Shown here piece by piece: positions 1-64,000 of a DNA stretch of 64,000 nucleotides. The notes under the pieces were generated by a model. It had not been told where the DNA came from. It did not search any database and was given only the letters and a program-made list of their open reading frames with translations. The stretch comes from Sulfuricurvum sp. (GTDB lineage Bacteria > Campylobacterota > Campylobacteria > Campylobacterales > Sulfurimonadaceae): NCBI RefSeq assembly GCF_028710345.1, contig NZ_JAQTUH010000007.1:1-64000 (forward strand). The letters run 5' to 3'. Each line of letters begins with the position of its first letter. Position 1 is the stretch's first letter. The translations under genes and the position numbers were made by a program.

Positions 1-99
1 AAACGGGGCTATGTGGATGAAGCGGCACATTGGCGTTATAGCAGTGCACGAAACTATGAAGGTAAGGAGGGGCTTATCGATGTTGAACGAATGTGGTGA
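1..99 (+). CDS. REP-associated tyrosine transposase (RAYT), C-terminal end only
   Basis: Frame 1 is open from the window edge to TGA at 97-99 and gives 32 residues, with the block HWRYSSARNYEG followed by GLIDV. That block is the typical C-terminus of Y1/IS200-like RAYT transposases, which bind and cleave REP hairpins as single-stranded DNA. The HUH and tyrosine motifs lie upstream, outside the window, so it cannot be told whether the gene is intact. Two REP-like hairpins start 7 bases after the stop, the usual arrangement of a RAYT with its own REPs. An overlapping +2-frame reading (11-217) is not a gene, because it runs through the repeats and encodes the same peptide twice. Confidence 0.75.
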   Translation, partial: KRGYVDEAAHWRYSSARNYEGKEGLIDVERMW

Positions 100-105
100 A
101 CAAAA

Positions 106-207
106 AAAGGTTTCAGATATCAGTATGCATTCCCAACGTGGACGTTGGGAACGAGGAAAGGTTTCAGATATCAGTATGCATTCCCAACGTGGACGTTGGG
201 AACGAGG
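106..207. repeat. Two perfect tandem 51-bp REP-like units
   Basis: Units 106-156 and 157-207 are identical. Each holds a palindrome with arms TTCCCAACGT and ACGTTGGGAA around a GG loop (130-151 and 181-202), followed by CGAGG. They directly follow the RAYT coding end and are likely its cognate REP sequences. Confidence 0.85.
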
Positions 208-281
208 AAGCATCTAAATCTATCAGCAGGGTTGATTTGCGGTGTAATAAAAAGTGAAGATTGAATACATGACCCTAAAAG

Positions 282-330
282 CCTCGCGGGAATGACGAGG
301 GATGGATTCCGTGTCATACACGGAATGAGG
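282..330. repeat. Dispersed palindromic element
   Basis: It contains a perfect 9-bp stem (306-314 with 318-326, loop CAT) and a second stem CCTCG/CGAGG (282-286, 296-300) enclosing GGGAATGACG. The sequence resembles the GTCATTCCC/GGGAATGAC elements at 4.3, 56.9 and 61.1 kb. It lies just downstream of cheV on the minus strand and could end that transcript, but no U-run follows it. Confidence 0.55.
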
Positions 331-340
331 ATAATTACAT

Positions 341-1303
341 TTAACTCTCCAATAAAAGTTGTCGTGCAAGTTCCATTTTACTGATAATCAATGGGATAAT
401 ATTTTCACTTTTAGTTTTATCGATAAAACCATCTGCTCCTAATCCCGCAGCTTCCCGTTTATTATTATCTCCTGTCATGGAACTGTTTACAATAACGGGA
501 ATCGCTTTTGTCAATGGGTTGGCTTTTAGCTGACGAACTACTGTAAATCCAGACATTTCAGGCATCTCTATATCAGTAATAATAGCTGGAATAGAAGAAG
601 GATCTGGATGAGCTTTGACAAAATCCATAAGCTCTTTACCGTTGTTGAAAATTTGATAAGAGAGTTTTGCATTGGCAAAAATTTGACGTAAATGGTGTTG
701 TGCGGTTTTTGAATCTTCCGCGATAAGGACAGTCCCTTTTTTGAGTTTTTCCGGGATCACGATATTTTGGAGATTACTCATAGACATATCAATATTTACC
801 ATTGCTTGAGGTATGACGTCAGCAAGCAACTTCTCATAGTCAAGAACCAAGCATAGACTTCCATCATCAAGTCTTGTATCATTCATCACAAGACCATCAT
901 CACCGAGTCGATAGCTATCGGGTGCATGCAGCTCATTCCAGTTTTTCTTTATAACACGATAAGCAAACATAATGCGAATACCGATAATAATCCCGTTGAA
1001 ATCACAAATCAAGATATTAGAGGCTTTTTTCTTCTCTTTATCAAGTTCTGCACCTAGCCATCGTGGGAGATTGAGGATAGGGATTTGTAATCCACGCAAA
1101 ACAATCGTCCCCTCTAATAAAGGATGAGCTGATGGTATTAGTGTTAGCTGATGGTGTTTTGCTTCAACTACTTCTCGTGTTTTAAAGACATTAATAGCGT
1201 AGTAAGGAGATGTTTCAGCTGCATCTACTTTAAATATTAATAGTTGTACTTCATTGTTTTTTGCCAGATTTGTAGCGCCATCTACGTGTTCTAAAAGAGA
1301 CAT
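341..1303 (-). CDS. cheV: Chemotaxis coupling protein CheV (CheW-receiver fusion)
   Basis: This 320-residue protein has a CheW-like coupling domain (about 15-165), which links chemoreceptors to the CheA kinase, and a C-terminal response-regulator receiver domain (about 190-315). The receiver shows the acidic pair E196/D197, the phosphoacceptor D244 in TDIEMP, and K296. CheV is thought to adjust receptor-kinase coupling according to its phosphorylation; Campylobacterota often carry several copies. The ATG at 1303 follows an AGAGGATC ribosome site. The gene stands alone, divergent from the molybdopterin oxidoreductase gene. Family assignment is firm; which CheV paralogue it is cannot be told. 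Confidence 0.9.
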   Translation of the reverse strand: MSLLEHVDGATNLAKNNEVQLLIFKVDAAETSPYYAINVFKTREVVEAKHHQLTLIPSAHPLLEGTIVLRGLQIPILNLPRWLGAELDKEKKKASNILICDFNGIIIGIRIMFAYRVIKKNWNELHAPDSYRLGDDGLVMNDTRLDDGSLCLVLDYEKLLADVIPQAMVNIDMSMSNLQNIVIPEKLKKGTVLIAEDSKTAQHHLRQIFANAKLSYQIFNNGKELMDFVKAHPDPSSIPAIITDIEMPEMSGFTVVRQLKANPLTKAIPVIVNSSMTGDNNKREAAGLGADGFIDKTKSENIIPLIISKMELARQLLLES

Positions 1304-1407
1304 CTTGATCCTCTTGAGTTTTTCTTGTATTAATCATAGCTTTTTTTTACTAAAAATGTAAGCCTTCCATGGGTAGAATACGAAAATATCGTTTAGAAGA
1401 GGCTTTA

Positions 1408-3147
1408 ATGGAGATGTGTACCGTTTGTCCACTCGATTGTTATGATGCGTGTCGGATTATCATCGATGAAAACGGAGCTCTAAGGGGGGATAAAACACAT
1501 AGTGTTACTCAAGGGTATTTGTGCCCAAACCTCAACCATTTTGACGATACAAAACGGATAACACAACCTCGATTTTTGGGTGAAGAGATCTCTATGGAAA
1601 AAGCGTTAGAGATTTTAGAAGAGAGACTTTCACGTATTGAACCTACACAAACTCTTTTTTATCGAGGGAGTGGAAATATGGGATTGATGCAACGTTCCAT
1701 GGACCATTTTTTTGGATCGATGGGGGCTGTCGGGACGCGTGGATCGTTGTGCGATGGAGCCGGTGAAGCGGGAGTACTTCTTGGTCGTGGGGTAAATTAC
1801 CCTCTCTCTCCTGAGATGGTTGCTAAGGCAGATGTAGTGATTGTGTGGGGGAGAAATCTTCATGCAACCCATTCGCACCTTTTGCCGTTTTTGAAGGGTA
1901 AAAAAATCATTGTCATTGATCCGGTTCAAACAGCTTTAGTAAAAAATGCTGATTTGTATATCCAAATCAAACCGCATTGTGATTTACATTTGGCATTGTT
2001 GTTATCTCGATTTTGTATTATTGAGGGGTTTCAAGACAAAGAGTTTTTAGAGCAATACGGTAGTGGGTATGAAGAGTTTTATGAGCTAACCCAAACGGTT
2101 CGGATCAAGGCAACTTTGGACTCGATTGATGTTACTTTGGGGCAAATCGGCTCACTTTTAGAGATGGTTCAGGGGAAAAAAACTGTTATATTAGTAGGTG
2201 TAGGTGTCCAAAAATATCAAAATGGCTCTGACGTATTACGTGCTATTGACGCTTTTGGGGCTTTGTTAGGATTATTTGGCAAAGAGGGGTGCGGTGTAAG
2301 CTTTTTAGGCTCATCGTTGGAATCGTTGGAACTCCCTTTTCGTTCTATAGCGAAAACAATACCGAAGCCTACGGTTAATTTTTCAAACTATTCTACGGTT
2401 TTTATCCAAGGGGGAAACCCATTGGGTCAAATGCCCAACTCCGTAAAAGTGGGCGAAGAGTTAAGCAAATGTCCATTTAAAGTCTATTTCGGACTCTATG
2501 AGAATGAGACATCTCGTGCGTGTGATTTGATTCTTCCTGCGCAAACCTTTCTCGAAAAAGAGGATGTTCGTGCCTCGTATGGGGATTTTACTCTGCAAAA
2601 AATGGGAAAATTGCGCGAAGCGACATGTGGGATTAGTGAATATGCTCTTGCGAGGAGGTTGTGTGATAAATTTAATCTCCTCATCCCGAGTGAAGAGGAG
2701 TGTTTGGAACTATTGCACCGCCAAATGGAAATGGTCGATGGTGTAGAGATGAAGAGAAATAGACCAAAAATCCCCTATAATGATGGTTTTAAAACAGACT
2801 CGGGTGAGTTCGAATTTATAGACGAGATTGATTTAGGGTTGAGCAGTGAAGAGGGGTATTTTCTTATCACTTCTAAATCATCTAAATCGTTAAATTCACA
2901 ATTTAAACGGATGGAGGGGATATACTTGCATCCAGAGTGTGGATTTCTAAGCGATGAAGATGTTAGAGTCTCTTCCAAAGTAGGTGAATGCAGGATGAGG
3001 GTGCATCATGATGAGCGTCTAAGGCGAGATTGTGCCCTTATCTATTCAGGGACACCTGATGTGAATGTTTTAACTCCCTCACTTATGAGTTACGAGGGTG
3101 AAAATGCAGTTTATCAAGAATATAAAATAAAGGTAGAAAAAATATGA
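1408..3147 (+). CDS. Molybdopterin-dependent oxidoreductase, [4Fe-4S] type
   Basis: This is a DMSO-reductase superfamily protein of 579 residues. The N-terminus has the cluster motif C4-x2-C7-x3-C11 with C39 as fourth ligand, followed by the Mo-bisPGD domains and a C-terminal dinucleotide-binding domain. I chose ATG 1408 because AGAAGAGG lies 5 bases upstream and it puts the Fe-S motif at the N-terminus; an in-frame ATG at 1369 would add 13 unlikely residues. There is no Tat signal, so it is cytoplasmic. A cysteine in GSLCDGAGEA is a possible Mo ligand. The substrate is unknown: formate-dehydrogenase-like and other short MopB enzymes look similar. It overlaps argD by 4 bp. Confidence 0.8.
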   Translation: MEMCTVCPLDCYDACRIIIDENGALRGDKTHSVTQGYLCPNLNHFDDTKRITQPRFLGEEISMEKALEILEERLSRIEPTQTLFYRGSGNMGLMQRSMDHFFGSMGAVGTRGSLCDGAGEAGVLLGRGVNYPLSPEMVAKADVVIVWGRNLHATHSHLLPFLKGKKIIVIDPVQTALVKNADLYIQIKPHCDLHLALLLSRFCIIEGFQDKEFLEQYGSGYEEFYELTQTVRIKATLDSIDVTLGQIGSLLEMVQGKKTVILVGVGVQKYQNGSDVLRAIDAFGALLGLFGKEGCGVSFLGSSLESLELPFRSIAKTIPKPTVNFSNYSTVFIQGGNPLGQMPNSVKVGEELSKCPFKVYFGLYENETSRACDLILPAQTFLEKEDVRASYGDFTLQKMGKLREATCGISEYALARRLCDKFNLLIPSEEECLELLHRQMEMVDGVEMKRNRPKIPYNDGFKTDSGEFEFIDEIDLGLSSEEGYFLITSKSSKSLNSQFKRMEGIYLHPECGFLSDEDVRVSSKVGECRMRVHHDERLRRDCALIYSGTPDVNVLTPSLMSYEGENAVYQEYKIKVEKI

Positions 3148-4319
3148 CAACTAATTTTGAACAGTATGTACTTCCGACATATGGTCGCCAACCCGTCTCT
3201 TTTGTAGAGGGTAAAAATGCCCATTTGATTGACAGTGAGGGGAAAGAGTATATCGATTTTGCTGCTGGCATCGCGGTGTGCAGTGTGGGGCATGGTAATG
3301 AGCGTTTAAATAAAGCGATTTGTGATCAAATTTCTAAAATCACGCATGTATCGAATCTTTATCATATCGAACCGCAAGCCTTGGCAGCTAAAAAGATTGT
3401 AGAGCTGAGCGGATACACGATGAAATGTTTTTTTGGTAACAGCGGTGCCGAAGCAAACGAAGGGGCGATTAAAATTGCTCGCAAATACGGAGAGGTGGAT
3501 GGTGAAGCGAAACGTTATAAAATCATTACCCTAGAACACTCCTTTCATGGACGTACCATTACAGCCCTCAAAGCAACAGGGCAAGAGTCGATGCACAACT
3601 ATTTCGGACCGTTCCCTGATGGATTTGTCTATGCGAAAAATATCGATGAGATAGAGTCGCTTCTCGATGAGCATACGGTGGCGGTAATGATTGAACTGGT
3701 GCAAGGGGAGGGGGGTGTTCAACCACTCGATCGTGCCAAAGTACAAGCATTAGCAACGTTGTTAAAATCACGTAATATTTTGCTCATGGTGGATGAAGTA
3801 CAAACGGGTATTTATCGCACGGGTGAGTTTTTAGCTTCGAATTTGTATGGTATTGAGCCGGATGTGATTACCCTCGCAAAAGGGCTTGGCGGCGGTGTTC
3901 CTATCGGTGTTGTAATGACCAATCGTCTCGATATTTTTGCCCCAGGAGATCACGGTTCGACGTTTGGGGGGAACTATCTCTCCACTGCTGCAGCAAACGA
4001 GGTGCTCGATATTCTCGAAGAGTTAAAAAGCAGTGGTGCGCTCGATGAGACGTTGATCTATTTTGAGAATGCACTGGAGCAGTTTGCCCAAAAACATCCA
4101 GCCATCTTTTTGGCACATGTCGGATTTGGATTGATGCGCGGTTTGCGTGTATGCGATGCGGAGACACTCGGAAAAATTATCAATAGCGCACGTGAAGCGG
4201 GTATTATTGTCCTCAAAGCAGGGCGCAATACCCTCCGCTTCCTCCCGCCACTGACGATTACCAAAGCGGACATTGATGAGGGATTTGAACGTCTCAAAGT
4301 TGCTATGAAAGATTTATAA
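3144..4319 (+). CDS. argD: Acetylornithine aminotransferase
   Basis: This 391-residue class-III PLP aminotransferase converts N-acetylglutamate semialdehyde to N-acetylornithine in arginine synthesis. It has the family blocks FFGNSGAEANEGAIK near residue 95, the PLP-stacking region HSFHGRT, VDEVQTG with the PLP-binding Asp, and the Schiff-base lysine K246 in LAKGLGGGVPIG. The start codon ATGA overlaps the stop of the molybdopterin oxidoreductase. Another arginine gene, argB, lies at 27.5 kb, so the pathway is scattered. A close relative such as GABA or succinylornithine transaminase is possible but less likely. Confidence 0.9.
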   Translation: MTTNFEQYVLPTYGRQPVSFVEGKNAHLIDSEGKEYIDFAAGIAVCSVGHGNERLNKAICDQISKITHVSNLYHIEPQALAAKKIVELSGYTMKCFFGNSGAEANEGAIKIARKYGEVDGEAKRYKIITLEHSFHGRTITALKATGQESMHNYFGPFPDGFVYAKNIDEIESLLDEHTVAVMIELVQGEGGVQPLDRAKVQALATLLKSRNILLMVDEVQTGIYRTGEFLASNLYGIEPDVITLAKGLGGGVPIGVVMTNRLDIFAPGDHGSTFGGNYLSTAAANEVLDILEELKSSGALDETLIYFENALEQFAQKHPAIFLAHVGFGLMRGLRVCDAETLGKIINSAREAGIIVLKAGRNTLRFLPPLTITKADIDEGFERLKVAMKDL

Positions 4320-4323
4320 TTTA

Positions 4324-4399
4324 CGTCATTCCCGCGAAGGCGGGAATCCAGCTATTTTAATATTGGGGATGGATCCCCGGGTCAAGCCCGAGGATGACG
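4324..4399. repeat. Dispersed palindromic element with CGTCAT/ATGACG ends
   Basis: The first half is a perfect 8-bp stem, ATTCCCGC (4328-4335) with GCGGGAAT (4340-4347). The second half is an 8-of-9 stem around TCAAG. The termini CGTCAT and ATGACG are inverted. The first half matches the left arm of the element at 61069 and the second half resembles that element's centre. It lies between argD and the MidA-like gene, and its end sits just before that gene's ribosome site. Confidence 0.75.
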
Positions 4400-4413
4400 A
4401 GGAGAGGTTTTTA

Positions 4414-5406
4414 ATGCTATTTAGCAACTATATGAACGATTGGCTCTACGGAGCCGATGGATATTACGCATCCTATCGCCCTATCGGTAAGAGCGGGGAC
4501 TTTTATACGGCGGTGAGTACTTCCAAATTTTTTGGGGGGACGATAGCAAAACATATCATTGAGCGTATCGATGAGGGGTTTTTATCTCCTGATTCACTGA
4601 TTTGTGAGATTGGTGCTCATCACGGTTATTTGCTCGCCGATATTATCGAGTTTTTACACACCCTTCGTCCAAAGCTTATAATTACTCTTCGCTTTGGGAT
4701 TGTGGAGCGATTTGAGACTCTGCAACAGCAACAAAAAAACTATTTTGAGGACTCTTTTGGAGATGTTATCTGTTTGGAGCATTACTGTGATGTGAGTGAG
4801 ATTCGTGCCTCTTCAGCCTTTTTTATCGCCAATGAGATTTTTGATGCGTTCGCGTGCGAACTCCTCTATCAGGGGAAGATTGCTCGCATAGATAACAATG
4901 GAAAGATTGTTTTTGATAGAGATTCAGCTGAAGTAATCGAACATGCTCATAAATATAAAAAAGATCGTGGGGAAATCGCGATAGGATACGAATCGTTCGC
5001 CCGCTCAATGGCTCAAAGTGTCTCAAAATTTGAGTTTATGAGTTTCGATTACGGTGAGATGGAGGCACGGAGCGATTTTTCAATCCGCGTTTACCAAGAT
5101 CATAAAGTGTATCCCCTTTTTGATGAGGAACTAAACCTCCAACATGCGTATGGAAAAACCGATATCACCTATGATGTTAATTTTGCTCATGTCAAAGAGG
5201 CATTTGAGTCTCAAGGGTTAGTAATGGTGCAGTATGCAACACAACTGGTGGCACTCATAGAGATGGGAATTTTGGATTTATTGGCTATCTTAAAAGAGAA
5301 CGTCACCGATGAAATCTATACCCAAGAGCTCGAAAAAGTAAAAATCCTCATCACCCCATCGCTTATGGGGGAGCGATTTAAAATGATACGCTTTACCCAA
5401 GGATAA
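4414..5406 (+). CDS. SAM-dependent methyltransferase, MidA/NDUFAF7-like (DUF185)
   Basis: This 330-residue protein resembles the MidA family, whose mitochondrial member methylates an arginine of a complex I subunit. Visible blocks are GDFYTAVSTSKFFG near the N-terminus, a SAM-binding-like stretch CEIGAHHGYL (less glycine-rich than usual), and NEIFDAFACELL. The start is ATG 4414 with GGAGAGG 6 bases upstream. A longer in-frame reading from 4363 runs through the palindromic element and encodes the repeat-derived peptide MDPRVKPEDD, so I rejected it. The ankyrin gene follows directly. The target here is unknown. Confidence 0.7.
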   Translation: MLFSNYMNDWLYGADGYYASYRPIGKSGDFYTAVSTSKFFGGTIAKHIIERIDEGFLSPDSLICEIGAHHGYLLADIIEFLHTLRPKLIITLRFGIVERFETLQQQQKNYFEDSFGDVICLEHYCDVSEIRASSAFFIANEIFDAFACELLYQGKIARIDNNGKIVFDRDSAEVIEHAHKYKKDRGEIAIGYESFARSMAQSVSKFEFMSFDYGEMEARSDFSIRVYQDHKVYPLFDEELNLQHAYGKTDITYDVNFAHVKEAFESQGLVMVQYATQLVALIEMGILDLLAILKENVTDEIYTQELEKVKILITPSLMGERFKMIRFTQG

Positions 5407-5919
5407 ATGATGAGATATCTGATAGCACTGATGGTCGCTTGCTCTTTGTACGGCGGTACTTTACATGAGGCTGTTTATGAGGGAGATATTAAAAAAGTCG
5501 AAAAAATTATATTCTCGGGTGTGAAAGTTGATGAGGCAAATCAAGCAGGCTTGAGCGCGCTTCATGTGGCAATCAAGCTCGATGATACAACAATGGCTAA
5601 ATATCTACTCAAACACGGTGCGGATATAAATTTTCAAGATTTAAACGGTAATACTCCACTGATTTTGGCGATTAAAAAGAAAAATTTAGAGTTAAGTACG
5701 TTTGTCGTATTAGCAGGAGCTGATGTCAATCTCGCCAATAATGATGGGATAACCCCACTGCACCAAGCGGCATTTAGCGGTAATGAAAAAGTGGTCGATT
5801 TTTTACTCAAAGCTAGAGCAAACCCCAATGTAAAAAACAACGACGGTGCAACACCGTATGATTTCGCGATTGCCAAGAAAAATTTACAAATAGCACAACT
5901 GATAAAAATGTCAATGTAG
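5407..5919 (+). CDS. Exported ankyrin-repeat protein
   Basis: This 170-residue protein has a short hydrophobic signal peptide (1-17) followed by about four ankyrin repeats. The consensus pieces LSALHVAI, GNTPLILAI, GITPLHQAA and GATPYDFAI mark successive repeats, and the linkers LLKHGADIN and VLAGADVN are typical. Ankyrin repeats mediate protein binding; its periplasmic partner is unknown. It begins right after the methyltransferase stop codon (ATG 5407 or 5410), so the two are probably co-transcribed, with thiS 8 bp downstream. Confidence 0.85.
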   Translation: MMRYLIALMVACSLYGGTLHEAVYEGDIKKVEKIIFSGVKVDEANQAGLSALHVAIKLDDTTMAKYLLKHGADINFQDLNGNTPLILAIKKKNLELSTFVVLAGADVNLANNDGITPLHQAAFSGNEKVVDFLLKARANPNVKNNDGATPYDFAIAKKNLQIAQLIKMSM

Positions 5920-5927
5920 GAGAGAGA

Positions 5928-6128
5928 ATGAAGATAAAAGTAAATGGAGAGCTTAGAGAGATAGCAGAGAACTCATCGATGCTTGATTTGATACGTTCAT
6001 TAGGGGTAGAAGAGAGGGTGATGGCATCTGCTCTAAATATGGAAATAGTAAAGCAAGATGGATGGGCTAGTACTCCCCTCAAAGAGGGAGACGTTATCGA
6101 ACTACTCGATTTTGTTGGGGGTGGGTGA
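5928..6128 (+). CDS. thiS: Sulfur carrier protein ThiS
   Basis: This 66-residue ubiquitin-like sulfur carrier ends in the family's C-terminal Gly tail (DFVGGG). The last glycine is adenylated by ThiF and thiocarboxylated for thiazole synthesis of thiamine. Length and the pattern INGE...NSSMLDLI...VGGG fit ThiS; MoaD would normally be longer. A GGAGAGA ribosome site precedes the ATG. No thiF, thiG or thiH gene lies beside it, so the rest of the pathway must be elsewhere. Confidence 0.85.
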   Translation: MKIKVNGELREIAENSSMLDLIRSLGVEERVMASALNMEIVKQDGWASTPLKEGDVIELLDFVGGG

Positions 6129-6169
6129 CCTACATTGTCTAAAGAGGTGTTTTGTATGTATTTAAAAAC

Positions 6170-6241
6170 TGGATTGCTTCGCTTTGCTCGCAATGACAAA
6201 CCACCGTCACTGCGAGGTTTTGAAAAAACCGTGGCAGTCCA
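6170..6241. repeat. Dispersed palindromic element
   Basis: The element runs from TGGATTGC to GGCAGTCCA, which are near-inverse ends. It contains the segments ATTGC...GCAATGAC and GGTTTT-GAA-AAAACC. It fills the space between the convergent thiS and phnA genes and may act as a transcription barrier. Its GCAATGAC half also appears in the element at 63.87 kb. Confidence 0.6.
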
Positions 6242-6262
6242 TAAGAAGTTTAATTAGAGAAC

Positions 6263-6802
6263 TCAATTACTCTTTTTCATATACTCCGCAACCAAGACGA
6301 TTTGAGTACCGTTAATTTTACCTTCGATGAATTTAGCATCATCGGTGAGGTGGATGTTTTTAACAATCGTTCCACGTTTTGCGGTAAAACCTGCCCCTTT
6401 AACGTCTAAATCTTTGATAAGGGTCACTGTGTCACCCTCAGCTAAAATTGTCCCGTTACTATCACGGTGAACAACGGCACTATCTCCATCGTCATTGGAT
6501 TTTAGCAATCCTTTATCAGCCCATGTTTTGACATCTTCTTCGAGGTACATCATATCGAGTAAATCTTGTGAACCGAGTGCGTGAAGCAATCGGTACGACA
6601 TTACCTGAACAGCAGGGATTTCACTCCACATAGTATCGTTAAGAACGCGCCAGTGGTTGGCATCGAGATTATCGGGATTGGCAATTTGAGTACGGCAGGT
6701 TTCACACAGTGTGAGCGATTGATCGCTACTTCCATCTCCGATATTGAGCAGTTCTAAATTTTCTGTTGAACCGCAGAGTTCACATTGGGTAGTATCGCGC
6801 AT
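6263..6802 (-). CDS. PhnA/YjdM-family zinc-ribbon protein
   Basis: This 179-residue protein has an N-terminal zinc ribbon with C7-x2-C10 and C33-x2-C36, then a helical stretch, then the conserved PhnA C-terminal domain (about 110-179) with the blocks GDTVTLIKDLDVKG and KRGTIVKNI. Despite the name, the family is not established as phosphonate-degrading in organisms lacking a phn operon, and none is visible here. It lies alone, upstream of nothing co-directional, and its downstream end abuts the palindromic element. The biochemical role is unknown. Confidence 0.85.
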   Translation of the reverse strand: MRDTTQCELCGSTENLELLNIGDGSSDQSLTLCETCRTQIANPDNLDANHWRVLNDTMWSEIPAVQVMSYRLLHALGSQDLLDMMYLEEDVKTWADKGLLKSNDDGDSAVVHRDSNGTILAEGDTVTLIKDLDVKGAGFTAKRGTIVKNIHLTDDAKFIEGKINGTQIVLVAEYMKKSN

Positions 6803-6839
6803 AGTTTTCCTTTTAGGTTATAAGTTATGTTCCGTGTTG

Positions 6840-7199
6840 TTAAATTTTAGAAGATGTTTCTAAAGCAACGACAGCAATAGCATAATCGCCATCGTGGGTA
6901 ATGGATACGGAGGTATGAGTGATCTTAAAAGCGTCTTGTACCTTTGGTGTTAAGGTGATTATTGGGGCGCCTTTGGATGACTTTGATAGAATTATATCGT
7001 GAAACCCGCATTCATGTCCAATACCGCATCCCAATGCTTTGGAACATGCCTCTTTGGCAGCCCAAAAACCAGCAGCGGTGCGTGGATTTTTTATAAGTGC
7101 TATTTCATTATCGGATAAAAATTTTGAGAGGGCATGATCGCCGAAACGCTCGATGAGACGTTTCATCCGATCAATTTTGATAAGGTCGATGCCGATCAT
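6840..7199 (-). CDS. acpS: Holo-[acyl-carrier-protein] synthase
   Basis: This 119-residue enzyme transfers 4'-phosphopantetheine from CoA to a serine of acyl carrier protein. The signature [10 protein letters not shown] holds the metal-binding D5, and [12 protein letters not shown] holds the conserved Glu and Lys. The length is standard for AcpS. It lies 6 bp downstream of fliL, an arrangement that suggests co-transcription with that flagellar gene. Confidence 0.93.
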
Positions 7200-7205
7200 A
7201 CGCCG

Positions 7206-7793
7206 TTATTGAACAACGAAATCGACGAAATAGACGTTTTTGATTTTACCGTCTTTGGTACGTTGATTGAGTTCCGATACGATTTGCTCTTTCAATGACT
7301 CTTTCCCTTTGACAGTAGAAATCTCTTCGAGTGATTTAGAGGAGAGGATACGGATAATGACATCCCGTAAAACCGGTTTTTTCTTCTCTAATTCAACGGC
7401 TAATTCTTCCCCTTCGAGCTCAAGATTCATCTCAACTTTGAGGTATCGTCGTCCACTCTCAGAGAGGAGATTAACAGTAAAGAGCTCAAGTGGAAACATA
7501 ATCCCAACTTCCGTAGATGGGGTATCAAGCCCACCGCTATTTCCCGTGGATTTACTTTCACCCTCGGTAGCTTTTTTCTCTTCACCTTCATGCGCTGGAG
7601 CTTCCTTTGTTGTTTTAGCCGATTCTCCCTCTGCTTCATGATTTCCCATCATCATAAAAGCGATTACACCACCTATGACGATAATTAAAAATAAAACAAC
7701 AATGATAATAATCAGGAGCAGTTTTCCCGATTTTTTCTTCTCTCCACCCTCTGTGGCTGCCTCTTCTTCGTGCTCTTTTTCTTTATTAGCCAT
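7206..7793 (-). CDS. fliL: Flagellar basal-body protein FliL
   Basis: This 195-residue protein has a charged cytoplasmic tail, one transmembrane helix (about 24-48), an acidic low-complexity periplasmic linker (about 50-85), and the FliL domain (about 95-195) ending in VYFVDFVVQ. FliL surrounds the flagellar stator units and supports torque generation. The start ATG at 7793 is preceded by GGAGCAACGG. It forms a pair with acpS downstream. Confidence 0.9.
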   Translation of the reverse strand: MANKEKEHEEEAATEGGEKKKSGKLLLIIIIVVLFLIIVIGGVIAFMMMGNHEAEGESAKTTKEAPAHEGEEKKATEGESKSTGNSGGLDTPSTEVGIMFPLELFTVNLLSESGRRYLKVEMNLELEGEELAVELEKKKPVLRDVIIRILSSKSLEEISTVKGKESLKEQIVSELNQRTKDGKIKNVYFVDFVVQ

Positions 7794-7898
7794 CCGTTGC
7801 TCCTATCTAAAACAAAATATTTCCTTTATTGTACCTCGAAACCTTTGAAATTTTGGTTGATTTGAGTAAACTTGTGAGATTAAAGTAGGGATAGGTTT

Positions 7899-8693
7899 AT
7901 GATTGAATCAATTTTTGGATTTGTTGGTCGCCCTTTTTTAAATCTATTTGAGGGGATTGAGCGTTTTGGACTTTTTATACTCTTTCAAATGAGATTAATA
8001 CGTCTCTATCCTAGAGTATTTAAACGTCCTAAAATATTATTAACACAAATAGATATTATTGGGTTGGGGTGTGTTGGTGTTGTTACGTTAACCGCACTGT
8101 TTACAGGGATGGTTGAAGCGATTCAGCTCTATAGCGGATTTCATCAGTTTGGGATTGAAAGTTTTATCGGTTACACGATTTTTCTCTCTATCTCAAAAGA
8201 GTTGGGACCTGTATTTGCCTCGTTAATGCTTATTTCACGCTCTATCAGTGCTATGGCCGCAGAACTTGGGACGATGAAAGTGAGTGAACAAATCGATGCA
8301 ATCGATATTTTAGGGGTCGATTCAAAAGAATATCTTTTGGTTCCTCGTATTATTGCTACTGTTATTTCTTTACCGTTACTCGTTATTTGGTTTGACTTTG
8401 TTGCGATCTCATCAGCGTATTTAATCTCTACAGGTGCACTGGGTATTAATGGGGTCGTCTATCAAGATACCGTGATGCGATTGGGTGAGTTTAACGATAT
8501 TATGGCGGGTGTCATTAAAGCATTCGTTTTTGGATGGATTGTTAGTGCTATAGGAAGCTATATCGGATATCACACCACGGGTGGAGCACGCGGTGTTGGA
8601 GAATCGACGATTTACGCAGTTGTCTATTCGGCAGTTGCTATTTTTATTGCAAACTACTTTATTTCGTCACTCTTTTTGTATCTAGATTGGTAA
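7899..8693 (+). CDS. mlaE: MlaE-family lipid ABC transporter permease
   Basis: This 264-residue integral membrane protein has five or six hydrophobic segments and the MlaE signatures SKELGPVFASLMLISRSISAMAAELGTMKVSEQIDAID and a C-terminal GGARGVG block (positions about 100-150 and 225). MlaE permeases move phospholipids between inner and outer membranes with an MlaF ATPase and an MlaD-type MCE protein. Neither partner is adjacent. The gene ends back-to-back with the convergent carbonic anhydrase gene. Confidence 0.88.
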   Translation: MIESIFGFVGRPFLNLFEGIERFGLFILFQMRLIRLYPRVFKRPKILLTQIDIIGLGCVGVVTLTALFTGMVEAIQLYSGFHQFGIESFIGYTIFLSISKELGPVFASLMLISRSISAMAAELGTMKVSEQIDAIDILGVDSKEYLLVPRIIATVISLPLLVIWFDFVAISSAYLISTGALGINGVVYQDTVMRLGEFNDIMAGVIKAFVFGWIVSAIGSYIGYHTTGGARGVGESTIYAVVYSAVAIFIANYFISSLFLYLDW

Positions 8694-9368
8694 TTAATCC
8701 CCTAGCTCGCTGAGGGGACGAAACTGGTAGGTTTCAGGATCATAATAATCTATTGCACCGGTTTCTATATCGTAGTACCAACCGTGGATAAATAGCTTCT
8801 CCTCTTCTGCCAATTTTTTGACGTATGGGTAGGTAAGGAGATTTTCGATTTGAGTAACGATGGAAAGTTGTTCCGTTGCACGAAGTAACTCCTCTTTGGG
8901 TGCGTCGTTCCCAAGTGTTATCATCGCCATGGTCTTAGCTTTTTCTCCTAGTGTAAGCCATTTGGCAGTATGCACCATCGAAGTTTGACAAGAACTTTTA
9001 TAAAGAGCTGCGATTGCACCGCAATGGGAATGCCCGCATATAATAATTTCAGAGACTTCAAGTACACTGACCGCGTATTCTATAGCTGCTGCGGTGGAGT
9101 GAAAATCTTCATCCGGTTTATAGGGGGCAACAAAGTTTCCGATATTTCGAACGACAAATAAATCACCTGGATCGGATTGGATGATGAGATCGGGAATAAC
9201 ACGAGAATCCGAACATCCGATAAATAATGTACGAGGATTTTGTCCCTCTTTCACAAGGCTTAAAAGATGCGCTTCATTTTTTTTAAAGTAGGTTTGTTGA
9301 AAGGTTTCATTCCCCTCCGCAAACTCTTTGAGACGTTGGACACTTTGATCGGCGGCGTTTAGTGACAC
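8694..9368 (-). CDS. can: Beta-carbonic anhydrase
   Basis: This 224-residue protein interconverts CO2 and bicarbonate. The zinc ligands are C52 (in CSDSRV), H113 and C116 (in GHSHCG), and the D54/R56 dyad is intact. No signal peptide is seen, so it is cytoplasmic, where it could supply bicarbonate or CO2 for autotrophic carbon fixation and lipid or pyrimidine synthesis. Its start overlaps the upstream 90-residue unknown gene by 10 bp, implying one transcript. Confidence 0.93.
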   Translation of the reverse strand: MSLNAADQSVQRLKEFAEGNETFQQTYFKKNEAHLLSLVKEGQNPRTLFIGCSDSRVIPDLIIQSDPGDLFVVRNIGNFVAPYKPDEDFHSTAAAIEYAVSVLEVSEIIICGHSHCGAIAALYKSSCQTSMVHTAKWLTLGEKAKTMAMITLGNDAPKEELLRATEQLSIVTQIENLLTYPYVKKLAEEEKLFIHGWYYDIETGAIDYYDPETYQFRPLSELGD

Positions 9369-9631
9369 TCTTCAATCCCTAATTGTTTAATAATCGCTTC
9401 ATACACTTTTCCACCTTCACGGTCACAATCGTCATGGTATTCAATCGTAATCATCCTTTTCCCTTCAGTCACGGCTCCACCGTAAATATTAGGGGTAATC
9501 GAACATAACGGTGTACATTCTTCAATCGCTTTTTCAATTAATTGGTGCTCTTCCTCGGTTGAATAGGCGAGTGAAAGTTTAGTGTAGAGCTCTTCTGATT
9601 TGTGGTCGGCAATAATAGAACATACTGGCAT
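9359..9631 (-). CDS. Unknown small Cys-rich protein
   Basis: I do not recognise this 90-residue protein. It has five cysteines (including CSI near the N-terminus, CTPLC in the middle, and CH at the C-terminus), no signal peptide and no membrane segment. A good AAGGATATTTAATG start region supports translation. It overlaps the carbonic anhydrase gene by 10 bp, so the two are probably translated together. Metal binding is possible but unproven. Confidence 0.6.
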   Translation of the reverse strand: MPVCSIIADHKSEELYTKLSLAYSTEEEHQLIEKAIEECTPLCSITPNIYGGAVTEGKRMITIEYHDDCDREGGKVYEAIIKQLGIEECH

Positions 9632-9675
9632 TAAATATCCTTCGTTTGTAATGGGTTATTATACGAAAATTTAGG

Positions 9676-11028
9676 TTAAAACCACTCCAATAATTTACTC
9701 ACTTCATCAATTTCGTAACATTTTATGGAAGTTTTTTCGAGAGGCTTTTTCGGGATTAATGCTTTGGTAATCTGTTGAGAGGCTGCCTCTTTTAGTCGTT
9801 GATCGAGCTGATACACCTCACGAATATCACCCACGAGGGAAACTTCGCCGATAAATACCGTCTCTTTAGAGATGGCACGGTTGCGAAAACTGCTGATGAT
9901 AGCGGCTAAAATTGCTAAATCGGCAGAAGTCTCGGTGATTTTTATCCCTCCAGTGATGTTGATGAAAACATCATAACTATTGAGAGGAATTTCGAGTTTT
10001 CGCTCCAATAATGCGAGAAGCATATTGAGACGGTTGTTCTCGAACCCTGTTGCCTGACGTTTCGGATTAGGGGCATGGGTATCGCTGACCAGTGCTTGTA
10101 CCTCTAAAACAATGGGGCGAGTCCCCTCCATGATAACGGTGAGGGCAGAACCGCTTTGGGATTTGGTACGGTTAAAAAAGCGCGAGGAGAGATCTTTTGC
10201 CGATACCAAACCATCGTGGCGCATCTCAAATACTCCGATCTCACTGGTTGGACCAAAACGATTTTTAAATCCTCGGAGTATTCGGAGTTCATGTCCGCTG
10301 TCCCCCTCAAAATAGAGGACAACATCCACCATATGCTCCAACACGCGAGGTCCTGCAATGGAACCCTCTTTGGTGATGTGCCCGATGATAAAGATAGCAA
10401 TACGACGCTCTTTGGCAATCCGCATCAAATCAAAGGTGATTTGGCGTACCTGTGTTACCGATCCGGGTGCTGAGGCAATGGTTTCAGAATAGAGCGTTTG
10501 GATAGAGTCGATGATAATACACTCATAAGAGCGTTCATGGAGCTCACTGAGAACCTGTTCCAGTCGTATTTCGGCGAGGAGAAAGAGATTATCGACATTG
10601 GCTCCTAGACGATTGGCACGGAGTTTAATCTGCCCTTCGCTCTCTTCACCCGATACATAGAGGACATTACGGTTTTGGCGTGCGAGGTTGGAACCGATTT
10701 TGAGTAACAGGGTCGATTTTCCAACCCCAGGACTTCCTCCGATGAGGACTAATGAACCGGGAACTACCCCACCACCGAGCACCATATCGAGTTCGGCATC
10801 ATCACTGCTAAATCGCTCAGTGTGCTCTTCGACAATTTGAGTAATCTCTTTGGCTTTTGCACCAGCTAGTGGGGAGGAAGAGGTGGTAAGTTTGACGATT
10901 TCTTGTTGTTGTTCATTCAGCTCGATAAAGCTATCCCATCCACCGCAGTTGGTACATTTTCCCATCCATTTAGGGGTGGTAAATCCGCAGTGTTGACACT
11001 CAAATAAGGTTGATTTTTTCTTTGCCAT
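9676..11028 (-). CDS. radA: DNA repair protein RadA
   Basis: This 450-residue RecA-related helicase promotes branch migration in recombination and repair. It has an N-terminal C4 zinc finger (C11, C14, C25, C28), Walker A GGSPGVGKST near residue 100, the RadA-specific KNRFG motif near residue 255, and a C-terminal Lon-protease-like domain. The length is standard. It lies alone, with 87 bp separating it from the cyclase gene that precedes it in coordinate order on the same strand. Confidence 0.95.
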   Translation of the reverse strand: MAKKKSTLFECQHCGFTTPKWMGKCTNCGGWDSFIELNEQQQEIVKLTTSSSPLAGAKAKEITQIVEEHTERFSSDDAELDMVLGGGVVPGSLVLIGGSPGVGKSTLLLKIGSNLARQNRNVLYVSGEESEGQIKLRANRLGANVDNLFLLAEIRLEQVLSELHERSYECIIIDSIQTLYSETIASAPGSVTQVRQITFDLMRIAKERRIAIFIIGHITKEGSIAGPRVLEHMVDVVLYFEGDSGHELRILRGFKNRFGPTSEIGVFEMRHDGLVSAKDLSSRFFNRTKSQSGSALTVIMEGTRPIVLEVQALVSDTHAPNPKRQATGFENNRLNMLLALLERKLEIPLNSYDVFINITGGIKITETSADLAILAAIISSFRNRAISKETVFIGEVSLVGDIREVYQLDQRLKEAASQQITKALIPKKPLEKTSIKCYEIDEVSKLLEWF

Positions 11029-11115
11029 ATATTAGTTCATTTCGTAAAAATTGGATGCATAATTGTAGCAGAGAATACAATAGTACGTTAAAAAATGGCA
11101 AGGTGACATATATAT

Positions 11116-13203
11116 CTATTTTTCATCCAGATAAAGAACTCCATTTTTAAAAGACATTTTTTCGGAACGAATTTTTTGAATGATGGAGAGATACGATTTA
11201 CTAACGAAATCTAAGGATGCTAAATGTTGAAATTGCTCTTCAGCTTTATTCAAATCTCCGGTGTATAAAAGTGTGAGTGCTTCATGATAGGGGAGAAAAA
11301 AATTGCTATCGGATAATGATGACCACGGTTCATATACACGAACAGGAAGGCTACGACCTACAACGCCGATAAGACCTAATTCTCTGCAAACATAACGGTC
11401 ACTGAGTAATAATTTGGTATCTTCTGAAATCATAATGTAGGTAGAAAATTGTTTATTGGCTGATTCTAATCGAGAAGCTAGATTTCCCGCATCACCGATA
11501 AAGGTATAATCAAACCGTTTTTCTGTCCCTAAATTACCGATAATTACTTCACCGGTGTGGATACCGAATCGGGTTTTGATGGCATAACCATAGCGTTCGA
11601 CAAAATGAGGATTATACTCGTGTAAACGTTTTTGACACTGAAGAGCAGCTTCTACCGCGAGTATCGCGTGATCGTTTTGTGGGAGCGGTGCGTTCCAAAA
11701 AGCAATGATTGCGTCCCCCTCATATTTATCGATAGTCCCTCCAAGATCCATGATAATATCACTCATTAAACCTAAATATTCATTCAAAAAACGGGCTAAT
11801 ATTTCCGGTTCCATATGGGTTGATATGGTCGTGAACCCTTCTATATCGGAAAAGAGAATGGATAATGTTTCCCGTCTTCCTCCCAGTTTTAAATTTTCTG
11901 GATGTTTAATTAAAGAATCGATTACTTGTGGGCTAATATAACGGGAAAAAGCATTTTTAATAAAACGTTTTTGAGCACCTTCATGAAAATATTTAATCCC
12001 AAATGCACTAAGCCAAGCGAGGGTAATTCCAACAATAAAAACAGCAAGGTGGAACCAAATAGTAAAGTAATAGGTGATGATGCTAGTGATAATTACTAAA
12101 GTTAGTGCAATAATCGGATAGAGTGATCCTATCAATAATGAAGCATGGTAGCGTACACCAAATAAGATAGCAAAGATGATAACAAATAGTGCAATATAGG
12201 TGATACTTGAGGGTGCTTCGGATACAAAATCGTTGTGCAGTAGATTGTCTAATATCGTTGCATGAATTTCTGCTCCGGGATAGACATTTTGTAAAGGGGT
12301 ACTTTTTAAATCCATAAGACCGGGTGCGCTAACACCGATAATGACGTAGCTATTTTTAAATGTAGTAGAGGGTATCATCCCCTTTTTTCCCTCATCTTCT
12401 AAAATTTTGGATGCTATAACGGATGCGGCATTAAAAGTTTTATAAGTTTGAGATGGACCATGATAGTTAATAATTGCTTTATATTCAGAGGTCAAAGGGG
12501 TACATTGATGATTGAGGCAAAATTGTTTTTCAAAATAGTGGTAGGTTGACGAGGGATGAGAGATTAAATATCCACTAAGAGATAAAGAGGGGACATTGAA
12601 TCCGTCAAATGATTGAACTAAAGTTGTTTTTCGAGTGATACCATCACTATCGGGTATTGATACAACCGAGCCAAGTGTATTAAAAGCCGATCCAATTGGC
12701 TCGGTTGGAAAGGAGGCATGGGTATGAGATATTGTATCGATCATGATTGGCTGGTAGATTGGTTTTAGAAGTTCTTTTGGCCATTGAATACTCTCTCCTT
12801 GGGTTGAACTCAGAATCACTGCCCCTACGCTATTGTTATCTATTAATGAACTGGCAAAACGTTGGTCATCTTGTTTACCGTAAAAAGAGGGTTCAGAGAA
12901 AAGCATATCAAATAGTATGGCTTTCGCTCCCCCTTTTTTACAATGATCAACGATAGCGGAGTACATTTCTCTAGGCCATGGCCATGAGAGATTATTGTTA
13001 TTCTCAGCCCAATCGAGCGAACTTTGATCTATAAGTATAAGTTTAATCGATGGATCGTGTTTCGTTGGTTTGCTTAAATAGGTAACTCGAAGATCCCACA
13101 AACCATTCTCAAAACCATCAAGAGTATGGGTAAATTGAGCAAAAAATACAATAAGCACAATAACTACCGCCAAAGCAGTAGAGTGAATAATTGGGTTTTT
13201 CAT
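11116..13203 (-). CDS. CHASE2-domain class III adenylyl cyclase
   Basis: This 695-residue membrane protein has an N-terminal helix (about 7-25), an extracytoplasmic CHASE2 sensor (about 30-325), three closely spaced helices (about 335-410), and a cyclase catalytic domain (about 445-620). SILFSDIEGFT carries a metal Asp. DKYEGDAIIAF has the lysine that in class III cyclases selects ATP, so cAMP is the likely product. FDYTFIGD and NLASRLE complete the site. It is the last gene of an SH3-M48-cyclase operon, 1 bp after the peptidase gene. The signal sensed is unknown. Confidence 0.88.
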   Translation of the reverse strand: MKNPIIHSTALAVVIVLIVFFAQFTHTLDGFENGLWDLRVTYLSKPTKHDPSIKLILIDQSSLDWAENNNNLSWPWPREMYSAIVDHCKKGGAKAILFDMLFSEPSFYGKQDDQRFASSLIDNNSVGAVILSSTQGESIQWPKELLKPIYQPIMIDTISHTHASFPTEPIGSAFNTLGSVVSIPDSDGITRKTTLVQSFDGFNVPSLSLSGYLISHPSSTYHYFEKQFCLNHQCTPLTSEYKAIINYHGPSQTYKTFNAASVIASKILEDEGKKGMIPSTTFKNSYVIIGVSAPGLMDLKSTPLQNVYPGAEIHATILDNLLHNDFVSEAPSSITYIALFVIIFAILFGVRYHASLLIGSLYPIIALTLVIITSIITYYFTIWFHLAVFIVGITLAWLSAFGIKYFHEGAQKRFIKNAFSRYISPQVIDSLIKHPENLKLGGRRETLSILFSDIEGFTTISTHMEPEILARFLNEYLGLMSDIIMDLGGTIDKYEGDAIIAFWNAPLPQNDHAILAVEAALQCQKRLHEYNPHFVERYGYAIKTRFGIHTGEVIIGNLGTEKRFDYTFIGDAGNLASRLESANKQFSTYIMISEDTKLLLSDRYVCRELGLIGVVGRSLPVRVYEPWSSLSDSNFFLPYHEALTLLYTGDLNKAEEQFQHLASLDFVSKSYLSIIQKIRSEKMSFKNGVLYLDEK

Positions 13204-13204
13204 T

Positions 13205-14104
13205 TTAAATTTTTGCTAAATTTGTTTGAAAACGGTTATTTCGGATTATCGGTATTTCAATTTTGAGGGGATTTGCTTCTTCAATCGCTTTTAGGCGATC
13301 TGATGGAGATGGATGAGTTGAAGCAAAGCCCGTTTGTCCCGGTTTTATTTTTTGTTCCATTAAATGGAGCATTTCACTCATAGAAGAGGGGTTATACCCA
13401 GATTTTTCAAGGATAGCGAGTGCAGTTTTATCAGCTTGCATCTCATATTCTCGTGAATATCCATTGACAATCATAGTGTTGACGATATCACTGATACTCC
13501 CTTCAAAAGTTGTAACGAGTTTTGCAATATTTTTATTGGAGTAATGTTTTGATGCTTCGATAGTGAGTACTGAACCCATTTCACTCCATCGACTGCTTTT
13601 AATCGTTTGCAGTCCGTGACGGTTTGTGATGTGAGCAAGTTCATGTGCGATAATTGCGGCAACGGCATCTTCACTTCCAGCGCATTGCAAAATACCCCGT
13701 GTTAAGAAAATAAAACCTCCCGGTGCCGCAAAGGCGTTAATTTCATCAGAATCTAAAATTTGAAAATGGTAACCTCCATAAGTATGTGGCAACTCTGAAT
13801 GGAATGATAATTGATAACCGATTTGATTGACATAACTCTGTGCTTTACTATTGGAATAAGGCTTATAACGACTTAAAATTGTTGCAGAAACGGTTCGTCC
13901 GATGTAATATTCTTGTTCGGGAGTGATATCTTCCATTGATTTAACTAACGTATTACTAAGTTTTGAGATCGATTCTCGCTTTTCGTGTGAGACACCTGTT
14001 AATGACATATAATTATCCAATGCCGCCGGTGTTAACATCTTATCCATATCTTGGACACAGCCACCAAAAAACAGTGCAATAAATAGCATAATAAATAGTT
14101 TCAT
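13205..14104 (-). CDS. M48-family metallopeptidase lipoprotein
   Basis: This 299-residue protein starts with a lipoprotein signal peptide (FFGGC, lipidated C16). The zinc site HELAH lies near residue 150 and a third-ligand glutamate lies in SREYEMQADKTALAIL. The C-terminal STHPSPSDRL is typical of BepA/LoiP-like periplasmic M48 proteases, which degrade or assist misfolded envelope proteins. It sits between an SH3 protein and a membrane adenylyl cyclase in one operon, which hints at an envelope-state sensing module. Confidence 0.88.
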   Translation of the reverse strand: MKLFIMLFIALFFGGCVQDMDKMLTPAALDNYMSLTGVSHEKRESISKLSNTLVKSMEDITPEQEYYIGRTVSATILSRYKPYSNSKAQSYVNQIGYQLSFHSELPHTYGGYHFQILDSDEINAFAAPGGFIFLTRGILQCAGSEDAVAAIIAHELAHITNRHGLQTIKSSRWSEMGSVLTIEASKHYSNKNIAKLVTTFEGSISDIVNTMIVNGYSREYEMQADKTALAILEKSGYNPSSMSEMLHLMEQKIKPGQTGFASTHPSPSDRLKAIEEANPLKIEIPIIRNNRFQTNLAKI

Positions 14105-14113
14105 TTTTTCCCT

Positions 14114-14575
14114 TTACTCTGCCAACTTGCCATTTTTGACAAATTGTTGTTGTGTATCAGATGAAATTTGATACTTTTCCATCGCATCGACTAAATCAAA
14201 ATGGAGTTTTGGATTTTTATCTCGATATTGTGATTCAACTTGAGCGTTAAAGCCTTTGCCAGCCATAATAACTTCATTACTAGAAACATTTTGGGGAGCA
14301 TTGTCAGATAGGTCTGAAAGTACTATTTCCTTAGTGGTCAATGCAGATGAATGGAGCCACCCTTTTTTGGACGTAGCTTTTACTTCAACCCATTCCCCAT
14401 TTTTTTGAATCGATGTTACCGATTCACCATAATGTAACGATTGGAGTGTTTTTCCTAAAAAAGAGGGGGTGCTTTTGAGTGCGGCAGCTTTAATCTGAAC
14501 GTTCATCGTCTCAGCATTTACTAAAGTTGAGCACAGTATGGTGAAGAAAATAACACTTTTAAATCTCATTTTCAC
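14114..14575 (-). CDS. Exported SH3-domain protein
   Basis: This 153-residue protein has a signal peptide (about 1-22, cleaved near NA|ET) and a bacterial SH3-like domain (about 25-80: AALKSTPSFLGKTLQSL, WVEVK, GWLHSSAL). The C-terminal half is unfamiliar. The start is GTG 14575 with GGAG 5 bases upstream; ATG 14569 is an alternative. Bacterial SH3 domains often bind peptidoglycan. It is the first gene of the SH3-M48-cyclase operon. Confidence 0.75.
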   Translation of the reverse strand: MKMRFKSVIFFTILCSTLVNAETMNVQIKAAALKSTPSFLGKTLQSLHYGESVTSIQKNGEWVEVKATSKKGWLHSSALTTKEIVLSDLSDNAPQNVSSNEVIMAGKGFNAQVESQYRDKNPKLHFDLVDAMEKYQISSDTQQQFVKNGKLAE

Positions 14576-14684
14576 ATTTTCTCCTATAATGGCAGATTAT
14601 TCTTTTTATAATACCAACATTTTACATAAAATCATTATATTTGATTTATTTTAAATTTAAAGTGATGCAATATTGTGAATTTTT

Positions 14685-14719
<35 letters not shown>

Positions 14720-14764
14720 GTTTTAAAAATTAGTAAAATTTATGTTATTGAAGGATGTTTATAT

Positions 14765-14782
14765 AAAGGGAAGATTCCCTTT
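14765..14782 (-). terminator. Perfect 8-bp hairpin after ftsY
   Basis: AAAGGGAA (14765-14772) pairs perfectly with TTCCCTTT (14775-14782) across a 2-base loop, 21 bases past the ftsY stop. It is read on the minus strand as CCCTTT followed by TATATAAA, a weak U-rich tail, so a terminator for ftsY is plausible. Confidence 0.5.
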
Positions 14783-14802
14783 ACAGTAGTGATTATAAAA
14801 AA

Positions 14803-15690
14803 TTATGAATTTTTTTCTTCCCCAAAAATAGCGTCCAAAATTCCATCGACAAATTCGTATTTATTAAATGGAATTAGATGTTCGGGCTGTTCTCCAACAC
14901 CGATATAGAGGATAGGGAGTTGTAGTGCGTAAGCGATAGAAAATACAGAACCCCCTTTGGCAGTGCCGTCGAGTTTGGTGATGATGATTCCATCAACTCC
15001 CACCATCTCGTTAAATGCTTTGGCTTGAGAAATAGCCGATGATCCTTGCGTCCCGTCTAAAATCAAAATTTTATGATGAGGTGCTCCACTATGGGCTTTA
15101 TCACAGATACGGACGATTTTTTTAAGTTCATTCCCGAGATTGGTTTGGGTGTGCAATCGTCCTGCGGTATCGATAATAACTTGCTCAAACCCGCGTGCTT
15201 TAGCCGATTCGATAGTATCGTAGGCAACGGCGCTAGGATCGTGTCCTTGACGAGAGGAGACGATAGGGATTTCGAGTTTATCTGCCCAACGGGTGAGCTG
15301 CTCGATAGCGGCTGCTCTAAATGTATCGGCAGCACCGAGGATCACACGCTCCCCGTTATTGAGGTGATGTTGTGCCAGTTTTGCAATGGTCGTCGTTTTT
15401 CCTGCACCGTTTACCCCTATAATGAGGCTTACCGTCGGTTTGTCGGGATTTTGTGGAAGGGTGTTTTGGGCAAAACTCAATGTCGCAAGGAGCTTGGAAC
15501 GGAGCTGGTCGCGAGTAATATTTTCATTATAAAGCTCACGTAAAATGATTTCAACGAGATCGTATTCGATATCGGATTCAAGGAGAATATTTTCTAAATC
15601 ACTTTTACTAATCGTCGCTTTTTTTTCAGGGATTAGGGTATTGATTGCTTCGACTGTTTTTTGAAGACCTTTTTTGATAAAACTAAACAT
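14803..15690 (-). CDS. ftsY: Signal recognition particle receptor FtsY
   Basis: This 295-residue GTPase docks the SRP-ribosome complex at the membrane. It contains only the NG domain: the N helical bundle (about 1-80), the G1 P-loop GVNGAGKTTT near 108, the DTAGR motif, and TKLDGTAKGG. The long acidic A domain of E. coli FtsY is absent, as in many bacteria. It follows the thioredoxin-like lipoprotein gene by 2 bp, so the two probably share a transcript. Confidence 0.95.
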   Translation of the reverse strand: MFSFIKKGLQKTVEAINTLIPEKKATISKSDLENILLESDIEYDLVEIILRELYNENITRDQLRSKLLATLSFAQNTLPQNPDKPTVSLIIGVNGAGKTTTIAKLAQHHLNNGERVILGAADTFRAAAIEQLTRWADKLEIPIVSSRQGHDPSAVAYDTIESAKARGFEQVIIDTAGRLHTQTNLGNELKKIVRICDKAHSGAPHHKILILDGTQGSSAISQAKAFNEMVGVDGIIITKLDGTAKGGSVFSIAYALQLPILYIGVGEQPEHLIPFNKYEFVDGILDAIFGEEKNS

Positions 15691-15692
15691 AA

Positions 15693-16244
15693 TTATTTTC
15701 CTAACGCTTGAGCAATATCGCTATCAATCATCTCTTCGGGTGTTGCACCTTCATAATGGGTAACGTATTGTCCGTTTTTATACATTACCATCAACGGAAT
15801 CGGAAACTGTTGTCCAACACCTATAGTAGAGGCGATGGCACGAGAGAGATCTTGGTTTTGTGCTTTGTTTGAGATACGATATTCTCCACCGTATTTTTGT
15901 TTGAATTTTTCGAGTTCATCGTTGCTCACATCATCTTCAATAGTGATTCCCATAATGATAAGATTATCACCGTATTTTTTTTGTAAATTTCCAAGATGTT
16001 TCACTTCAGCACGACACGGTGGACACCAAGTAGCAAAGATATCAAACAAAACCACTTTGTCTTCTCCTGCATCGAGAGTAAAATTTGTTCCCCGTTTTTC
16101 GACGTTATATGATTTGCCTTCAGTATCGAGAAGATTAAAATTAGCGGTAGATACCATCGACTCTTCACTGGATTTTTCTCCGCATCCGGTTAAAAAAAAA
16201 GATATGGTTACTAATGGGACAAAAAGAAGTACAGCTAGACGCAT
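15693..16244 (-). CDS. TlpA/ResA-like thioredoxin lipoprotein
   Basis: This 183-residue protein has a lipoprotein signal (FFLTGC, Cys near residue 21) and a thioredoxin fold with the active site WCPPC. TlpA-type proteins reduce periplasmic disulfides, often for cytochrome c or copper-centre assembly. I start it at ATG 16244, preceded by AAAGG at 7 bases. An upstream TTG at 16292 would add 16 residues before the signal peptide and is unlikely. It is co-oriented with ftsY. Confidence 0.87.
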   Translation of the reverse strand: MRLAVLLFVPLVTISFFLTGCGEKSSEESMVSTANFNLLDTEGKSYNVEKRGTNFTLDAGEDKVVLFDIFATWCPPCRAEVKHLGNLQKKYGDNLIIMGITIEDDVSNDELEKFKQKYGGEYRISNKAQNQDLSRAIASTIGVGQQFPIPLMVMYKNGQYVTHYEGATPEEMIDSDIAQALGK

Positions 16245-16301
16245 ATAAAAAACCTTTAATTCGATAAAATTAGGGTGATTATAACGAAGCAAAGGTAAAA
16301 A

Positions 16302-16922
16302 GTGACCAAAAGCGATTTTAGAAGTGAGTGTTTAAAACGGCACAAATCTCTCTCTCCCCATACAAAAAAATATCGAGATTTTCGTGTTAATCACCATCTT
16401 ATGAATATACTTCGTCATCATAAGGGGAAACGTATCCTATTTTATTGGCCATTTGGATTTGAAGCCGATATCCGTCGTACAATCTTTGCCCTTAGAGCGA
16501 AAAAAACAATATATTTACCGTTTATGGATGACATCAGTTTCAAAATGGTACCATTGAGATTGCCGTTGGAACATAAAGCTTTTGGGATTTATGAGCCACG
16601 GAATTCGTGTTTAAATATAAAATTAATTGATATAGCTATAGTTCCCGTCGTGGGTGTGGATGGATCCGGTGCTCGAATAGGATTCGGCAAGGGTATGTAT
16701 GATCGTTTTTTCCCCACACTTAAGGCGAAGCCGTTAACCATTTTTGTACAGTCGCACTACTGTTATACACCAAAATTATTGTGTGATGATTATGATGTGC
16801 GCGGTGATATTTTAATCACTCCCGAGGGGATTCGTAGTTTAAAGGATAGTAATGTTAGAAGAACTACTCGTCAGTGGCAGTTTCGCCATGGTAGGTGTAG
16901 TCGTCGGATTTTTAATTGCTAG
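16302..16922 (+). CDS. 5-formyltetrahydrofolate cyclo-ligase
   Basis: This 206-residue ATP-dependent enzyme converts 5-formyl-THF to 5,10-methenyl-THF. The motif GFGKGMYDRFF near residue 125 and the preceding VPVVGVDGSGARIG are characteristic. The start is GTG 16302 with AAAGG 6 bases upstream. The last 24 codons overlap the start of rny by 71 bp in another frame. This Arg-rich tail is not conserved-looking and may be a by-product of the overlap. Confidence 0.85.
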   Translation: MTKSDFRSECLKRHKSLSPHTKKYRDFRVNHHLMNILRHHKGKRILFYWPFGFEADIRRTIFALRAKKTIYLPFMDDISFKMVPLRLPLEHKAFGIYEPRNSCLNIKLIDIAIVPVVGVDGSGARIGFGKGMYDRFFPTLKAKPLTIFVQSHYCYTPKLLCDDYDVRGDILITPEGIRSLKDSNVRRTTRQWQFRHGRCSRRIFNC

Positions 16923-18423
16923 AAAAATTTCTTTTTCACAATTCGATCATTATGAAACGACAGCAAAAGCAAAAGCGAATGCAATAGAATCGGAAGCACA
17001 TATTCTTTTATCCAGAGCGGTTGAGAGATCCGAGTCTATCGAAAAAGAGGCGGTACGTAAATACGAAGAGGCATATAATCGTGCAAAATCGGATTTGAGT
17101 GCTCAAGAATCGGCGTTGCACCAAATGAAAAGTGATTTTGAATCTTTTCGAACCAGTGAGACGGCATCGATCGATCATGCACGTAATACCCTCGAAAACG
17201 GAAAACTCAATCTCAGCCGTAATGAACAAGCATTAGAGAAATTAAAAGAAGAGTACCTTGCTAAAATGGGTCAAATTAGTGGATTGCTGGAAGAGCGCTC
17301 AGGATTATCACTCAATGACGCAAAAGCATTGTTAATGGATGAAGTAAGAGAGCGTTTTCGCAGTGAATTAGGTCGATTAACCCGCGAATTAGAAGATCAG
17401 AGTAAAGAACAATTGAAACGTAAAAGTGATCGTATTTTAGCGATAGCAACATCCCGTTTTGCGGGAGAATTTGCCTCTGAGCGGTTGATTAGTGTAATCC
17501 ATTTGGAGAGTGATGAACTCAAAGGGCGCATTATTGGTAAAGAGGGACGTAATATTAAAGCGATTGAGATGATTACGGGGGTTGATATTATTATCGATGA
17601 GACCCCAAACACGATTATCGTCAGCTCTTTTAATCTTTATCGACGTGCTATTGCGACAAAAACGATTCAATTGTTAGTAGAAGACGGACGTATCCAACCC
17701 TCACGCATCGAAGAGGTGTATCAAAAAGTGAGTGATGAGTTTGAAGAGGCAATTTTGCGTGAAGGGGAAGAGATAGTCTTTGATCTAGGATTAGGGATGA
17801 TGCATCCTGAACTCTTAAGACTCGTCGGACGTTTGCGTTATCGCGCCAGTTATGGACAAAATGCACTGGCACACACTCTTGAAGTTGCTCATTTAGCAGG
17901 GTTGATGGCAGCTGAGATGGGGGGAGATATCCGCCTAGCTAAGCGTGCCGGATTGTTGCACGATATCGGTAAGTCACTGACTCAAGAGGGTAATGGAAGT
18001 AATCATGTCGACTTGGGAGCAGAAGTGTGTCGACGATTGGGTGAAGATCCTGTTGTCATCAATGCTATTTTTGCCCATCATGCCCAAGAAGAGATTAAAA
18101 GTATCGAGTGTGCATGTGTCTGCGCTGCAGATGCTCTCTCTGCCGCACGTCCGGGAGCACGACGTGAAGTGTTGGAAAACTTTGTCCGTCGTGTTAGTGA
18201 AATCGAAGAGATTGCAACCCAAAAATATGGGGTAAAACAAGCGTATGCTATCAATGCGGGACGCGAAGTACGTGTAATCGTTAATGCTCAAACTATTAAT
18301 GATGATGAGAGTGCTTTATTGGCACGGGAAATTGCGGATGAGATAGCCCAAAAAGTGCAATTTCCCGGAGAGATTAAAGTTAATGTAATTCGTGAAAGCC
18401 GTAGCGTCGAGTATGCGAGATAA
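16852..18423 (+). CDS. rny: Ribonuclease Y
   Basis: This 523-residue endoribonuclease initiates mRNA decay at the membrane. It has an N-terminal helix (about 8-25), a long coiled coil (about 35-200), a KH domain (IIGKEGRNIKAIEMITGVD near 225), and an HD domain with HTLEVAH and LLHDIGK (about 340-430). The length matches the family. It starts inside the cyclo-ligase gene, 71 bp before its stop, which suggests coupled translation. Confidence 0.95.
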   Translation: MLEELLVSGSFAMVGVVVGFLIARKISFSQFDHYETTAKAKANAIESEAHILLSRAVERSESIEKEAVRKYEEAYNRAKSDLSAQESALHQMKSDFESFRTSETASIDHARNTLENGKLNLSRNEQALEKLKEEYLAKMGQISGLLEERSGLSLNDAKALLMDEVRERFRSELGRLTRELEDQSKEQLKRKSDRILAIATSRFAGEFASERLISVIHLESDELKGRIIGKEGRNIKAIEMITGVDIIIDETPNTIIVSSFNLYRRAIATKTIQLLVEDGRIQPSRIEEVYQKVSDEFEEAILREGEEIVFDLGLGMMHPELLRLVGRLRYRASYGQNALAHTLEVAHLAGLMAAEMGGDIRLAKRAGLLHDIGKSLTQEGNGSNHVDLGAEVCRRLGEDPVVINAIFAHHAQEEIKSIECACVCAADALSAARPGARREVLENFVRRVSEIEEIATQKYGVKQAYAINAGREVRVIVNAQTINDDESALLAREIADEIAQKVQFPGEIKVNVIRESRSVEYAR

Positions 18424-18452
18424 TAATTTTATGCAATTTATTTAAAAATATA

Positions 18453-18484
18453 ATAATGATGTGATATGAAAATGGTATCATTAT
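18453..18484 (+). terminator. Inverted repeat after rny
   Basis: ATAATGAT (18453-18460) pairs with ATCATTAT (18477-18484) over a 16-base loop in the 104-bp gap between rny and the CZB gene. The stem is AT-rich and weak, so it could be a terminator or an operator. Confidence 0.25.
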
Positions 18485-18527
18485 AGACTAATCAAGAATA
18501 ATCTTAAAGCATGAAGAGAGAAATAGT

Positions 18528-18986
18528 ATGAACAAAGAAGAGACTTTAGTCCATTTGCGTAATGCAAAAAAAGCCCACATAACATGGGTACAGCGTGCGC
18601 ATGCCCTTATTGAAGGTTTACCGATTGAGAAAGAGCAAGTCCCAGTAGGGTGTACAGAATGTAAATTTGGTTTGTGGTTTTATGGTGAAGGTCAGGCTCT
18701 TGGGATGATACCAAATATGGATTGTCTTAAAGAGATTGAAAAATTGCATTACGAATTGCACGATATTTACATGAAAATTTTTAAAATCTATTTTAGCGAT
18801 GATGACCGTTCGCTTTTTTCAAAATTGTTTGGTACTCGTAAAAAAATAAGTGCAGTTAATCAAGAGGTTGCAGAAGAATATTATCATCAACTCAAAGCGG
18901 TATCGGAAAGACTTGTTGAAGGGATTGATAGACTCGAGAGACGCTTATTTGCCCTCCAAGAGAATACCTTTGTAAAACTTGCTTAA
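18528..18986 (+). CDS. Stand-alone CZB (chemoreceptor zinc-binding) protein
   Basis: This 152-residue soluble protein consists of a CZB domain (about 8-95) and a helical tail. Candidate zinc ligands are H25 or H17, C45 in CKFGLWF, H74 and H78 (LHYELH). CZB domains bind zinc and respond to zinc or hypochlorite, usually inside chemoreceptors or cyclases. Here it is an independent protein, so it may act in trans. The MCP at 22 kb carries its own CZB domain. Confidence 0.8.
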   Translation: MNKEETLVHLRNAKKAHITWVQRAHALIEGLPIEKEQVPVGCTECKFGLWFYGEGQALGMIPNMDCLKEIEKLHYELHDIYMKIFKIYFSDDDRSLFSKLFGTRKKISAVNQEVAEEYYHQLKAVSERLVEGIDRLERRLFALQENTFVKLA

Positions 18987-19861
18987 TGTTCCATCTCTGA
19001 ATCATCGTAGGGGTCGAGATGGATCAGAGGATGAACCGTGCTCTCAGGAAAACAGTTTTTGAAAGCCAGTTCAATCTTATCTCCGACTTGATGAGCATCG
19101 AACAACGATGTGCTGATACTAAAAACGGCATGAACGCTGATATAAATATGGGAACCCGAATGACGGGTCAGGAGATCATGATACGAGGTAAGACCGCTCT
19201 CATCTTCTAAAATTGCTGTTATTTTTGCAACATCTTCGGGTGGAAGTGCTGCATCAAGGAGCATCATAATACCGTCTTTGATTAGAGGAAAAGCCGAATA
19301 GATCATGTAGGCACTAATCCCTATTCCGAGGATAGGGTCAATAATTGTGTAATCGGTTAATGTAATCAAGACTAAAGAGACTAAAACGGCACCATTACTC
19401 AAAAGATCGGTTTTGTAATGGAGTGCATCCGCTTTTATAACCATGTTTCCTGTTTTTTTCGCAACAACAGATAAAAAAGTTACTAATCCTGCTGTGATAA
19501 TGATCGAACCTACCATCACCCAAATAGAGATATCCAAATGTTGTATCGGCTCATGTTGTACCATTTTTGAGATGGCTTCATAGAGGATAAAGAGGGCAGA
19601 AAGTGAGATGATCGTCCCCTCGATAACCGCTGCTAGCGGTTCGAGCTTACGGCGACCAAAGTTAAATTGCTCATCAGGTGCTTTGTCTGAATTATGAAGA
19701 GCAAAATAGTTAAATGCCGAGACAACCATATCGAGTAATGAATCGACAGCAGAGGCGAGTACGGCGACAGAACCGCTGATAATACCAACGGTTAGTTTGA
19801 AGGCAACGAGGATGAGTGCCACGGAGCTGGAGATGAGGGTTGCTTGTTTTTCAATACGCAT
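18983..19861 (-). CDS. Cation diffusion facilitator (CDF) transporter
   Basis: This 292-residue protein has six hydrophobic segments and a cytoplasmic C-terminal domain (about 205-292). Family marks are SAVDSLLDMVVS in the second helix, NFGRRKLEPLAA, and KADALHYKTD in the fifth helix. The D and HxxxD-like sites suggest export of Fe2+, Zn2+ or similar metals in exchange for protons, as in FieF. It is convergent with the CZB gene and their ends overlap by 4 bp. Confidence 0.88.
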   Translation of the reverse strand: MRIEKQATLISSSVALILVAFKLTVGIISGSVAVLASAVDSLLDMVVSAFNYFALHNSDKAPDEQFNFGRRKLEPLAAVIEGTIISLSALFILYEAISKMVQHEPIQHLDISIWVMVGSIIITAGLVTFLSVVAKKTGNMVIKADALHYKTDLLSNGAVLVSLVLITLTDYTIIDPILGIGISAYMIYSAFPLIKDGIMMLLDAALPPEDVAKITAILEDESGLTSYHDLLTRHSGSHIYISVHAVFSISTSLFDAHQVGDKIELAFKNCFPESTVHPLIHLDPYDDSEMEH

Positions 19862-19919
19862 GAGGGGATTTTAGCGAAGAATTGTTAAAATTATGGTTTT
19901 AACAGTGAGGATAAAAGCC

Positions 19920-20813
19920 GTGAACTTAGTGGAGATTCGCCAAGAGCGTCAAAAATGGATGACGTGGAAAAATATTGCCCCTTTACGCGAAGCGTTGGGA
20001 AATCTTCCTGATGTTGTTACGGAAGCAACTACAGGTGATTGTGTCACTATTTCAAGCAATGAAAATGTCGATATTGTTGAGTTAGAAAAAATAGCTCGAC
20101 TCATGATGCCATGGAGAAAAGGGCCGTTTGACCTCTTCGGGTTGTGTATCGATACCGAGTGGCGCAGTGATTTAAAATACAACTTTCTCCGTCCCTATTT
20201 TAATTTAATGGGTAAAAAAGTAGCTGACATCGGATGCAATAACGGCTATTATATGTTCCGTTTTCTCGAAGATACTCCTGCTAAAGTGGTTGGGTTTGAC
20301 CCTTCGGCACTTTTTAAATCGCAGTTTGATTTTATCAACCATTTTGTCAAAAGCGAAATAGTGTATGAGTTGTTAGGTGTAGAACATCTCCCGTTTTATG
20401 AAGAGAAATTTGATACTATTTTTTGCCTTGGGGTGTTGTATCATCGAAGCGACCCTGTAGGTATGCTCAAAGATTTAGCCAAAGGTTTGGCAGAGGGGGG
20501 TGAGATTTATCTCGATACCTTTATTATTGAGGGAGATGAACCTTATGCCCTCTGTCCAAGCGAGAGTTATTCGAAAATTACCAATGTCTATTTTGTCCCG
20601 ACCCTTAAAGCGTTGGAAAATTGGTGCTTACGTGCGGGGTTTAAATCGTTTGAGGTATTGGGAACGGTGGTAACGACATCAGACGAACAACGGAAAACCG
20701 ATTGGATTGAATCGCAAAGTCTTGAAGATTTTCTCGATCCTGCCGATAATAGCAAAACAGTAGAAGGGTATCCCGCACCGGTGCGAGGATACGTACGACT
20801 TAAAAAGGGGTAA
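19920..20813 (+). CDS. cmoB: tRNA U34 carboxymethyltransferase CmoB
   Basis: This enzyme uses carboxy-SAM to convert 5-hydroxyuridine to 5-oxyacetyl-uridine at tRNA position 34. It is 298 residues from GTG 19920, which has GAGG upstream; ATG 19893 in the same frame adds 9 residues. Visible are the SAM fold [23 protein letters not shown], and [14 protein letters not shown] near the C-terminus, all typical of CmoB. The thioesterase-like gene follows after 2 bp. Confidence 0.9.
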
Positions 20814-20815
20814 TT

Positions 20816-21283
20816 TTGGCAAAAGAGCGTAACGAGGAAGAAGATGTTTTGCAAGTGGTATCCAACCAGCAAGATTCTCTAAACACCCATGAAAAAATTA
20901 GTAATACATTCAGCGGTGAAGTAATTGCTTTGAGGGCAGGGTATGCAAAAGTACTTTTAGAGACGATTGAGGTGATGCGTGCAGATGATGTTGGATTGGT
21001 TCACGGGGGGTTTATTTTTAGTGCTGCCGATTTTGCAGCGATGGCTGCCGTGAATGCACCTAATGTCGTTTTAGCTTCGTGCAATTGCCTTTTTCTCTCA
21101 CCCGTACGAGTAGGAGATCATGTTACCTTTGAAGCAGAAGAGCATCAAAAAGAGGGGCGTAAACGTACCGTTAGTGTTAAAGGGTATGTTCACGAAATTA
21201 AAGTTTTTGAAGGGGATTTTAAAACTGTTATCACCGAGCGCCATGTTTTGCGTCTCGATTTGCTTAAAAATATCGAAGAGTAA
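20816..21283 (+). CDS. Hotdog-fold thioesterase-like protein
   Basis: This 155-residue protein has a hotdog domain (about 30-150), with LVHGGFIFSAADFAAMAAVN as the central helix and LSPVRVGDHVTFEAEE as the following strand pair. Such proteins hydrolyse acyl-CoA or act as acyl-sensing regulators. The start is TTG 20816, supported by AAAAAGGGG 5 bases upstream and the 2-bp spacing to cmoB. The substrate is unknown. Confidence 0.75.
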   Translation: MAKERNEEEDVLQVVSNQQDSLNTHEKISNTFSGEVIALRAGYAKVLLETIEVMRADDVGLVHGGFIFSAADFAAMAAVNAPNVVLASCNCLFLSPVRVGDHVTFEAEEHQKEGRKRTVSVKGYVHEIKVFEGDFKTVITERHVLRLDLLKNIEE

Positions 21284-21287
21284 GGGG

Positions 21288-21881
21288 TTAGAACATTCGT
21301 AGCCAGTAATCGGCGTTTCGTTGTTCCCTAGAGAGAGTGGTACTCTCTCCATGCCCCGGATAGAGGGTTCTTTCATAGGGTATTTTTTTCATTTTTTCCA
21401 AACTTTTTTTCATATCCTCCGCGTTAGAGTAGGGGAAATCATACCGTCCGATAGAGTTTTGAAATAAAAAATCTCCGCTAAACATCACATCGTCTATCTC
21501 AATCATCGAACATCCCGGACAATGTCCTGGAAAATGGTGAAATTTGACACTAATACCTCCGATATCAAGTGTTTGATCCCCCTCGACTTCAACATCAGGA
21601 GTTGAGGGGGGCAATCCCGGCATAAAACTACTGGAGGTGAGAAGAGGAACGTCTCCTTTAGGGGTATAGAGAGGTATTTTAAGTGTTTCTTTGAGCTCTT
21701 TATTACTCCATACATGATCGAAATGACCATGGGTATTAAGAATAGCGATTGGGTTCGTGACGTTTGCCATTACCCACGGTGTTGCTCCGACACCCGGATC
21801 GATGATAATCTCTTTGCCATCGATTTTGACAATATAACAGTTGGTTTGATACTCGCCCATCGGTTGTTTTAAAATTTCCAT
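21288..21881 (-). CDS. Metallo-beta-lactamase-fold hydrolase (glyoxalase II-like)
   Basis: This 197-residue protein carries the MBL metal motif THGHFDH near residue 50, then HHFPGHCPGC, SGDFLF and YPGHGEST, the order of metal ligands in glyoxalase II-like enzymes. It is shorter than GloB and resembles the YcbL group, which hydrolyses small thioesters. It converges on the thioesterase-like gene with a 4-bp gap. Confidence 0.85.
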   Translation of the reverse strand: MEILKQPMGEYQTNCYIVKIDGKEIIIDPGVGATPWVMANVTNPIAILNTHGHFDHVWSNKELKETLKIPLYTPKGDVPLLTSSSFMPGLPPSTPDVEVEGDQTLDIGGISVKFHHFPGHCPGCSMIEIDDVMFSGDFLFQNSIGRYDFPYSNAEDMKKSLEKMKKIPYERTLYPGHGESTTLSREQRNADYWLRMF

Positions 21882-22024
21882 ACAGTGCTCTTTTTATGAG
21901 AATTGTAGCATAGGTTAGCATATCGGGTAAATTTAAGAATTTAAGAATTTTATTTATACTAGAATACAATATAGGTATTGAACGTGAAAATATATAGTTT
22001 AACCGCTAAATTAAGGAAGAATTT

Positions 22025-23845
22025 ATGAATATTAAAAATCAATTGCGTATGGTTAATTTTGCTATTCTGATTATCTTGGTGTTAAGTAATGTTATCACTT
22101 ACATAACGGTAGAAAAAATTAAGATAGGTGGTGAAAGCTATAATGAGATTATTGCAGACAAGGATCTTATTGCTGATGTTATGCCTCCGCCCCTTTATCT
22201 TGTGGAAGCTCGTTTAGTAGTACGGGATTTGATACGTCCAAAAAATGCTCCGAAGATGGATCAGATTATAGATCAATTGGCGAAAATTGAACAAGACTAT
22301 AAAGATCGTCATGCGTATTGGGAGAGTAATAAGTATGTCAATGATGAACTAAAAAAAGAGCTTACTGGAGAGAGTTATAAACAGGCTTTGGAATATTTTA
22401 ATATTTTAGATAATCGATTGATACCGCTTGTTAAAGCTGGAAATTATGAAGAAGCTGAAGATGTTCAAAGCAAAGTTTTACGCTCCTATTTTAATGCTCA
22501 TGAAGAGGCTATTAATCAATTTGTAGTCAAACTCAATGAAGAGGTCAAAAATGACGAATCAGATGGGGAAAAGATTGAAAAATCAGGTAAAGCGACACAA
22601 ATTATTATCGCAATTTTGAGTTTTTTTATTATCAATATTGGATTGTTATGGCTTAGTAATAGAATATTACGTCGATTGGGTGAGATTGATGTAGTGGTAC
22701 GTGAAATGGCATCAAGTGAAGCTAATTTGTCAAAACGGGTTATACTCAAAGGTGAAGATGAAATTTCGGATGTTGCTAACAATTTTAACCGGTTGCTTGA
22801 TAACGTAGAAGAGGTTGCTAAAAAAGCGGAAGAACATGCACTATCGGCTCAAAATGCACAAAAGTCGGCAAGTGAAAGTTTGGATCAGTCGAGTCTTATG
22901 ATTGCACTTGCCGATCAGATGACGCATGGTGCATTAAGTGGGTCGAAAGATTTGCAGTCTCATATGACTCAGACGATAGATAGCGTTACAACTATTACGG
23001 GTTTAAATGATAAAACTACTTCGGTGATGGAGTTGGTACAAGAGAGTACGGGTGCAATCATGGATTCTATCACCCATGTTGTGGTAATGATTAATGAGAT
23101 GCGTACTAATACTGAAAGTTTAAGTCGAAGTATTGACGAAATCGGTCAAGTTATTGCTTTGATTAAAGATATTTCCGATCAAACCAATCTTTTGGCATTG
23201 AACGCCGCTATTGAAGCCGCACGTGCAGGAGAACATGGACGAGGATTTGCTGTTGTTGCCGATGAGGTGCGTAAACTTGCAGAACGGACGCAAAAAGCGA
23301 CACAAGAAGTTGAGATGACCATCAATGTTCTTAAACAAAATGCTGCAACTATGATTGAGAGCAGTGAGACGACAGAAGAACAAGCGACACAGTCAAGTCA
23401 AAAACTCGATGAGTTTAAATACTCTTTGGACGATTTAATCACGAATACGTCGGTGATTAAAGGGCATAATGAAGCGATTGCTTTTGAAATATTCGGTATT
23501 TTGGCAAAACTTGATCACCTTGTGTTTAAATTCAACGGATACAGCTCGATTTTCAAATGTGAATTGCAAGGAACATTTGCCAATCATCATGATTGTCGTT
23601 TGGGCAAATGGTATGAACACGGTGATGGTAAAAAAGCGTTTGGACATACACAATCATATATTCGCCTTGAAGCTCCGCATAAAGCGGTTCACGATAACGT
23701 CCATAGAGCATTGGAGTGTATTGCACAACATAATTGTGTTGAGCGTAAGCAAGAGATTATAGGGGCATTCGCTGAAGTAGAACGTAACAGTGCAATATTA
23801 TTTGAGATATTGAACCAAATGATTGGGGAGAGAATACATCATTAA
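22025..23845 (+). CDS. Methyl-accepting chemotaxis protein with C-terminal CZB domain
   Basis: This 606-residue receptor has a first helix (about 9-30), a periplasmic four-helix-type sensor (about 31-190), a second helix (about 193-213), a HAMP region, and the signalling hairpin with [35 protein letters not shown]-type core near 385-425. A zinc-binding CZB domain (about 490-590) follows, with [18 protein letters not shown] and [12 protein letters not shown] receptors sense zinc or hypochlorite at the cytoplasmic end in addition to the periplasmic ligand. The ATG is preceded by AAGGAAG. Confidence 0.92.
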
Positions 23846-23865
23846 GGGAGTGTATAATTCTGATT

Positions 23866-24678
23866 ATGGAACTTTATGCAACCCTAGAACAACTCATAAC
23901 TGTGGATAATCCGTTCGAAAAACTGTCGGCGTTTAAACCATTTTATCTGCGATATCTTGATAATGGATTTACAGTGGATTATTCATCTGAGCCAAAAATA
24001 TTCGAATATCCTTCGTACAGTCGATTTTGTACTATCGTTGATCCCAAAACAGTCCCGAAACGTAATAAACTCGACACTCCTGAAGGTCAAATTTTGCTTC
24101 TTCATGCGGTGGCTCATATCGAATACAGCGCTATCGATTTAGCACTCGATGCGGCGTATCGATTTCGTGATGTTGGAGAAGAATTTACTCGTGATTGGCT
24201 CAAAGTGGCCGAAGATGAGGTGCGCCATTTCGAGATGATTGAGGCATTATTAAAAGAGTTAGGGAGCTTTTATGGAGCATGTCCCGTACATGATGCCCTT
24301 TTTGAAGCGTCGATGCGGACGTTAACGTTATTGGAACGTATGGCAGTTGTTCCTCGTTATCTTGAAGCAAACGGTTTGGATGCTACACCGTTGATTTTAG
24401 CCAAATTGATTCCGTTGAAGAAAAATACGATGGTTGAAAAAATCATTTCTGCATTAGAGGTGATTTTAGACGAAGAGATTGATCATGTGCAACGTGGGGA
24501 TCGATGGTTTAAAATAGCATGTGAACGTCAACGATGTGATAGTGATATCTATTTTGAAATCGTTGAGAGGTATTATCCACGAAGTTTTCCCCGTCGGGTC
24601 GGAATCAACTGTAAGGCTCGAAAATTAGCCGGATTTAGTAGTGAAGATTTGAAACAAATTTCATTAGTGGATTGTTAA
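23866..24678 (+). CDS. DUF455 ferritin-like protein
   Basis: This 270-residue protein has the four-helix ferritin-like pattern of DUF455, with likely di-metal ligands in HAVAHIEYSAIDLALD, AEDEVRHFEMIEALL and LDEEIDHVQRGDRWF. Relatives are called MiaE-like oxygenases, but the substrate is not known. It follows the MCP by 20 bp and may be read from the same transcript. Confidence 0.82.
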   Translation: MELYATLEQLITVDNPFEKLSAFKPFYLRYLDNGFTVDYSSEPKIFEYPSYSRFCTIVDPKTVPKRNKLDTPEGQILLLHAVAHIEYSAIDLALDAAYRFRDVGEEFTRDWLKVAEDEVRHFEMIEALLKELGSFYGACPVHDALFEASMRTLTLLERMAVVPRYLEANGLDATPLILAKLIPLKKNTMVEKIISALEVILDEEIDHVQRGDRWFKIACERQRCDSDIYFEIVERYYPRSFPRRVGINCKARKLAGFSSEDLKQISLVDC

Positions 24679-24700
24679 CAACTTAATGCAAAAAATTAGT

Positions 24701-24706
24701 TATAAT
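24701..24706 (+). promoter_or_regulatory. Likely -10 box for nadE operon
   Basis: A perfect TATAAT lies 33 bases before the nadE GTG in the only gap (60 bp) ahead of the nadE-DegT-lpxK-argB run. There is no clear -35 box, which is common in Campylobacterota. Confidence 0.5.
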
Positions 24707-24738
24707 ACAAATAGTTAATATTCCAGTAAGGTGTTTGT

Positions 24739-25539
24739 GTGAATAAGTATGAATTAATTAGTCGCTATTTGAGTGGTTTTTTAGATCATGAAGTTCACAA
24801 AACTGGCTTTAAAAAGGTAGTCGTAGGATTGAGCGGTGGGCTCGATTCCGCTGTGGTGGCGGTTTTGGCGCATCAGGTGTTTGGTGATAATTTACTCTGT
24901 GTCAAAATGCCTTCGCACTATTCGTCTCAAAGTTCACTGAATGATGCGGATGCGTTGTGTGAGCGTTTCGGGATTCGTTCTGAGGTGCATACTATCGAGC
25001 CGATGCTCAGAGCGTACCAAAATGAGACGATGTCACCGCTTCGAATCGGGAATCTTTCTGCTCGGTTACGAATGGTTACACTTTTCGATATTTCGGCACG
25101 AGAAAACGCTTTGGTTCTTGGGACGAGTAACAAAAGTGAACTGATGCTCGGGTATGGAACTCTCCATGGTGATTTAGCAAGTGCTTTGAATCCCATCGGC
25201 GATTTGTATAAAACCGAAGTATTTGAGTTAGCCCGTTATCTTGGTGTAAACGATTCAATCATTTCCAAACCTCCATCGGCTGATTTGTGGGAGGGCCAGA
25301 GTGATGAGAACGAAATAGGGTATCCCTATTCAGAACTTGACCGTGTACTCAAGCTCTACGTCGAATCACGTCTCACCAAAGAGGAGCTGATTGCCCAAGG
25401 TGAAAAAAAAGAGTTAGTTGAATTAATTATCGAAAAAATTTATCGAAACCAGTTTAAGCGTCGAATGCCGATTATTGCTAAATTGACATCACGCACATTG
25501 AATCATGATTTTAATTATCCAAGAGATATAACCTTATAA
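24739..25539 (+). CDS. nadE: NAD+ synthase
   Basis: This 266-residue ATP-pyrophosphatase-type synthase amidates nicotinic acid adenine dinucleotide. The P-loop is GLSGGLDSAVVA near residue 30. GTSNKSE, YGTLHGDLA and KPPSADLWEGQSDE mark the nucleotide and substrate sites. There is no N-terminal glutaminase domain, so ammonia is used directly. The start is GTG 24739 with AAGG upstream. It is the first gene of a four-gene run. Confidence 0.92.
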   Translation: MNKYELISRYLSGFLDHEVHKTGFKKVVVGLSGGLDSAVVAVLAHQVFGDNLLCVKMPSHYSSQSSLNDADALCERFGIRSEVHTIEPMLRAYQNETMSPLRIGNLSARLRMVTLFDISARENALVLGTSNKSELMLGYGTLHGDLASALNPIGDLYKTEVFELARYLGVNDSIISKPPSADLWEGQSDENEIGYPYSELDRVLKLYVESRLTKEELIAQGEKKELVELIIEKIYRNQFKRRMPIIAKLTSRTLNHDFNYPRDITL

Positions 25540-25549
25540 GGAGCATTGT

Positions 25550-26668
25550 ATGAGTATCCCATTTTTTAGAGTTGACGTTGGCGGAGATGAGCGCGAAAAA
25601 ATCGATGAGGTGTTTGATGGCGAAGCTCCGAATATTATCGAAGATTTAGAAGCGGCATTTGAGAGTTATATCGGCTCAACGTTTGCCCTTGCGACCTCAC
25701 ATGGTACATCGGCACTTCATTTGGCGATGTTGGCAATCGATTTAAAACGGGGAGATAAAGTACTCTGTTCGATTAACGCTTATCCGAGTGTCCCCGAAGT
25801 GGTACGTCATTTCGATGCGGAACCGATTTTTATCGATATCCATCTCGATTTGTTTAGTATCGATTTGGATAAGCTCGAAGCCTATTTGAGTGAGAATAAA
25901 AGTAAAAAGCTCAAAGCGGTGATTGTTTCGCATATAGCCGGTCAAAGTGTCGATTTGGATCGTCTTTATGCTATTGCCAAAATGTATGAGGTGAAAGTAA
26001 TTGAAGATGCTTCCGATGCGCTCGGTGCTACCTATAAAGGTAAAAAAATCGGTTCTACCGGTGCGGATATTACCTGTTTTGATTTTAGTCCCCATTTGCG
26101 TCCGAATGTTTGCAATGGCGGGATGATGGTGAGTAATGATGAAGACATTATAGAGAGGGCAAAATCACTGCGTCATCATGCAATGCAAGTGGATGATGAT
26201 TCGCTAGGATACGTATATGATGTAACCGACATCGGAAGTCAATATACTATGAGCCCTTTGGATGCGGCAACGATTTTGGTGCAACTCGAAAAACAAGATG
26301 ATATTATTGCGCGTCAACAAGAGATAGCGGCTATTTTTAATGAACGTCTCTCTGATGCACCGCATATCTCTTTGCCGGTGGTAGAGCAAGAGCATGCTTT
26401 TTCGCTCTATATTATTAAAATCGATAAAAACCGTGATTCGTTTGCCCGTGAGTTAAAGGAACGTGGGATTGAAACGGGATTGCATTATATCCCTATTCAT
26501 TTGCTCAGTTATTATAAAGCAAAATATTCGCTTCGTATTAATGATTTTCCGGTTGCGTTACGCAATTATTCTCAAGTCCTTTCTATCCCATGTCATGGTG
26601 CGCTCAGTGATGAGGATGTGGAAGAGATTTGTGATGCAATTTTGGATGTGGCATCGACACGCGTTTGA
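25550..26668 (+). CDS. DegT/DnrJ/EryC1 aminotransferase-fold protein lacking the PLP lysine
   Basis: This 372-residue protein aligns by eye along its length with sugar aminotransferases of the DegT family: SHGTSALHLAM (about 49-60), the PLP Asp in EDASDALGA (about 152-160), and GIETGLHYIPIHL near the C-terminus. The usual catalytic segment SFHxxKNxTTGEGG is replaced by FSPHLRPNVCNGG (179-191), and Leu183 falls where the Schiff-base lysine should be. It may therefore not be a transaminase. His-containing variants such as ColD act as dehydratases, but here the histidine is one place off. It lies between nadE and lpxK, which suggests envelope sugar chemistry. Confidence 0.8.
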   Translation: MSIPFFRVDVGGDEREKIDEVFDGEAPNIIEDLEAAFESYIGSTFALATSHGTSALHLAMLAIDLKRGDKVLCSINAYPSVPEVVRHFDAEPIFIDIHLDLFSIDLDKLEAYLSENKSKKLKAVIVSHIAGQSVDLDRLYAIAKMYEVKVIEDASDALGATYKGKKIGSTGADITCFDFSPHLRPNVCNGGMMVSNDEDIIERAKSLRHHAMQVDDDSLGYVYDVTDIGSQYTMSPLDAATILVQLEKQDDIIARQQEIAAIFNERLSDAPHISLPVVEQEHAFSLYIIKIDKNRDSFARELKERGIETGLHYIPIHLLSYYKAKYSLRINDFPVALRNYSQVLSIPCHGALSDEDVEEICDAILDVASTRV

Positions 26669-27576
26669 AACGTTTAGCGATTCTTTGGGGTGAACAGTAT
26701 CTTTATCACCCCACTCGCATTCAAAAAATTCTCTCTTTTTTACTCTTACCTTTCACGTTACTTTATTGTCTAATCGCTTATATCCGTTATTTGCGTAGCA
26801 GAGCGAAAAATTTTGGAATTCCTGTCGTGAGTGTTGGGAACCTCACGGTAGGTGGAAGTGGTAAAACACCGTTGGTGATGGAACTCTCTCGCCATTTTAA
26901 ACGTCCGGCTATTGTATTACGGGGCTACGGTCGTCAAAGTCGTGGGATGGTTGTTGTTAAAGATCGGACGATTCTTTGTGATGTAGTTCAATCGGGGGAT
27001 GAAGCGATGCTTTATGCGCAATCTCTCCCCCATGCTGTGGTCATTGTCTCGGAAAAGCGTGAGAGGGCAATTGCGGAAGCTCTCTCGATGGGATGTGATA
27101 TGGTATTGCTCGATGATGGATACGGCAAACATTCGATTAAAAAGCTAAACCTCATTATCCATGTAAAAACTCCTAATACTTTTTGTCTTCCAAGTGGTCC
27201 GTATCGTGAAAAATTATGGAGCCGTAAAAATGTTGTGATTGTGCGAGAAGAGGAGTCTTTTAAACGTCATGTGAGTATTACCAATCCGACTGAGACTATG
27301 GTTTTGGTTACGGCGATTGCTCGACCTGAGAGGCTTGATCCCTATCTGCCCGATGTAGTAGAGAAAGTTTATTTTGAAGATCATCATTTTTTTAGCGAAC
27401 ATGAACTGGGAGAGATTCTAAAGCGACATAATGCGACAAGCCTCTTGGTAACTCGTAAAGACTTGGTTAAAATGTCATCGTTTAAATTTAATTATTCTAT
27501 TTTGGAACTCAGCTTAGAGCTTGATGAGACATTAATAACGACTGTAAAGGAATATGTTTATGCAAAAAAAGATTGA
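26665..27576 (+). CDS. lpxK: Tetraacyldisaccharide 4'-kinase
   Basis: This 303-residue membrane-associated kinase adds the 4'-phosphate to the lipid A precursor. It has an N-terminal hydrophobic segment (about 20-42), the P-loop TVGGSGKTP near residue 65, and LDDGYGKHSIKK. The start is TTG 26665, overlapping the previous stop as TTGA. argB begins inside its 3' end. lpxB lies elsewhere in this window (52-53 kb), so lipid A genes are dispersed. Confidence 0.92.
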   Translation: MKRLAILWGEQYLYHPTRIQKILSFLLLPFTLLYCLIAYIRYLRSRAKNFGIPVVSVGNLTVGGSGKTPLVMELSRHFKRPAIVLRGYGRQSRGMVVVKDRTILCDVVQSGDEAMLYAQSLPHAVVIVSEKRERAIAEALSMGCDMVLLDDGYGKHSIKKLNLIIHVKTPNTFCLPSGPYREKLWSRKNVVIVREEESFKRHVSITNPTETMVLVTAIARPERLDPYLPDVVEKVYFEDHHFFSEHELGEILKRHNATSLLVTRKDLVKMSSFKFNYSILELSLELDETLITTVKEYVYAKKD

Positions 27577-28411
27577 TACCGTCAAAACCCTGATGGACGC
27601 GATGCCGTTCATCAAAGAGTTTCGTGATGAAATCGTGGTCATCAAATACGGTGGTTCGGCTCAAACTTCCGATGAACTTAAAGCCAAATTTGCCCAAGAT
27701 ATCGTATTGCTTCACCTCGTCGGGGTAAAAGTGGTAATCGTACACGGTGGTGGAAGCCGTATTTCTCAGCTTTTGAGTGATCTCAAAATCCCGACCGAGT
27801 TTATCGATGGTGAACGGGTCAGCACCCCCGAAGTGATGCGAATCGTCGAGATGGTTCTCAGTGGTGAGATTAATAAAGAGATCACCTCATTGCTCAACTC
27901 CTACGGTGCCAAAGCAATCGGTATTAGCGGTAAAGATGCCCATTTTTTGCGTGCAAAACCCAAAGACGAAGCAAAATTCGGGCTTACGGGGCGCGTCGAG
28001 AGTGTGAAAGCGGATGTAATCCATAATTTGTTGCGCGAAGGGTTTATCCCCGTCATCGCCCCTATCGGTTCTGATCCTATCGTCGGTCATCCAGGATACA
28101 ATATCAACGCCGATCTTGCCGCTTCAGCAGTCGCGGCAGCTATAGGAGCGTGTAAAGTGATCTTTATGACCGACACTCCGGGTGTATTAAATAACGATAA
28201 AGAGCTTTTTTCAACCCTCAGCGAAGCGGAAGTTGAAGCGCTCAAAGCTGATGGAACGATTAGTGGCGGGATGGTTCCCAAAGTGGACTCATGTCTCGAA
28301 GCGGTCGATATGGGGGTAAAAAAAGCCCATATTATCGACGGACGGATCGAACACGCGATTTTGCTCGAACTCTTCACTTCTGAAGGCGTTGGGACACAAA
28401 TTACGCTGTAG
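27560..28411 (+). CDS. argB: Acetylglutamate kinase
   Basis: This 283-residue enzyme phosphorylates N-acetylglutamate in arginine synthesis. IKYGGSAQ, VHGGGSRIS, the substrate region GHPGYNINADLAASAVAAA and GGMVPKVDSCLEA are present. I prefer ATG 27560, with AAAGGAA 8 bases upstream, over ATG 27554. It overlaps the end of lpxK by 17 bp and is convergent with the YiiX-like gene after a 3-bp gap. Base composition is richer in GC than in its upstream neighbours. Confidence 0.93.
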   Translation: MQKKIDTVKTLMDAMPFIKEFRDEIVVIKYGGSAQTSDELKAKFAQDIVLLHLVGVKVVIVHGGGSRISQLLSDLKIPTEFIDGERVSTPEVMRIVEMVLSGEINKEITSLLNSYGAKAIGISGKDAHFLRAKPKDEAKFGLTGRVESVKADVIHNLLREGFIPVIAPIGSDPIVGHPGYNINADLAASAVAAAIGACKVIFMTDTPGVLNNDKELFSTLSEAEVEALKADGTISGGMVPKVDSCLEAVDMGVKKAHIIDGRIEHAILLELFTSEGVGTQITL

Positions 28412-28414
28412 TCC

Positions 28415-29902
28415 TTAGCGATATTTTGTTTCGATCCCCACTAGGGTACGATAGAGTTTTGCCCCATCAGCTTTTGCCCCTTTTACATACACCTTTTTCC
28501 CATCATGGGCAAAAAATGTCAACTCTAAGGGAGCGTTGCTATCTCCTGAAGCGAGTATGGCGATATCATCGGGTGAGATGGTAAAACTGGTGAGCACTTT
28601 TTTCGTCATAAAATCGATCTGAGGATAGGCAGCGTAGACGAGTTCGGAACAGACAATTGTCTCCGTAGTGTTGACGTTGAAATCAAAATCGTATTTTTTT
28701 CCGAAATGGCTCATCGCCAAATCGAGTGATGTACGCATCGCATCGGCTTCGAGTCTGTTCGGGCGTAAAACTGCTACATCATCGATGTTCATAAAGTGCT
28801 CTACACTGTTAAGCACTACTCCCTCACGTAACGCTTCGAGGATTACTTTCCCCTCACGAATCTGATCGAGATGTTTGCGGACGAATGGGGTATTGAGTGC
28901 ACCCAGTTCACGAAGCTGCTCATACGTACCGATGTAAATCGCCGCGTGACCGAAATGTCCTGGGATCGTTTTATCGGTGAGGGCAAAAGGTGTCTTTTCG
29001 AGGAGGATGTCTCCCGGCTTCAGGTTGGTAGAGAACTCTTTTAGAAATTCTTTATCATTACGGAGTTTACCGCTTCGCCATCGCACCATCCCCATCGTAT
29101 TTCCTAATCCTTTAGAGAAATTGAACTTCAATTTATCGACCGCAGAAAATGGTAGTTCTACTGTGCGAGAGACGAGTGCACTGACCTGATCGGCGATCTC
29201 TTTAAATGCATTATCGCCTCCGAGTGTTACCCGCATCGGTGAGCGGTCGATGTATTCATAAAGTGTACGTATAGACTTATCACCATTGGCAACATAATAG
29301 GCGATAGATTTGCGGTTATCCTCGAAAAATCGGATAGCATCGAGCATGGTCGGACGGTAGGCAATGGCGTTAGAACGCATTAGAGAATCTTTGTAAAAAT
29401 TTTCTTCTACGCCATATTCAGGATAAGCTTCATTGAGCTTTTCGCGGATTGCTTTTTTATCTCCTATGTGTTTTTCCATAAAACTGGCATTATCATAGAG
29501 GGTCAGTGCTGCCGCCATCGAAATGAGGATTGATTCGATACGGTCACGGTCGTCGATGGAGCCATCAGTGCGGTAAAGAATATGGCGATAGCGTAATGCA
29601 TAGGGGAAAAGTGATGTTCGGATTGAATCTGCCTCATGGATCGAACCGGCTATCGTCGCTGAAATCGATGAACTTACAGCACCGTTTCGAGCCTTGATTA
29701 CTTTGTCTGCTTCTGCCACAAATGGAGGAACTTTTTCCCTCAGTAATACAGAACGTTGTATGAGTTTTTCGACCGCTACCGCGTCATTATGACGGGCAGA
29801 ATTAACCAGTTGTGCTAAATCCGCTTGTGTAGTATCGCTACTCGAAGCAGGAGACACTATCATTAGCCATGCACAGCTAAATCCTACTAAAATCTTTTTC
29901 AT
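28415..29902 (-). CDS. Exported YiiX-like (permuted NlpC/P60) hydrolase
   Basis: This 495-residue protein has a signal peptide (about 1-22), a long helical N-terminal half (about 25-290), and a C-terminal permuted papain-like domain. That domain contains PGDILLEK, GHFGHAAIYIG (catalytic His) and TIVCSELVYAAYP (catalytic Cys). YiiX-type proteins cleave amide or ester bonds; some act on lipids or lipoyl-type substrates. It is the last gene of a lipid-related operon and its start overlaps the LplT-like stop by 4 bp. Confidence 0.8.
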   Translation of the reverse strand: MKKILVGFSCAWLMIVSPASSSDTTQADLAQLVNSARHNDAVAVEKLIQRSVLLREKVPPFVAEADKVIKARNGAVSSSISATIAGSIHEADSIRTSLFPYALRYRHILYRTDGSIDDRDRIESILISMAAALTLYDNASFMEKHIGDKKAIREKLNEAYPEYGVEENFYKDSLMRSNAIAYRPTMLDAIRFFEDNRKSIAYYVANGDKSIRTLYEYIDRSPMRVTLGGDNAFKEIADQVSALVSRTVELPFSAVDKLKFNFSKGLGNTMGMVRWRSGKLRNDKEFLKEFSTNLKPGDILLEKTPFALTDKTIPGHFGHAAIYIGTYEQLRELGALNTPFVRKHLDQIREGKVILEALREGVVLNSVEHFMNIDDVAVLRPNRLEADAMRTSLDLAMSHFGKKYDFDFNVNTTETIVCSELVYAAYPQIDFMTKKVLTSFTISPDDIAILASGDSNAPLELTFFAHDGKKVYVKGAKADGAKLYRTLVGIETKYR

Positions 29903-31158
29903 CTCTCTCTCCTCACATTATAGATGATATACCCTACTACTGCCGTCCCCAGTGCTACAATCCCAAAAAGCCATGCGATGTTATATCCTGCGGAGAGGAT
30001 TGCCATTGTCATTACTGCTCCCAAAACCATAAACAGTGCATTTAAGATGTTATTAGCAGCGATGATACGTGAACGTGCCTCAGGTGCGCTACGCTCCTGC
30101 ACCAGTGCATACAGCGGAACGCTGTACAACCCGCCGAAAATTCCCAGCAGTGTCACATCGGCGACGATCCGCCAAAAATGGAAATTTTGCGACAATGCAC
30201 CAGAGGGCACAAACGTTCCGATCCCCCATGCAAAATCCACCCCTGCAACCGCCATCCCGATCCCTCCGGCAACGACAATACCGTAGCGCACATGGTGGTG
30301 ACTCAACCGCTCACACAATGCCGATCCGACACCGATCCCCAGAGTAAAGAGGGCGAGGATCAGTGTTACCGTCTCCTCACTCCCCATCAAAAGATCTTTC
30401 ACCAATGAGGGAAACTGCGAGAGGAGCAACGCCCCATAGAGCCAAAACCACGATATTGCCAAAATAGCTAAAAAGACAAGACGATCTCGATACGCTAGAG
30501 CAATCGCATCCATCGTATGTTTCCAAAAGCCGAAGGCAAACGGTTCTGCACGGTTCGGAGGTGGAGCGGAGGGGATATAGCGGCTAAAGAGATAGCCAAC
30601 CACGGCGACAATCAACGCACCTGATGAAGCGATCACTCCACCGTTGGGAATCGCGGCGAGCGCACCCCCAGCAATCGTCCCGAGTAAAATTGCCCCGAAC
30701 GTCCCCGACTCGATGAGGGCATTCGCCCCGATCAGCTCGTTTTCTCTCATATGTTGGGGAATAATGGAGTATTTGATAGGACCAAAGAGGGTCGAGTGCA
30801 TCCCCATCCCAAACACGACGAGTAAAAGTGTCGCAAATGTGTGGGTAGCAAATCCCGCCACGGCGACGATCATCATCATGATCTCCCACACTTTGACGAT
30901 CCGAGCAAGACGTGCTTTATCGAGCCGATCGGCAATCTCCCCAGATAATCCTGAAAAGAGAAAAAACGGAGCGATAAACACTGCTCCGATGAGCGGAGCG
31001 AGGAGGGCTGAGGATATCGATGTCCACTCGGCGGCTTGAAAAGTGAGGAGTACCGCGAGGGTATTTTTATAGAGATTATCGTTGAATGCCCCTAAAAACT
31101 GGGTGCCGAAAAGGGGGGCAAAACGGCTCGTGCGAAAGAGGTAAAACGGTGTACTCAT
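29899..31158 (-). CDS. LplT-like lysophospholipid transporter (MFS)
   Basis: This 419-residue major-facilitator protein has about twelve hydrophobic segments and the LplT-type start FAPLFGTQFLGAFNDNLYKN. LplT flips lysophospholipids inward for re-acylation by Aas, whose homologue lies directly upstream with a 4-bp overlap. That pairing is the main evidence for the substrate. The YiiX-like gene follows, also overlapping by 4 bp. Confidence 0.87.
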   Translation of the reverse strand: MSTPFYLFRTSRFAPLFGTQFLGAFNDNLYKNTLAVLLTFQAAEWTSISSALLAPLIGAVFIAPFFLFSGLSGEIADRLDKARLARIVKVWEIMMMIVAVAGFATHTFATLLLVVFGMGMHSTLFGPIKYSIIPQHMRENELIGANALIESGTFGAILLGTIAGGALAAIPNGGVIASSGALIVAVVGYLFSRYIPSAPPPNRAEPFAFGFWKHTMDAIALAYRDRLVFLAILAISWFWLYGALLLSQFPSLVKDLLMGSEETVTLILALFTLGIGVGSALCERLSHHHVRYGIVVAGGIGMAVAGVDFAWGIGTFVPSGALSQNFHFWRIVADVTLLGIFGGLYSVPLYALVQERSAPEARSRIIAANNILNALFMVLGAVMTMAILSAGYNIAWLFGIVALGTAVVGYIIYNVRRER

Positions 31159-33284
31159 GCCTCTGCCGCCATCGATTTGAGGGTGACGTAATCGGTTTTT
31201 CCGGTGCCGAGGAGGGGAATGGCATCGATATAAACGATTTTTTTAGGGACAGCAATTTCAGGGTACCCACCCGCGCGGGCACTCTGTTGCAGATTCTCGC
31301 GCTTCATCTCTTTATCGGTGGTAAAGAGGACGATCGCTTCTCCTCGGCTCTCATCAGGTTGTGATGAAACTGCATGAAAGTGTGTGGGAGAGGTGGTTAT
31401 AGCGAGCTTTTCAACCGATTCGAGCGAAATCATCTCTCCTGCGATTTTGGCAAACCGTTTTACCCGTCCTTCTATGCGGACAAACCCCTCCTCATCGATG
31501 GTAACGATGTCTCCCGTATCGTACCACCCATCACCCGCCTCAGAGGTTGGTTTTTCTAAAAATCCGGGACGCTCAGAGCGTAGATAGCCGCTCATCACAT
31601 TGGCACCTTTGACGTGCAAAATTCCCCCCGCATCGATCCCCGGAACGGGAATCAGTTTCGCCTCGATCCCAGGGAGTATCTGCCCTACGCTTCCACTTCG
31701 GTATGCCATCGGAGTATTGACAGCGATAACGGGAGCTGTTTCGGTCGCACCGTATCCTTCAAAAATCCGTATCCCGAATTTTTCGAACCACAGATTGCGT
31801 ACACTCTCCGAGAGTTTTTCTGCCCCCGCCGCGACGTAACGCAAACGGTAAAAATCATAAGGATGAGCGTGCGCCGCATAATGATTTAAAAATGTGCCCG
31901 TCGCGAATAATATTGTACATGATCGGTCATACGCGATCTCAGGGATAATCCGATAGTGTAGAGGCGATGGGTACAAAAAGAGGCGTATCCCGCCTAAAAT
32001 TGGCAACAGTGTCCCTGCGGTCAGTCCGAAGGAGTGAAAGATCGGTAGTGCATTGAGAAACTTATCCTCAGTCGAGAAATCGACGATGGCACGGATTTGA
32101 GAAATGTTCGCCAAAATCGCCTCGTGAGAGAGGACAACCCCTTTGGGTTTTCCCTCAGAGCCTGAGGTAAAGAGGATGACACACGGTGACGCGGGATCGG
32201 ATTTAACCCGAACAGCGTTAGGGAAAAATCGCGCATATCCCATCAACCAGAGCTTATCCATTAGCCCCATCTCCCCTTTGAGATCTTCGAGGTAGAGGAG
32301 TCGGACGTTTTTCAAGGCACCCAGTTTTGCGTCAAGTTTGGCTTGTTCGACAAACGCTTTAGAGGTGATGATGGTTTGGATCATTGCCCCCTCACACGCG
32401 CTTTGTAGTCCATCACTTCCTGCGGTAAAGTTGAGCATTGCAGGGGTTCGCCCAAACGCACTAAGCCCTAAAATCAGAGCCAGTGTAGGAACCGCTGTCG
32501 GCATCAATACCCCAACCGCTTCCCCGTTTTTGGTATGAGGGATCAATAGCCGTCCGAGACCGAGCGTCATGGTGAGGAGTTGACGATAGGTGTATTCGAT
32601 CTGTTTAGTGTCTTCGATAATTTCTCGTGAGGCACCGTACACCTTCACGGCATCCAGAAATGCTCCGTAGAGATCATTCGGTCGGCGAGATTCGAAAAGT
32701 GATTTTTGCAACAGAGTTCGCATCGCTTCACCCGCCTTGGTTCGTCGCGCATGTCCACTTCCACCTTCACTGATACTCAGTCGTGTCGGGGTGCAGTAGG
32801 TAAGGGTGATTTGAGGAAACCAGCGGGTCGGATGATCGCTTCCCATACGCGATAAGGTACTAAACGTCGCCCCCTCGATAATCACGGGGTGGATCGTCGC
32901 TTCAGTCTTAACCGTGACAAACGCCGAACCCTCATAAATCTTCATCAAACTTCCCGTAGTCGTGATCCGCCCCTCAGGGAAGATAACTACAGGACGACCG
33001 CTTTCGACGAGACGGATGATTTGTTTGATTGCCATCGGATTAGCGGGATCGACGACGAGATATTCACTTAATGATAAAAACATCCGAACGAGCGGGCGTT
33101 TGGCAATCTCAGTATTAACCACAAAGACCGGTTTAATAGGAAGTACTAACCCCAAAATCAAACCATCCAAAAATGACTGATGATTAGCGATGATTACGGT
33201 GTGGTTCTCTTCGCGCTGAAACTCACCGACCACTTTTACCCGAAATAAAAGACGGACGATTACATATAAAATTGCTTTAATCAT
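31155..33284 (-). CDS. Aas-type acyltransferase / acyl-ACP synthetase
   Basis: This protein of about 709 residues has two domains. The N-terminal PlsC domain (about 10-200) has the HX4D motif NHQSFLD and the FPEGRIT motif. The C-terminal AMP-forming ligase (about 220-700) has LFTSGSEGKPKG, GYGATETAP and YDTGDI. The pair re-acylates lysophospholipids. I start it at ATG 33284, which forms ATGA with the ArsR stop and has AAGGA 8 bases upstream; ATG 33308 is less likely. The order PlsC-ligase matches E. coli Aas. Confidence 0.9.
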   Translation of the reverse strand: MIKAILYVIVRLLFRVKVVGEFQREENHTVIIANHQSFLDGLILGLVLPIKPVFVVNTEIAKRPLVRMFLSLSEYLVVDPANPMAIKQIIRLVESGRPVVIFPEGRITTTGSLMKIYEGSAFVTVKTEATIHPVIIEGATFSTLSRMGSDHPTRWFPQITLTYCTPTRLSISEGGSGHARRTKAGEAMRTLLQKSLFESRRPNDLYGAFLDAVKVYGASREIIEDTKQIEYTYRQLLTMTLGLGRLLIPHTKNGEAVGVLMPTAVPTLALILGLSAFGRTPAMLNFTAGSDGLQSACEGAMIQTIITSKAFVEQAKLDAKLGALKNVRLLYLEDLKGEMGLMDKLWLMGYARFFPNAVRVKSDPASPCVILFTSGSEGKPKGVVLSHEAILANISQIRAIVDFSTEDKFLNALPIFHSFGLTAGTLLPILGGIRLFLYPSPLHYRIIPEIAYDRSCTILFATGTFLNHYAAHAHPYDFYRLRYVAAGAEKLSESVRNLWFEKFGIRIFEGYGATETAPVIAVNTPMAYRSGSVGQILPGIEAKLIPVPGIDAGGILHVKGANVMSGYLRSERPGFLEKPTSEAGDGWYDTGDIVTIDEEGFVRIEGRVKRFAKIAGEMISLESVEKLAITTSPTHFHAVSSQPDESRGEAIVLFTTDKEMKRENLQQSARAGGYPEIAVPKKIVYIDAIPLLGTGKTDYVTLKSMAAEA

Positions 33285-33595
33285 TGAGTATTTCCTTGTA
33301 AATAACATAGTACATTTCCAAACGTTTGCTCCAGTAGAGGTTTATTGATCCAAAACCACACCTCTTTCCCTTTTTTTTCACTGAGCAGTACATTTGCCTG
33401 ACGTAAAATCTTCAAATGGTGAGATACCGTAGTACGTGCCAGCGTCGAAGCATCTGAAATCTGTCCGGCAGTGAGCCGCTCATCGGGTTCGAAAAGCATC
33501 AACATCCGTTGACGGTGCTCATCCCCCAACGCGGTAAAAATATCGGACATCGGTTTCCACTCGCTTGGAAGGGCATCTGTGTAATTGGTTTTCAT
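33281..33595 (-). CDS. ArsR-family transcriptional regulator
   Basis: This 104-residue winged-helix protein has the pattern of ArsR repressors: IFTALGDEHRQRMLMLF, then the recognition region LARTTVSHHLKILRQANVL, then the wing KKGKEVWFWI. No cysteine-rich metal site is evident, so the ligand may be a small molecule or lipid. It is embedded between the amidohydrolase and aas genes with 4-bp overlaps on both sides, so it probably controls this operon. Confidence 0.87.
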   Translation of the reverse strand: MKTNYTDALPSEWKPMSDIFTALGDEHRQRMLMLFEPDERLTAGQISDASTLARTTVSHHLKILRQANVLLSEKKGKEVWFWINKPLLEQTFGNVLCYLQGNTQ

Positions 33596-34581
33596 ACTTC
33601 AGATCCTAGTAATTTGGTGTAGTTGGTATAGATGGGACTCTCTGCTGGGAAATACTCTAAAATCGCTTTGGCATAGCGATCAAACGGGTTCGCTTCTCGC
33701 GAGAGGGCAAAGCGTTTGCGATAGGGGAGATCGTAGCTGTTGAGCATCGTGCTAAAGGGTACGGGGAAATCGGTACCGAAGAGGAGCTTGTGATGGATGT
33801 CGCTTTGTAGGCTCAGATGGCGCAGGACTTTCGCTCTCACGGGGGTGAGGAGGGCGCTGATGTCGGCGTAGAGATTCGGATAACGCTTGAGCATATCGAT
33901 GAGGATGTAATACTCGTCGTTAAAATGTTTCGGATTTTTGGAGAGGGCTTTGAATATTTGGCGCGGCTCATAGGTGAGTGCCATGTGGGCGCAGATCACC
34001 TGAACGCCCGCTTCGAGCGGTTGATCCAACATCTCGATACTCTCGCACGATTTAAAAGAGTGAACACTGCTCTCACTCCCCACATGGACGATCAGCGGCA
34101 GACCGCGCTGTGCGAGTTTGTCGAAATAAGGACGATAACGCGCTTCGCGGGTATCGACCCCCCAGTAGTTTTGCAAAAACTTCGCCCCCGCAAATCCCGC
34201 ATCGGCGTAGCGGTCGATGAGATCGAGCGCATCGGGGCGTTTGGGGTTGATAGAGAAAAAGGGGATGATGACATCCTCGTTCCCTCGGTAGAGTGCCGCC
34301 ACGTCTTCGTTGGTTGCACACACGGTGATGTCTTTGTGAAGAATTGCTCCCTCCTCATCAACCCGTGCATCGACACCGAAGAGGACGATTTTCTCAACGT
34401 GTTGTGAACCTCTGACCGATTCGACCAACGCGCGGGTGTATGCGCCGTAGGGATTGTTCACGAGCGCTTTGGGATTCATCCCGAATTTTTTGGCGAAAAA
34501 ACGCAATGCCAATTTGTCGTAAAAACGATCAAACGCAACATCACTGCTGAGGAGGTGGGTATGGATATCGATGGTTTTCAT
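33592..34581 (-). CDS. Amidohydrolase-2 family (ACMSD-like) hydrolase
   Basis: This 329-residue TIM-barrel protein has the metal motif DIHTHLL at residues 4-10, a second histidine in LIVHVGSE (about 165), a third in CAHMAL (about 196), and a late Asp in LLFGTDFPVPF (about 267). These are the ligand positions of the amidohydrolase-2 group, which performs C-C hydrolysis or decarboxylation. The substrate is unknown. It is the first gene of the tightly coupled block running to the YiiX-like gene. Confidence 0.82.
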   Translation of the reverse strand: MKTIDIHTHLLSSDVAFDRFYDKLALRFFAKKFGMNPKALVNNPYGAYTRALVESVRGSQHVEKIVLFGVDARVDEEGAILHKDITVCATNEDVAALYRGNEDVIIPFFSINPKRPDALDLIDRYADAGFAGAKFLQNYWGVDTREARYRPYFDKLAQRGLPLIVHVGSESSVHSFKSCESIEMLDQPLEAGVQVICAHMALTYEPRQIFKALSKNPKHFNDEYYILIDMLKRYPNLYADISALLTPVRAKVLRHLSLQSDIHHKLLFGTDFPVPFSTMLNSYDLPYRKRFALSREANPFDRYAKAILEYFPAESPIYTNYTKLLGSEV

Positions 34582-34700
34582 AACTACATTCCTAAAAACT
34601 TAAACATATTGACATATTACGGGTGATTTGCTGAATTTATTCTTAGTAATTATATAAATTAGCATCTTTTCCAACGTCAGTTCATCCAATTCTCTATTTT

Positions 34701-35168
34701 TTAAAAAGACTTGCCAAGCACAAATGAAGCAACACAAATTAGTATAAATATACCCAATGCAAAGCGTTCAATCATTGGATTTCGAATAAAATACTTAGGT
34801 AGTGATACTAGCGAAGCAAGCGCAAGAACAATACTTACGAAACTGCTTAAAACAATTTGGATATATGGCTCACTCTCGCCATCATCGAATATAAAATTGA
34901 AAAAAATAAATGATGTTATGAAGCTTATTGGCATAATCGATATAACAAGAAAAGTCATAATAAATATCAAAAAACTAACTTTTGATACCAAGAACCAAGA
35001 CTTCTCTTGTGCCATAAATGCAATTATTCCAAACAGCAGGAAGCAACTTTTCAGCGTATATGAAGTTGGATATGTCAATGTTAAAAAAGCTGTAGTTGCT
35101 AATATTGTAACGAAAGCCAAAATTAGCAAAACTTTATTCAGGATAACTTTATTCCATATTTTTTTCAT
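34701..35168 (-). CDS. Unknown AT-rich membrane protein
   Basis: I do not recognise this protein of about 155 residues. It has four or five hydrophobic helices with few charged residues between them. ATG 35168 has AAGGAAG about 5 bases upstream; a longer reading from 35210 is less likely. The gene and its flanks (34582-35256) are far poorer in GC than the lipid genes on both sides, which suggests later insertion. No transposase or repeat is seen at the edges. Confidence 0.6.
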   Translation of the reverse strand: MKKIWNKVILNKVLLILAFVTILATTAFLTLTYPTSYTLKSCFLLFGIIAFMAQEKSWFLVSKVSFLIFIMTFLVISIMPISFITSFIFFNFIFDDGESEPYIQIVLSSFVSIVLALASLVSLPKYFIRNPMIERFALGIFILICVASFVLGKSF

Positions 35169-35256
35169 TAAATCTTCCTTCGTGAAATAGCATTTTTGTC
35201 TCGCTTCCATGCCAATATTAAACTTGAAAATGTTCTTCCTAATACTCTAAAAAATA

Positions 35257-35877
35257 TCATATATCCCTCTCCCCTGCCTTTTTAATAACCTCTTCCAAGC
35301 GCTCCGTAAACGCTTGGGTATCTTCCTCGCCGATCATCATCGGCTCATTGATATGAACATCGATGATAAAGGGGACGAGTAACGCTTCCCCTTTGGGGAG
35401 CACTTTTCCCGCACCGCCGAGATAGATGGGGACAACACTGATATGGGGAGCCATTTTTGCCAAATGGGCGACCCCCGATTTGAATTTGCTCATCTGCTCC
35501 GCTTCTCCGCGACTCCCTTCGGGAAAGAGGATGATACTGTCCCCCGCTTCGAGGGCTTGGCGCACCGATTCGAGAGGATGGGTGTGCGATCTCTCTACCT
35601 TTCGGCTCAGCGGGATAATCCCGATGAACTGGGTCGAGAGCCACGCGATGAGGCGGTTTTTCATAAAATAGTCCGCCGCCGCGACGGGGCGGATACGGTG
35701 AATTTTACGCAAAGGAAAGAGGCTCATGAGCACCAGTGTATCGAGATGGCTGTTGTGGTTGGCGACGATGATGCAGGGTTTATCGATACTTAGATGTTCG
35801 CGCCCTCGTACATGCACTCCGAAAATCAGCAGTACCGTAGGACGGACGATGAGGGCGAAAAAGAGCCATTTTAGCAT
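35257..35877 (-). CDS. PlsC-family lysophospholipid acyltransferase
   Basis: This 206-residue protein has an N-terminal hydrophobic segment, the HX4D motif NHNSHLD near residue 40, the FPEGSRG motif near 119, and VPIYLGGAG. It likely acylates lysophosphatidic acid or a related lipid at the membrane. It follows the CdsA-like gene by 9 bp and forms a three-gene set with it and the CDP-alcohol phosphatidyltransferase. Because Aas also carries a PlsC domain, this may be a second, specialised enzyme. Confidence 0.87.
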   Translation of the reverse strand: MLKWLFFALIVRPTVLLIFGVHVRGREHLSIDKPCIIVANHNSHLDTLVLMSLFPLRKIHRIRPVAAADYFMKNRLIAWLSTQFIGIIPLSRKVERSHTHPLESVRQALEAGDSIILFPEGSRGEAEQMSKFKSGVAHLAKMAPHISVVPIYLGGAGKVLPKGEALLVPFIIDVHINEPMMIGEEDTQAFTERLEEVIKKAGERDI

Positions 35878-35886
35878 CTCATTATC

Positions 35887-36825
35887 CTAATAGTAGAGAT
35901 AGTAGGTGAAATGGAAAAAGAGCGGCGCAGTATAGGTGAGACTATCGACACGATCAAGTATCCCCCCATGCCCCGGCAGCAGATGCCCCGAATCTTTTAC
36001 CCCGATGTCCCGTTTGACCATCGAGATGACGACATCGCCGACGAACCCCGCACCGCTGATGAGCATCCCCGCCGCGAGTGCTTGAAGCGTCGTAAAAGGG
36101 GTGAGAAACGAAAACGCTACCGCAAGGGCGCTGAGAGTGACGAACGCCCCTAAAAATCCCTCGACTGTTTTGTTGGGGCTAACTTTCGGGACGATTTTAT
36201 GGCGGCCCAGAGCCTTGCCCCAGAGATACTGTAATACATCATTGAGTTCGGTGAGGACGACGAGATAGAGCACCAACTCTTTGCCTCCGACATCATGCCC
36301 CGCCACAGCAGGAAGCGTCATCATATAGGCGAGGTGGCTGAGACCAAAGACGAACATCATCAGCCCCCACTGCACGCGGCTCGTGTTCTCTAAAAATCCC
36401 TGCGTCTCCCCGATGAGTACCTGACGAAACGGGAGGAGCAAAAAGAGATAGACGGGTATCCAAATGATAAACATCCCATACCACTGCGCCCCCGCGAACC
36501 AATACTGAAACACGATGGAGAGGTAGGCGTAAAAGATGATCCGACGATCGGTTCGACGGGTGGGGATGAGGGTGAAATACTCTTTGAGGGCGAGATAGCT
36601 GATGAGGGCGAAAAAGAACATTGCTACGGTGTTGTTGAGCATCGCCCCGAGTATAAATGCACCGATAATGATCCACCAAGAGTAGACTCGATCTTTGAGC
36701 TCTTGGGAGGTTTTGGTACGAAACAGCACCGATACGATCAATGTGGCAAACGCCAATATCCCTAAAATAATCAGCAAAACAATGCCGCTTTTACCCGAAA
36801 AAAGTGTGGTGATTGTCTCTATCAT
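35887..36825 (-). CDS. CdsA-family phosphatidate cytidylyltransferase
   Basis: This protein of about 312 residues has eight or so hydrophobic segments and the C-terminal CdsA region: KALGRHKIVPKVSPNKTVEG near 210 and the signature SMVKRDIGVKDSGHLLPGHGGILDRVDS near 270-300. It makes CDP-diacylglycerol from phosphatidate and CTP. I start it at ATG 36825, forming ATGA with the previous stop. Pairing with a YnbA-like phosphatidyltransferase suggests a YnbB-like role and not the housekeeping CdsA. Confidence 0.85.
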   Translation of the reverse strand: MIETITTLFSGKSGIVLLIILGILAFATLIVSVLFRTKTSQELKDRVYSWWIIIGAFILGAMLNNTVAMFFFALISYLALKEYFTLIPTRRTDRRIIFYAYLSIVFQYWFAGAQWYGMFIIWIPVYLFLLLPFRQVLIGETQGFLENTSRVQWGLMMFVFGLSHLAYMMTLPAVAGHDVGGKELVLYLVVLTELNDVLQYLWGKALGRHKIVPKVSPNKTVEGFLGAFVTLSALAVAFSFLTPFTTLQALAAGMLISGAGFVGDVVISMVKRDIGVKDSGHLLPGHGGILDRVDSLTYTAPLFFHFTYYLYY

Positions 36826-37421
36826 GATTTTAACCCCCGCACAGAGCGTCGAAGTACCGTCCACGCTCCCATCACTGTGGCGACGATCATAATGGCATCA
36901 AACCACCCATCAGGCAAAACTCCCAGCCCAAGAGCCAGCGAGAGGGAACCGATCACAAAAGCACGATCGCTTTTCCCCATCGGGCCATCATAGCGTCTCA
37001 CTCCCCCGATGAGTGCTCCGAGTACTCCTGCCATCTCAGTGAGGATAGCCATAATAACAAATAGCACAACCCAAAGTGCCGAGACACCGCCGATTAGGGC
37101 AAAAGGGAGATAAAGCGCCGCATCGGAGAGGACATCGCTCATCTCATTCAGCATTGCCCCCGCATCGCTTTTCATATCGTGCTCTTTGGCGAGCATCCCA
37201 TCGATTGCGTTGAGCGCCATTCTCACAAACATCACCGCAGGGATAGATAGCAGTGTCCAGAGTGCACCGTGGGTGAGGGCAACGGCACCCCCCGCGATAA
37301 AAGAGAGAACGAGTGCCGCATAGGTGATTTGATTCGGAGTTGCCCCTAAGCGTGCCAAATTTTGGACTATAGGACGAAGAAGATTTTGGAAAGCGGGTTT
37401 GAGATCGTAGATGGTCGCCAT
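36822..37421 (-). CDS. CDP-alcohol phosphatidyltransferase, YnbA-like variant
   Basis: This 199-residue membrane protein belongs to the CDP-alcohol phosphatidyltransferase family, which transfers a phosphatidyl group to an alcohol head group. The usual metal motif DxxDGxxARx8GxxxDxxxD reads here with N71 for the first Asp, K79 for Arg and N92 for the third Asp; D74 and D96 remain. The gene order phosphatidyltransferase-CdsA-PlsC resembles E. coli ynbA-ynbB-ynbC. The head group used is unknown. Confidence 0.82.
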   Translation of the reverse strand: MATIYDLKPAFQNLLRPIVQNLARLGATPNQITYAALVLSFIAGGAVALTHGALWTLLSIPAVMFVRMALNAIDGMLAKEHDMKSDAGAMLNEMSDVLSDAALYLPFALIGGVSALWVVLFVIMAILTEMAGVLGALIGGVRRYDGPMGKSDRAFVIGSLSLALGLGVLPDGWFDAIMIVATVMGAWTVLRRSVRGLKS

Positions 37422-37547
37422 ATATATTCCGTCTTAAAAGATGGTGTATTTTAGTGTAAAAAAACAAAAACTACCTGAAATGCATTTTGAATATCTCATT
37501 TTATATTTTGTTGCTTCCTTCTAAGGGTTACATGAGAGCCTCTTTGT

Positions 37548-37553
37548 TATAAT
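37548..37553 (+). promoter_or_regulatory. Extended -10 box for thrC
   Basis: TATAAT is preceded by TG one base upstream (37545-37546), an extended -10 element, 25 bases before the thrC ATG. No clear -35 is visible. The 157-bp gap between the divergent pgsA-like and thrC genes holds nothing else I can identify. Confidence 0.55.
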
Positions 37554-37578
37554 CACAAAAATTGTATAAAGTGAACCA

Positions 37579-39048
37579 ATGAAATTTATAGAAACACGCG
37601 GAAATGACGGAATCCATCCACAGCAGGTTACCTTTTCAGAGGCGATTTTAAGCCCCATCGCATCGTTTGGGGGATTGTATGTTCCGAGCGAATTACCAAA
37701 TCTTGGTGAAGCGTTCCTCTCTAAACATTTGAACTCCAGTTATAAAGAGCTGGCGAAAGATTTACTGACAACGCTTGCCATCGATATCGACGGCTCCGTA
37801 ATCGATGAAGCCCTCTCACTCTATGATAAATTTGACGATCCGACCAACCCCGTTCCAGTCGTCAAAGTGCGTGATGATTTGTATGTGAGCGAACTTTATC
37901 ATGGACCGACCCGCGCGTTTAAAGATATGGCATTACAGCCTTTCGGTGTGGTTCTCTCATCCATCGCTCAAAAACGGGGCGAAGAGTATTTGATTTTAGC
38001 GGCAACGAGTGGAGACACGGGACCTGCGGCGTTGGAGACCTTTAAAAACAGAGCGAATGTTCGTGTAGCGTGTCTCTATCCCGATGGGGGAACGTCGGAT
38101 GTTCAACGTCTTCAAATGGTGACGGAAGATGCGCAAAACCTCAAAGTGATCGGGATTCACGGTGACTTTGATGATGCGCAAAGTGCGTTGAAAAAGCTTT
38201 TAGGTTCGGCTACGTTTAAATCAACACTTAAATCGAAAAATATCTCCCTTTCTGCGGCAAATTCAGTCAATTTCGGACGGATTATTTTTCAAATCATTTA
38301 CCATATCCATAGTTATCTCGAACTCATTCGTCAAAACGTGATTGTAATGGGTGAAAAAGTGTATCTCGATGTCCCGAGCGGAAATTTTGGAAATGCGCTC
38401 GGTGGGTATTACGCGATGAAAATGGGGCTTCCAGTTGAGAAGATCATTATTGCATCGAATGAAAATAATGTCCTTACACGCCTTATTAATACCGGTCGTT
38501 ATGATCTACGTAATGATAAAGTAGTCTCAACGACTTCTCCGGCGATGGATATTTTGATCTCTAGTAATGTTGAGCGTATTTTATTCGATCTTTTTGGGAG
38601 TGAGCGAACTAAAGAGTTGATGGCTGGTTTGGAAGCGGAACGTTTTTATGCCCTCAGCGATGATGAAGCAATGAAGTTACATTCACTCTTTTCCGCCGAT
38701 TATTGTAATGGTGCAGAGGGCAAAGCGTATATCAAAGAGGCATTTGATAGTGGCTATTTGATGGATCCGCATACTGCGACGTGTTTTAAAGCGTATGACT
38801 GTTGTGCAACGAAAAAACTAAAAACTATTGTTTATTCGACGGCAGAGTGGACAAAATTTTCTCCGACGATTGCGAATGCTTTGAGTGGTGAATTGGATGC
38901 ACGCGATATCGATGCACTTGAGTCAATCTCAAAAACAGCCAATACACCGATTCCATCAATGATTAAAGGGTTGTTTACAAAACCGATAACTCAATCGAGT
39001 GTTATTGAAAAAGAGAATATCGAAATGGAAATTTTGAAATTTCTCTAA
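37579..39048 (+). CDS. thrC: Threonine synthase
   Basis: This 489-residue PLP enzyme converts O-phosphohomoserine to threonine. The PLP lysine lies in YHGPTRAFKDMALQ near residue 115. AATSGDTGPAA and SGNFGNALGG are the phosphate-binding loops. The length fits the longer bacterial class. It converges with the SulP gene and their ends overlap by 4 bp. Confidence 0.94.
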   Translation: MKFIETRGNDGIHPQQVTFSEAILSPIASFGGLYVPSELPNLGEAFLSKHLNSSYKELAKDLLTTLAIDIDGSVIDEALSLYDKFDDPTNPVPVVKVRDDLYVSELYHGPTRAFKDMALQPFGVVLSSIAQKRGEEYLILAATSGDTGPAALETFKNRANVRVACLYPDGGTSDVQRLQMVTEDAQNLKVIGIHGDFDDAQSALKKLLGSATFKSTLKSKNISLSAANSVNFGRIIFQIIYHIHSYLELIRQNVIVMGEKVYLDVPSGNFGNALGGYYAMKMGLPVEKIIIASNENNVLTRLINTGRYDLRNDKVVSTTSPAMDILISSNVERILFDLFGSERTKELMAGLEAERFYALSDDEAMKLHSLFSADYCNGAEGKAYIKEAFDSGYLMDPHTATCFKAYDCCATKKLKTIVYSTAEWTKFSPTIANALSGELDARDIDALESISKTANTPIPSMIKGLFTKPITQSSVIEKENIEMEILKFL

Positions 39049-41240
39049 ACATCATTTTCTACGGCAAGTTCATTACGTGTTACTTTGAGTCTTTCTGCGA
39101 GGACTGTTGCTAGGCTTTCCATAAAATGGAGTGCCGCTTTTTTGTGTTGCGTTGAGAAGAGATCATACGTTTCTCTTGAAATCATGTACAGTTCGGTATC
39201 ACTTGCTGCAATGGTATCGGTGTAGTGCGGAGTGCCTTCTAAAAATGAAAATTCTCCAAAAAAGCTCCCTTGGGTCAAAGTATTAAGATGAATATGTTTT
39301 TGCTCATTAAAAGGGAGCATTATCCGCACCGAACCTCGACGAATTAAAAATATCTCTCCTGTTGATTCTCCAATCGTGTAGATTGTCTCCCCTTTTTTAT
39401 ACGATTCGTTAACAAGGAGCATTTCAAGTTCAGCCAACGTATCGGCTTTACGACCTTTAAAGAGGTTGAAATCTCCAAGAGAAAGGAGACTCTCTTTTGT
39501 ATTTCGATTATCTTCTTCGGCTAAGAGTTTTTCTTCGACCCACTCTAGAGCATCATCTAAATCATCAAAAACTTTGATAGGACTGAGATGTTTTAAGAGT
39601 CCGACATGGTTGAAATAACTCTCCATATCATCACCGCTTGGGAGTTTATGAGGTAGACGTGAGAGGATAAGATATCCTCCTGCATCGTGTAAAATATCTT
39701 TGATTTGCAGAAGAATATGGGCTGCGGTTAAATCGACGGTTTGTACTCGCTTCATATCCAAGATAATATATTTTTTGTGTCGTAAATCCTCTTGAAGCAT
39801 TGTATATAGTTGATTAGCCGTACCAAAAAAGAGACTGCCGTGAAGCTCATAGAGAGAGTATTCATTGCTCCGCTCTGTAAGATATAATTCATCTTCATTG
39901 GAGCGGATAATTTTGCTTTTCATTTCACTTCCATCTTGTTGGCGATAGATAACCGAGACACCTATTTGTTGGATAATGTATAACACAATTGCTAGCACCA
40001 ACCCCACACCGGCAGCAGCGATAAGGCTCACTGTAAGTGCGGTGAGGGCAACAACGACTATGATGAAAAAATCGAGGGCAGTTTTTGAAGTTTTGAGAAG
40101 TTTAATACTATGGCGATCAATCATCCGTAAACCGATAACGATGAGTATTCCTGCTAATGCAGCGACGGGAATCCACGCTATAAACGTCCCAAGAAGCAAA
40201 AAGGCGAGGATTGCCATTACCCCCTCTATCACCCCTGAGAGAGAAGTTTGTGCACCGCTAGAGAGGTTAACCATTGTTGCCCCCATTGTACCTGAACCAC
40301 TCATCCCCCCAATCAATGATGAGGTTATATTCCCAGAACCTTGAGCGATGAGCTCTCTGTTTGAATTATGGAATGAGTGTGTCATTGAATCTATTATGAC
40401 GCAGGTTTTGAGAGTATCAATAGAGAGGAGTGCCGCGAGCGTTAATGCTGGAAAAAGGAGTAGAGAGAGGTCATTAAGGGAAAAAGTGGCAAGTGAGTTA
40501 AAACGTCCGATGAACATTTGGAGGAAATTAATTCCATTACTTCCTCCCAGTTCACCGATGACTAGAGGATTGTTAGGGACAAAGAGTAGAGGATCTGCAA
40601 TTCCCAGTAAACCATAGGTTAAAACTCCTATAATAAGTGCCAAAATAACAGCGGGGATGATGCGAACGATTTTATCGGCATAAAACATCGTGAGTATGGT
40701 GACGAATCCGACGGTCATACTCTCCCATTGCCATGTTGTTGGATTTTTTAATGCTTCGAGAATATGAGTACCTTGCGGGAGACCTAAAAATTTGGGTGTT
40801 TGGGATGCAATGATATAAAGACCAACACCGCTAAGATAACCACTGACAACGGGAAAAGGCATATATTTAATGAGTTTGCCTAGACCTATGAGACCAAAAA
40901 GGACTTGAAATATACCGGCTAGGAGTGCAACAACCATGAGCATGGCAAAAACAGTATCGGGTCCGAAATCTTTAGAGATATAGGTGAGGGCAAAGGCAGA
41001 TAAAACAGCTGCTGCTGGAGCACTTGGAGCCGAAATCAGACGATTCGTTCCCCCAAAAAGGGAGGCAATAATTCCAATTGCCGCAACCCCAAGTATCCCC
41101 GCTACCGCACCATACGCTCCATAATGTCCACCTATTGTGGCATAAATAGTAACCCCAAAGGCAATAGCAGAGGGGAGGGCGACGAGCATTGCGGCCGTTC
41201 CACCCCAAAAATCAGCAATAATAGTGTTTAACTTAATCAC
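39045..41240 (-). CDS. SulP anion transporter fused to STAS and cNMP-like domains
   Basis: This 731-residue protein has the SulP transport core (about 8-410, with the conserved start of helices and GGMSGSGTMGATMVNLSSG), a STAS domain (about 450-560), and a C-terminal cyclic-nucleotide-binding-like domain (about 600-715; GSFFGEFSFLEGTPHYTDTI). SulP proteins carry sulfate, bicarbonate or other anions. The Arg that binds the cyclic phosphate in CRP appears replaced by Tyr, so ligand binding is doubtful. GTG 41240 is the start. It follows the PPK2 gene by 9 bp. Confidence 0.88.
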   Translation of the reverse strand: MIKLNTIIADFWGGTAAMLVALPSAIAFGVTIYATIGGHYGAYGAVAGILGVAAIGIIASLFGGTNRLISAPSAPAAAVLSAFALTYISKDFGPDTVFAMLMVVALLAGIFQVLFGLIGLGKLIKYMPFPVVSGYLSGVGLYIIASQTPKFLGLPQGTHILEALKNPTTWQWESMTVGFVTILTMFYADKIVRIIPAVILALIIGVLTYGLLGIADPLLFVPNNPLVIGELGGSNGINFLQMFIGRFNSLATFSLNDLSLLLFPALTLAALLSIDTLKTCVIIDSMTHSFHNSNRELIAQGSGNITSSLIGGMSGSGTMGATMVNLSSGAQTSLSGVIEGVMAILAFLLLGTFIAWIPVAALAGILIVIGLRMIDRHSIKLLKTSKTALDFFIIVVVALTALTVSLIAAAGVGLVLAIVLYIIQQIGVSVIYRQQDGSEMKSKIIRSNEDELYLTERSNEYSLYELHGSLFFGTANQLYTMLQEDLRHKKYIILDMKRVQTVDLTAAHILLQIKDILHDAGGYLILSRLPHKLPSGDDMESYFNHVGLLKHLSPIKVFDDLDDALEWVEEKLLAEEDNRNTKESLLSLGDFNLFKGRKADTLAELEMLLVNESYKKGETIYTIGESTGEIFLIRRGSVRIMLPFNEQKHIHLNTLTQGSFFGEFSFLEGTPHYTDTIAASDTELYMISRETYDLFSTQHKKAALHFMESLATVLAERLKVTRNELAVENDV

Positions 41241-41249
41241 TCTGGGGGG

Positions 41250-42194
41250 TTATCCTTTTTTGATATCACCGTTTATGTGAGGTTGAATAGTGCTTTCGAT
41301 AAGTTTTATCTCTTCATCTCCCCACGCTAATATTTTTTTCGATGTTTTGAGATCGGGTTGATTTTTAGAGGGGTACTGGATACTGGATAAGATATGTTTG
41401 ATACAGTTGATTCGAGCTTTTTTCTTATTGTCGGAACGGATAATAACCCATGGTGATGTTCCTGTATGGGAAGCTTTGAGCATGGTGAGTTTTGCCGTAG
41501 TGTATTGATCCCACATCTCTTGTGATTTGGCATCGACAGGGGAGAGTTTAAATTGTTTTAGAGGATCGGTCTTGCGTGCTTTAAAGCGTCGTGCTTGCTC
41601 TTTTTTAGAGACGGAGAAATAAAATTTAAAGAGGATGATACCAGAATTTACCAACATTTTTTCAAATTCGCTGACATGATCTAAAAACTCTTGATGCTCA
41701 TGCGGAGTACAAAATCCCATAACCGGCTCAACACCACCGCGATTGTACCAACTTCGATCAAAGAGGACCATTTCACCCGCACTGGGGAGGTATTCGGTAT
41801 AGCGTTGAAAATACCATTGTGTTTTTTCAACGTCTGAGGGTTTTTCGAGTGCTACGATACGGGCACCGCGTGGATTGAGGTGTTCGGTAATCCGTTTGAT
41901 TGTCCCCCCTTTTCCAGCCGCATCACGACCTTCGAAAATCATAAGTACTTTTAGCCCTTTATCCTTGACATGATTTTGGAGTTTTAAAAGTTCGATTTGG
42001 AGTTCTTTGAGTTCTTTTTCGTAATCAAGAACCGATTTTTTGACCCAAACGGGGAAACGTTCCTCTTTTTTGGAATGTTTTTCTCTTTCAACCGCATTTT
42101 CAAAGTCTGTTTTTCGACGATCTTCATGTACTATTTCATCAAGGTTGGCTGTGTCAACTACTTCATCTTTGAGCATAGAGGTTTTTGCGCCCAT
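41250..42194 (-). CDS. ppk2: Polyphosphate kinase 2
   Basis: This 314-residue protein has the PPK2 P-loop FEGRDAAGKGG (residues 88-97), a lid containing the FQRYTEYLPSAGE region, and Walker B FDRSWYNRGGVE. PPK2 enzymes use polyphosphate to phosphorylate nucleoside mono- or diphosphates. A charged N-terminal extension (about 1-50) precedes the core. It is co-oriented with, and 9 bp upstream of, the SulP transporter. Confidence 0.93.
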   Translation of the reverse strand: MGAKTSMLKDEVVDTANLDEIVHEDRRKTDFENAVEREKHSKKEERFPVWVKKSVLDYEKELKELQIELLKLQNHVKDKGLKVLMIFEGRDAAGKGGTIKRITEHLNPRGARIVALEKPSDVEKTQWYFQRYTEYLPSAGEMVLFDRSWYNRGGVEPVMGFCTPHEHQEFLDHVSEFEKMLVNSGIILFKFYFSVSKKEQARRFKARKTDPLKQFKLSPVDAKSQEMWDQYTTAKLTMLKASHTGTSPWVIIRSDNKKKARINCIKHILSSIQYPSKNQPDLKTSKKILAWGDEEIKLIESTIQPHINGDIKKG

Positions 42195-42267
42195 TTTTTC
42201 CCCTTTTTTTTGATTATAGCGTTGATATTATTAAAATGTTACTTAAAATGTATTTTTTTGTTTAAAT

Positions 42268-43659
42268 TTATTGAGTGAATTTGATCCCCATGTTATAAGT
42301 GGAAAACGGGATAGCACGATTTGGTTCAATCATAAAGTTACATTCCCGTTTAATATTAGTCGAATCAAAATTATAGATGTCTGAAAACTCCATGATAACA
42401 ATACGATAAACATTTTCATATCCCATATCTGAGGGTGCTAAAAATGACGGCCAACAACAAAAAAGTTTTTGTTTGATTTTGTCTTTGAGAATCCCTTCTC
42501 CCATCGCCGTATCGAGGCTAACCGTCTCGATGATCGTTTTGACAAAAGCGCGATCTTGCTCAAATGCCACTGTTCCTGTATGCGATGTCACGATCTCTTT
42601 AGGAATTTTTCCCGTGACGGGAAAGAGATCGGCATATCCGTCCTTCATCTGTTTTGCTGCATATCCAACCCCTATTTTATGGGGATCACACGGTAAAGGG
42701 ATCATGTCTTCACTGCTAAATGGATTGCGTGGGTCGTCGATAATACGGGAGCGTATCTCAGAGAGGGTGAGGCGAAAATCATCCGCCGCTTCGATCCGTC
42801 CCGCCTCTTGAACGGGTTGAAATACGACACCCCGCACACAGCGATAACGGCGTGAAAAGTCGACAATATCAGGGATTTCATGATCATTTACCCCTTTTTT
42901 GATAACACAAACCAATGTTGTCGAGATACTGTATTTTTCTAACAGTTCCAATGCTTTGAGTCGAATAGAACGCATATCTCTGGCACGAATGTCACGTAGG
43001 GCTTTCTCATCCATCGAATCAAACTGTAAATAGACTTCAAACCCACCCCCAAGGGATTTGAGTTCTTTAACAAACGATTCTTCTTCAGAGAGTCGTATTC
43101 CGTTTGTATTGAGCATCAAATGACGGACGGGGGATTTTTTAAGATACCGTAATATTTCCATAATCTCTGGATGGGTGGTCGGCTCTCCTCCTGTCACTTG
43201 GATCAGATCGGGCTGGCTTTCTACCTTGAGGAGTGTGGAAAGCATCTGCTCGATTTGTTCCATGCTTCGATGATTCCCTGCCCCCGGATAGGAGGAGAAA
43301 TAACAGATATTGCACTTCATATTGCACTCATCGGTGATGTTAAAGAGGGCAAGGCAGGGATGATTTTGGTGTTGAGGACACACACCGCAGTCAAACGGGC
43401 AACCGCGTAATACTTGAGTATTGGACGATTCGGGGAGATCGGGTGCTTTGAGGTAACTATCACACGTTTTAAAATACTCATAATCACTCGAAATCTTCAC
43501 CATCGATTCACCGCATTTAGGACAAAATTTGCGTAAAAATACTTCGTTATCTTTGGTGACGATATGAGTATCAACGAGTTTGGTAAGGTTTCCGCAAGTA
43601 TGGCAGAAACTTTGTGTTGAATTTAGATACAAATCATAGGTTTGGGAATAGTGTGCCAT
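42268..43659 (-). CDS. Radical SAM protein, Tes/MJ0619-like
   Basis: This 463-residue protein has the radical SAM cluster motif C112-x3-C116-x2-C119 (ECNMKCNICYF). Ahead of it is a Cys-rich region with C19/C22, C46/C49 and CPFDCGVCPQHQNHPC (87-102). This arrangement is characteristic of the archaeal tetraether synthase Tes and MJ0619 group, some of which join or methylate unactivated carbons. TGGEPTTHPE follows the cluster. It lies 3 bp after the second lipoprotein gene in a five-gene operon with an Lgt-fold protein. Lipid chemistry is an inference; the bacterial substrate is unknown. Confidence 0.82.
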   Translation of the reverse strand: MAHYSQTYDLYLNSTQSFCHTCGNLTKLVDTHIVTKDNEVFLRKFCPKCGESMVKISSDYEYFKTCDSYLKAPDLPESSNTQVLRGCPFDCGVCPQHQNHPCLALFNITDECNMKCNICYFSSYPGAGNHRSMEQIEQMLSTLLKVESQPDLIQVTGGEPTTHPEIMEILRYLKKSPVRHLMLNTNGIRLSEEESFVKELKSLGGGFEVYLQFDSMDEKALRDIRARDMRSIRLKALELLEKYSISTTLVCVIKKGVNDHEIPDIVDFSRRYRCVRGVVFQPVQEAGRIEAADDFRLTLSEIRSRIIDDPRNPFSSEDMIPLPCDPHKIGVGYAAKQMKDGYADLFPVTGKIPKEIVTSHTGTVAFEQDRAFVKTIIETVSLDTAMGEGILKDKIKQKLFCCWPSFLAPSDMGYENVYRIVIMEFSDIYNFDSTNIKRECNFMIEPNRAIPFSTYNMGIKFTQ

Positions 43660-43662
43660 AGT

Positions 43663-44295
43663 TTAGTGAATACTTTCAGCAATAGCAAGAGGGATTAAAA
43701 TCGTCATTCCAGCAACAAACATTACACCATCAGCTGCAACCGCCAAAGGTGTTGCCAGTATCTTGATGACAACTGAGCGATTTTCTTTTTTGACATCATT
43801 TATTTGTATCTCTATTGATTTTGAGAATTTTTGAGCGTGTTGGTTTACTTTTGGATCAGCAAGGTAACGTTTACCTTTTAGATTGATAGTTATCATAGAG
43901 AGCGATGTATTGGAATTTACAGAAATATGGTTGATTTTTAGCCATTCTAAGAGTTCTTGATTGATATTCTTTGTGTCAATTGAGACACTAAAATGTGCAG
44001 TAGCATTATCTTCATTCGTTTGATAAAATGCACCATTTTTAAGATTAAATGTCAAAGAAATATCTTCTCGATGTTTAAGTAAAAAGTCCAATTGAGCATT
44101 AGCATCAAAAATATAGTGGTATTTCTCTCCCAAAAATACTGTTTGACCATTTTGTGGATTGAGTAAAAACGCATCGATTTTTTCTGAATAGGGCTTATGT
44201 GTGATAGGATCTTGCCATAACCGAGTAGTCATGCACCCCATAGACATAAAGCTAACCAACGCAATGACGAATACTGCCAAAAATATTTTTTTCAT
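43663..44295 (-). CDS. Unknown lipoprotein B (paralogue of the upstream gene)
   Basis: This 210-residue protein has a lipoprotein signal ending in SMGC (C21). It shares MKKIF, GCMTTxLWQD, a YHYI block, an LxGxRYxxDPKxN block, and the C-terminal stretch TPLAVAADGV with the 44338-45012 gene, so the two are tandem paralogues of an unfamiliar family. A Gly/Ala-rich hydrophobic C-terminus (about 180-208) may be a second membrane anchor. It lies directly upstream of the radical SAM gene. Confidence 0.75.
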   Translation of the reverse strand: MKKIFLAVFVIALVSFMSMGCMTTRLWQDPITHKPYSEKIDAFLLNPQNGQTVFLGEKYHYIFDANAQLDFLLKHREDISLTFNLKNGAFYQTNEDNATAHFSVSIDTKNINQELLEWLKINHISVNSNTSLSMITINLKGKRYLADPKVNQHAQKFSKSIEIQINDVKKENRSVVIKILATPLAVAADGVMFVAGMTILIPLAIAESIH

Positions 44296-44337
44296 ACTTA
44301 ATCCTTAATATTATACATTTCAGAATAATGTGACATT

Positions 44338-45012
44338 TTAATGATATGTTCCATATCTTCCATATCTTTCAGCTTCAACTCGTACAACTATAACAGCGGC
44401 TCCAAAAACAATTAATACACCATCAGCTGCCACTGTGATAGGTGTCACAGCGATTTTACCTAACGTACTTGCTATTTTTTCACCCGATGAACGAGGATGA
44501 AATTCTGTAAAAGTAAATTCAATTGGTTGCTGTAAAGATGTCATTAAGGCATTAATTTTCGGATCACTTTGATATCGATTTCCACTCAAATGAAAATCTA
44601 TGTCAACTTGATTAGTTTTTGTATTGGTACGTCCATAACGGTGATCATTGAAATCTTGAAGAAGTGATGGTGCTATATCATTACTATTGAATGATGCACT
44701 AAATACGGCTTGTATTTGATTATTCGTGAAAACAGAATAACTATCTTTAGAAAATTGATAGTGAACGGGTATTTCACTTTTATGCGAAAGTAAAAATACC
44801 AATGCCGCATCACTTTTCATAATATAGTGATATTGAGAGCTAGCAAAAATAATATTTTTTCCATCCTCAGTCATCATAAACGCCGTAATTGTGTCCTGAT
44901 ACTTTGATGATGTTATTCCTTTGTCATCTTGCCATAGCTTCGTGGTCATACATCCCGTCAACATAAAACTCATCACCGCACTGGATAAAACTGCCCAAAA
45001 TATTTTTTTCAT
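44338..45012 (-). CDS. Unknown lipoprotein A (paralogue of the downstream gene)
   Basis: This 224-residue protein has a lipoprotein signal ending in LTGC (C21). Like its neighbour it carries GCMTTKLWQD, YHYI, an LSGNRYQSDPKIN block and VTPITVAADGV. A hydrophobic C-terminal segment (about 190-212) ends in VEAERYGRYG. Its start overlaps the Lgt-like stop by 4 bp, so translation is coupled to that gene. The function is unknown. Confidence 0.75.
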   Translation of the reverse strand: MKKIFWAVLSSAVMSFMLTGCMTTKLWQDDKGITSSKYQDTITAFMMTEDGKNIIFASSQYHYIMKSDAALVFLLSHKSEIPVHYQFSKDSYSVFTNNQIQAVFSASFNSNDIAPSLLQDFNDHRYGRTNTKTNQVDIDFHLSGNRYQSDPKINALMTSLQQPIEFTFTEFHPRSSGEKIASTLGKIAVTPITVAADGVLIVFGAAVIVVRVEAERYGRYGTYH

Positions 45013-45698
45013 AATTTCCCTTTTTTATGTTGAAGATAGATAAATGCATAAACCATAAGAATCAGACAAAGTATTTGAAACAGTGTAAGCCCAAAAATGA
45101 GAGTTTCATACGGCTTTAAAAATTCCCAAACAAAACGTTGTAGAGAATAATACCCAATGAATTGATAAAAAATAGTGTGTTCAAATGTTTTTTTGTTGTT
45201 TTTGTAAACCCAAACAGTGTAAAGAAAAAATAGCCCCATCGATACACTCTCGTAGAGCTGTACGGGATGACGCATTATTCCATCCCCAAAATCATGGGCG
45301 AAAATAGTTGTTGTCTCGATACCATAGGTATAATCCTGAATCCCTGAGAGGTAACACCCAATCCGACCTATTGCAATACCGATAGAGAGGGAGGGGACAA
45401 AATATGCCCCCGTAGAACCACGGATATGGGCAAATTTTTTAAAGAGTTCTGCTGATACTACACCGCCGAATATCGCACCTAATACCGATTTTCCGATAAT
45501 GATTTGATGCAATGAATAGTAGGTATTGAGTGTACCAAATCCAAAAGCACCGATAAAAAAACCGATGATCAATGCCGTGTAATAGCCGTAGCGGAGTGTT
45601 TCATCCGCAATGGCAGGGGTGGCGGGACGTATCCATTTCCATGAGATCAAAAAAGCAACACTGTACGAGAGTAAATCGAAAATGAAATGGATACTCAT
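45009..45698 (-). CDS. Lgt-fold protein with altered active-site signature
   Basis: This 229-residue membrane protein has about six hydrophobic helices and clear Lgt pieces: GRIG (111-114), RHPVQLYES (143-151) and QRFVWEF (about 187). In true prolipoprotein diacylglyceryl transferases the signature is GRxGNFxNxE and a HGG motif holds an essential His. Here they read [11 protein letters not shown] and FGG (77-79), so key residues are missing. It may use a different lipid or substrate. Its ends overlap YyaL and lipoprotein A by 4 bp each. Confidence 0.8.
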
Positions 45699-47608
45699 AG
45701 GCTATTACGAAGTAATCCTTCTAATTCATGAACATCAGAAGTATTGGCAAAACAACTATTCTCGCCACAAATCAAATACTCCTCAACGCTCTCATCACTT
45801 TTGAGCAGTATGAAAGGATAGTTAAACCCTTCGCACTCGCTTAGAAGTGCTTTTGACGCTTTGATAATCCGATCACCTTTGAGATAGCGGATGCACTGTT
45901 CGGTGAGTTTGGGATAGTAAATCGGGGTTTTCATCAGTTTCAGAGAGACATATTCGAGACTTTTAAAGGCAAAATGGCGATATTTACCATCCACTAAACT
46001 CCCAAGACTGAGGAGGGAATCAATCATAAATGCCATAGCACTGGGGTATGAGCCATCATCCATCTCGGCAATCGTCGGGAAATCTCCACGGCTGAAATAC
46101 CATGCCCCCTCTTGGTAAAAAAGCTCTAATGCTTTGTTGGCTAGTTGTTGTGCTCGAATGAGGTATATCTCATCGAACGTACACTCATACGCTTCGATTA
46201 GTGTGTTACTAAGATAGGCATAATCTTCTAAAAAAGCACCGATTTTAGGACTTTTATGGATGAGTGTAGTGTGATAGAGGGTATTATCAATCATCATCGT
46301 TTCCAGTAATGCATTGAGTGAATCCAGTGCGTGTTGATGATAAAGTGGGTTGGATTTGCCTAAAATAAAGAGCGATTTAATCATCATCGCATTCCATGCC
46401 GTATTGATTTTACGGTCGATGAAGGGGTACACTCTAGTTTGACGCATTTTTTGACACTGTGTGACAAAATCAGCAAACCATATCGGACGTTCTAAGCTCG
46501 GTAGGGTAATAATACTATACCCCTCGAAATTCCCCTCGTGCGTCACTCCCAACACGCTCAAAGCCTCTGTAATATCTTCTACGTGGGCTAAAGTGAGAGC
46601 TTGGAGTATCTCATTATAGGTGTATATAAAATATTTCCCCTCATGACCCTCGGTATCGGCATCACTCGCACTGTAAAAGAGATTGTTTTCCATCATGAAA
46701 TTTATCATAAAATCGGCAATCTCTTGGGCACATTGAGCAAAGAGGGGTTCATTGTAGGCTAATGAGGCACGGGCATAAATCTCACACAGTAGGGCATTAT
46801 CGTAACTCATCTTCTCGAAATGGGGAACGAGCCAAGACTCGTCGGTACTGTAACGGCAAAATCCCCCATCGATGAGGTCATACATCCCCCCGCGACCCAT
46901 CGAATTTAGTGTATGGGTAACGATTGTGTGATACAGTGGATTAGTCTCTAATGCTTCCAGTGTCAACAAAGTTTTAAGGGTAGAGGCGTGGGGAAATTTG
47001 GGTGATTTTGAAAATCCGCCATTGACGCTATCAAAGTTGTGCTCAGCTTGTTTACTAAATTGGAGAATGATTTTTTCGTTCAGTTGGGTGGCTTGGGTTG
47101 GGGCATTGTTCGGTTTCATAAAGCTCATGATTTCATTGGCATTTTGAAACAGTTTTTCATCGTTTTGGGCTACTTTTTCGGCGATAATGGCGGTGAGTTC
47201 ACTAAATCCCATCATCTGATTTTGATTATAGGGCGGTATATAGGTGGCGGCATAAAAGGGTTTATTTTGCGGGGTAGCGAAAATAGAGAGTGGCCAGCCC
47301 CCAGAGCGTCGGTTGAGGAGGTTGTGGAGTTCTTGAAAATGTTTGTCGATGTCGGGACGCTCTTCTCGGTCTACTTTGATACAAACGAAGTGTTGATTGA
47401 CAAATTCGGCAATCTTAGTATTTTCAAACACCTCATGCTCCATCACATGACACCAATGGCAACTGCTGTAACCGATACTTATAAATATAGATTTATGTTC
47501 AGACAAAGCTTTTTCAAACGCTTCATCACCCCATGGATACCAATCGATGGGATTATCACGGTGTTGTTGCAGATAGGGTGAATCCTCAAAGGCGAGACGG
47601 TTGGACAT
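45695..47608 (-). CDS. YyaL/DUF255 thioredoxin-domain protein
   Basis: This protein of about 637 residues has an N-terminal thioredoxin-like domain with the active site [10 protein letters not shown] near residue 48 and a long alpha-alpha-barrel C-terminal region resembling glycosidase folds ([24 protein letters not shown]). I start it at ATG 47608, which has GGAG 7 bases upstream; ATG 47620 is less likely. Its biochemical role is unknown in bacteria. It is the first gene of the operon leading to the Tes-like radical SAM gene. Confidence 0.9.
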
Positions 47609-47751
47609 AAAAAACTCCAAAATTTATGAATCGCATAGTGTAGCATTTGAGGCTATAGGGAAACTGAAAAATATTAACAATGTTTCTAAAAAAGAAAAGT
47701 TATCTTTTAATACGGTAAAATAAGTGATTATTATCAGTTCAAAGGTTTAGA

Positions 47752-49542
47752 ATGCGTTTTTTATTTTTGCTTATTTTTTCGTTATCACTCTATGGATTTG
47801 GATTTTTACAGCCTGAAGAGGCGTTTAAACCCAAAATTTCAGTGGTTGATGATGATACCGTTTCGATTAAGATTGAGTTAGGGGATAAAATCTATCTCTA
47901 TAAAGATAAACTCAAAATCGAAGATGCCGATCCAAAAGATGGTATTGAGTTTACAAAAGTTTCCAATACGACGAAAACCGTCGATCATGAGGGTGAAAGT
48001 GTCTACGAAGAATCTCCGCTCATTAGAATCGATTTAGGGAAAAAAGGGGAGGTAAGCGGAGAAAAAAAACTTCGAGTTAAACTCTCGTTTCAAGGGTGCT
48101 CGCTTGCAGGGTTGTGTTACGAACCACAGCAAATTGTTTTGGAAATACCCATTAATGCCGATAAATTAACACCAGTGACCAACATTAATGCTCCTGCTCT
48201 TTCTCAAGAGGTAAAAAAAGAGGTTCAAGCACCTAAGGCTGAATCTGAAACCGATAAAATCGCTGATGTTATCAAGGGGGGGAGTCTTTGGGTAATTATT
48301 GTGAGCTTTTTCGGGTTTGGTATTCTCCTTTCACTCACTCCGTGTGTATTCCCGATGATACCGATTATCTCTTCGGTTATTCTAGCCCAAGGCAAAGGAA
48401 TGGGGGCAAAAAAAGCATTTTTGCTCTCACTCGTCTATGTGTTGTCGATGGCGGTTGCCTATACTATCGCAGGGGTGTTGGCGGGGCTTTTCGGAGCAAA
48501 TCTTCAAGTTGCGTTTCAAACACCGTGGATTATTACCGCATTTGCTCTCATTTTTGTACTACTATCATTATCAATGTTTGATGTGTATGAACTCCAAATT
48601 CCCAACTTCATCCAATCACGTATCTCTAAGCTTAGTGGTCAACGCAGTGGTGTCATCGGAATTGCGATTATGGGCTTTTTGTCGGCATTAATCGTAGGTC
48701 CGTGTGTGGCAGCTCCTTTGGCGGGTGCATTAATCTATATCGGTCAAACGGGTGATGCATTGCTCGGAGGAATTGCACTCTTTTCACTCTCTATCGGTAT
48801 GGGTGTTCCATTATTGGTAGTTGGGACGACATCGGGTAAATTTATGCCGAAACCGGGGATGTGGATGGATGTCATCAAAGCGGTGTTTGGTGTCATGTTG
48901 CTGGGGATTGCTATTTGGATGATGGGTCGCGTGTTGGATGAAAATACGACGTTATTGTTATGGGGTGGATTAGCGGTTTTTGTGGCGGTCAATATGAACG
49001 CACTCGAACCGTTAGGTATCCATCCATCATGGAGTTCACGTGCCAATGTAAAAGCTTTGGGTATTATGATTTTGTTATATGGTTTTGCTCTATTAGTAGG
49101 GGGAATGGCAGGAGCAAAAGAACTTTTGCACCCTTTGGATCCGTTTGTAACACAAGTACAAGCATCCACGATTGTTCCGAGTCAACATAAAAAATTTGAG
49201 AAAATCACCTCAATAGAAGAACTGGATGCCATTGTGAGTAAGAACAAAGGTACAAAAATCTTAGTTGATTTTTCTGCCGCTTGGTGCACTGCTTGTAAAG
49301 AGTACGAAGAGAAAACATTCAGCGTCGAAGCGGTAAAAACAGCTATGGATAAGTATGTTTTAGTCCAAGTCGATGTAACGGCTAACGATGAAGTGTCCAA
49401 AGCGATTAGTGAAAAATACGGCATTTTCGGACCTCCTGCTATTTTGTTTTTTGATGATAAAGGGGTGCAAAATAAAGAAGCAACCATTATTGGATTTAAA
49501 GAAGCGAGTGAATTTTTAAAACACATCGAGGGGATCAAATGA
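47752..49542 (+). CDS. dsbD: Thiol:disulfide interchange protein DsbD
   Basis: This 596-residue protein passes reducing power from cytoplasm to periplasm. It has a signal peptide (1-17), an N-terminal Ig-like domain (about 25-145) with GCSLAGLCYEP, a membrane domain of eight helices (about 180-450) with TPCVFPMIP and GPCVAAPLAG, and a C-terminal thioredoxin domain with WCTACK near residue 510. A periplasmic thioredoxin gene follows with a 4-bp overlap. It may serve cytochrome c maturation or the TlpA-like proteins. Confidence 0.93.
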   Translation: MRFLFLLIFSLSLYGFGFLQPEEAFKPKISVVDDDTVSIKIELGDKIYLYKDKLKIEDADPKDGIEFTKVSNTTKTVDHEGESVYEESPLIRIDLGKKGEVSGEKKLRVKLSFQGCSLAGLCYEPQQIVLEIPINADKLTPVTNINAPALSQEVKKEVQAPKAESETDKIADVIKGGSLWVIIVSFFGFGILLSLTPCVFPMIPIISSVILAQGKGMGAKKAFLLSLVYVLSMAVAYTIAGVLAGLFGANLQVAFQTPWIITAFALIFVLLSLSMFDVYELQIPNFIQSRISKLSGQRSGVIGIAIMGFLSALIVGPCVAAPLAGALIYIGQTGDALLGGIALFSLSIGMGVPLLVVGTTSGKFMPKPGMWMDVIKAVFGVMLLGIAIWMMGRVLDENTTLLLWGGLAVFVAVNMNALEPLGIHPSWSSRANVKALGIMILLYGFALLVGGMAGAKELLHPLDPFVTQVQASTIVPSQHKKFEKITSIEELDAIVSKNKGTKILVDFSAAWCTACKEYEEKTFSVEAVKTAMDKYVLVQVDVTANDEVSKAISEKYGIFGPPAILFFDDKGVQNKEATIIGFKEASEFLKHIEGIK

Positions 49543-49922
49543 GAAAAATAGTTTTAGGATTAGCACTATTAGTTTCGTGTGCATTTGCAGAGATACAATG
49601 GGCATCATCGTATGATTCTGCATTGGCTCAAGCGAAAAAAGAGCATAAAAATGTGATGGTGATGCTCTCACGTGAGAATTGTCCTGCTTGTGAATATATG
49701 GATGGTGTTGTCTTTGAAGAGAAAGTAGTAGCCGATGCTATCGTTAAATCGTATATTCCCGTCCATATCGATATCCATAAAGATTTTCTTCCAGATGGCC
49801 TTGGATATATCGGAACCCCGACGTTTCATTTCCTTGACGCTAACGGCAAAAAAATCGGTCGTTATGACGGTGCGGCGAATATCCCGAATTTTATGGGAAT
49901 ATTGGGTAAATATAAAAAATAA
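49539..49922 (+). CDS. Periplasmic thioredoxin-fold protein
   Basis: This 127-residue protein has a signal peptide (about 1-17) and a compact thioredoxin fold with the active site ENCPACEYM and the cis-Pro region IGTPTFHFLD. It resembles SoxW-like and other DsbD-partner reductases. ATGA overlap with dsbD implies coupled translation and a shared reductant pathway. Confidence 0.85.
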   Translation: MRKIVLGLALLVSCAFAEIQWASSYDSALAQAKKEHKNVMVMLSRENCPACEYMDGVVFEEKVVADAIVKSYIPVHIDIHKDFLPDGLGYIGTPTFHFLDANGKKIGRYDGAANIPNFMGILGKYKK

Positions 49923-49934
49923 ATTCTCCTCTTT

Positions 49935-49965
49935 TGCTATAATATCCTCACTTTAACAGTGAGGA
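49935..49965 (+). promoter_or_regulatory. Extended -10 box followed by a perfect hairpin
   Basis: TG (49935-49936) and TATAAT (49938-49943) form an extended -10. Immediately after, TCCTCACT (49945-49952) pairs with AGTGAGGA (49958-49965). A transcript starting near 49950 would begin inside the hairpin, so the hairpin may instead be an operator or the terminator of dsbD; no U-run follows it. Confidence 0.4.
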
Positions 49966-50076
49966 AAAATCTATTACACTTCTAATAATACACTTAATTT
50001 CGAAAAACACCTCTTTATAAACCATATTTAAAATATAAATGATTTTATTTAGAATTTACAATATTATTAGTGATAT

Positions 50077-50110
50077 AGTGTTTTAATATATTGCAATATA
50101 TAAAAACACT
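50077..50110. promoter_or_regulatory. 34-bp near-perfect palindrome before small exported gene
   Basis: AGTGTTTTAATATATTG (50077-50093) and CAATATATAAAAACACT (50094-50110) match as inverted halves at 16 of 17 positions, centred at 50093/50094. It ends directly before the ribosome site (AAGGA) of the 65-residue gene. It could be an operator or an mRNA hairpin controlling translation. Confidence 0.7.
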
Positions 50111-50121
50111 AAGGATCTAAA

Positions 50122-50319
50122 ATGAAAAAAGTTATTCTTACTACTGTTCTATGTTCACTTGTAACACTCTATGCAGCAGATGCTGTTAAACCCACTCCTA
50201 CAGAAGGCCCTGGTAAAAAAACACAAGTTGAAAAAAATGTGGTAAAAGTTGAAAAAGTAGAGAAAAAGTCAGAAAAACAAGTAAAAAAAGAGGCTCATCG
50301 AGCTGCTGATAAACTTTAA
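50122..50319 (+). CDS. Small exported Lys-rich protein
   Basis: This 65-residue protein has a signal peptide (about 1-19, cleaved near LYA|AD) and a mature part made almost wholly of Lys, Val and Glu repeats (VEKNVVKVEKVEKKSEKQ). It has no cysteine and is probably helical or disordered. AAGGATCTAAA precedes the ATG. It is not a family I recognise. The palindrome just upstream suggests specific regulation. Confidence 0.7.
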   Translation: MKKVILTTVLCSLVTLYAADAVKPTPTEGPGKKTQVEKNVVKVEKVEKKSEKQVKKEAHRAADKL

Positions 50320-50367
50320 TTTGGTAGTAGAACGGTAATTGAATACAGAGTTAAAAAAAGGCTCTCT

Positions 50368-50751
50368 ATGTCACAGTTACCGGATGCTCTAAAAGTGGGT
50401 GTGGACTCTATCGATCAGCGACACGAAGAGTTTTATACCCTCTATGAAACCCTCAAAAATACTCCTGATAGTGAGTTTCTAGTAGCTTTTGATGCCGTTA
50501 TTCTCCACACACAAAACCATTTTGCCGAAGAAGAGGCAGATATGGAACTCATCGTTTATCCCAACAAAGCAGAACATAAACAAGAACACCAAAAAGCATT
50601 GGATGAGATGAACTATTTCAGAGAGAAAGCTTCAAGCGGTAAACTGATATTTGCCAAAGGGTATGTTAAAGAGCGTTTGGGAGATTGGTTGCGTAACCAT
50701 TTGCTCAATATGGATAGCGATTTGGCTCGTGTGATTACCCAAAACCTCTAA
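50368..50751 (+). CDS. Bacteriohemerythrin
   Basis: This 127-residue four-helix protein binds O2 at a di-iron centre. Ligands visible are H19 in IDQRHEEF, H49 region in VILHTQNHFAEEE (His and Glu), HKQEHQKAL, and the final HLLNMDSDL with His and Asp. It probably stores or senses oxygen in this microaerophile. It lies alone, 48 bp after the small Lys-rich gene. Confidence 0.92.
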   Translation: MSQLPDALKVGVDSIDQRHEEFYTLYETLKNTPDSEFLVAFDAVILHTQNHFAEEEADMELIVYPNKAEHKQEHQKALDEMNYFREKASSGKLIFAKGYVKERLGDWLRNHLLNMDSDLARVITQNL

Positions 50752-50826
50752 ATATTGCAAATAGTAAGAGTATTTACTATACTTTTGGTACATTTCGACA
50801 TGCAATTGATTGATAGGTGTTTAGAA

Positions 50827-51603
50827 ATGCGTTGGTGTAGTTTTTTAGTAATGGTATCGGCTACTGCATTGATGGGAGGGGATTATGTACCCTGCGATAA
50901 ATCTTATCCTGCATGGGCTTATAATCAGAGCAAATGCGATAATAAAACACTCAACTACACACATGATGCAGGTTTACCGGAATTGTTCGGCGGTGAGGCG
51001 AGTATGAGCTACGGTTTAAAAAAAAATGAGACTACTGAAACACTTTCCATGGGTGCACAATACTCATTAGAAGAGTTTTCTGCAAAGTTGCAAGGCTCTT
51101 ACATAAAAAATAGATTCGATAACACTCCCCCTATCGGAAATACAAAATTATCGCTACTCTATCGGAAAAAACTGGGGGATTCATTAGCCCTCAATGCCAT
51201 GGAAAACATTACGATTCCCGTTAAAACAACCAGTGCTCAGAGTGATCCTACGCAATATACAAGTATCCTCAAAGCTCTCTATCCAATGAATACTTTTTAC
51301 AATGTTTTTGCGGAGGGGAGTTATTCATTATTGGATAGCCCCTCAACTGATAATAGTATTTACCGTAATCCTTATAGCTATACTACAGGGATAAACTATA
51401 CTAATGGGGGTGACACTGCGATCAATGCATCGTACATTTTAATGCGAGATAGCGATCCAACGGTAGGTGAAAATAAAAAAATCAAATTGGTACATAAACA
51501 TAAAATCAATAAAGCAGTCAAAACGTCTGTGAGTATTACGAAAAGTTTGGAAGCTGAAAATCAGGACAATAAGGCATATTTCGATGTGAACTATGCCTTT
51601 TAA
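50827..51603 (+). CDS. Exported outer-membrane-like protein
   Basis: This protein of about 258 residues, from ATG 50827, has a signal peptide (about 1-18, ending TALMGG) and a mature part rich in alternating hydrophobic strands, ending in the aromatic residue F (DVNYAF), as outer-membrane barrels do. Two cysteines near the start (CDKSYPAW, SKCDNK) may form a disulfide. A longer reading from 50755 adds 24 residues ahead of the signal. The function is unknown. Confidence 0.65.
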   Translation: MRWCSFLVMVSATALMGGDYVPCDKSYPAWAYNQSKCDNKTLNYTHDAGLPELFGGEASMSYGLKKNETTETLSMGAQYSLEEFSAKLQGSYIKNRFDNTPPIGNTKLSLLYRKKLGDSLALNAMENITIPVKTTSAQSDPTQYTSILKALYPMNTFYNVFAEGSYSLLDSPSTDNSIYRNPYSYTTGINYTNGGDTAINASYILMRDSDPTVGENKKIKLVHKHKINKAVKTSVSITKSLEAENQDNKAYFDVNYAF

Positions 51604-51612
51604 AGTTGAAAA

Positions 51613-52140
51613 TTACTTTTTTTCCACCAATTTTTCTAAAATATACAACTGCATCTCTTTGTGCGGTATCTCTTTATCCAAAGCTTCTGCATAAATCTTG
51701 GCTACCTCTTTAGCATGTAAATCGTAATCAAAATGGGGAAAATGGTTTTCCCATCCCCGTTGCAAGATTTTATGGGCAACGGCATCGATGAGGTACTCTT
51801 TAAAAATTGCATACATTGCAAAAAACATCCCTGTAAATAACACTGCCATAATGATTAAAAGGTGACAATCGATTTTGGTTAACGGATGGTGAAAGATAGC
51901 CGCCGGAGGGAGCATGATTAGATGCCAAATGATGATAAAGACAACATAGCTTCTTCCGACGCTAAAACGAAATCCCGGAATATTGCCTTCGAGTTTTAAT
52001 CCGTCTTGGTACATTTTATTGGTTTTGAGCAGATCACGAAAAAGCATCGGATCATCCGACAACGTAAAAACGTATGGGATGATTTTGTCGTTGGTATAGC
52101 GTTTAATAGTGGTTTTTGACCAAGTAAAAAGTCTAATCAT
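51613..52140 (-). CDS. Unknown two-helix membrane protein
   Basis: This protein of about 176 residues is unfamiliar. It has two central hydrophobic helices (about 68-87 and 92-115) and a charged C-terminal half rich in His, Glu and Lys (HFDYDLHAKEVAKIYAEAL). I start it at ATG 52140, with AAGGA at good spacing, overlapping the lpxB stop by 8 bp; a 52176 start is less likely. Coupling to lpxB suggests an envelope role. Confidence 0.65.
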   Translation of the reverse strand: MIRLFTWSKTTIKRYTNDKIIPYVFTLSDDPMLFRDLLKTNKMYQDGLKLEGNIPGFRFSVGRSYVVFIIIWHLIMLPPAAIFHHPLTKIDCHLLIIMAVLFTGMFFAMYAIFKEYLIDAVAHKILQRGWENHFPHFDYDLHAKEVAKIYAEALDKEIPHKEMQLYILEKLVEKK

Positions 52141-53182
52141 GTGTTTCCTTGAGTAAGTGAGCGACCCGTTGTGCACTTCCTGATTTTAGAAGCGTATGCA
52201 ACAGTGCCGAATCGTTAAAAAATTGTTCTCTATCCATTTGAATATAGCAATTATACAGATTTTCTGCCGTTACTGCATCTTGAATAAATTCAGGGTGGAG
52301 AGGACGGTGGTATTCGTGCATAAAAAGGAGATTTCCCAAGCCAGCGTATTCGAGTTTAATTAGTGCTCGTCCGATCATGTAATCGAGTTTTTTAGCGATG
52401 TAGACGAGGGCGAAGGGGGTACGGATGAGTGATGCTTCGAGAGTTGCCGTTCCGCTACAGATAAAGGCAAAATCAGATTGCGAGAGGGTGGCGTGGGCAT
52501 CGTGCGTGATGGTAAATGCACTGATGTCTCCATAGAGCTCTTCGATTTTTTCTTCACTAAAATGGGGAGGGATGACAAGCATCGCGGTACATTCAATTTT
52601 CTCCCGCACCTCTCTAAAAATTCCCATCAGTTTTCGTATCTCTCCCGGACGGCTTCCGGGCATAAAGGTGATGATTCCACTTGGTGCGAGAGATGTTTTG
52701 TGTACCGTTATCTCATCGAGTAATGGATGTCCGACGTATTCAATAGGAGCAGTAGGAGAATAGTAGCTTGGTTCAAACGGGAGGATAGAGCAGAGCCGAG
52801 TGATTGTTTTTTCGAGTACAGGAATCCGTTTTTTCTTCCATGCCCATGCTTGGGGGAGGATGTAATAGATGATTTCTTTGTCAGGATAACGTTTACGGAT
52901 GGCTTTGGCCAAGGGGAGATTAAATCCTGAAGAATCAATCAACAACACTTTGTCTGCATCTTCTGCTAACTCCACCATCTGATCTTTGAGTCTGAAGAAA
53001 AAGGGGAGTTTGGTAAGTGCATCGACAAACCCCATAATAGCGGTTGAACGCAAATCGATGATACTTTCCCCTAAAGAGGCATCAAAAATACCGTTGAGTT
53101 GAACATCATCTCCTAACTCTTTGAGAAGATAGCGTAAATGGACATTGGCGGAGTGTTCGAGTGCGGAGATTAAGAGTTTCAT
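52133..53182 (-). CDS. lpxB: Lipid-A-disaccharide synthase
   Basis: This 349-residue glycosyltransferase joins two acylated glucosamines to make the lipid A disaccharide. Characteristic parts are the N-terminal LISALEHSANVHLRYL, YYILPQAWAWKKKRI, FMPGSRPGEIRKL and CSGTATLEASL. It is somewhat shorter than the E. coli enzyme. Its ATG overlaps the upstream cytochrome c stop (ATGA), and an unknown membrane gene follows. Confidence 0.92.
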   Translation of the reverse strand: MKLLISALEHSANVHLRYLLKELGDDVQLNGIFDASLGESIIDLRSTAIMGFVDALTKLPFFFRLKDQMVELAEDADKVLLIDSSGFNLPLAKAIRKRYPDKEIIYYILPQAWAWKKKRIPVLEKTITRLCSILPFEPSYYSPTAPIEYVGHPLLDEITVHKTSLAPSGIITFMPGSRPGEIRKLMGIFREVREKIECTAMLVIPPHFSEEKIEELYGDISAFTITHDAHATLSQSDFAFICSGTATLEASLIRTPFALVYIAKKLDYMIGRALIKLEYAGLGNLLFMHEYHRPLHPEFIQDAVTAENLYNCYIQMDREQFFNDSALLHTLLKSGSAQRVAHLLKETHD

Positions 53183-53541
53183 GAACTGCCATCTCCGGTA
53201 TTAGAATCATCGGGAGCATATTTCTTTTTGCTTTGCTCATGAAACTCACTTAAAAAGGTGGTGAGTTGATCGATTTGTGTATCGTTTAATGCCATAGCAA
53301 AAGGGATCATCATTTGAGCCAATTGGGTATCTCCTTGTTTCGAACGGAGTCGTTTTAGTTTGTACTCTAAGAAAGCTTTGCGGCGATAGGCGAGGGGAGG
53401 GTAGAGATTTGTCCCACCGGCATTAATACCGTGGCATCCGTTACACCCTTTGGAAAAATAGAGTTTTTTTCCCATCTCATACGGTGAGGGTACAGCAAAT
53501 AACCAAAGTGTATAACTAAAAACGAGAATAAAAAAACGCAC
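53179..53541 (-). CDS. Class I cytochrome c
   Basis: This protein of about 120 residues has an N-terminal signal or anchor (about 1-17), a heme c motif C33-N-G-C36-H37, and a later Met in MMIPFAMALND as the likely second ligand. The start is GTG 53541 with AAAGGGAA 5 bases upstream; a 53673 start would add 44 unrelated residues. It is a small periplasmic electron carrier. Its C-terminal tail (DDSNTGDGSS) is disordered. It overlaps lpxB by 4 bp. Confidence 0.82.
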   Translation of the reverse strand: MRFFILVFSYTLWLFAVPSPYEMGKKLYFSKGCNGCHGINAGGTNLYPPLAYRRKAFLEYKLKRLRSKQGDTQLAQMMIPFAMALNDTQIDQLTTFLSEFHEQSKKKYAPDDSNTGDGSS

Positions 53542-53672
53542 AAGTTCCCTTTTTAAACCTTCATAGATTACAATGGCGTTATTATAACTGACCTTACACG
53601 CTTTTACAAAAAAGGGTGTATAGATACCTCTAATATTCTCAAAACAACGTTTTGAAGCTTTAGGGGATTGCA

Positions 53673-53718
53673 AAGGACTTTAGTCCTTGCCACTAAAACG
53701 GATGCATTCGTTTTAGTG
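53673..53718. repeat. Two adjacent perfect hairpins
   Basis: Stem 1 is AAGGACT/AGTCCTT (53673-53679, 53682-53688). Stem 2 is CACTAAAACG/CGTTTTAGTG (53691-53700, 53709-53718), separated by an 8-base loop. They lie between the divergent cytochrome c and pyrC-like genes, so they may be operators or 5' leader structures. Confidence 0.65.
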
Positions 53719-53749
53719 CTAATACTAATATAACAACACAGGAGTAACC

Positions 53750-54967
53750 ATGGTTATTACGAATGCACTCATTTGTGATGCACATTCAGAGATTAAAAGT
53801 GATGTTCGAATTGAGAATGGGGTGATTGTTGAAATAGGGCAATCGCTTCATGATGATGTAATGATTGATGGTTCGGGGTGTTATCTTCTTCCGGGGCTTG
53901 TTGATACCGATGTCAGACTTAAAGATTCACAACTTAGCCGTACTAACCTCGAAAAACTTTCACGCCGCGCTCTCAGTGGCGGGGTAAGTACGGTTGTACT
54001 CGCCAGTGATACAACACCGCGTATTGATAATGTAATTACATTAGAATTCGTTCAACAACACCGCAACCTTAAAAACGGAGCTTTGATTGAATCCACAGTG
54101 AGTGCTTTGAATGAATCGGGTACGTTAAGTAATATTGCGATTATGCTCACAAAAGGGTGTGTTGCTGTCCATACATCGACAATAGCCGATTATAACCTGA
54201 TTACTCGGATTGCCCAGTATGTGAAAATGGCGAATAAATCGCTTTTTTATAAAGCTGAGGAAAAAAGTTTTGTAGAGAGCGGTGTGATGGCGGATGGCTC
54301 TGTCGCAACCAAACTGGGATTACCGGGGATATCTCCCCTCTCCGAGATTGTCCACGTCGCTTCCATGATTGAGATAGCGCGTCATTTCGGGATTAAAATT
54401 GTCTTTAAAAGTATTACCGAGCCTCGTTCCGTTGAGCTGATTAGCGAAGCGCGTAAATTTGGTATCGATGTAATGTGTGAAGTCTCTATCCACCATCTGT
54501 TTAAAAATGATACGGCGTGCATAGGATTCGATACCGATGCCAAAATCAATCCTCCGCTCGTCAATGAAGCCAAACGGTTAGAACTGGTCGATGCACTACG
54601 CCGAGGGGATATTCACTCACTCACATCATTGCATCAACCAAACTCCGATATTTATAAAGATATCACCTTTTACGATGCCCATGTGGGGACAACATCGATT
54701 GCAGAGTATTTACCATTACTCTATACCTATCTTATAGAAACAGATATCATCAATATGTCAAAATTAGTAGAGGTAGCATCACGTACTCCATCAGAACAGA
54801 TTGGGGCAGATAAAGGGATAATCGCAGTAGGAAATAGTGCTGATTTAATCCTTTTTGATCCACGTAATACTACCCGAGTAGAGCATCACCACTCATTGTA
54901 TAAAAATGAAACGTTGAAAGGGAAAGTTGTGATGGCGATTTGCCGAGGGGAAGTGACGAAGTTTTAA
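53750..54967 (+). CDS. Dihydroorotase-like protein without the HxH metal site
   Basis: This 405-residue amidohydrolase-fold protein is related to PyrC. Known dihydroorotases have DxHxH near the start; here the block reads VDTDVR (residues 51-56), so both histidines are absent. SIHHLF and DADxKINPPL-type blocks remain. Such pseudo-dihydroorotases (PyrX-type) can be structural partners of aspartate carbamoyltransferase. No pyrB lies here. ATG 53750 has AGGAG upstream. It converges with the chorismate mutase gene, overlapping by 4 bp. Confidence 0.82.
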   Translation: MVITNALICDAHSEIKSDVRIENGVIVEIGQSLHDDVMIDGSGCYLLPGLVDTDVRLKDSQLSRTNLEKLSRRALSGGVSTVVLASDTTPRIDNVITLEFVQQHRNLKNGALIESTVSALNESGTLSNIAIMLTKGCVAVHTSTIADYNLITRIAQYVKMANKSLFYKAEEKSFVESGVMADGSVATKLGLPGISPLSEIVHVASMIEIARHFGIKIVFKSITEPRSVELISEARKFGIDVMCEVSIHHLFKNDTACIGFDTDAKINPPLVNEAKRLELVDALRRGDIHSLTSLHQPNSDIYKDITFYDAHVGTTSIAEYLPLLYTYLIETDIINMSKLVEVASRTPSEQIGADKGIIAVGNSADLILFDPRNTTRVEHHHSLYKNETLKGKVVMAICRGEVTKF

Positions 54968-55263
54968 AGTGACTTCGCATTCCTAAATTCTGCTATCTCT
55001 GCTTCCACCATCTCATCAATCATAATTTTATAAAGTTTTGTTAATAAATTTGGGGATACTCCAAATTCCATGGCACGATTACGGACACGATCCATCACCG
55101 CTTCCATCCGCTCATCTCCTTTGATCTCGTCGATAGATTGTTTAAACTTTGCCGCTTGTTTAACATAAGCATTTCGTGTAGCAATAAGCTCAACAATTTG
55201 GTCATCTAATTGGTCAATATATCTACGGAGTTCTTCTAAACTTTGACAATCTTCAGTTTTCAT
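54964..55263 (-). CDS. Chorismate mutase (AroQ class)
   Basis: This protein of about 99 residues is a single AroQ-type helical domain: LEELRRYIDQLDDQIVELIATRNAYVKQAAKFK, followed by an ERMEAVMDRVRNRA helix and an EMVEAEIAEF C-terminus. AroQ mutases convert chorismate to prephenate. The same fold also serves as isochorismate pyruvate-lyase. Start ATG 55263 has AAAGGAT 10 bases upstream. It is a stand-alone domain here. Confidence 0.85.
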   Translation of the reverse strand: MKTEDCQSLEELRRYIDQLDDQIVELIATRNAYVKQAAKFKQSIDEIKGDERMEAVMDRVRNRAMEFGVSPNLLTKLYKIMIDEMVEAEIAEFRNAKSL

Positions 55264-55375
55264 GTGAGTAATATCCTTTAGAATTATGGTTTGCATATCA
55301 TACCATTATAATAGTAAAAGTAGTGCTAAAATAGGTGCTACAGGAAGGTAATAACATTTTTATCACATACTTTTT

Positions 55376-55381
55376 TATAAT
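55376..55381 (+). promoter_or_regulatory. Likely -10 box for the fccB operon
   Basis: TATAAT lies 108 bases before the fccB-like ATG in a 192-bp AT-rich gap. It is the only perfect -10 in the gap and would give a leader of about 95 bases. Confidence 0.35.
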
Positions 55382-55488
55382 AAACTCTTATTTGGTGTTT
55401 TTAAACTCATTTTATATATTCTTATAAATCTTTAAGCTTATCAAGACTAGTATGCTCTTACTTTAAAAGAAACAGGAGAAGACCCAAC

Positions 55489-56898
55489 ATGAACATTTCA
55501 AGACGTGATTTATTTAAGTTTGCAGGACTTAGTGCTGCAGCTGCCGCAGTCAGCGGATGTAGTACTAAAGCATTTGATCCACTTCCCGCGAAAGCAGCAG
55601 CACCTGCTAGTGTTATGCTCGGTAAGCATCAAGTAGTTGTTATTGGTGGTGGTTTCGGTGGTTTGACAGTTGCCAAAGAACTCAAAAAGATTGATCCTAA
55701 ATTTGATGTTGCGATTATTGAAAAAAATGATAGTTTTATGTCATGCCCATTCTCAAACTGTAATCTTGGTGGAATCCAAGGTGTTAACCTTGGTACATTA
55801 ACACATGACTATTCTCAAGCAGTTGAGGCAAATGGTTATGGTATGTTGACGGCAGTCGTTACAGGGATCGATCGCGTAAACAAAATCGTGTATACCTCTA
55901 AAGGTTCAGTAGTGTACGACATCTTGGTTTTGGCTCCAGGTATTGATTACAATTACAAAGGACAATTTCCAACATGGGATGCGGCAAAAATTGCAAAAGC
56001 TAAACGTTTAACTCCAGCTGCATTGGTTCCGGGTGGCGAGCATATCGCATTGGATCGTATGGTTAAAAACATGGAAGATGGTGATGTAGTTATTACTGTA
56101 CCGGCAGGTAAATACCGTTGTCCTCCTGCACCGTTTGAGCGTGCAAGTATGATTGCTAACTACATGAAAAAAGAGGGGATTAAAGGTAAGGTAATTATCT
56201 TGAATGAAACTGCTGAAGTAGCAAAAGGGGCAGCATTTAAAGAAACTTGGAAAGATCTCTATGCCGGTGTTGTTGAGCACATGGATAACTGTAAAATTGT
56301 AGATGTTGATTTTGCTAAGAAAGAGATTACTTACGTTCAAACAGTTTTTGCTAGTAAAGATGATACAGAAGGTGTTAAAACAACCAAAACACAAAAATAC
56401 GGTATTTTCAATTTCATTCCACACAATATGTCTAATCCGGTCATTGAAATGTCAGGTGTTGCTACTACTGCTGATGGATTCAAAAAAGTTAAAATGGCAA
56501 CAAGTGCTGAAAAACCGGTTTCATTTCAAACAGCTACAGATACGTCTGTATATGCAGTTGGTGATGTTGTTGGTCATAAAATTCCACCAAGTGGTCAATC
56601 AGCTATTTGGTCAGGTAAAGAGTGTGCAAAAGAGATCGCTCACGTCCTTCATGGTAAATCGTACAGTGTTGCCTCAGCTCTTCCGTATAAAAGTGCAAAC
56701 GTATGTTACTCAATGGTAAATGGCAATCCTGAAGAAGCTATCATGGTTAATCATGAATTTATGGTTGACGGTCCGGTTATCGGAAGTAAAGGGTCTGTTC
56801 CAAAAGGGGATACAGTTAACGACAAATTTCGCTCAACTGGTCTAGGAAAAGCAACGCACGATTGGTACAAAGGTGCTATGAGAGATTTGTTTAGTTAA
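55489..56898 (+). CDS. FccB-like flavoprotein (sulfide dehydrogenase family), Tat-exported
   Basis: This 469-residue FAD protein has a Tat signal (R5-R6, SRRDLFKF) ending in VSGC (C24), so it may be a Tat lipoprotein. The FAD motif is GGGFGG (53-58). Cysteines C86 and C91 lie in SCPFSNCN, and C211 lies in KYRCPPAPFERA, the FccB-type redox cysteine region; another follows in ANVCYSM. FccB oxidises sulfide and passes electrons to a cytochrome. No diheme FccA is adjacent; instead a Rieske protein and a cytochrome c'-like gene follow. ATG 55489 has AGGAG upstream. Confidence 0.85.
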   Translation: MNISRRDLFKFAGLSAAAAAVSGCSTKAFDPLPAKAAAPASVMLGKHQVVVIGGGFGGLTVAKELKKIDPKFDVAIIEKNDSFMSCPFSNCNLGGIQGVNLGTLTHDYSQAVEANGYGMLTAVVTGIDRVNKIVYTSKGSVVYDILVLAPGIDYNYKGQFPTWDAAKIAKAKRLTPAALVPGGEHIALDRMVKNMEDGDVVITVPAGKYRCPPAPFERASMIANYMKKEGIKGKVIILNETAEVAKGAAFKETWKDLYAGVVEHMDNCKIVDVDFAKKEITYVQTVFASKDDTEGVKTTKTQKYGIFNFIPHNMSNPVIEMSGVATTADGFKKVKMATSAEKPVSFQTATDTSVYAVGDVVGHKIPPSGQSAIWSGKECAKEIAHVLHGKSYSVASALPYKSANVCYSMVNGNPEEAIMVNHEFMVDGPVIGSKGSVPKGDTVNDKFRSTGLGKATHDWYKGAMRDLFS

Positions 56899-56914
56899 AT
56901 CTAAGTATGTCCAT

Positions 56915-56960
56915 CGTCATTCAGCCTTTTTCGTTCCTACTCTCCCGAGTGGGAATGACG
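56915..56960. repeat. Dispersed palindromic element with CGTCATTC/GAATGACG ends
   Basis: CGTCATTC (56915-56922) and GAATGACG (56953-56960) are perfect inverted ends of a 46-bp element in the 123-bp gap between the FccB-like and Rieske genes. The inner half has ACTC/GAGT pairing. The ends match the element at 61.1 kb. Confidence 0.65.
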
Positions 56961-57021
56961 TTAAAATTTACAAAAAACCTGCTAAACTACACATCACGAA
57001 ATCATTCACACGGAAATTATC

Positions 57022-57747
57022 ATGGATAGAAGAAATTTTTTAAAAGTCATTGCTGGAGCAACAGTTATTGCAGTCAATCCTTCATTGATTAAAGGGACCC
57101 TTTATGCGGCTGATGGTACGTTATATCAAGCGTATGAGAAAGCTCAATTAGTAGATGGAGCAGGAAAGCCTATCAAAGCTACTACACTCGAAAAAGAGGT
57201 AACCTATATTTTTAACTACCCGTATGCTTCAACTCCTTGTATGTTGATTAATCTTCCAAACTCTACTAATAAAGATGTTGATCTAAGTTCTGAAAATGGG
57301 GAAAAGTATATTTGGAAAAGTGGAGTAGGTAAAGAGCGTACAGTTGTAGCATACAGTGCAATTTGTGCACATCAGTTGACACATCCTACCCCAGCTGATA
57401 GTTTTATCGCTTATGTGCCATTAGCTAAAAAAACAATGGCATATGAAAAAAGTGGTGTTATTGTTTGTTCGTCTCACCTCTCTGCTTACGATGCTGCTGC
57501 CGGTGCTAAAGTTTTAGGTGGTGCAGCAACGCAACCGCTCGCTTCAGTTGTATTGGAAGTAGCATCGGATGATACTATCTGGGCCGTTGGAGTTTTAGGT
57601 TCGGATAAATTTCAAGACTATTTTAAATCATTTAAACCAGAGCTTAAACAGTTTTATAATGGTCCGGCAGAAGCAAAAAAACTTGTCTCTATTTCGGCTA
57701 AAACCGTTAAACTTACTGAGTTTTCAAAAGAATTGATTCAATACTAA
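57022..57747 (+). CDS. Tat-exported Rieske iron-sulfur protein
   Basis: This 241-residue protein has a Tat signal (DRRNFLKVIAG, R3-R4), then a Rieske domain with C115-A-H117 and C149-S-S-H152 as the [2Fe-2S] ligands. The cysteines that form a disulfide in bc1-type Rieske proteins are absent, so a lower potential is likely, as in arsenite oxidase small subunits. Its position between FccB-like and cytochrome c genes suggests it is an electron-transfer partner for sulfide oxidation. Confidence 0.85.
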   Translation: MDRRNFLKVIAGATVIAVNPSLIKGTLYAADGTLYQAYEKAQLVDGAGKPIKATTLEKEVTYIFNYPYASTPCMLINLPNSTNKDVDLSSENGEKYIWKSGVGKERTVVAYSAICAHQLTHPTPADSFIAYVPLAKKTMAYEKSGVIVCSSHLSAYDAAAGAKVLGGAATQPLASVVLEVASDDTIWAVGVLGSDKFQDYFKSFKPELKQFYNGPAEAKKLVSISAKTVKLTEFSKELIQY

Positions 57748-57758
57748 AAGGAGAATGG

Positions 57759-58187
57759 ATGAAAAAGATTTTAGTAACCATAGCACTTTCTGCATTTGTA
57801 GCAAGTTCTATCTATGCAACAGACAAATCTAAATCACAAGATAACGATCATCGTACAATGCTGATGAAAGATATGCGTACCATGTTAGAAGCAATGGAAC
57901 AGATTCAACGAGGTGGACTTTACAGCTCAACAGATGAGATGAAAATAGGGGTAAAAAAACTTCAAGGTACTCTTAAAACATTAGAGAGTGATGAGGTAAA
58001 ATGGATTTTGCCAAAAGATCAAAAATATGCATACCAATTTGCTCAAAAGACAGCGAGTATGTTACATCTCTATTCTAATGATATGATAAGTTCAATTGAA
58101 GCCGGTCGGATGGATGATGCTCTAGAAGATTACTCGCAGCTTTTAAAGCAGTGTACATCTTGTCATATTCGTATCCGCAACTGGTAA
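57759..58187 (+). CDS. Cytochrome c'-like monoheme protein
   Basis: This 142-residue protein has a signal peptide (1-20, SIYA|TD), a mostly helical body and a C-terminal heme motif CTSCH (132-136). Heme at the very C-terminus after four helices is the pattern of cytochrome c' and related proteins. It follows the Rieske gene by 11 bp and probably accepts its electrons. The axial ligation cannot be told. Confidence 0.82.
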   Translation: MKKILVTIALSAFVASSIYATDKSKSQDNDHRTMLMKDMRTMLEAMEQIQRGGLYSSTDEMKIGVKKLQGTLKTLESDEVKWILPKDQKYAYQFAQKTASMLHLYSNDMISSIEAGRMDDALEDYSQLLKQCTSCHIRIRNW

Positions 58188-58205
58188 TTACATTTTCTTC
58201 ACTAT

Positions 58206-58223
58206 CCTCTCAATTTTGAGAGG
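58206..58223 (+). terminator. Hairpin after the cytochrome c' gene
   Basis: CCTCTCAA (58206-58213) pairs perfectly with TTGAGAGG (58216-58223) over a 2-base loop, 18 bases past the stop. It is followed by TTGCTAATATAT, a weak U-rich tail. Confidence 0.55.
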
Positions 58224-58515
58224 TTGCTAATATATAAATCTTTTATATTTCATAACCAATTAATTTTTTAATTATCGTCTAAAATTTATAGAGTATATGC
58301 TTTATAATATTTATTTTTTGAATATCTAATAGTCATAAAATCCCTTAGTATAAGTAAATGACGATTTAATCACAATTTTATCAAACATACTTACAAAATT
58401 GTTACTCTATCACTAAAAACTATATAACATAAAGAGTTATTTAAGAAATGAATGGTAAACTGCTCTCATGATCCTATAAGATTAACTTATTTGGACGGCT
58501 TTAGAAGGAGAAGGA
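58224..58515 (+). promoter_or_regulatory. AT-rich leader of the porin gene
   Basis: These 292 bases carry no ORF I can support. TATAAT at 58303-58308 is a possible -10 box, which would give a leader of about 200 bases. AAGGAGAAGG just before the ATG is a strong ribosome site. A long leader suggests post-transcriptional control of the porin. Confidence 0.35.
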
Positions 58516-59847
58516 ATGAAATTAGGAAAATTGAGTTTAGTTGCTGTAATGGCATTGGGAACAAGCGTATACGCTCTTGATGATATTAAAGTAGATGGTG
58601 AAGCAAAACTTTGGTATCAAACATCTGAATTTTCTGGTGCGGGTGCGGGTGCAACTACATCACAAAGTTTTTTTGATCATAACACAAACTCATCTGCTGA
58701 AGCAAGATTGAGTGTAGGTGCTTCTGCAAAACTACTTCAAAACATCAGTGGTGCAGTTAAAATGACAGCACTTTCAACACTTGGTCTTGAAAATAATTTG
58801 GTTGGAGCCGTTCCAGCTGCTAAATACAATAATTCAGGTGCGTTAGCAGCTGGTCAATTAAATGATCAAGCATGGATGGAAGTTGCTAATTTAAAATATG
58901 CTCAAAAAGAGTTCGATGTAGCAATGGGACGTATGGCGCTTCAAACTCCTCTTTGTTTCACAGAATCATGGAACGTCGTTGACAATACGTTTGAAGCGGC
59001 TGTAGCGCATGGTTATTTCTTGCCTGATACTATTTTAGCAGCTGCATGGGTTGGAAAACATAATGGTGTTGGCTTGCTTCCAGCAACAGGTCGTGGTACA
59101 ACGGTAGCAAACGGTGGAGCATTTAGTACATTTGGTAGTGATGGTGCGTATGCGTTTGCAGCGATTAATAAATCTGTTCCAAATACAACTTTTCAAGGAT
59201 GGTATTACAATGTACCAAGTATTGCAGATGCATATTGGTTGCAAGCAGATACAAAATTGATGGGTATGATTGATCTTGGAGCACAATTTGCAGGTATGAT
59301 GCCTAAGCTTGGTAACAATACAGTAATTGCTGCTGGATATCCATCTGGAGCTGAAAATCTTGATGTGGTTAAAAAAGATTCAAATGTTTTGGCTGTTAAA
59401 GCTGCCGTTGATGTTTCTGGTGTAAATGTTTATGCAGCGTATTCAAAAGTTAGTACTGGTACTCTTGGATTTGCAAACGTTGCTACAGGAGACAAAACAA
59501 TGCTTTATACCGGTCTTGGAAGTGTCTATATGGATGGCGAAATTGTAGCAGCACCAGATACTAAAGCGTTTAAAGTTGGGGCTTCTACAAAAATGGTTCC
59601 AGGTGTAACTCTTTCGACAAGTTATTGTTCTGCTAAAGTAGGTGCTAATAGTGGAGCACTTGGTGCAGTTGCTCGTGCTGCAACTACTGATACTGATTTT
59701 TCTGCATGGGATGTTGTTGCAAATACAAAAGTTGGAATGCTCGATTTGACAGCTATTTATACATCATTTGATAAAGATGTTAAAGCGACAGATACTACAG
59801 ATAAAACAACCGATACACTTCGTATTATTGCTTCTTTGAAATTCTAA
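58516..59847 (+). CDS. Major outer-membrane porin of Campylobacterota type
   Basis: This 443-residue protein has a signal peptide (about 1-20, SVYA|LDD). The mature chain is Gly/Ala/Thr-rich with alternating strand pattern and ends LRIIASLKF, the aromatic end of outer-membrane barrels. Blocks such as FDVAMGRMALQTPLCFTESW and FEAAVAHGYFLPDT recur in Campylobacterota porins. It is probably abundant, consistent with its strong ribosome site. Substrate preference is unknown. Confidence 0.85.
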   Translation: MKLGKLSLVAVMALGTSVYALDDIKVDGEAKLWYQTSEFSGAGAGATTSQSFFDHNTNSSAEARLSVGASAKLLQNISGAVKMTALSTLGLENNLVGAVPAAKYNNSGALAAGQLNDQAWMEVANLKYAQKEFDVAMGRMALQTPLCFTESWNVVDNTFEAAVAHGYFLPDTILAAAWVGKHNGVGLLPATGRGTTVANGGAFSTFGSDGAYAFAAINKSVPNTTFQGWYYNVPSIADAYWLQADTKLMGMIDLGAQFAGMMPKLGNNTVIAAGYPSGAENLDVVKKDSNVLAVKAAVDVSGVNVYAAYSKVSTGTLGFANVATGDKTMLYTGLGSVYMDGEIVAAPDTKAFKVGASTKMVPGVTLSTSYCSAKVGANSGALGAVARAATTDTDFSAWDVVANTKVGMLDLTAIYTSFDKDVKATDTTDKTTDTLRIIASLKF

Positions 59848-59863
59848 GAATTTCTCTTTTTCT

Positions 59864-59880
59864 GGGCCTTTGGGCCCTTT
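59864..59880. terminator. GC-rich hairpin after the porin gene
   Basis: GGGCC (59864-59868) pairs with GGCCC (59873-59877) over TTTG, followed by TTT. T-rich runs on both sides (TTTCTCTTTTTCT upstream) make it a likely terminator for the porin and possibly for the convergent radical SAM gene. Confidence 0.65.
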
Positions 59881-59934
59881 CGATTTTCCTTATATAAAGC
59901 TTTTCGCACTAGAATTCGTCACTCTAGTGCACTT

Positions 59935-61575
59935 TTAGACTCTTTTTTCTTGCCGTTTTGGCGTAATACTCTTTTCATTTTTTTGATGCATTGTGTGTGA
60001 TGATTGTCTCAAGAAAAACGGGATCGTTTTTTCAGGGCGTTTTGCTAAATCGTCGATTAATGCTTCTTCAACGTTCTCTTTTTCATGGTATTGGAGGAGA
60101 TAGGTGTGTAATAGCATAATTTGGCGTTCTAATGATATTTTCCATGTGGATAGGGTTTGGGTATAGATCCATTCGCTGAAGGCGTAGAAGCTTTTAAAGA
60201 CACTTGTTTCGTCACTGCGAGGCATAGTCGTGGCAATCCACAATAATTTTACAGTTTTATCAAAACTCCCGCTATTGTAAAAAATATCCCAAAATCGTGC
60301 GAATCGTTTCATCTTTTGTATCTGCTCAAAACTGAGCAGATTGTTTTGGAGGATATCGTAGGGAGGTGTGTCGCTATAAATCATCCCGTGCTCTTTATCA
60401 TGCCGTGATAGGGTGGTTCCTGAGAGATTTTTCAAGATGCCGATTTGGATTTCACTGTGGGTGAGAGAGACAAGCTTATCCAGATTACGACCGAATCCCT
60501 CTAATGTTTCACCCGGTAATCCGACGATGAGATCGAGGTGCATGTGTGAGGAGGTCTCATTTTCTAAAAAGCGGATGTTCTCATAGATTTTTTCGACACG
60601 TAAGGGGCGGTTTATCCCTTTAGCTATCACAGGATCGAGTGTTTGAATACCGATTTCGAGTTGCAATGAACCTGCGGGGAATCGGGCAATTTTTTCTTTG
60701 AGTACATCGGGGAAATGATCGGGTATCACTTCGAAATGGGCAAAGTAGGGGGGCTCTTTAGAGAGAAAAAAGTCCAAAATACGGTTAGCAAAGGTCATAT
60801 TGAGATTGAAGGTACGGTCGATGAATTTGAAACTTCGTGCACCCCGTTGCCAAAGTGTTTCAAACTCTTCGAGCAGTTCATCGAGGGGAAAATTACGCAC
60901 TTTTTCATCGATGGAGGAGAGGCAAAACTCACACTCGAAGGGACAGCCGCGTGATGCTTCGACGTAGAGGGTGCGGTTGGCAATATCTTCATCACTGTAG
61001 GCACGGTAGGGCATGGTAATGGATTTGAGATCAACCATAGGGGCTTTGATGAAATGGGGCTTTCCCTTCGTCATTCCCGCGAAGGCGGGAATCCAGCTTT
61101 TTTCTTTGGGATGGCTTTCAGAAGAGATGCTAGATCCTGAATCAAGTTCAGGATGACGAGCTAGATTCCCGCCTTCGCGGGAATGACGAGAGGATAATAT
61201 CTCCTTACACAACTCATAAAATGCCACCTCCCCCTCGCCACTGATGATATAGTCAGCTTTTGAAAAATCAACACGGTGGGGAAGATGTCCCGCTTCAGGG
61301 CCACCGAGGACGATGATGATTTCGGGTGAGACTTTTTTGAGTATCTCGATGAGTTGAGCGGTTTCCGATGCATTCCAGATATAGACACTGATCCCAATGA
61401 TACGTGGAGAGTGTTTGAGAATCTCTTCCGCGATGGTTTGGATTTGTTCATTGATAGTAAATTCAACGATTAGTGCATCGTTTTGGTATTCATGGAGATT
61501 GGCATAGAGATAGCGAAGTCCAAGTGCGCTGTGGGCATATCGGGCATTGAGAGTGGTGAGTAAAATAGTACTCAT
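59935..61575 (-). CDS. B12-binding radical SAM protein carrying a palindromic insert
   Basis: This 546-residue protein has a cobalamin-binding-like N-terminus (about 1-120; GISVYIWN, VLGGPEAGH), then residues 130-169 encoded exactly by a 120-bp palindromic element, then the radical SAM core with C211-x3-C215-x2-C218 (RGCPFECEFC), and a C-terminal DUF4080-like region. Without the insert it would be about 506 residues, a common size for this family. The element lies between the two domains and keeps the frame, so the protein may still work. It overlaps the ParA-like gene by 4 bp. Confidence 0.85.
   Translation of the reverse strand: MSTILLTTLNARYAHSALGLRYLYANLHEYQNDALIVEFTINEQIQTIAEEILKHSPRIIGISVYIWNASETAQLIEILKKVSPEIIIVLGGPEAGHLPHRVDFSKADYIISGEGEVAFYELCKEILSSRHSREGGNLARHPELDSGSSISSESHPKEKSWIPAFAGMTKGKPHFIKAPMVDLKSITMPYRAYSDEDIANRTLYVEASRGCPFECEFCLSSIDEKVRNFPLDELLEEFETLWQRGARSFKFIDRTFNLNMTFANRILDFFLSKEPPYFAHFEVIPDHFPDVLKEKIARFPAGSLQLEIGIQTLDPVIAKGINRPLRVEKIYENIRFLENETSSHMHLDLIVGLPGETLEGFGRNLDKLVSLTHSEIQIGILKNLSGTTLSRHDKEHGMIYSDTPPYDILQNNLLSFEQIQKMKRFARFWDIFYNSGSFDKTVKLLWIATTMPRSDETSVFKSFYAFSEWIYTQTLSTWKISLERQIMLLHTYLLQYHEKENVEEALIDDLAKRPEKTIPFFLRQSSHTMHQKNEKSITPKRQEKRV
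61069..61188. repeat. 120-bp palindromic element inside a coding region
   Basis: The 29-base ends (61069-61097 and 61160-61188) are inverted repeats matching at 28 of 29 positions, starting CGTCATTCCC and ending GGGAATGACG. The centre has the stem TCCTGAA/TTCAGGA. The length is exactly 40 codons and the boundaries fall on codon boundaries of the radical SAM gene. Confidence 0.9.
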
Positions 61576-62156
61576 GCTTTAGGAGCCTGAAAGTATTGAC
61601 CCTCGGTGGTAAAAAGTTTGAGTATTTTATTGTATTCGCTGTAGGCTTGACGATAAAGATGTTGATTTTGTTTGCTCGATTCAAAGAATTGTGTTGCACT
61701 AAGCCCCGATTCGAGAGCATTTTTGAGAAGTTTGGTACGACGGAGGTAGGTAAAGGCGAGATTGGGAAAATGTTCGTGGATTTTTGCTTTAATCATGATT
61801 GCATCGTTAGGATTATCAATCATATTGGCAAAAACGAGGATAGTCTTTTCGGAATATTTTTTGATAAAAATTAAACTTTTCATAATGGAGTTCAGATCAT
61901 TAGTGGTGGGGAGTAAAATGATATCCGAAGCACGCAAAATCTCATCAGCATGGTCAGCGTCAAATCCACCAAAATCGTAGACGGTGTCAGGGTAGAGGGG
62001 GATTTTTTTTGGGTAGTAGCGGGCATTGTTGTATTTATTGAGAGCTACGGACATATCGTTCGTTGCGTAACGGTATCCAAGGTCTTTTGCGAGAGAGAAT
62101 GCGAGGGAGGTTTTGCCCACCCCCCCTTTTGTTGATGCGATAGAGATAATAGCCAT
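61572..62156 (-). CDS. ParA/MinD-like ATPase
   Basis: This protein of about 194 residues has the deviant Walker A STKGGVGKTS (residues 8-17) with the signature lysine K10, and a Walker A' region VYDFGGFD in place of the usual DTPP-like motif. ParA-type proteins position cargo or partition DNA. No parB or origin is nearby. ATG 62156 puts the P-loop at the N-terminus; an ATG 27 bases upstream at 62183 is possible. It is coupled to the radical SAM gene by a 4-bp overlap. Confidence 0.8.
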   Translation of the reverse strand: MAIISIASTKGGVGKTSLAFSLAKDLGYRYATNDMSVALNKYNNARYYPKKIPLYPDTVYDFGGFDADHADEILRASDIILLPTTNDLNSIMKSLIFIKKYSEKTILVFANMIDNPNDAIMIKAKIHEHFPNLAFTYLRRTKLLKNALESGLSATQFFESSKQNQHLYRQAYSEYNKILKLFTTEGQYFQAPKA

Positions 62157-62233
62157 ACGATTCCATACAATATATTTGTGCAACTATAACCTTAATACGC
62201 TATACTTGAGCTAAAACTATAAAGTGATCCATC

Positions 62234-63856
62234 ATGAATATTTTATCTAAAAATGCACCTCTCGAAGAGTCTATTAAAAAAATGGAAGCTGTTTTAGCGG
62301 ATGTGGGATGTGAAGCACGATTTTCGGATGAGAAACACCCATTAGACAATTGCTATTCAGTCAATCTAGCCTCTATTGAGGCTCCCAGTCATATCTATTC
62401 AAACGGCAAAGGGATTGTCTCCAATGCCTCCAAAGCAAGTGCGTTGGGAGAGTATATCGAGCGTCTCCAGACCAATAATTTTTTTATCGATTTTTATCTT
62501 CCAGGGAGAAAATACTATCCCGATGAAGTGGTGTATGGTTTCGATGAAGCGTATCTAAGTGATGAATTACGCGCTATATATGATCCCAACAATGAACTCG
62601 AAGATGAAGATTTTGTTGATTACAACAGCGATTATGAGGATAAAATAGTTTGCTTGCCTTTTATCCAGCACTCAACATTTGACAAAGTAAATATTCCCAT
62701 TAATATTTTGAGCAATCTTTATGTGAGTAACGGTCTTGCGACTGGAAATACCCCTTTTGAAGCACAAGTACAAGCACTCAGTGAGATATTGGAACGGTAC
62801 GCCAAAATAGAGATTATCAAAAACGGTTATGCGCTTCCACACTATCCAAATGAGGTTATAGAGCGCTATGAGCGTGTATACAACGATGTAATGGCATTAC
62901 GTGCCAAAGGGTTTATTGTTGAGGTGTTAGATGCTTCGCTTGGGGGACAATTTCCCGTAACGGCTATTTCACTTATTAATCCTGAAAACTCGACGCTATT
63001 TGTCTCTTTCGGGGCACATCCGATTTTAGAAGTGGCACTGGAGCGTACCATGACGGAGTTGATGCAGGGACGCGGATTGGAGAATCTGGATGCTTTTGAA
63101 GTACCGACGTTTGATATGAGTGTGGTTTCGGACAGTTTTAATCTTGAATCCCATTTTATTGACTCTAATGGCAAGCTTGGATTTCCATTTTTAAGCAGTA
63201 AAAAAAGTTTTAAGTATGCATCATGGAACTATAAAGGGAACGGTTCGATGGATGAGTTTGACTATTTAGTCTCTATAGTAAAAAAAATGGATAAAGAAAT
63301 CTATTTTCGTGAATACGACTATTTGGGCTTTTATTCGTGCCAAATGATTATCCCTGGGCTTTCTGAAGTCTATCCGATAGAAGATATGAGCTTTAACAAC
63401 AAAAATAACGGCAAGTGGATTCGGGATATGGTACTCAATTTTGAGGAGTACGACGGTGAAGATATCCTTGATGCTATCGAGTCTCTTGAAGAGACGTTGA
63501 ATGTCGAAAAATATATTGGTGTACTCTTCGAAAACAGTTTTACGATGCAGGAGTTTAAAGCACAAATCCATTTGTTGCTAGGTAACACCGAAGAGGCGCG
63601 TTCGCTTCTCGAATTTGGAACTTCGAAGATGGGACATATCGTAGCAGAACTCATCCATATGGGGGAAGGGGATTACGAGTGGGAAGAGTACGAAAACGCC
63701 CTTTTTAATCTCTATGGGCAAGAGAAAATAAAACGGGCATTGGCGATTTTAGAGGGGGAAGAGTTTTTGATTGATATAACGCTTCATAACGATTATCACA
63801 ATATGTTAAAAATGTATGATCGGTTGGAAAAGAAGAAGGTGACATTGTCATCCTGA
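62234..63856 (+). CDS. ycaO: YcaO-domain protein
   Basis: This 540-residue protein has a YcaO domain (about 50-380) with SKASALGEYIER, EAQVQALSEILERYAK and FGAHPILEVALERTMTELMQG, which carry the ATP/Mg2+ site Glu residues. A C-terminal region (about 400-540) resembles that of E. coli YcaO, an accessory factor linked to RimO-dependent S12 methylthiolation. No thiazole/oxazole peptide partners are near. The last two residues and the stop come from a palindromic element starting at 63847. Confidence 0.88.
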   Translation: MNILSKNAPLEESIKKMEAVLADVGCEARFSDEKHPLDNCYSVNLASIEAPSHIYSNGKGIVSNASKASALGEYIERLQTNNFFIDFYLPGRKYYPDEVVYGFDEAYLSDELRAIYDPNNELEDEDFVDYNSDYEDKIVCLPFIQHSTFDKVNIPINILSNLYVSNGLATGNTPFEAQVQALSEILERYAKIEIIKNGYALPHYPNEVIERYERVYNDVMALRAKGFIVEVLDASLGGQFPVTAISLINPENSTLFVSFGAHPILEVALERTMTELMQGRGLENLDAFEVPTFDMSVVSDSFNLESHFIDSNGKLGFPFLSSKKSFKYASWNYKGNGSMDEFDYLVSIVKKMDKEIYFREYDYLGFYSCQMIIPGLSEVYPIEDMSFNNKNNGKWIRDMVLNFEEYDGEDILDAIESLEETLNVEKYIGVLFENSFTMQEFKAQIHLLLGNTEEARSLLEFGTSKMGHIVAELIHMGEGDYEWEEYENALFNLYGQEKIKRALAILEGEEFLIDITLHNDYHNMLKMYDRLEKKKVTLSS

Positions 63857-63900
63857 GCTAGACTCAGGATTTCAGATTGCGGATCTAGTCCGCAATGACG
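63847..63900. repeat. Dispersed palindromic element with GTCAT/ATGAC ends
   Basis: It holds two perfect 8-bp stems, ATCCTGAG/CTCAGGAT and ATTGCGGA/TCCGCAAT, between GTCAT and ATGACG termini. The first bases overlap the 3' end of ycaO and supply its stop codon. Confidence 0.8.
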
Positions 63901-64000
63901 AGAAACTTTGTTCTGCCTCAAAGAGGCAAGCTTCAGTGCCTTAGCGGCGAGCGTAGTCAAAGGGATTCTATTCCTTTGGCGTTCTATTCTGTAGCATCTT
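63901..64000. other. Hairpin-rich non-coding end of window
   Basis: No ORF is seen. Stems GCCTC/GAGGC (near 63916-63928) and CAAAGG/CCTTTG (near 63958-63978) follow the palindromic element, and AGCGTAGTCAAAGG resembles a common dispersed bacterial repeat. The stretch is cut by the window end. Confidence 0.4.

Follow-up and report, generated by a model that had tools for sequence, protein, structure and literature searches.

Gene organization of the locus

We analysed a stretch of 64,000 nucleotides from a Sulfuricurvum sp. genome (contig NZ_JAQTUH010000007.1, positions 1 to 64,000; hereafter the window). Three genes form one run on the + strand, encoding an FccB-type flavoprotein, a Rieske protein, and a class II cytochrome, and a porin gene lies downstream. 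The three genes were confirmed at the coordinates below.

55489..56898, + strand: FccB-type FAD flavoprotein, 469 aa, Tat signal with the twin arginine at residues 5-6 (FCSD_central, structure matches, and alignment)
55558..55560, + strand: codon of the lipobox Cys24 (VSGC), read directly from the sequence
55744..55746, + strand: codon of Cys86, aligned with the FAD-linking Cys42 of 1fcd (phmmer alignment)
56119..56121, + strand: codon of Cys211, redox-active pair, equivalent to Cys161 of 1fcd (invariant)
56704..56706, + strand: codon of Cys406, redox-active pair, equivalent to Cys337 of 1fcd (invariant)
56931..56958, + strand: hairpin with a 12-bp stem in the FccB-Rieske spacer (strand folding; z of the whole spacer only -1.45)
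57022..57747, + strand: Rieske [2Fe-2S] protein of 241 aa with a Tat signal; its core is AioB/SoxL2-like and is followed by a conserved C-terminal extension of about 45 residues
57364..57477, + strand: region of the Rieske cluster ligands, C115-x-H117 ... C149-x-x-H152; disulfide cysteines absent (alignment)
57759..58187, + strand: class II cytochrome of 142 aa with a single haem motif, a signal peptide, and a four-helix-bundle fold
57873..57875, + strand: codon of Met39, the predicted sixth ligand of the haem (invariance, profile, and structure)
58152..58166, + strand: haem-binding motif C132-T-S-C-H136 (direct sequence; invariant)
58516..59847, + strand: Opr-like outer-membrane porin (opr_porin_1, E 3e-9, below the cut-off)

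All three proteins of the run carry export signals in their sequences, Tat signals on FccB and the Rieske protein and a signal peptide on the cytochrome. A sequence-only reading of this DNA had described a Tat-exported FccB-like protein, a Tat-exported Rieske protein, and a cytochrome with a C-terminal haem in one run, and its coordinates, strand, and motifs were all confirmed. The Rieske and cytochrome genes are 11 bp apart. The gap between the FccB and Rieske genes is 123 bp with the hairpin inside it, and a terminator scan of this gap found no intrinsic terminator, only the hairpin. This gap could uncouple the expression of the two genes in the window.

Two other features of the region were noted. 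The hairpin is related to a palindromic element at 61069-61188, which lies inside the coding frame of a radical-SAM gene (59935-61575); the ends of the two elements are CGTCATTCCC / GGGAATGACG. A gene for a small class I cytochrome c (53179-53673, - strand) adjoins lpxB-like and dihydroorotase-like genes, and it is kept at this site in Sulfuricurvum (family 7).

The FccB flavoprotein and its possible partners

The flavoprotein scored 92.5 bits against FCSD_central (cut-off 27, E 2.5e-26) and also matched Pyr_redox_2. Its best relatives of solved structure were the flavoprotein subunits of 5n1t, 3vrd, and 1fcd, of which 5n1t was the closest (E 7e-48). By phmmer, C86, C211, and C406 align with Cys42, Cys161, and Cys337 of the Allochromatium (Chromatium) enzyme 1fcd, and together with the FCSD_central match this agrees with the FccB-type cysteines and chemistry proposed earlier. 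The redox-active pair C211/C406 and E217, the Glu of the catalytic region, were invariant in an alignment of 16 FccB relatives. A covalently bound FAD is predicted from the aligned C86. The lipobox at C24 follows the twin arginine and is found in almost every FccB of its lineage (FccB1, see below). C24 is probably a lipid anchor, and the earlier suggestion to this effect appears reasonable.

The window system shares with FccAB (1fcd, 3vrd) the FccB fold, the FAD-linking Cys, the redox-active Cys pair, the Glu, and periplasmic export, but it has a lipobox, and no FccA class I haem subunit lies beside FccB, where the Rieske protein and the class II cytochrome are found instead. This arrangement supports the idea that FccB has a different electron path in a sulfur-oxidising member of the Campylobacterota. 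5n1t is the Thioalkalivibrio paradoxus enzyme, in which FccB is partnered by a CopC-like copper protein and not by FccA; it differs from the window system in having no Rieske partner.

A canonical FccA elsewhere in the genome that partners this FccB had been named as an observation that would refute the earlier proposal. Among the class I cytochrome matches of the genome, two class I haems within a single frame were seen only in PetC and CcoP, and an unlinked dihaem FccA was rejected on this ground. The objection keeps some force for monohaem cytochromes. A search of the genome with a monohaem cytochrome that is linked to FccB in other Campylobacterota gave a best E of 0.01, and several unlinked monohaem cytochromes are encoded, one of which might be a partner of FccB. 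The genome also encodes soxXYZAB, bc1, and cbb3. The soxXYZAB genes are on another contig and no sox genes are near the window FccB, which is thus not a gene inside a sox cluster, as would be expected of the SoxF type.

The nearest precedent for the trio is the dhsU1-Rieske-dhsU2-sox cluster of an uncultured Sulfurihydrogenibium (LSSB), where two FccB-like genes flank a Rieske gene and a cytochrome-like gene and sox genes lie alongside (PMC3504083). Both loci have an FccB-like gene adjoining a Rieske gene and a cytochrome-like gene in the cluster. The LSSB flavoprotein oxidises sulfide; recombinant DhsU1 does so in monomeric form, with cytochrome c from horse (PMC3504083). The LSSB cluster differs in having two flavoprotein genes and sox genes. 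Its Rieske protein was not studied there, and the likeness described here is one of gene arrangement.

The Rieske protein

The ligands C115/H117 and C149/H152 were invariant in 27 relatives. The motifs (CAHQ and CSSH) are not flanked by disulfide cysteines, in line with the earlier remark that this protein lacks the bc1 disulfide. The window protein was below the cut-off of the Pfam Rieske profile and scored 48 bits against the AioB family TIGR02694 (cut-off 95.65). The NCBIfam profiles SoxL2 and arsenite_ox_S matched all 27 relatives, with the window protein under both curated cut-offs. Its AlphaFold2 model (pLDDT 89.3) matched AioB chains with Z 14.0-14.5 (1g8j_B, Z 14.5, rmsd 2.1 over 126 residues), and the Sulfolobus Rieske protein named SoxF (1jm1) with Z 11.9. 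From about residue 195 onward there is a conserved extension past the AioB core, in which F197, F201, and F204 are invariant. We therefore describe the protein as AioB/SoxL2-like. Like AioB (1g8j, 8ed4), it has the Rieske fold and no disulfide cysteines, as in the aligned Alcaligenes C65F-C80G-type sequences, and AioB hands its electrons to cytochrome c. Unlike AioB, it has no AioA, a CSSH in place of CPGH, a longer insert between the ligand pairs, and the C-terminal extension.

These matches raise the question of whether the protein is part of an arsenite-oxidase-like or bc1-like enzyme, its position near FccB being accidental. AioB chains are its best structural matches, and the SoxL2 and arsenite_ox_S profiles point the same way. 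However, the genome has no AioA (the best match was 54 bits against a cut-off of 359), so arsenite oxidase was rejected. A bc1/b6f Rieske was rejected as well, since the disulfide cysteines are missing and petABC, with its own PetA, is on another contig. Linkage to FccB is moreover universal in our sample (see below). An accidental neighbourhood is thus largely refuted and we regard it as highly improbable.

With the Rieske protein as query, a plasmid search returned one distant arsenite oxidase small subunit only. A search of genome contigs returned Campylobacterota and one short contig labelled Petrimonas, which is probably misbinned.

The class II cytochrome

The cytochrome has a single CxxCH (C132-H136), close to the C-terminus of its 142 residues. 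Its model is a four-helix bundle (pLDDT 90.8), and the bundle with a C-terminal CxxCH is the architecture of cytochromes c'. Chains of c' and b562 came out on top in the fold search, but the E-values were weak, and high scores come easily to helical bundles. The window protein scored 14.9 bits against Pfam Cytochrom_C_2 (PF01322; cut-off 26.5), a profile that matched 26 of 32 relatives, mostly weakly. M39, C132, C135, H136, and R140 were invariant in these 32 relatives. M39 falls on Met7 of cytochrome b562 both in the sequence-profile alignment and in the structure comparison, whose register sets model residue 33 against b562 residue 1; Met7 is a haem ligand of b562. Because of this position of the invariant M39, we predict from sequence and model a six-coordinate, low-spin Met/His class II carrier (b562/c556-like) rather than a five-coordinate c'. 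The weak Pfam score and Met39 speak against a plain cytochrome c'. Of the earlier description as cytochrome c'-like with a C-terminal haem, the haem position was confirmed and the c' label was dropped. The protein has in common with b562 and class II cytochromes c the four-helix bundle, a Met on helix 1, and, for the c types, the C-terminal CxxCH, but its sequence is only marginally similar and its family is linked to FccB-Rieske or to bc1.

A paralogue (26% identical) lies directly behind petABC, the bc1 genes, in the same genome (L093:5737-6132, contig C1). Similar petABC-trailing paralogues were found in several Campylobacterota genera (L120, L121, L122, L125, L127, L129, L130, and L131). 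This ties the cytochrome family to electron transfer at the level of cytochrome c. The class II cytochrome behind petABC is itself a candidate electron acceptor of bc1.

Conservation of the trio in Campylobacterota

We sampled 397 Campylobacterota genomes and took 4 kb as the neighbourhood. A Rieske protein of full-length similarity was encoded in 40 genomes (41 copies). FccB was within 4 kb of 40 copies, and the 41st is on a short contig with the end of FccB at the contig edge, which makes 41 of 41. The cytochrome was within 4 kb of 28 of the 41. The FccB-Rieske grouping is far beyond chance. Had the trio not been conserved together, the earlier proposal would have failed; this objection does not hold.

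The converse is not true. FccB (E < 1e-40) was found in 87 of the 397 genomes and the Rieske protein in 40, and thus FccB often occurs without it. The exceptions include FccB1 itself, which has no neighbouring Rieske gene in two related genomes (G060 and G379). Some Rieske-less FccB sit behind a monohaem cytochrome of 98-99 residues, as in classical monohaem FccAB (L114, L115). One Sulfuricurvum genome (L043) has the Rieske gene alone, with no FccB match anywhere in that genome. In two other genomes, a second, SQR/NDH-2-like flavoprotein lies just behind the Rieske gene and replaces the cytochrome (L075:8977-10182 and L084:9310-10515).

Exchange of the flavoprotein

The FccB proteins adjacent to the Rieske gene fall into two groups, FccB1 (the window form) and FccB2, which are about 35% identical. 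In the Rieske tree, Sulfuricurvum and its close relatives form one clade (100/99) whichever FccB lineage adjoins, and the well-supported branches over the whole tree force at least three partner changes between Rieske and FccB lineages. The site of exchange is often shared, with dihydroorotase-like and chorismate mutase genes upstream and a radical-SAM gene downstream. At this site there is FccB1 in L034, L040, and L063, FccB2 with SoxYZ in L038 and L049, and FccB2 alone in L066. Since a single Rieske clade at a shared site is met by two FccB lineages, the Rieske-cytochrome pair appears to be the fixed element of these loci and the flavoprotein the interchangeable one.

The two lineages differ in their company. 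SoxY, whose tail is GGC plus one residue, and SoxZ are encoded between FccB2 and the Rieske gene, or nearby, at 18 of 30 FccB2 loci versus 0 of 26 FccB1 loci; some of these loci are duplicates from a single genome (e.g. L041/L064, L044/L090, and L053/L066). When the Sulfuricurvum-like loci were limited to those with 3 kb or more of sequence downstream, a porin followed at 9 of 9 FccB1 loci versus 0 of 14 FccB2 loci (roughly 10 without duplicates). The porin at 58516-59847 may admit the substrate of the FccB1 system. In the SoxYZ-linked operons of the Sulfuricurvum/Sulfurovum type, FccB2 has a Gly at the position of the FAD-linking Cys. In L038, L041, L049, and L090, SoxYZ lies between such an FccB2 and the Rieske gene and no other sox gene was seen in the operon. 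These operons possibly encode a Sox-linked dehydrogenase.

The SoxYZ genes suggest that the natural substrate might be protein-bound or zero-valent sulfur (SoxYZ-S-SH, polysulfide, or S0) and not free sulfide, as an alternative to SoxCD. Work cited in PMC3504083 reports that a SoxF flavoprotein stimulates the oxidation of thiosulfate in vitro. However, the window form is the one that never accompanies SoxYZ, and DhsU1 was inactive on sulfur, sulfite, and thiosulfate (PMC3504083). We think such a substrate improbable.

A proposed electron path

From the gene content, the cofactor residues, the conserved linkage, and the module exchange, which were established directly, we infer a substrate, a physical complex, and an order of electron flow. 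Our favoured reading, which we hold to be rather probable, is that the genes specify a sulfide (or polysulfide) dehydrogenase of the periplasm, probably anchored to the membrane, with the path FAD, Rieske, class II cytochrome, oxidase. FccB, with its predicted covalent FAD and redox-active cysteine pair, would oxidise reduced sulfur to zero-valent sulfur. The electrons would leave the flavin singly to the AioB-like Rieske [2Fe-2S] cluster and pass to the Met/His class II cytochrome, the paralogue of the one encoded behind bc1. They would then enter at the level of cytochrome c (e.g. the cbb3 oxidase), bypassing quinone, and move onward to terminal reductases. The Rieske-to-cytochrome step is suggested by the AioB fold match, since the Rieske subunit of AioAB feeds cytochrome c552 (PMC10071563), and AioAB may be seen as its structural analogue. 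Onto the constant Rieske and cytochrome module, either FccB1 or FccB2 with SoxYZ would be plugged as the flavoprotein module. Several observations count against this path: for 13 of the 41 Rieske copies no neighbouring cytochrome was found, the Rieske protein occurs without FccB in L043, FccB1 lacks a Rieske neighbour in G060 and G379, the 123-bp gap with its hairpin could uncouple FccB and Rieske expression in the window, and flavoproteins of the DhsU1 and SoxF type reduce cytochrome c as monomers (PMC3504083).

Alternatively, FccB alone might be a monomeric sulfide dehydrogenase of the SoxF/DhsU1 type that reduces a soluble cytochrome c, with the Rieske-cytochrome pair as a separate, co-regulated shuttle. 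DhsU1 and SoxF-type flavoproteins are active with cytochrome c as monomers (PMC3504083), and thus the Rieske protein is not chemically required for cytochrome c reduction. Many Campylobacterota FccB have no Rieske gene nearby, and flavoproteins were exchanged beside the same Rieske protein, which a tight interface would resist. On the other hand, all full-length Rieske copies of the phylum sample adjoin FccB, which would be surprising if the two were not functionally tied. The SoxF monomers (Paracoccus, Chlorobaculum) resemble the window system in being FccB-type flavoproteins without an obligatory FccA, and the FccB2 lineage lies with SoxYZ. They differ from it, since the window system has a constant Rieske-cytochrome pair and sits outside a sox cluster. 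We consider the FccB-alone explanation unlikely.

A broader form of the favoured path can be put forward only tentatively. The Rieske protein and the class II cytochrome may be the wire of a modular dehydrogenase, taking electrons from interchangeable flavoproteins by a quinone-independent FAD-to-Rieske entry. One flavoprotein, with its own porin, would act on free sulfide or polysulfide, and the other, with a non-covalent FAD, on SoxYZ-bound sulfur.

Implications for sulfide oxidation in Campylobacterota

FccB of Campylobacterota has been listed as a sulfide dehydrogenase, and it was termed non-canonical in one Sulfurimonas (PMC10066037; PMC12403661). The main texts of these two papers make no mention of a Rieske partner. 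In the open-access literature searched, no account of the trio, of its cytochrome, or of the exchange of flavoproteins came up, and an FAD-to-Rieske step was found described for no sulfide dehydrogenase. The trio is real, conserved, and interpretable, and we regard it as a variant of the flavocytochrome c/SoxF kind and not as a new category.

In vents, sediments, and groundwater, Campylobacterota belong to the major sulfide oxidisers, and metagenome surveys score fccB as a gene of canonical flavocytochrome c. Should the Rieske-cytochrome pair be the partner of FccB, the electron entry point and the energy yield would differ from those of SQR, and possibly from those of FccAB. The SoxYZ-linked form would give a testable route by which SoxYZ-bound sulfur is oxidised without SoxCD. 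The exchange of flavoproteins in place, beside a constant pair, is a natural experiment in which substrate specificity would be directly testable.
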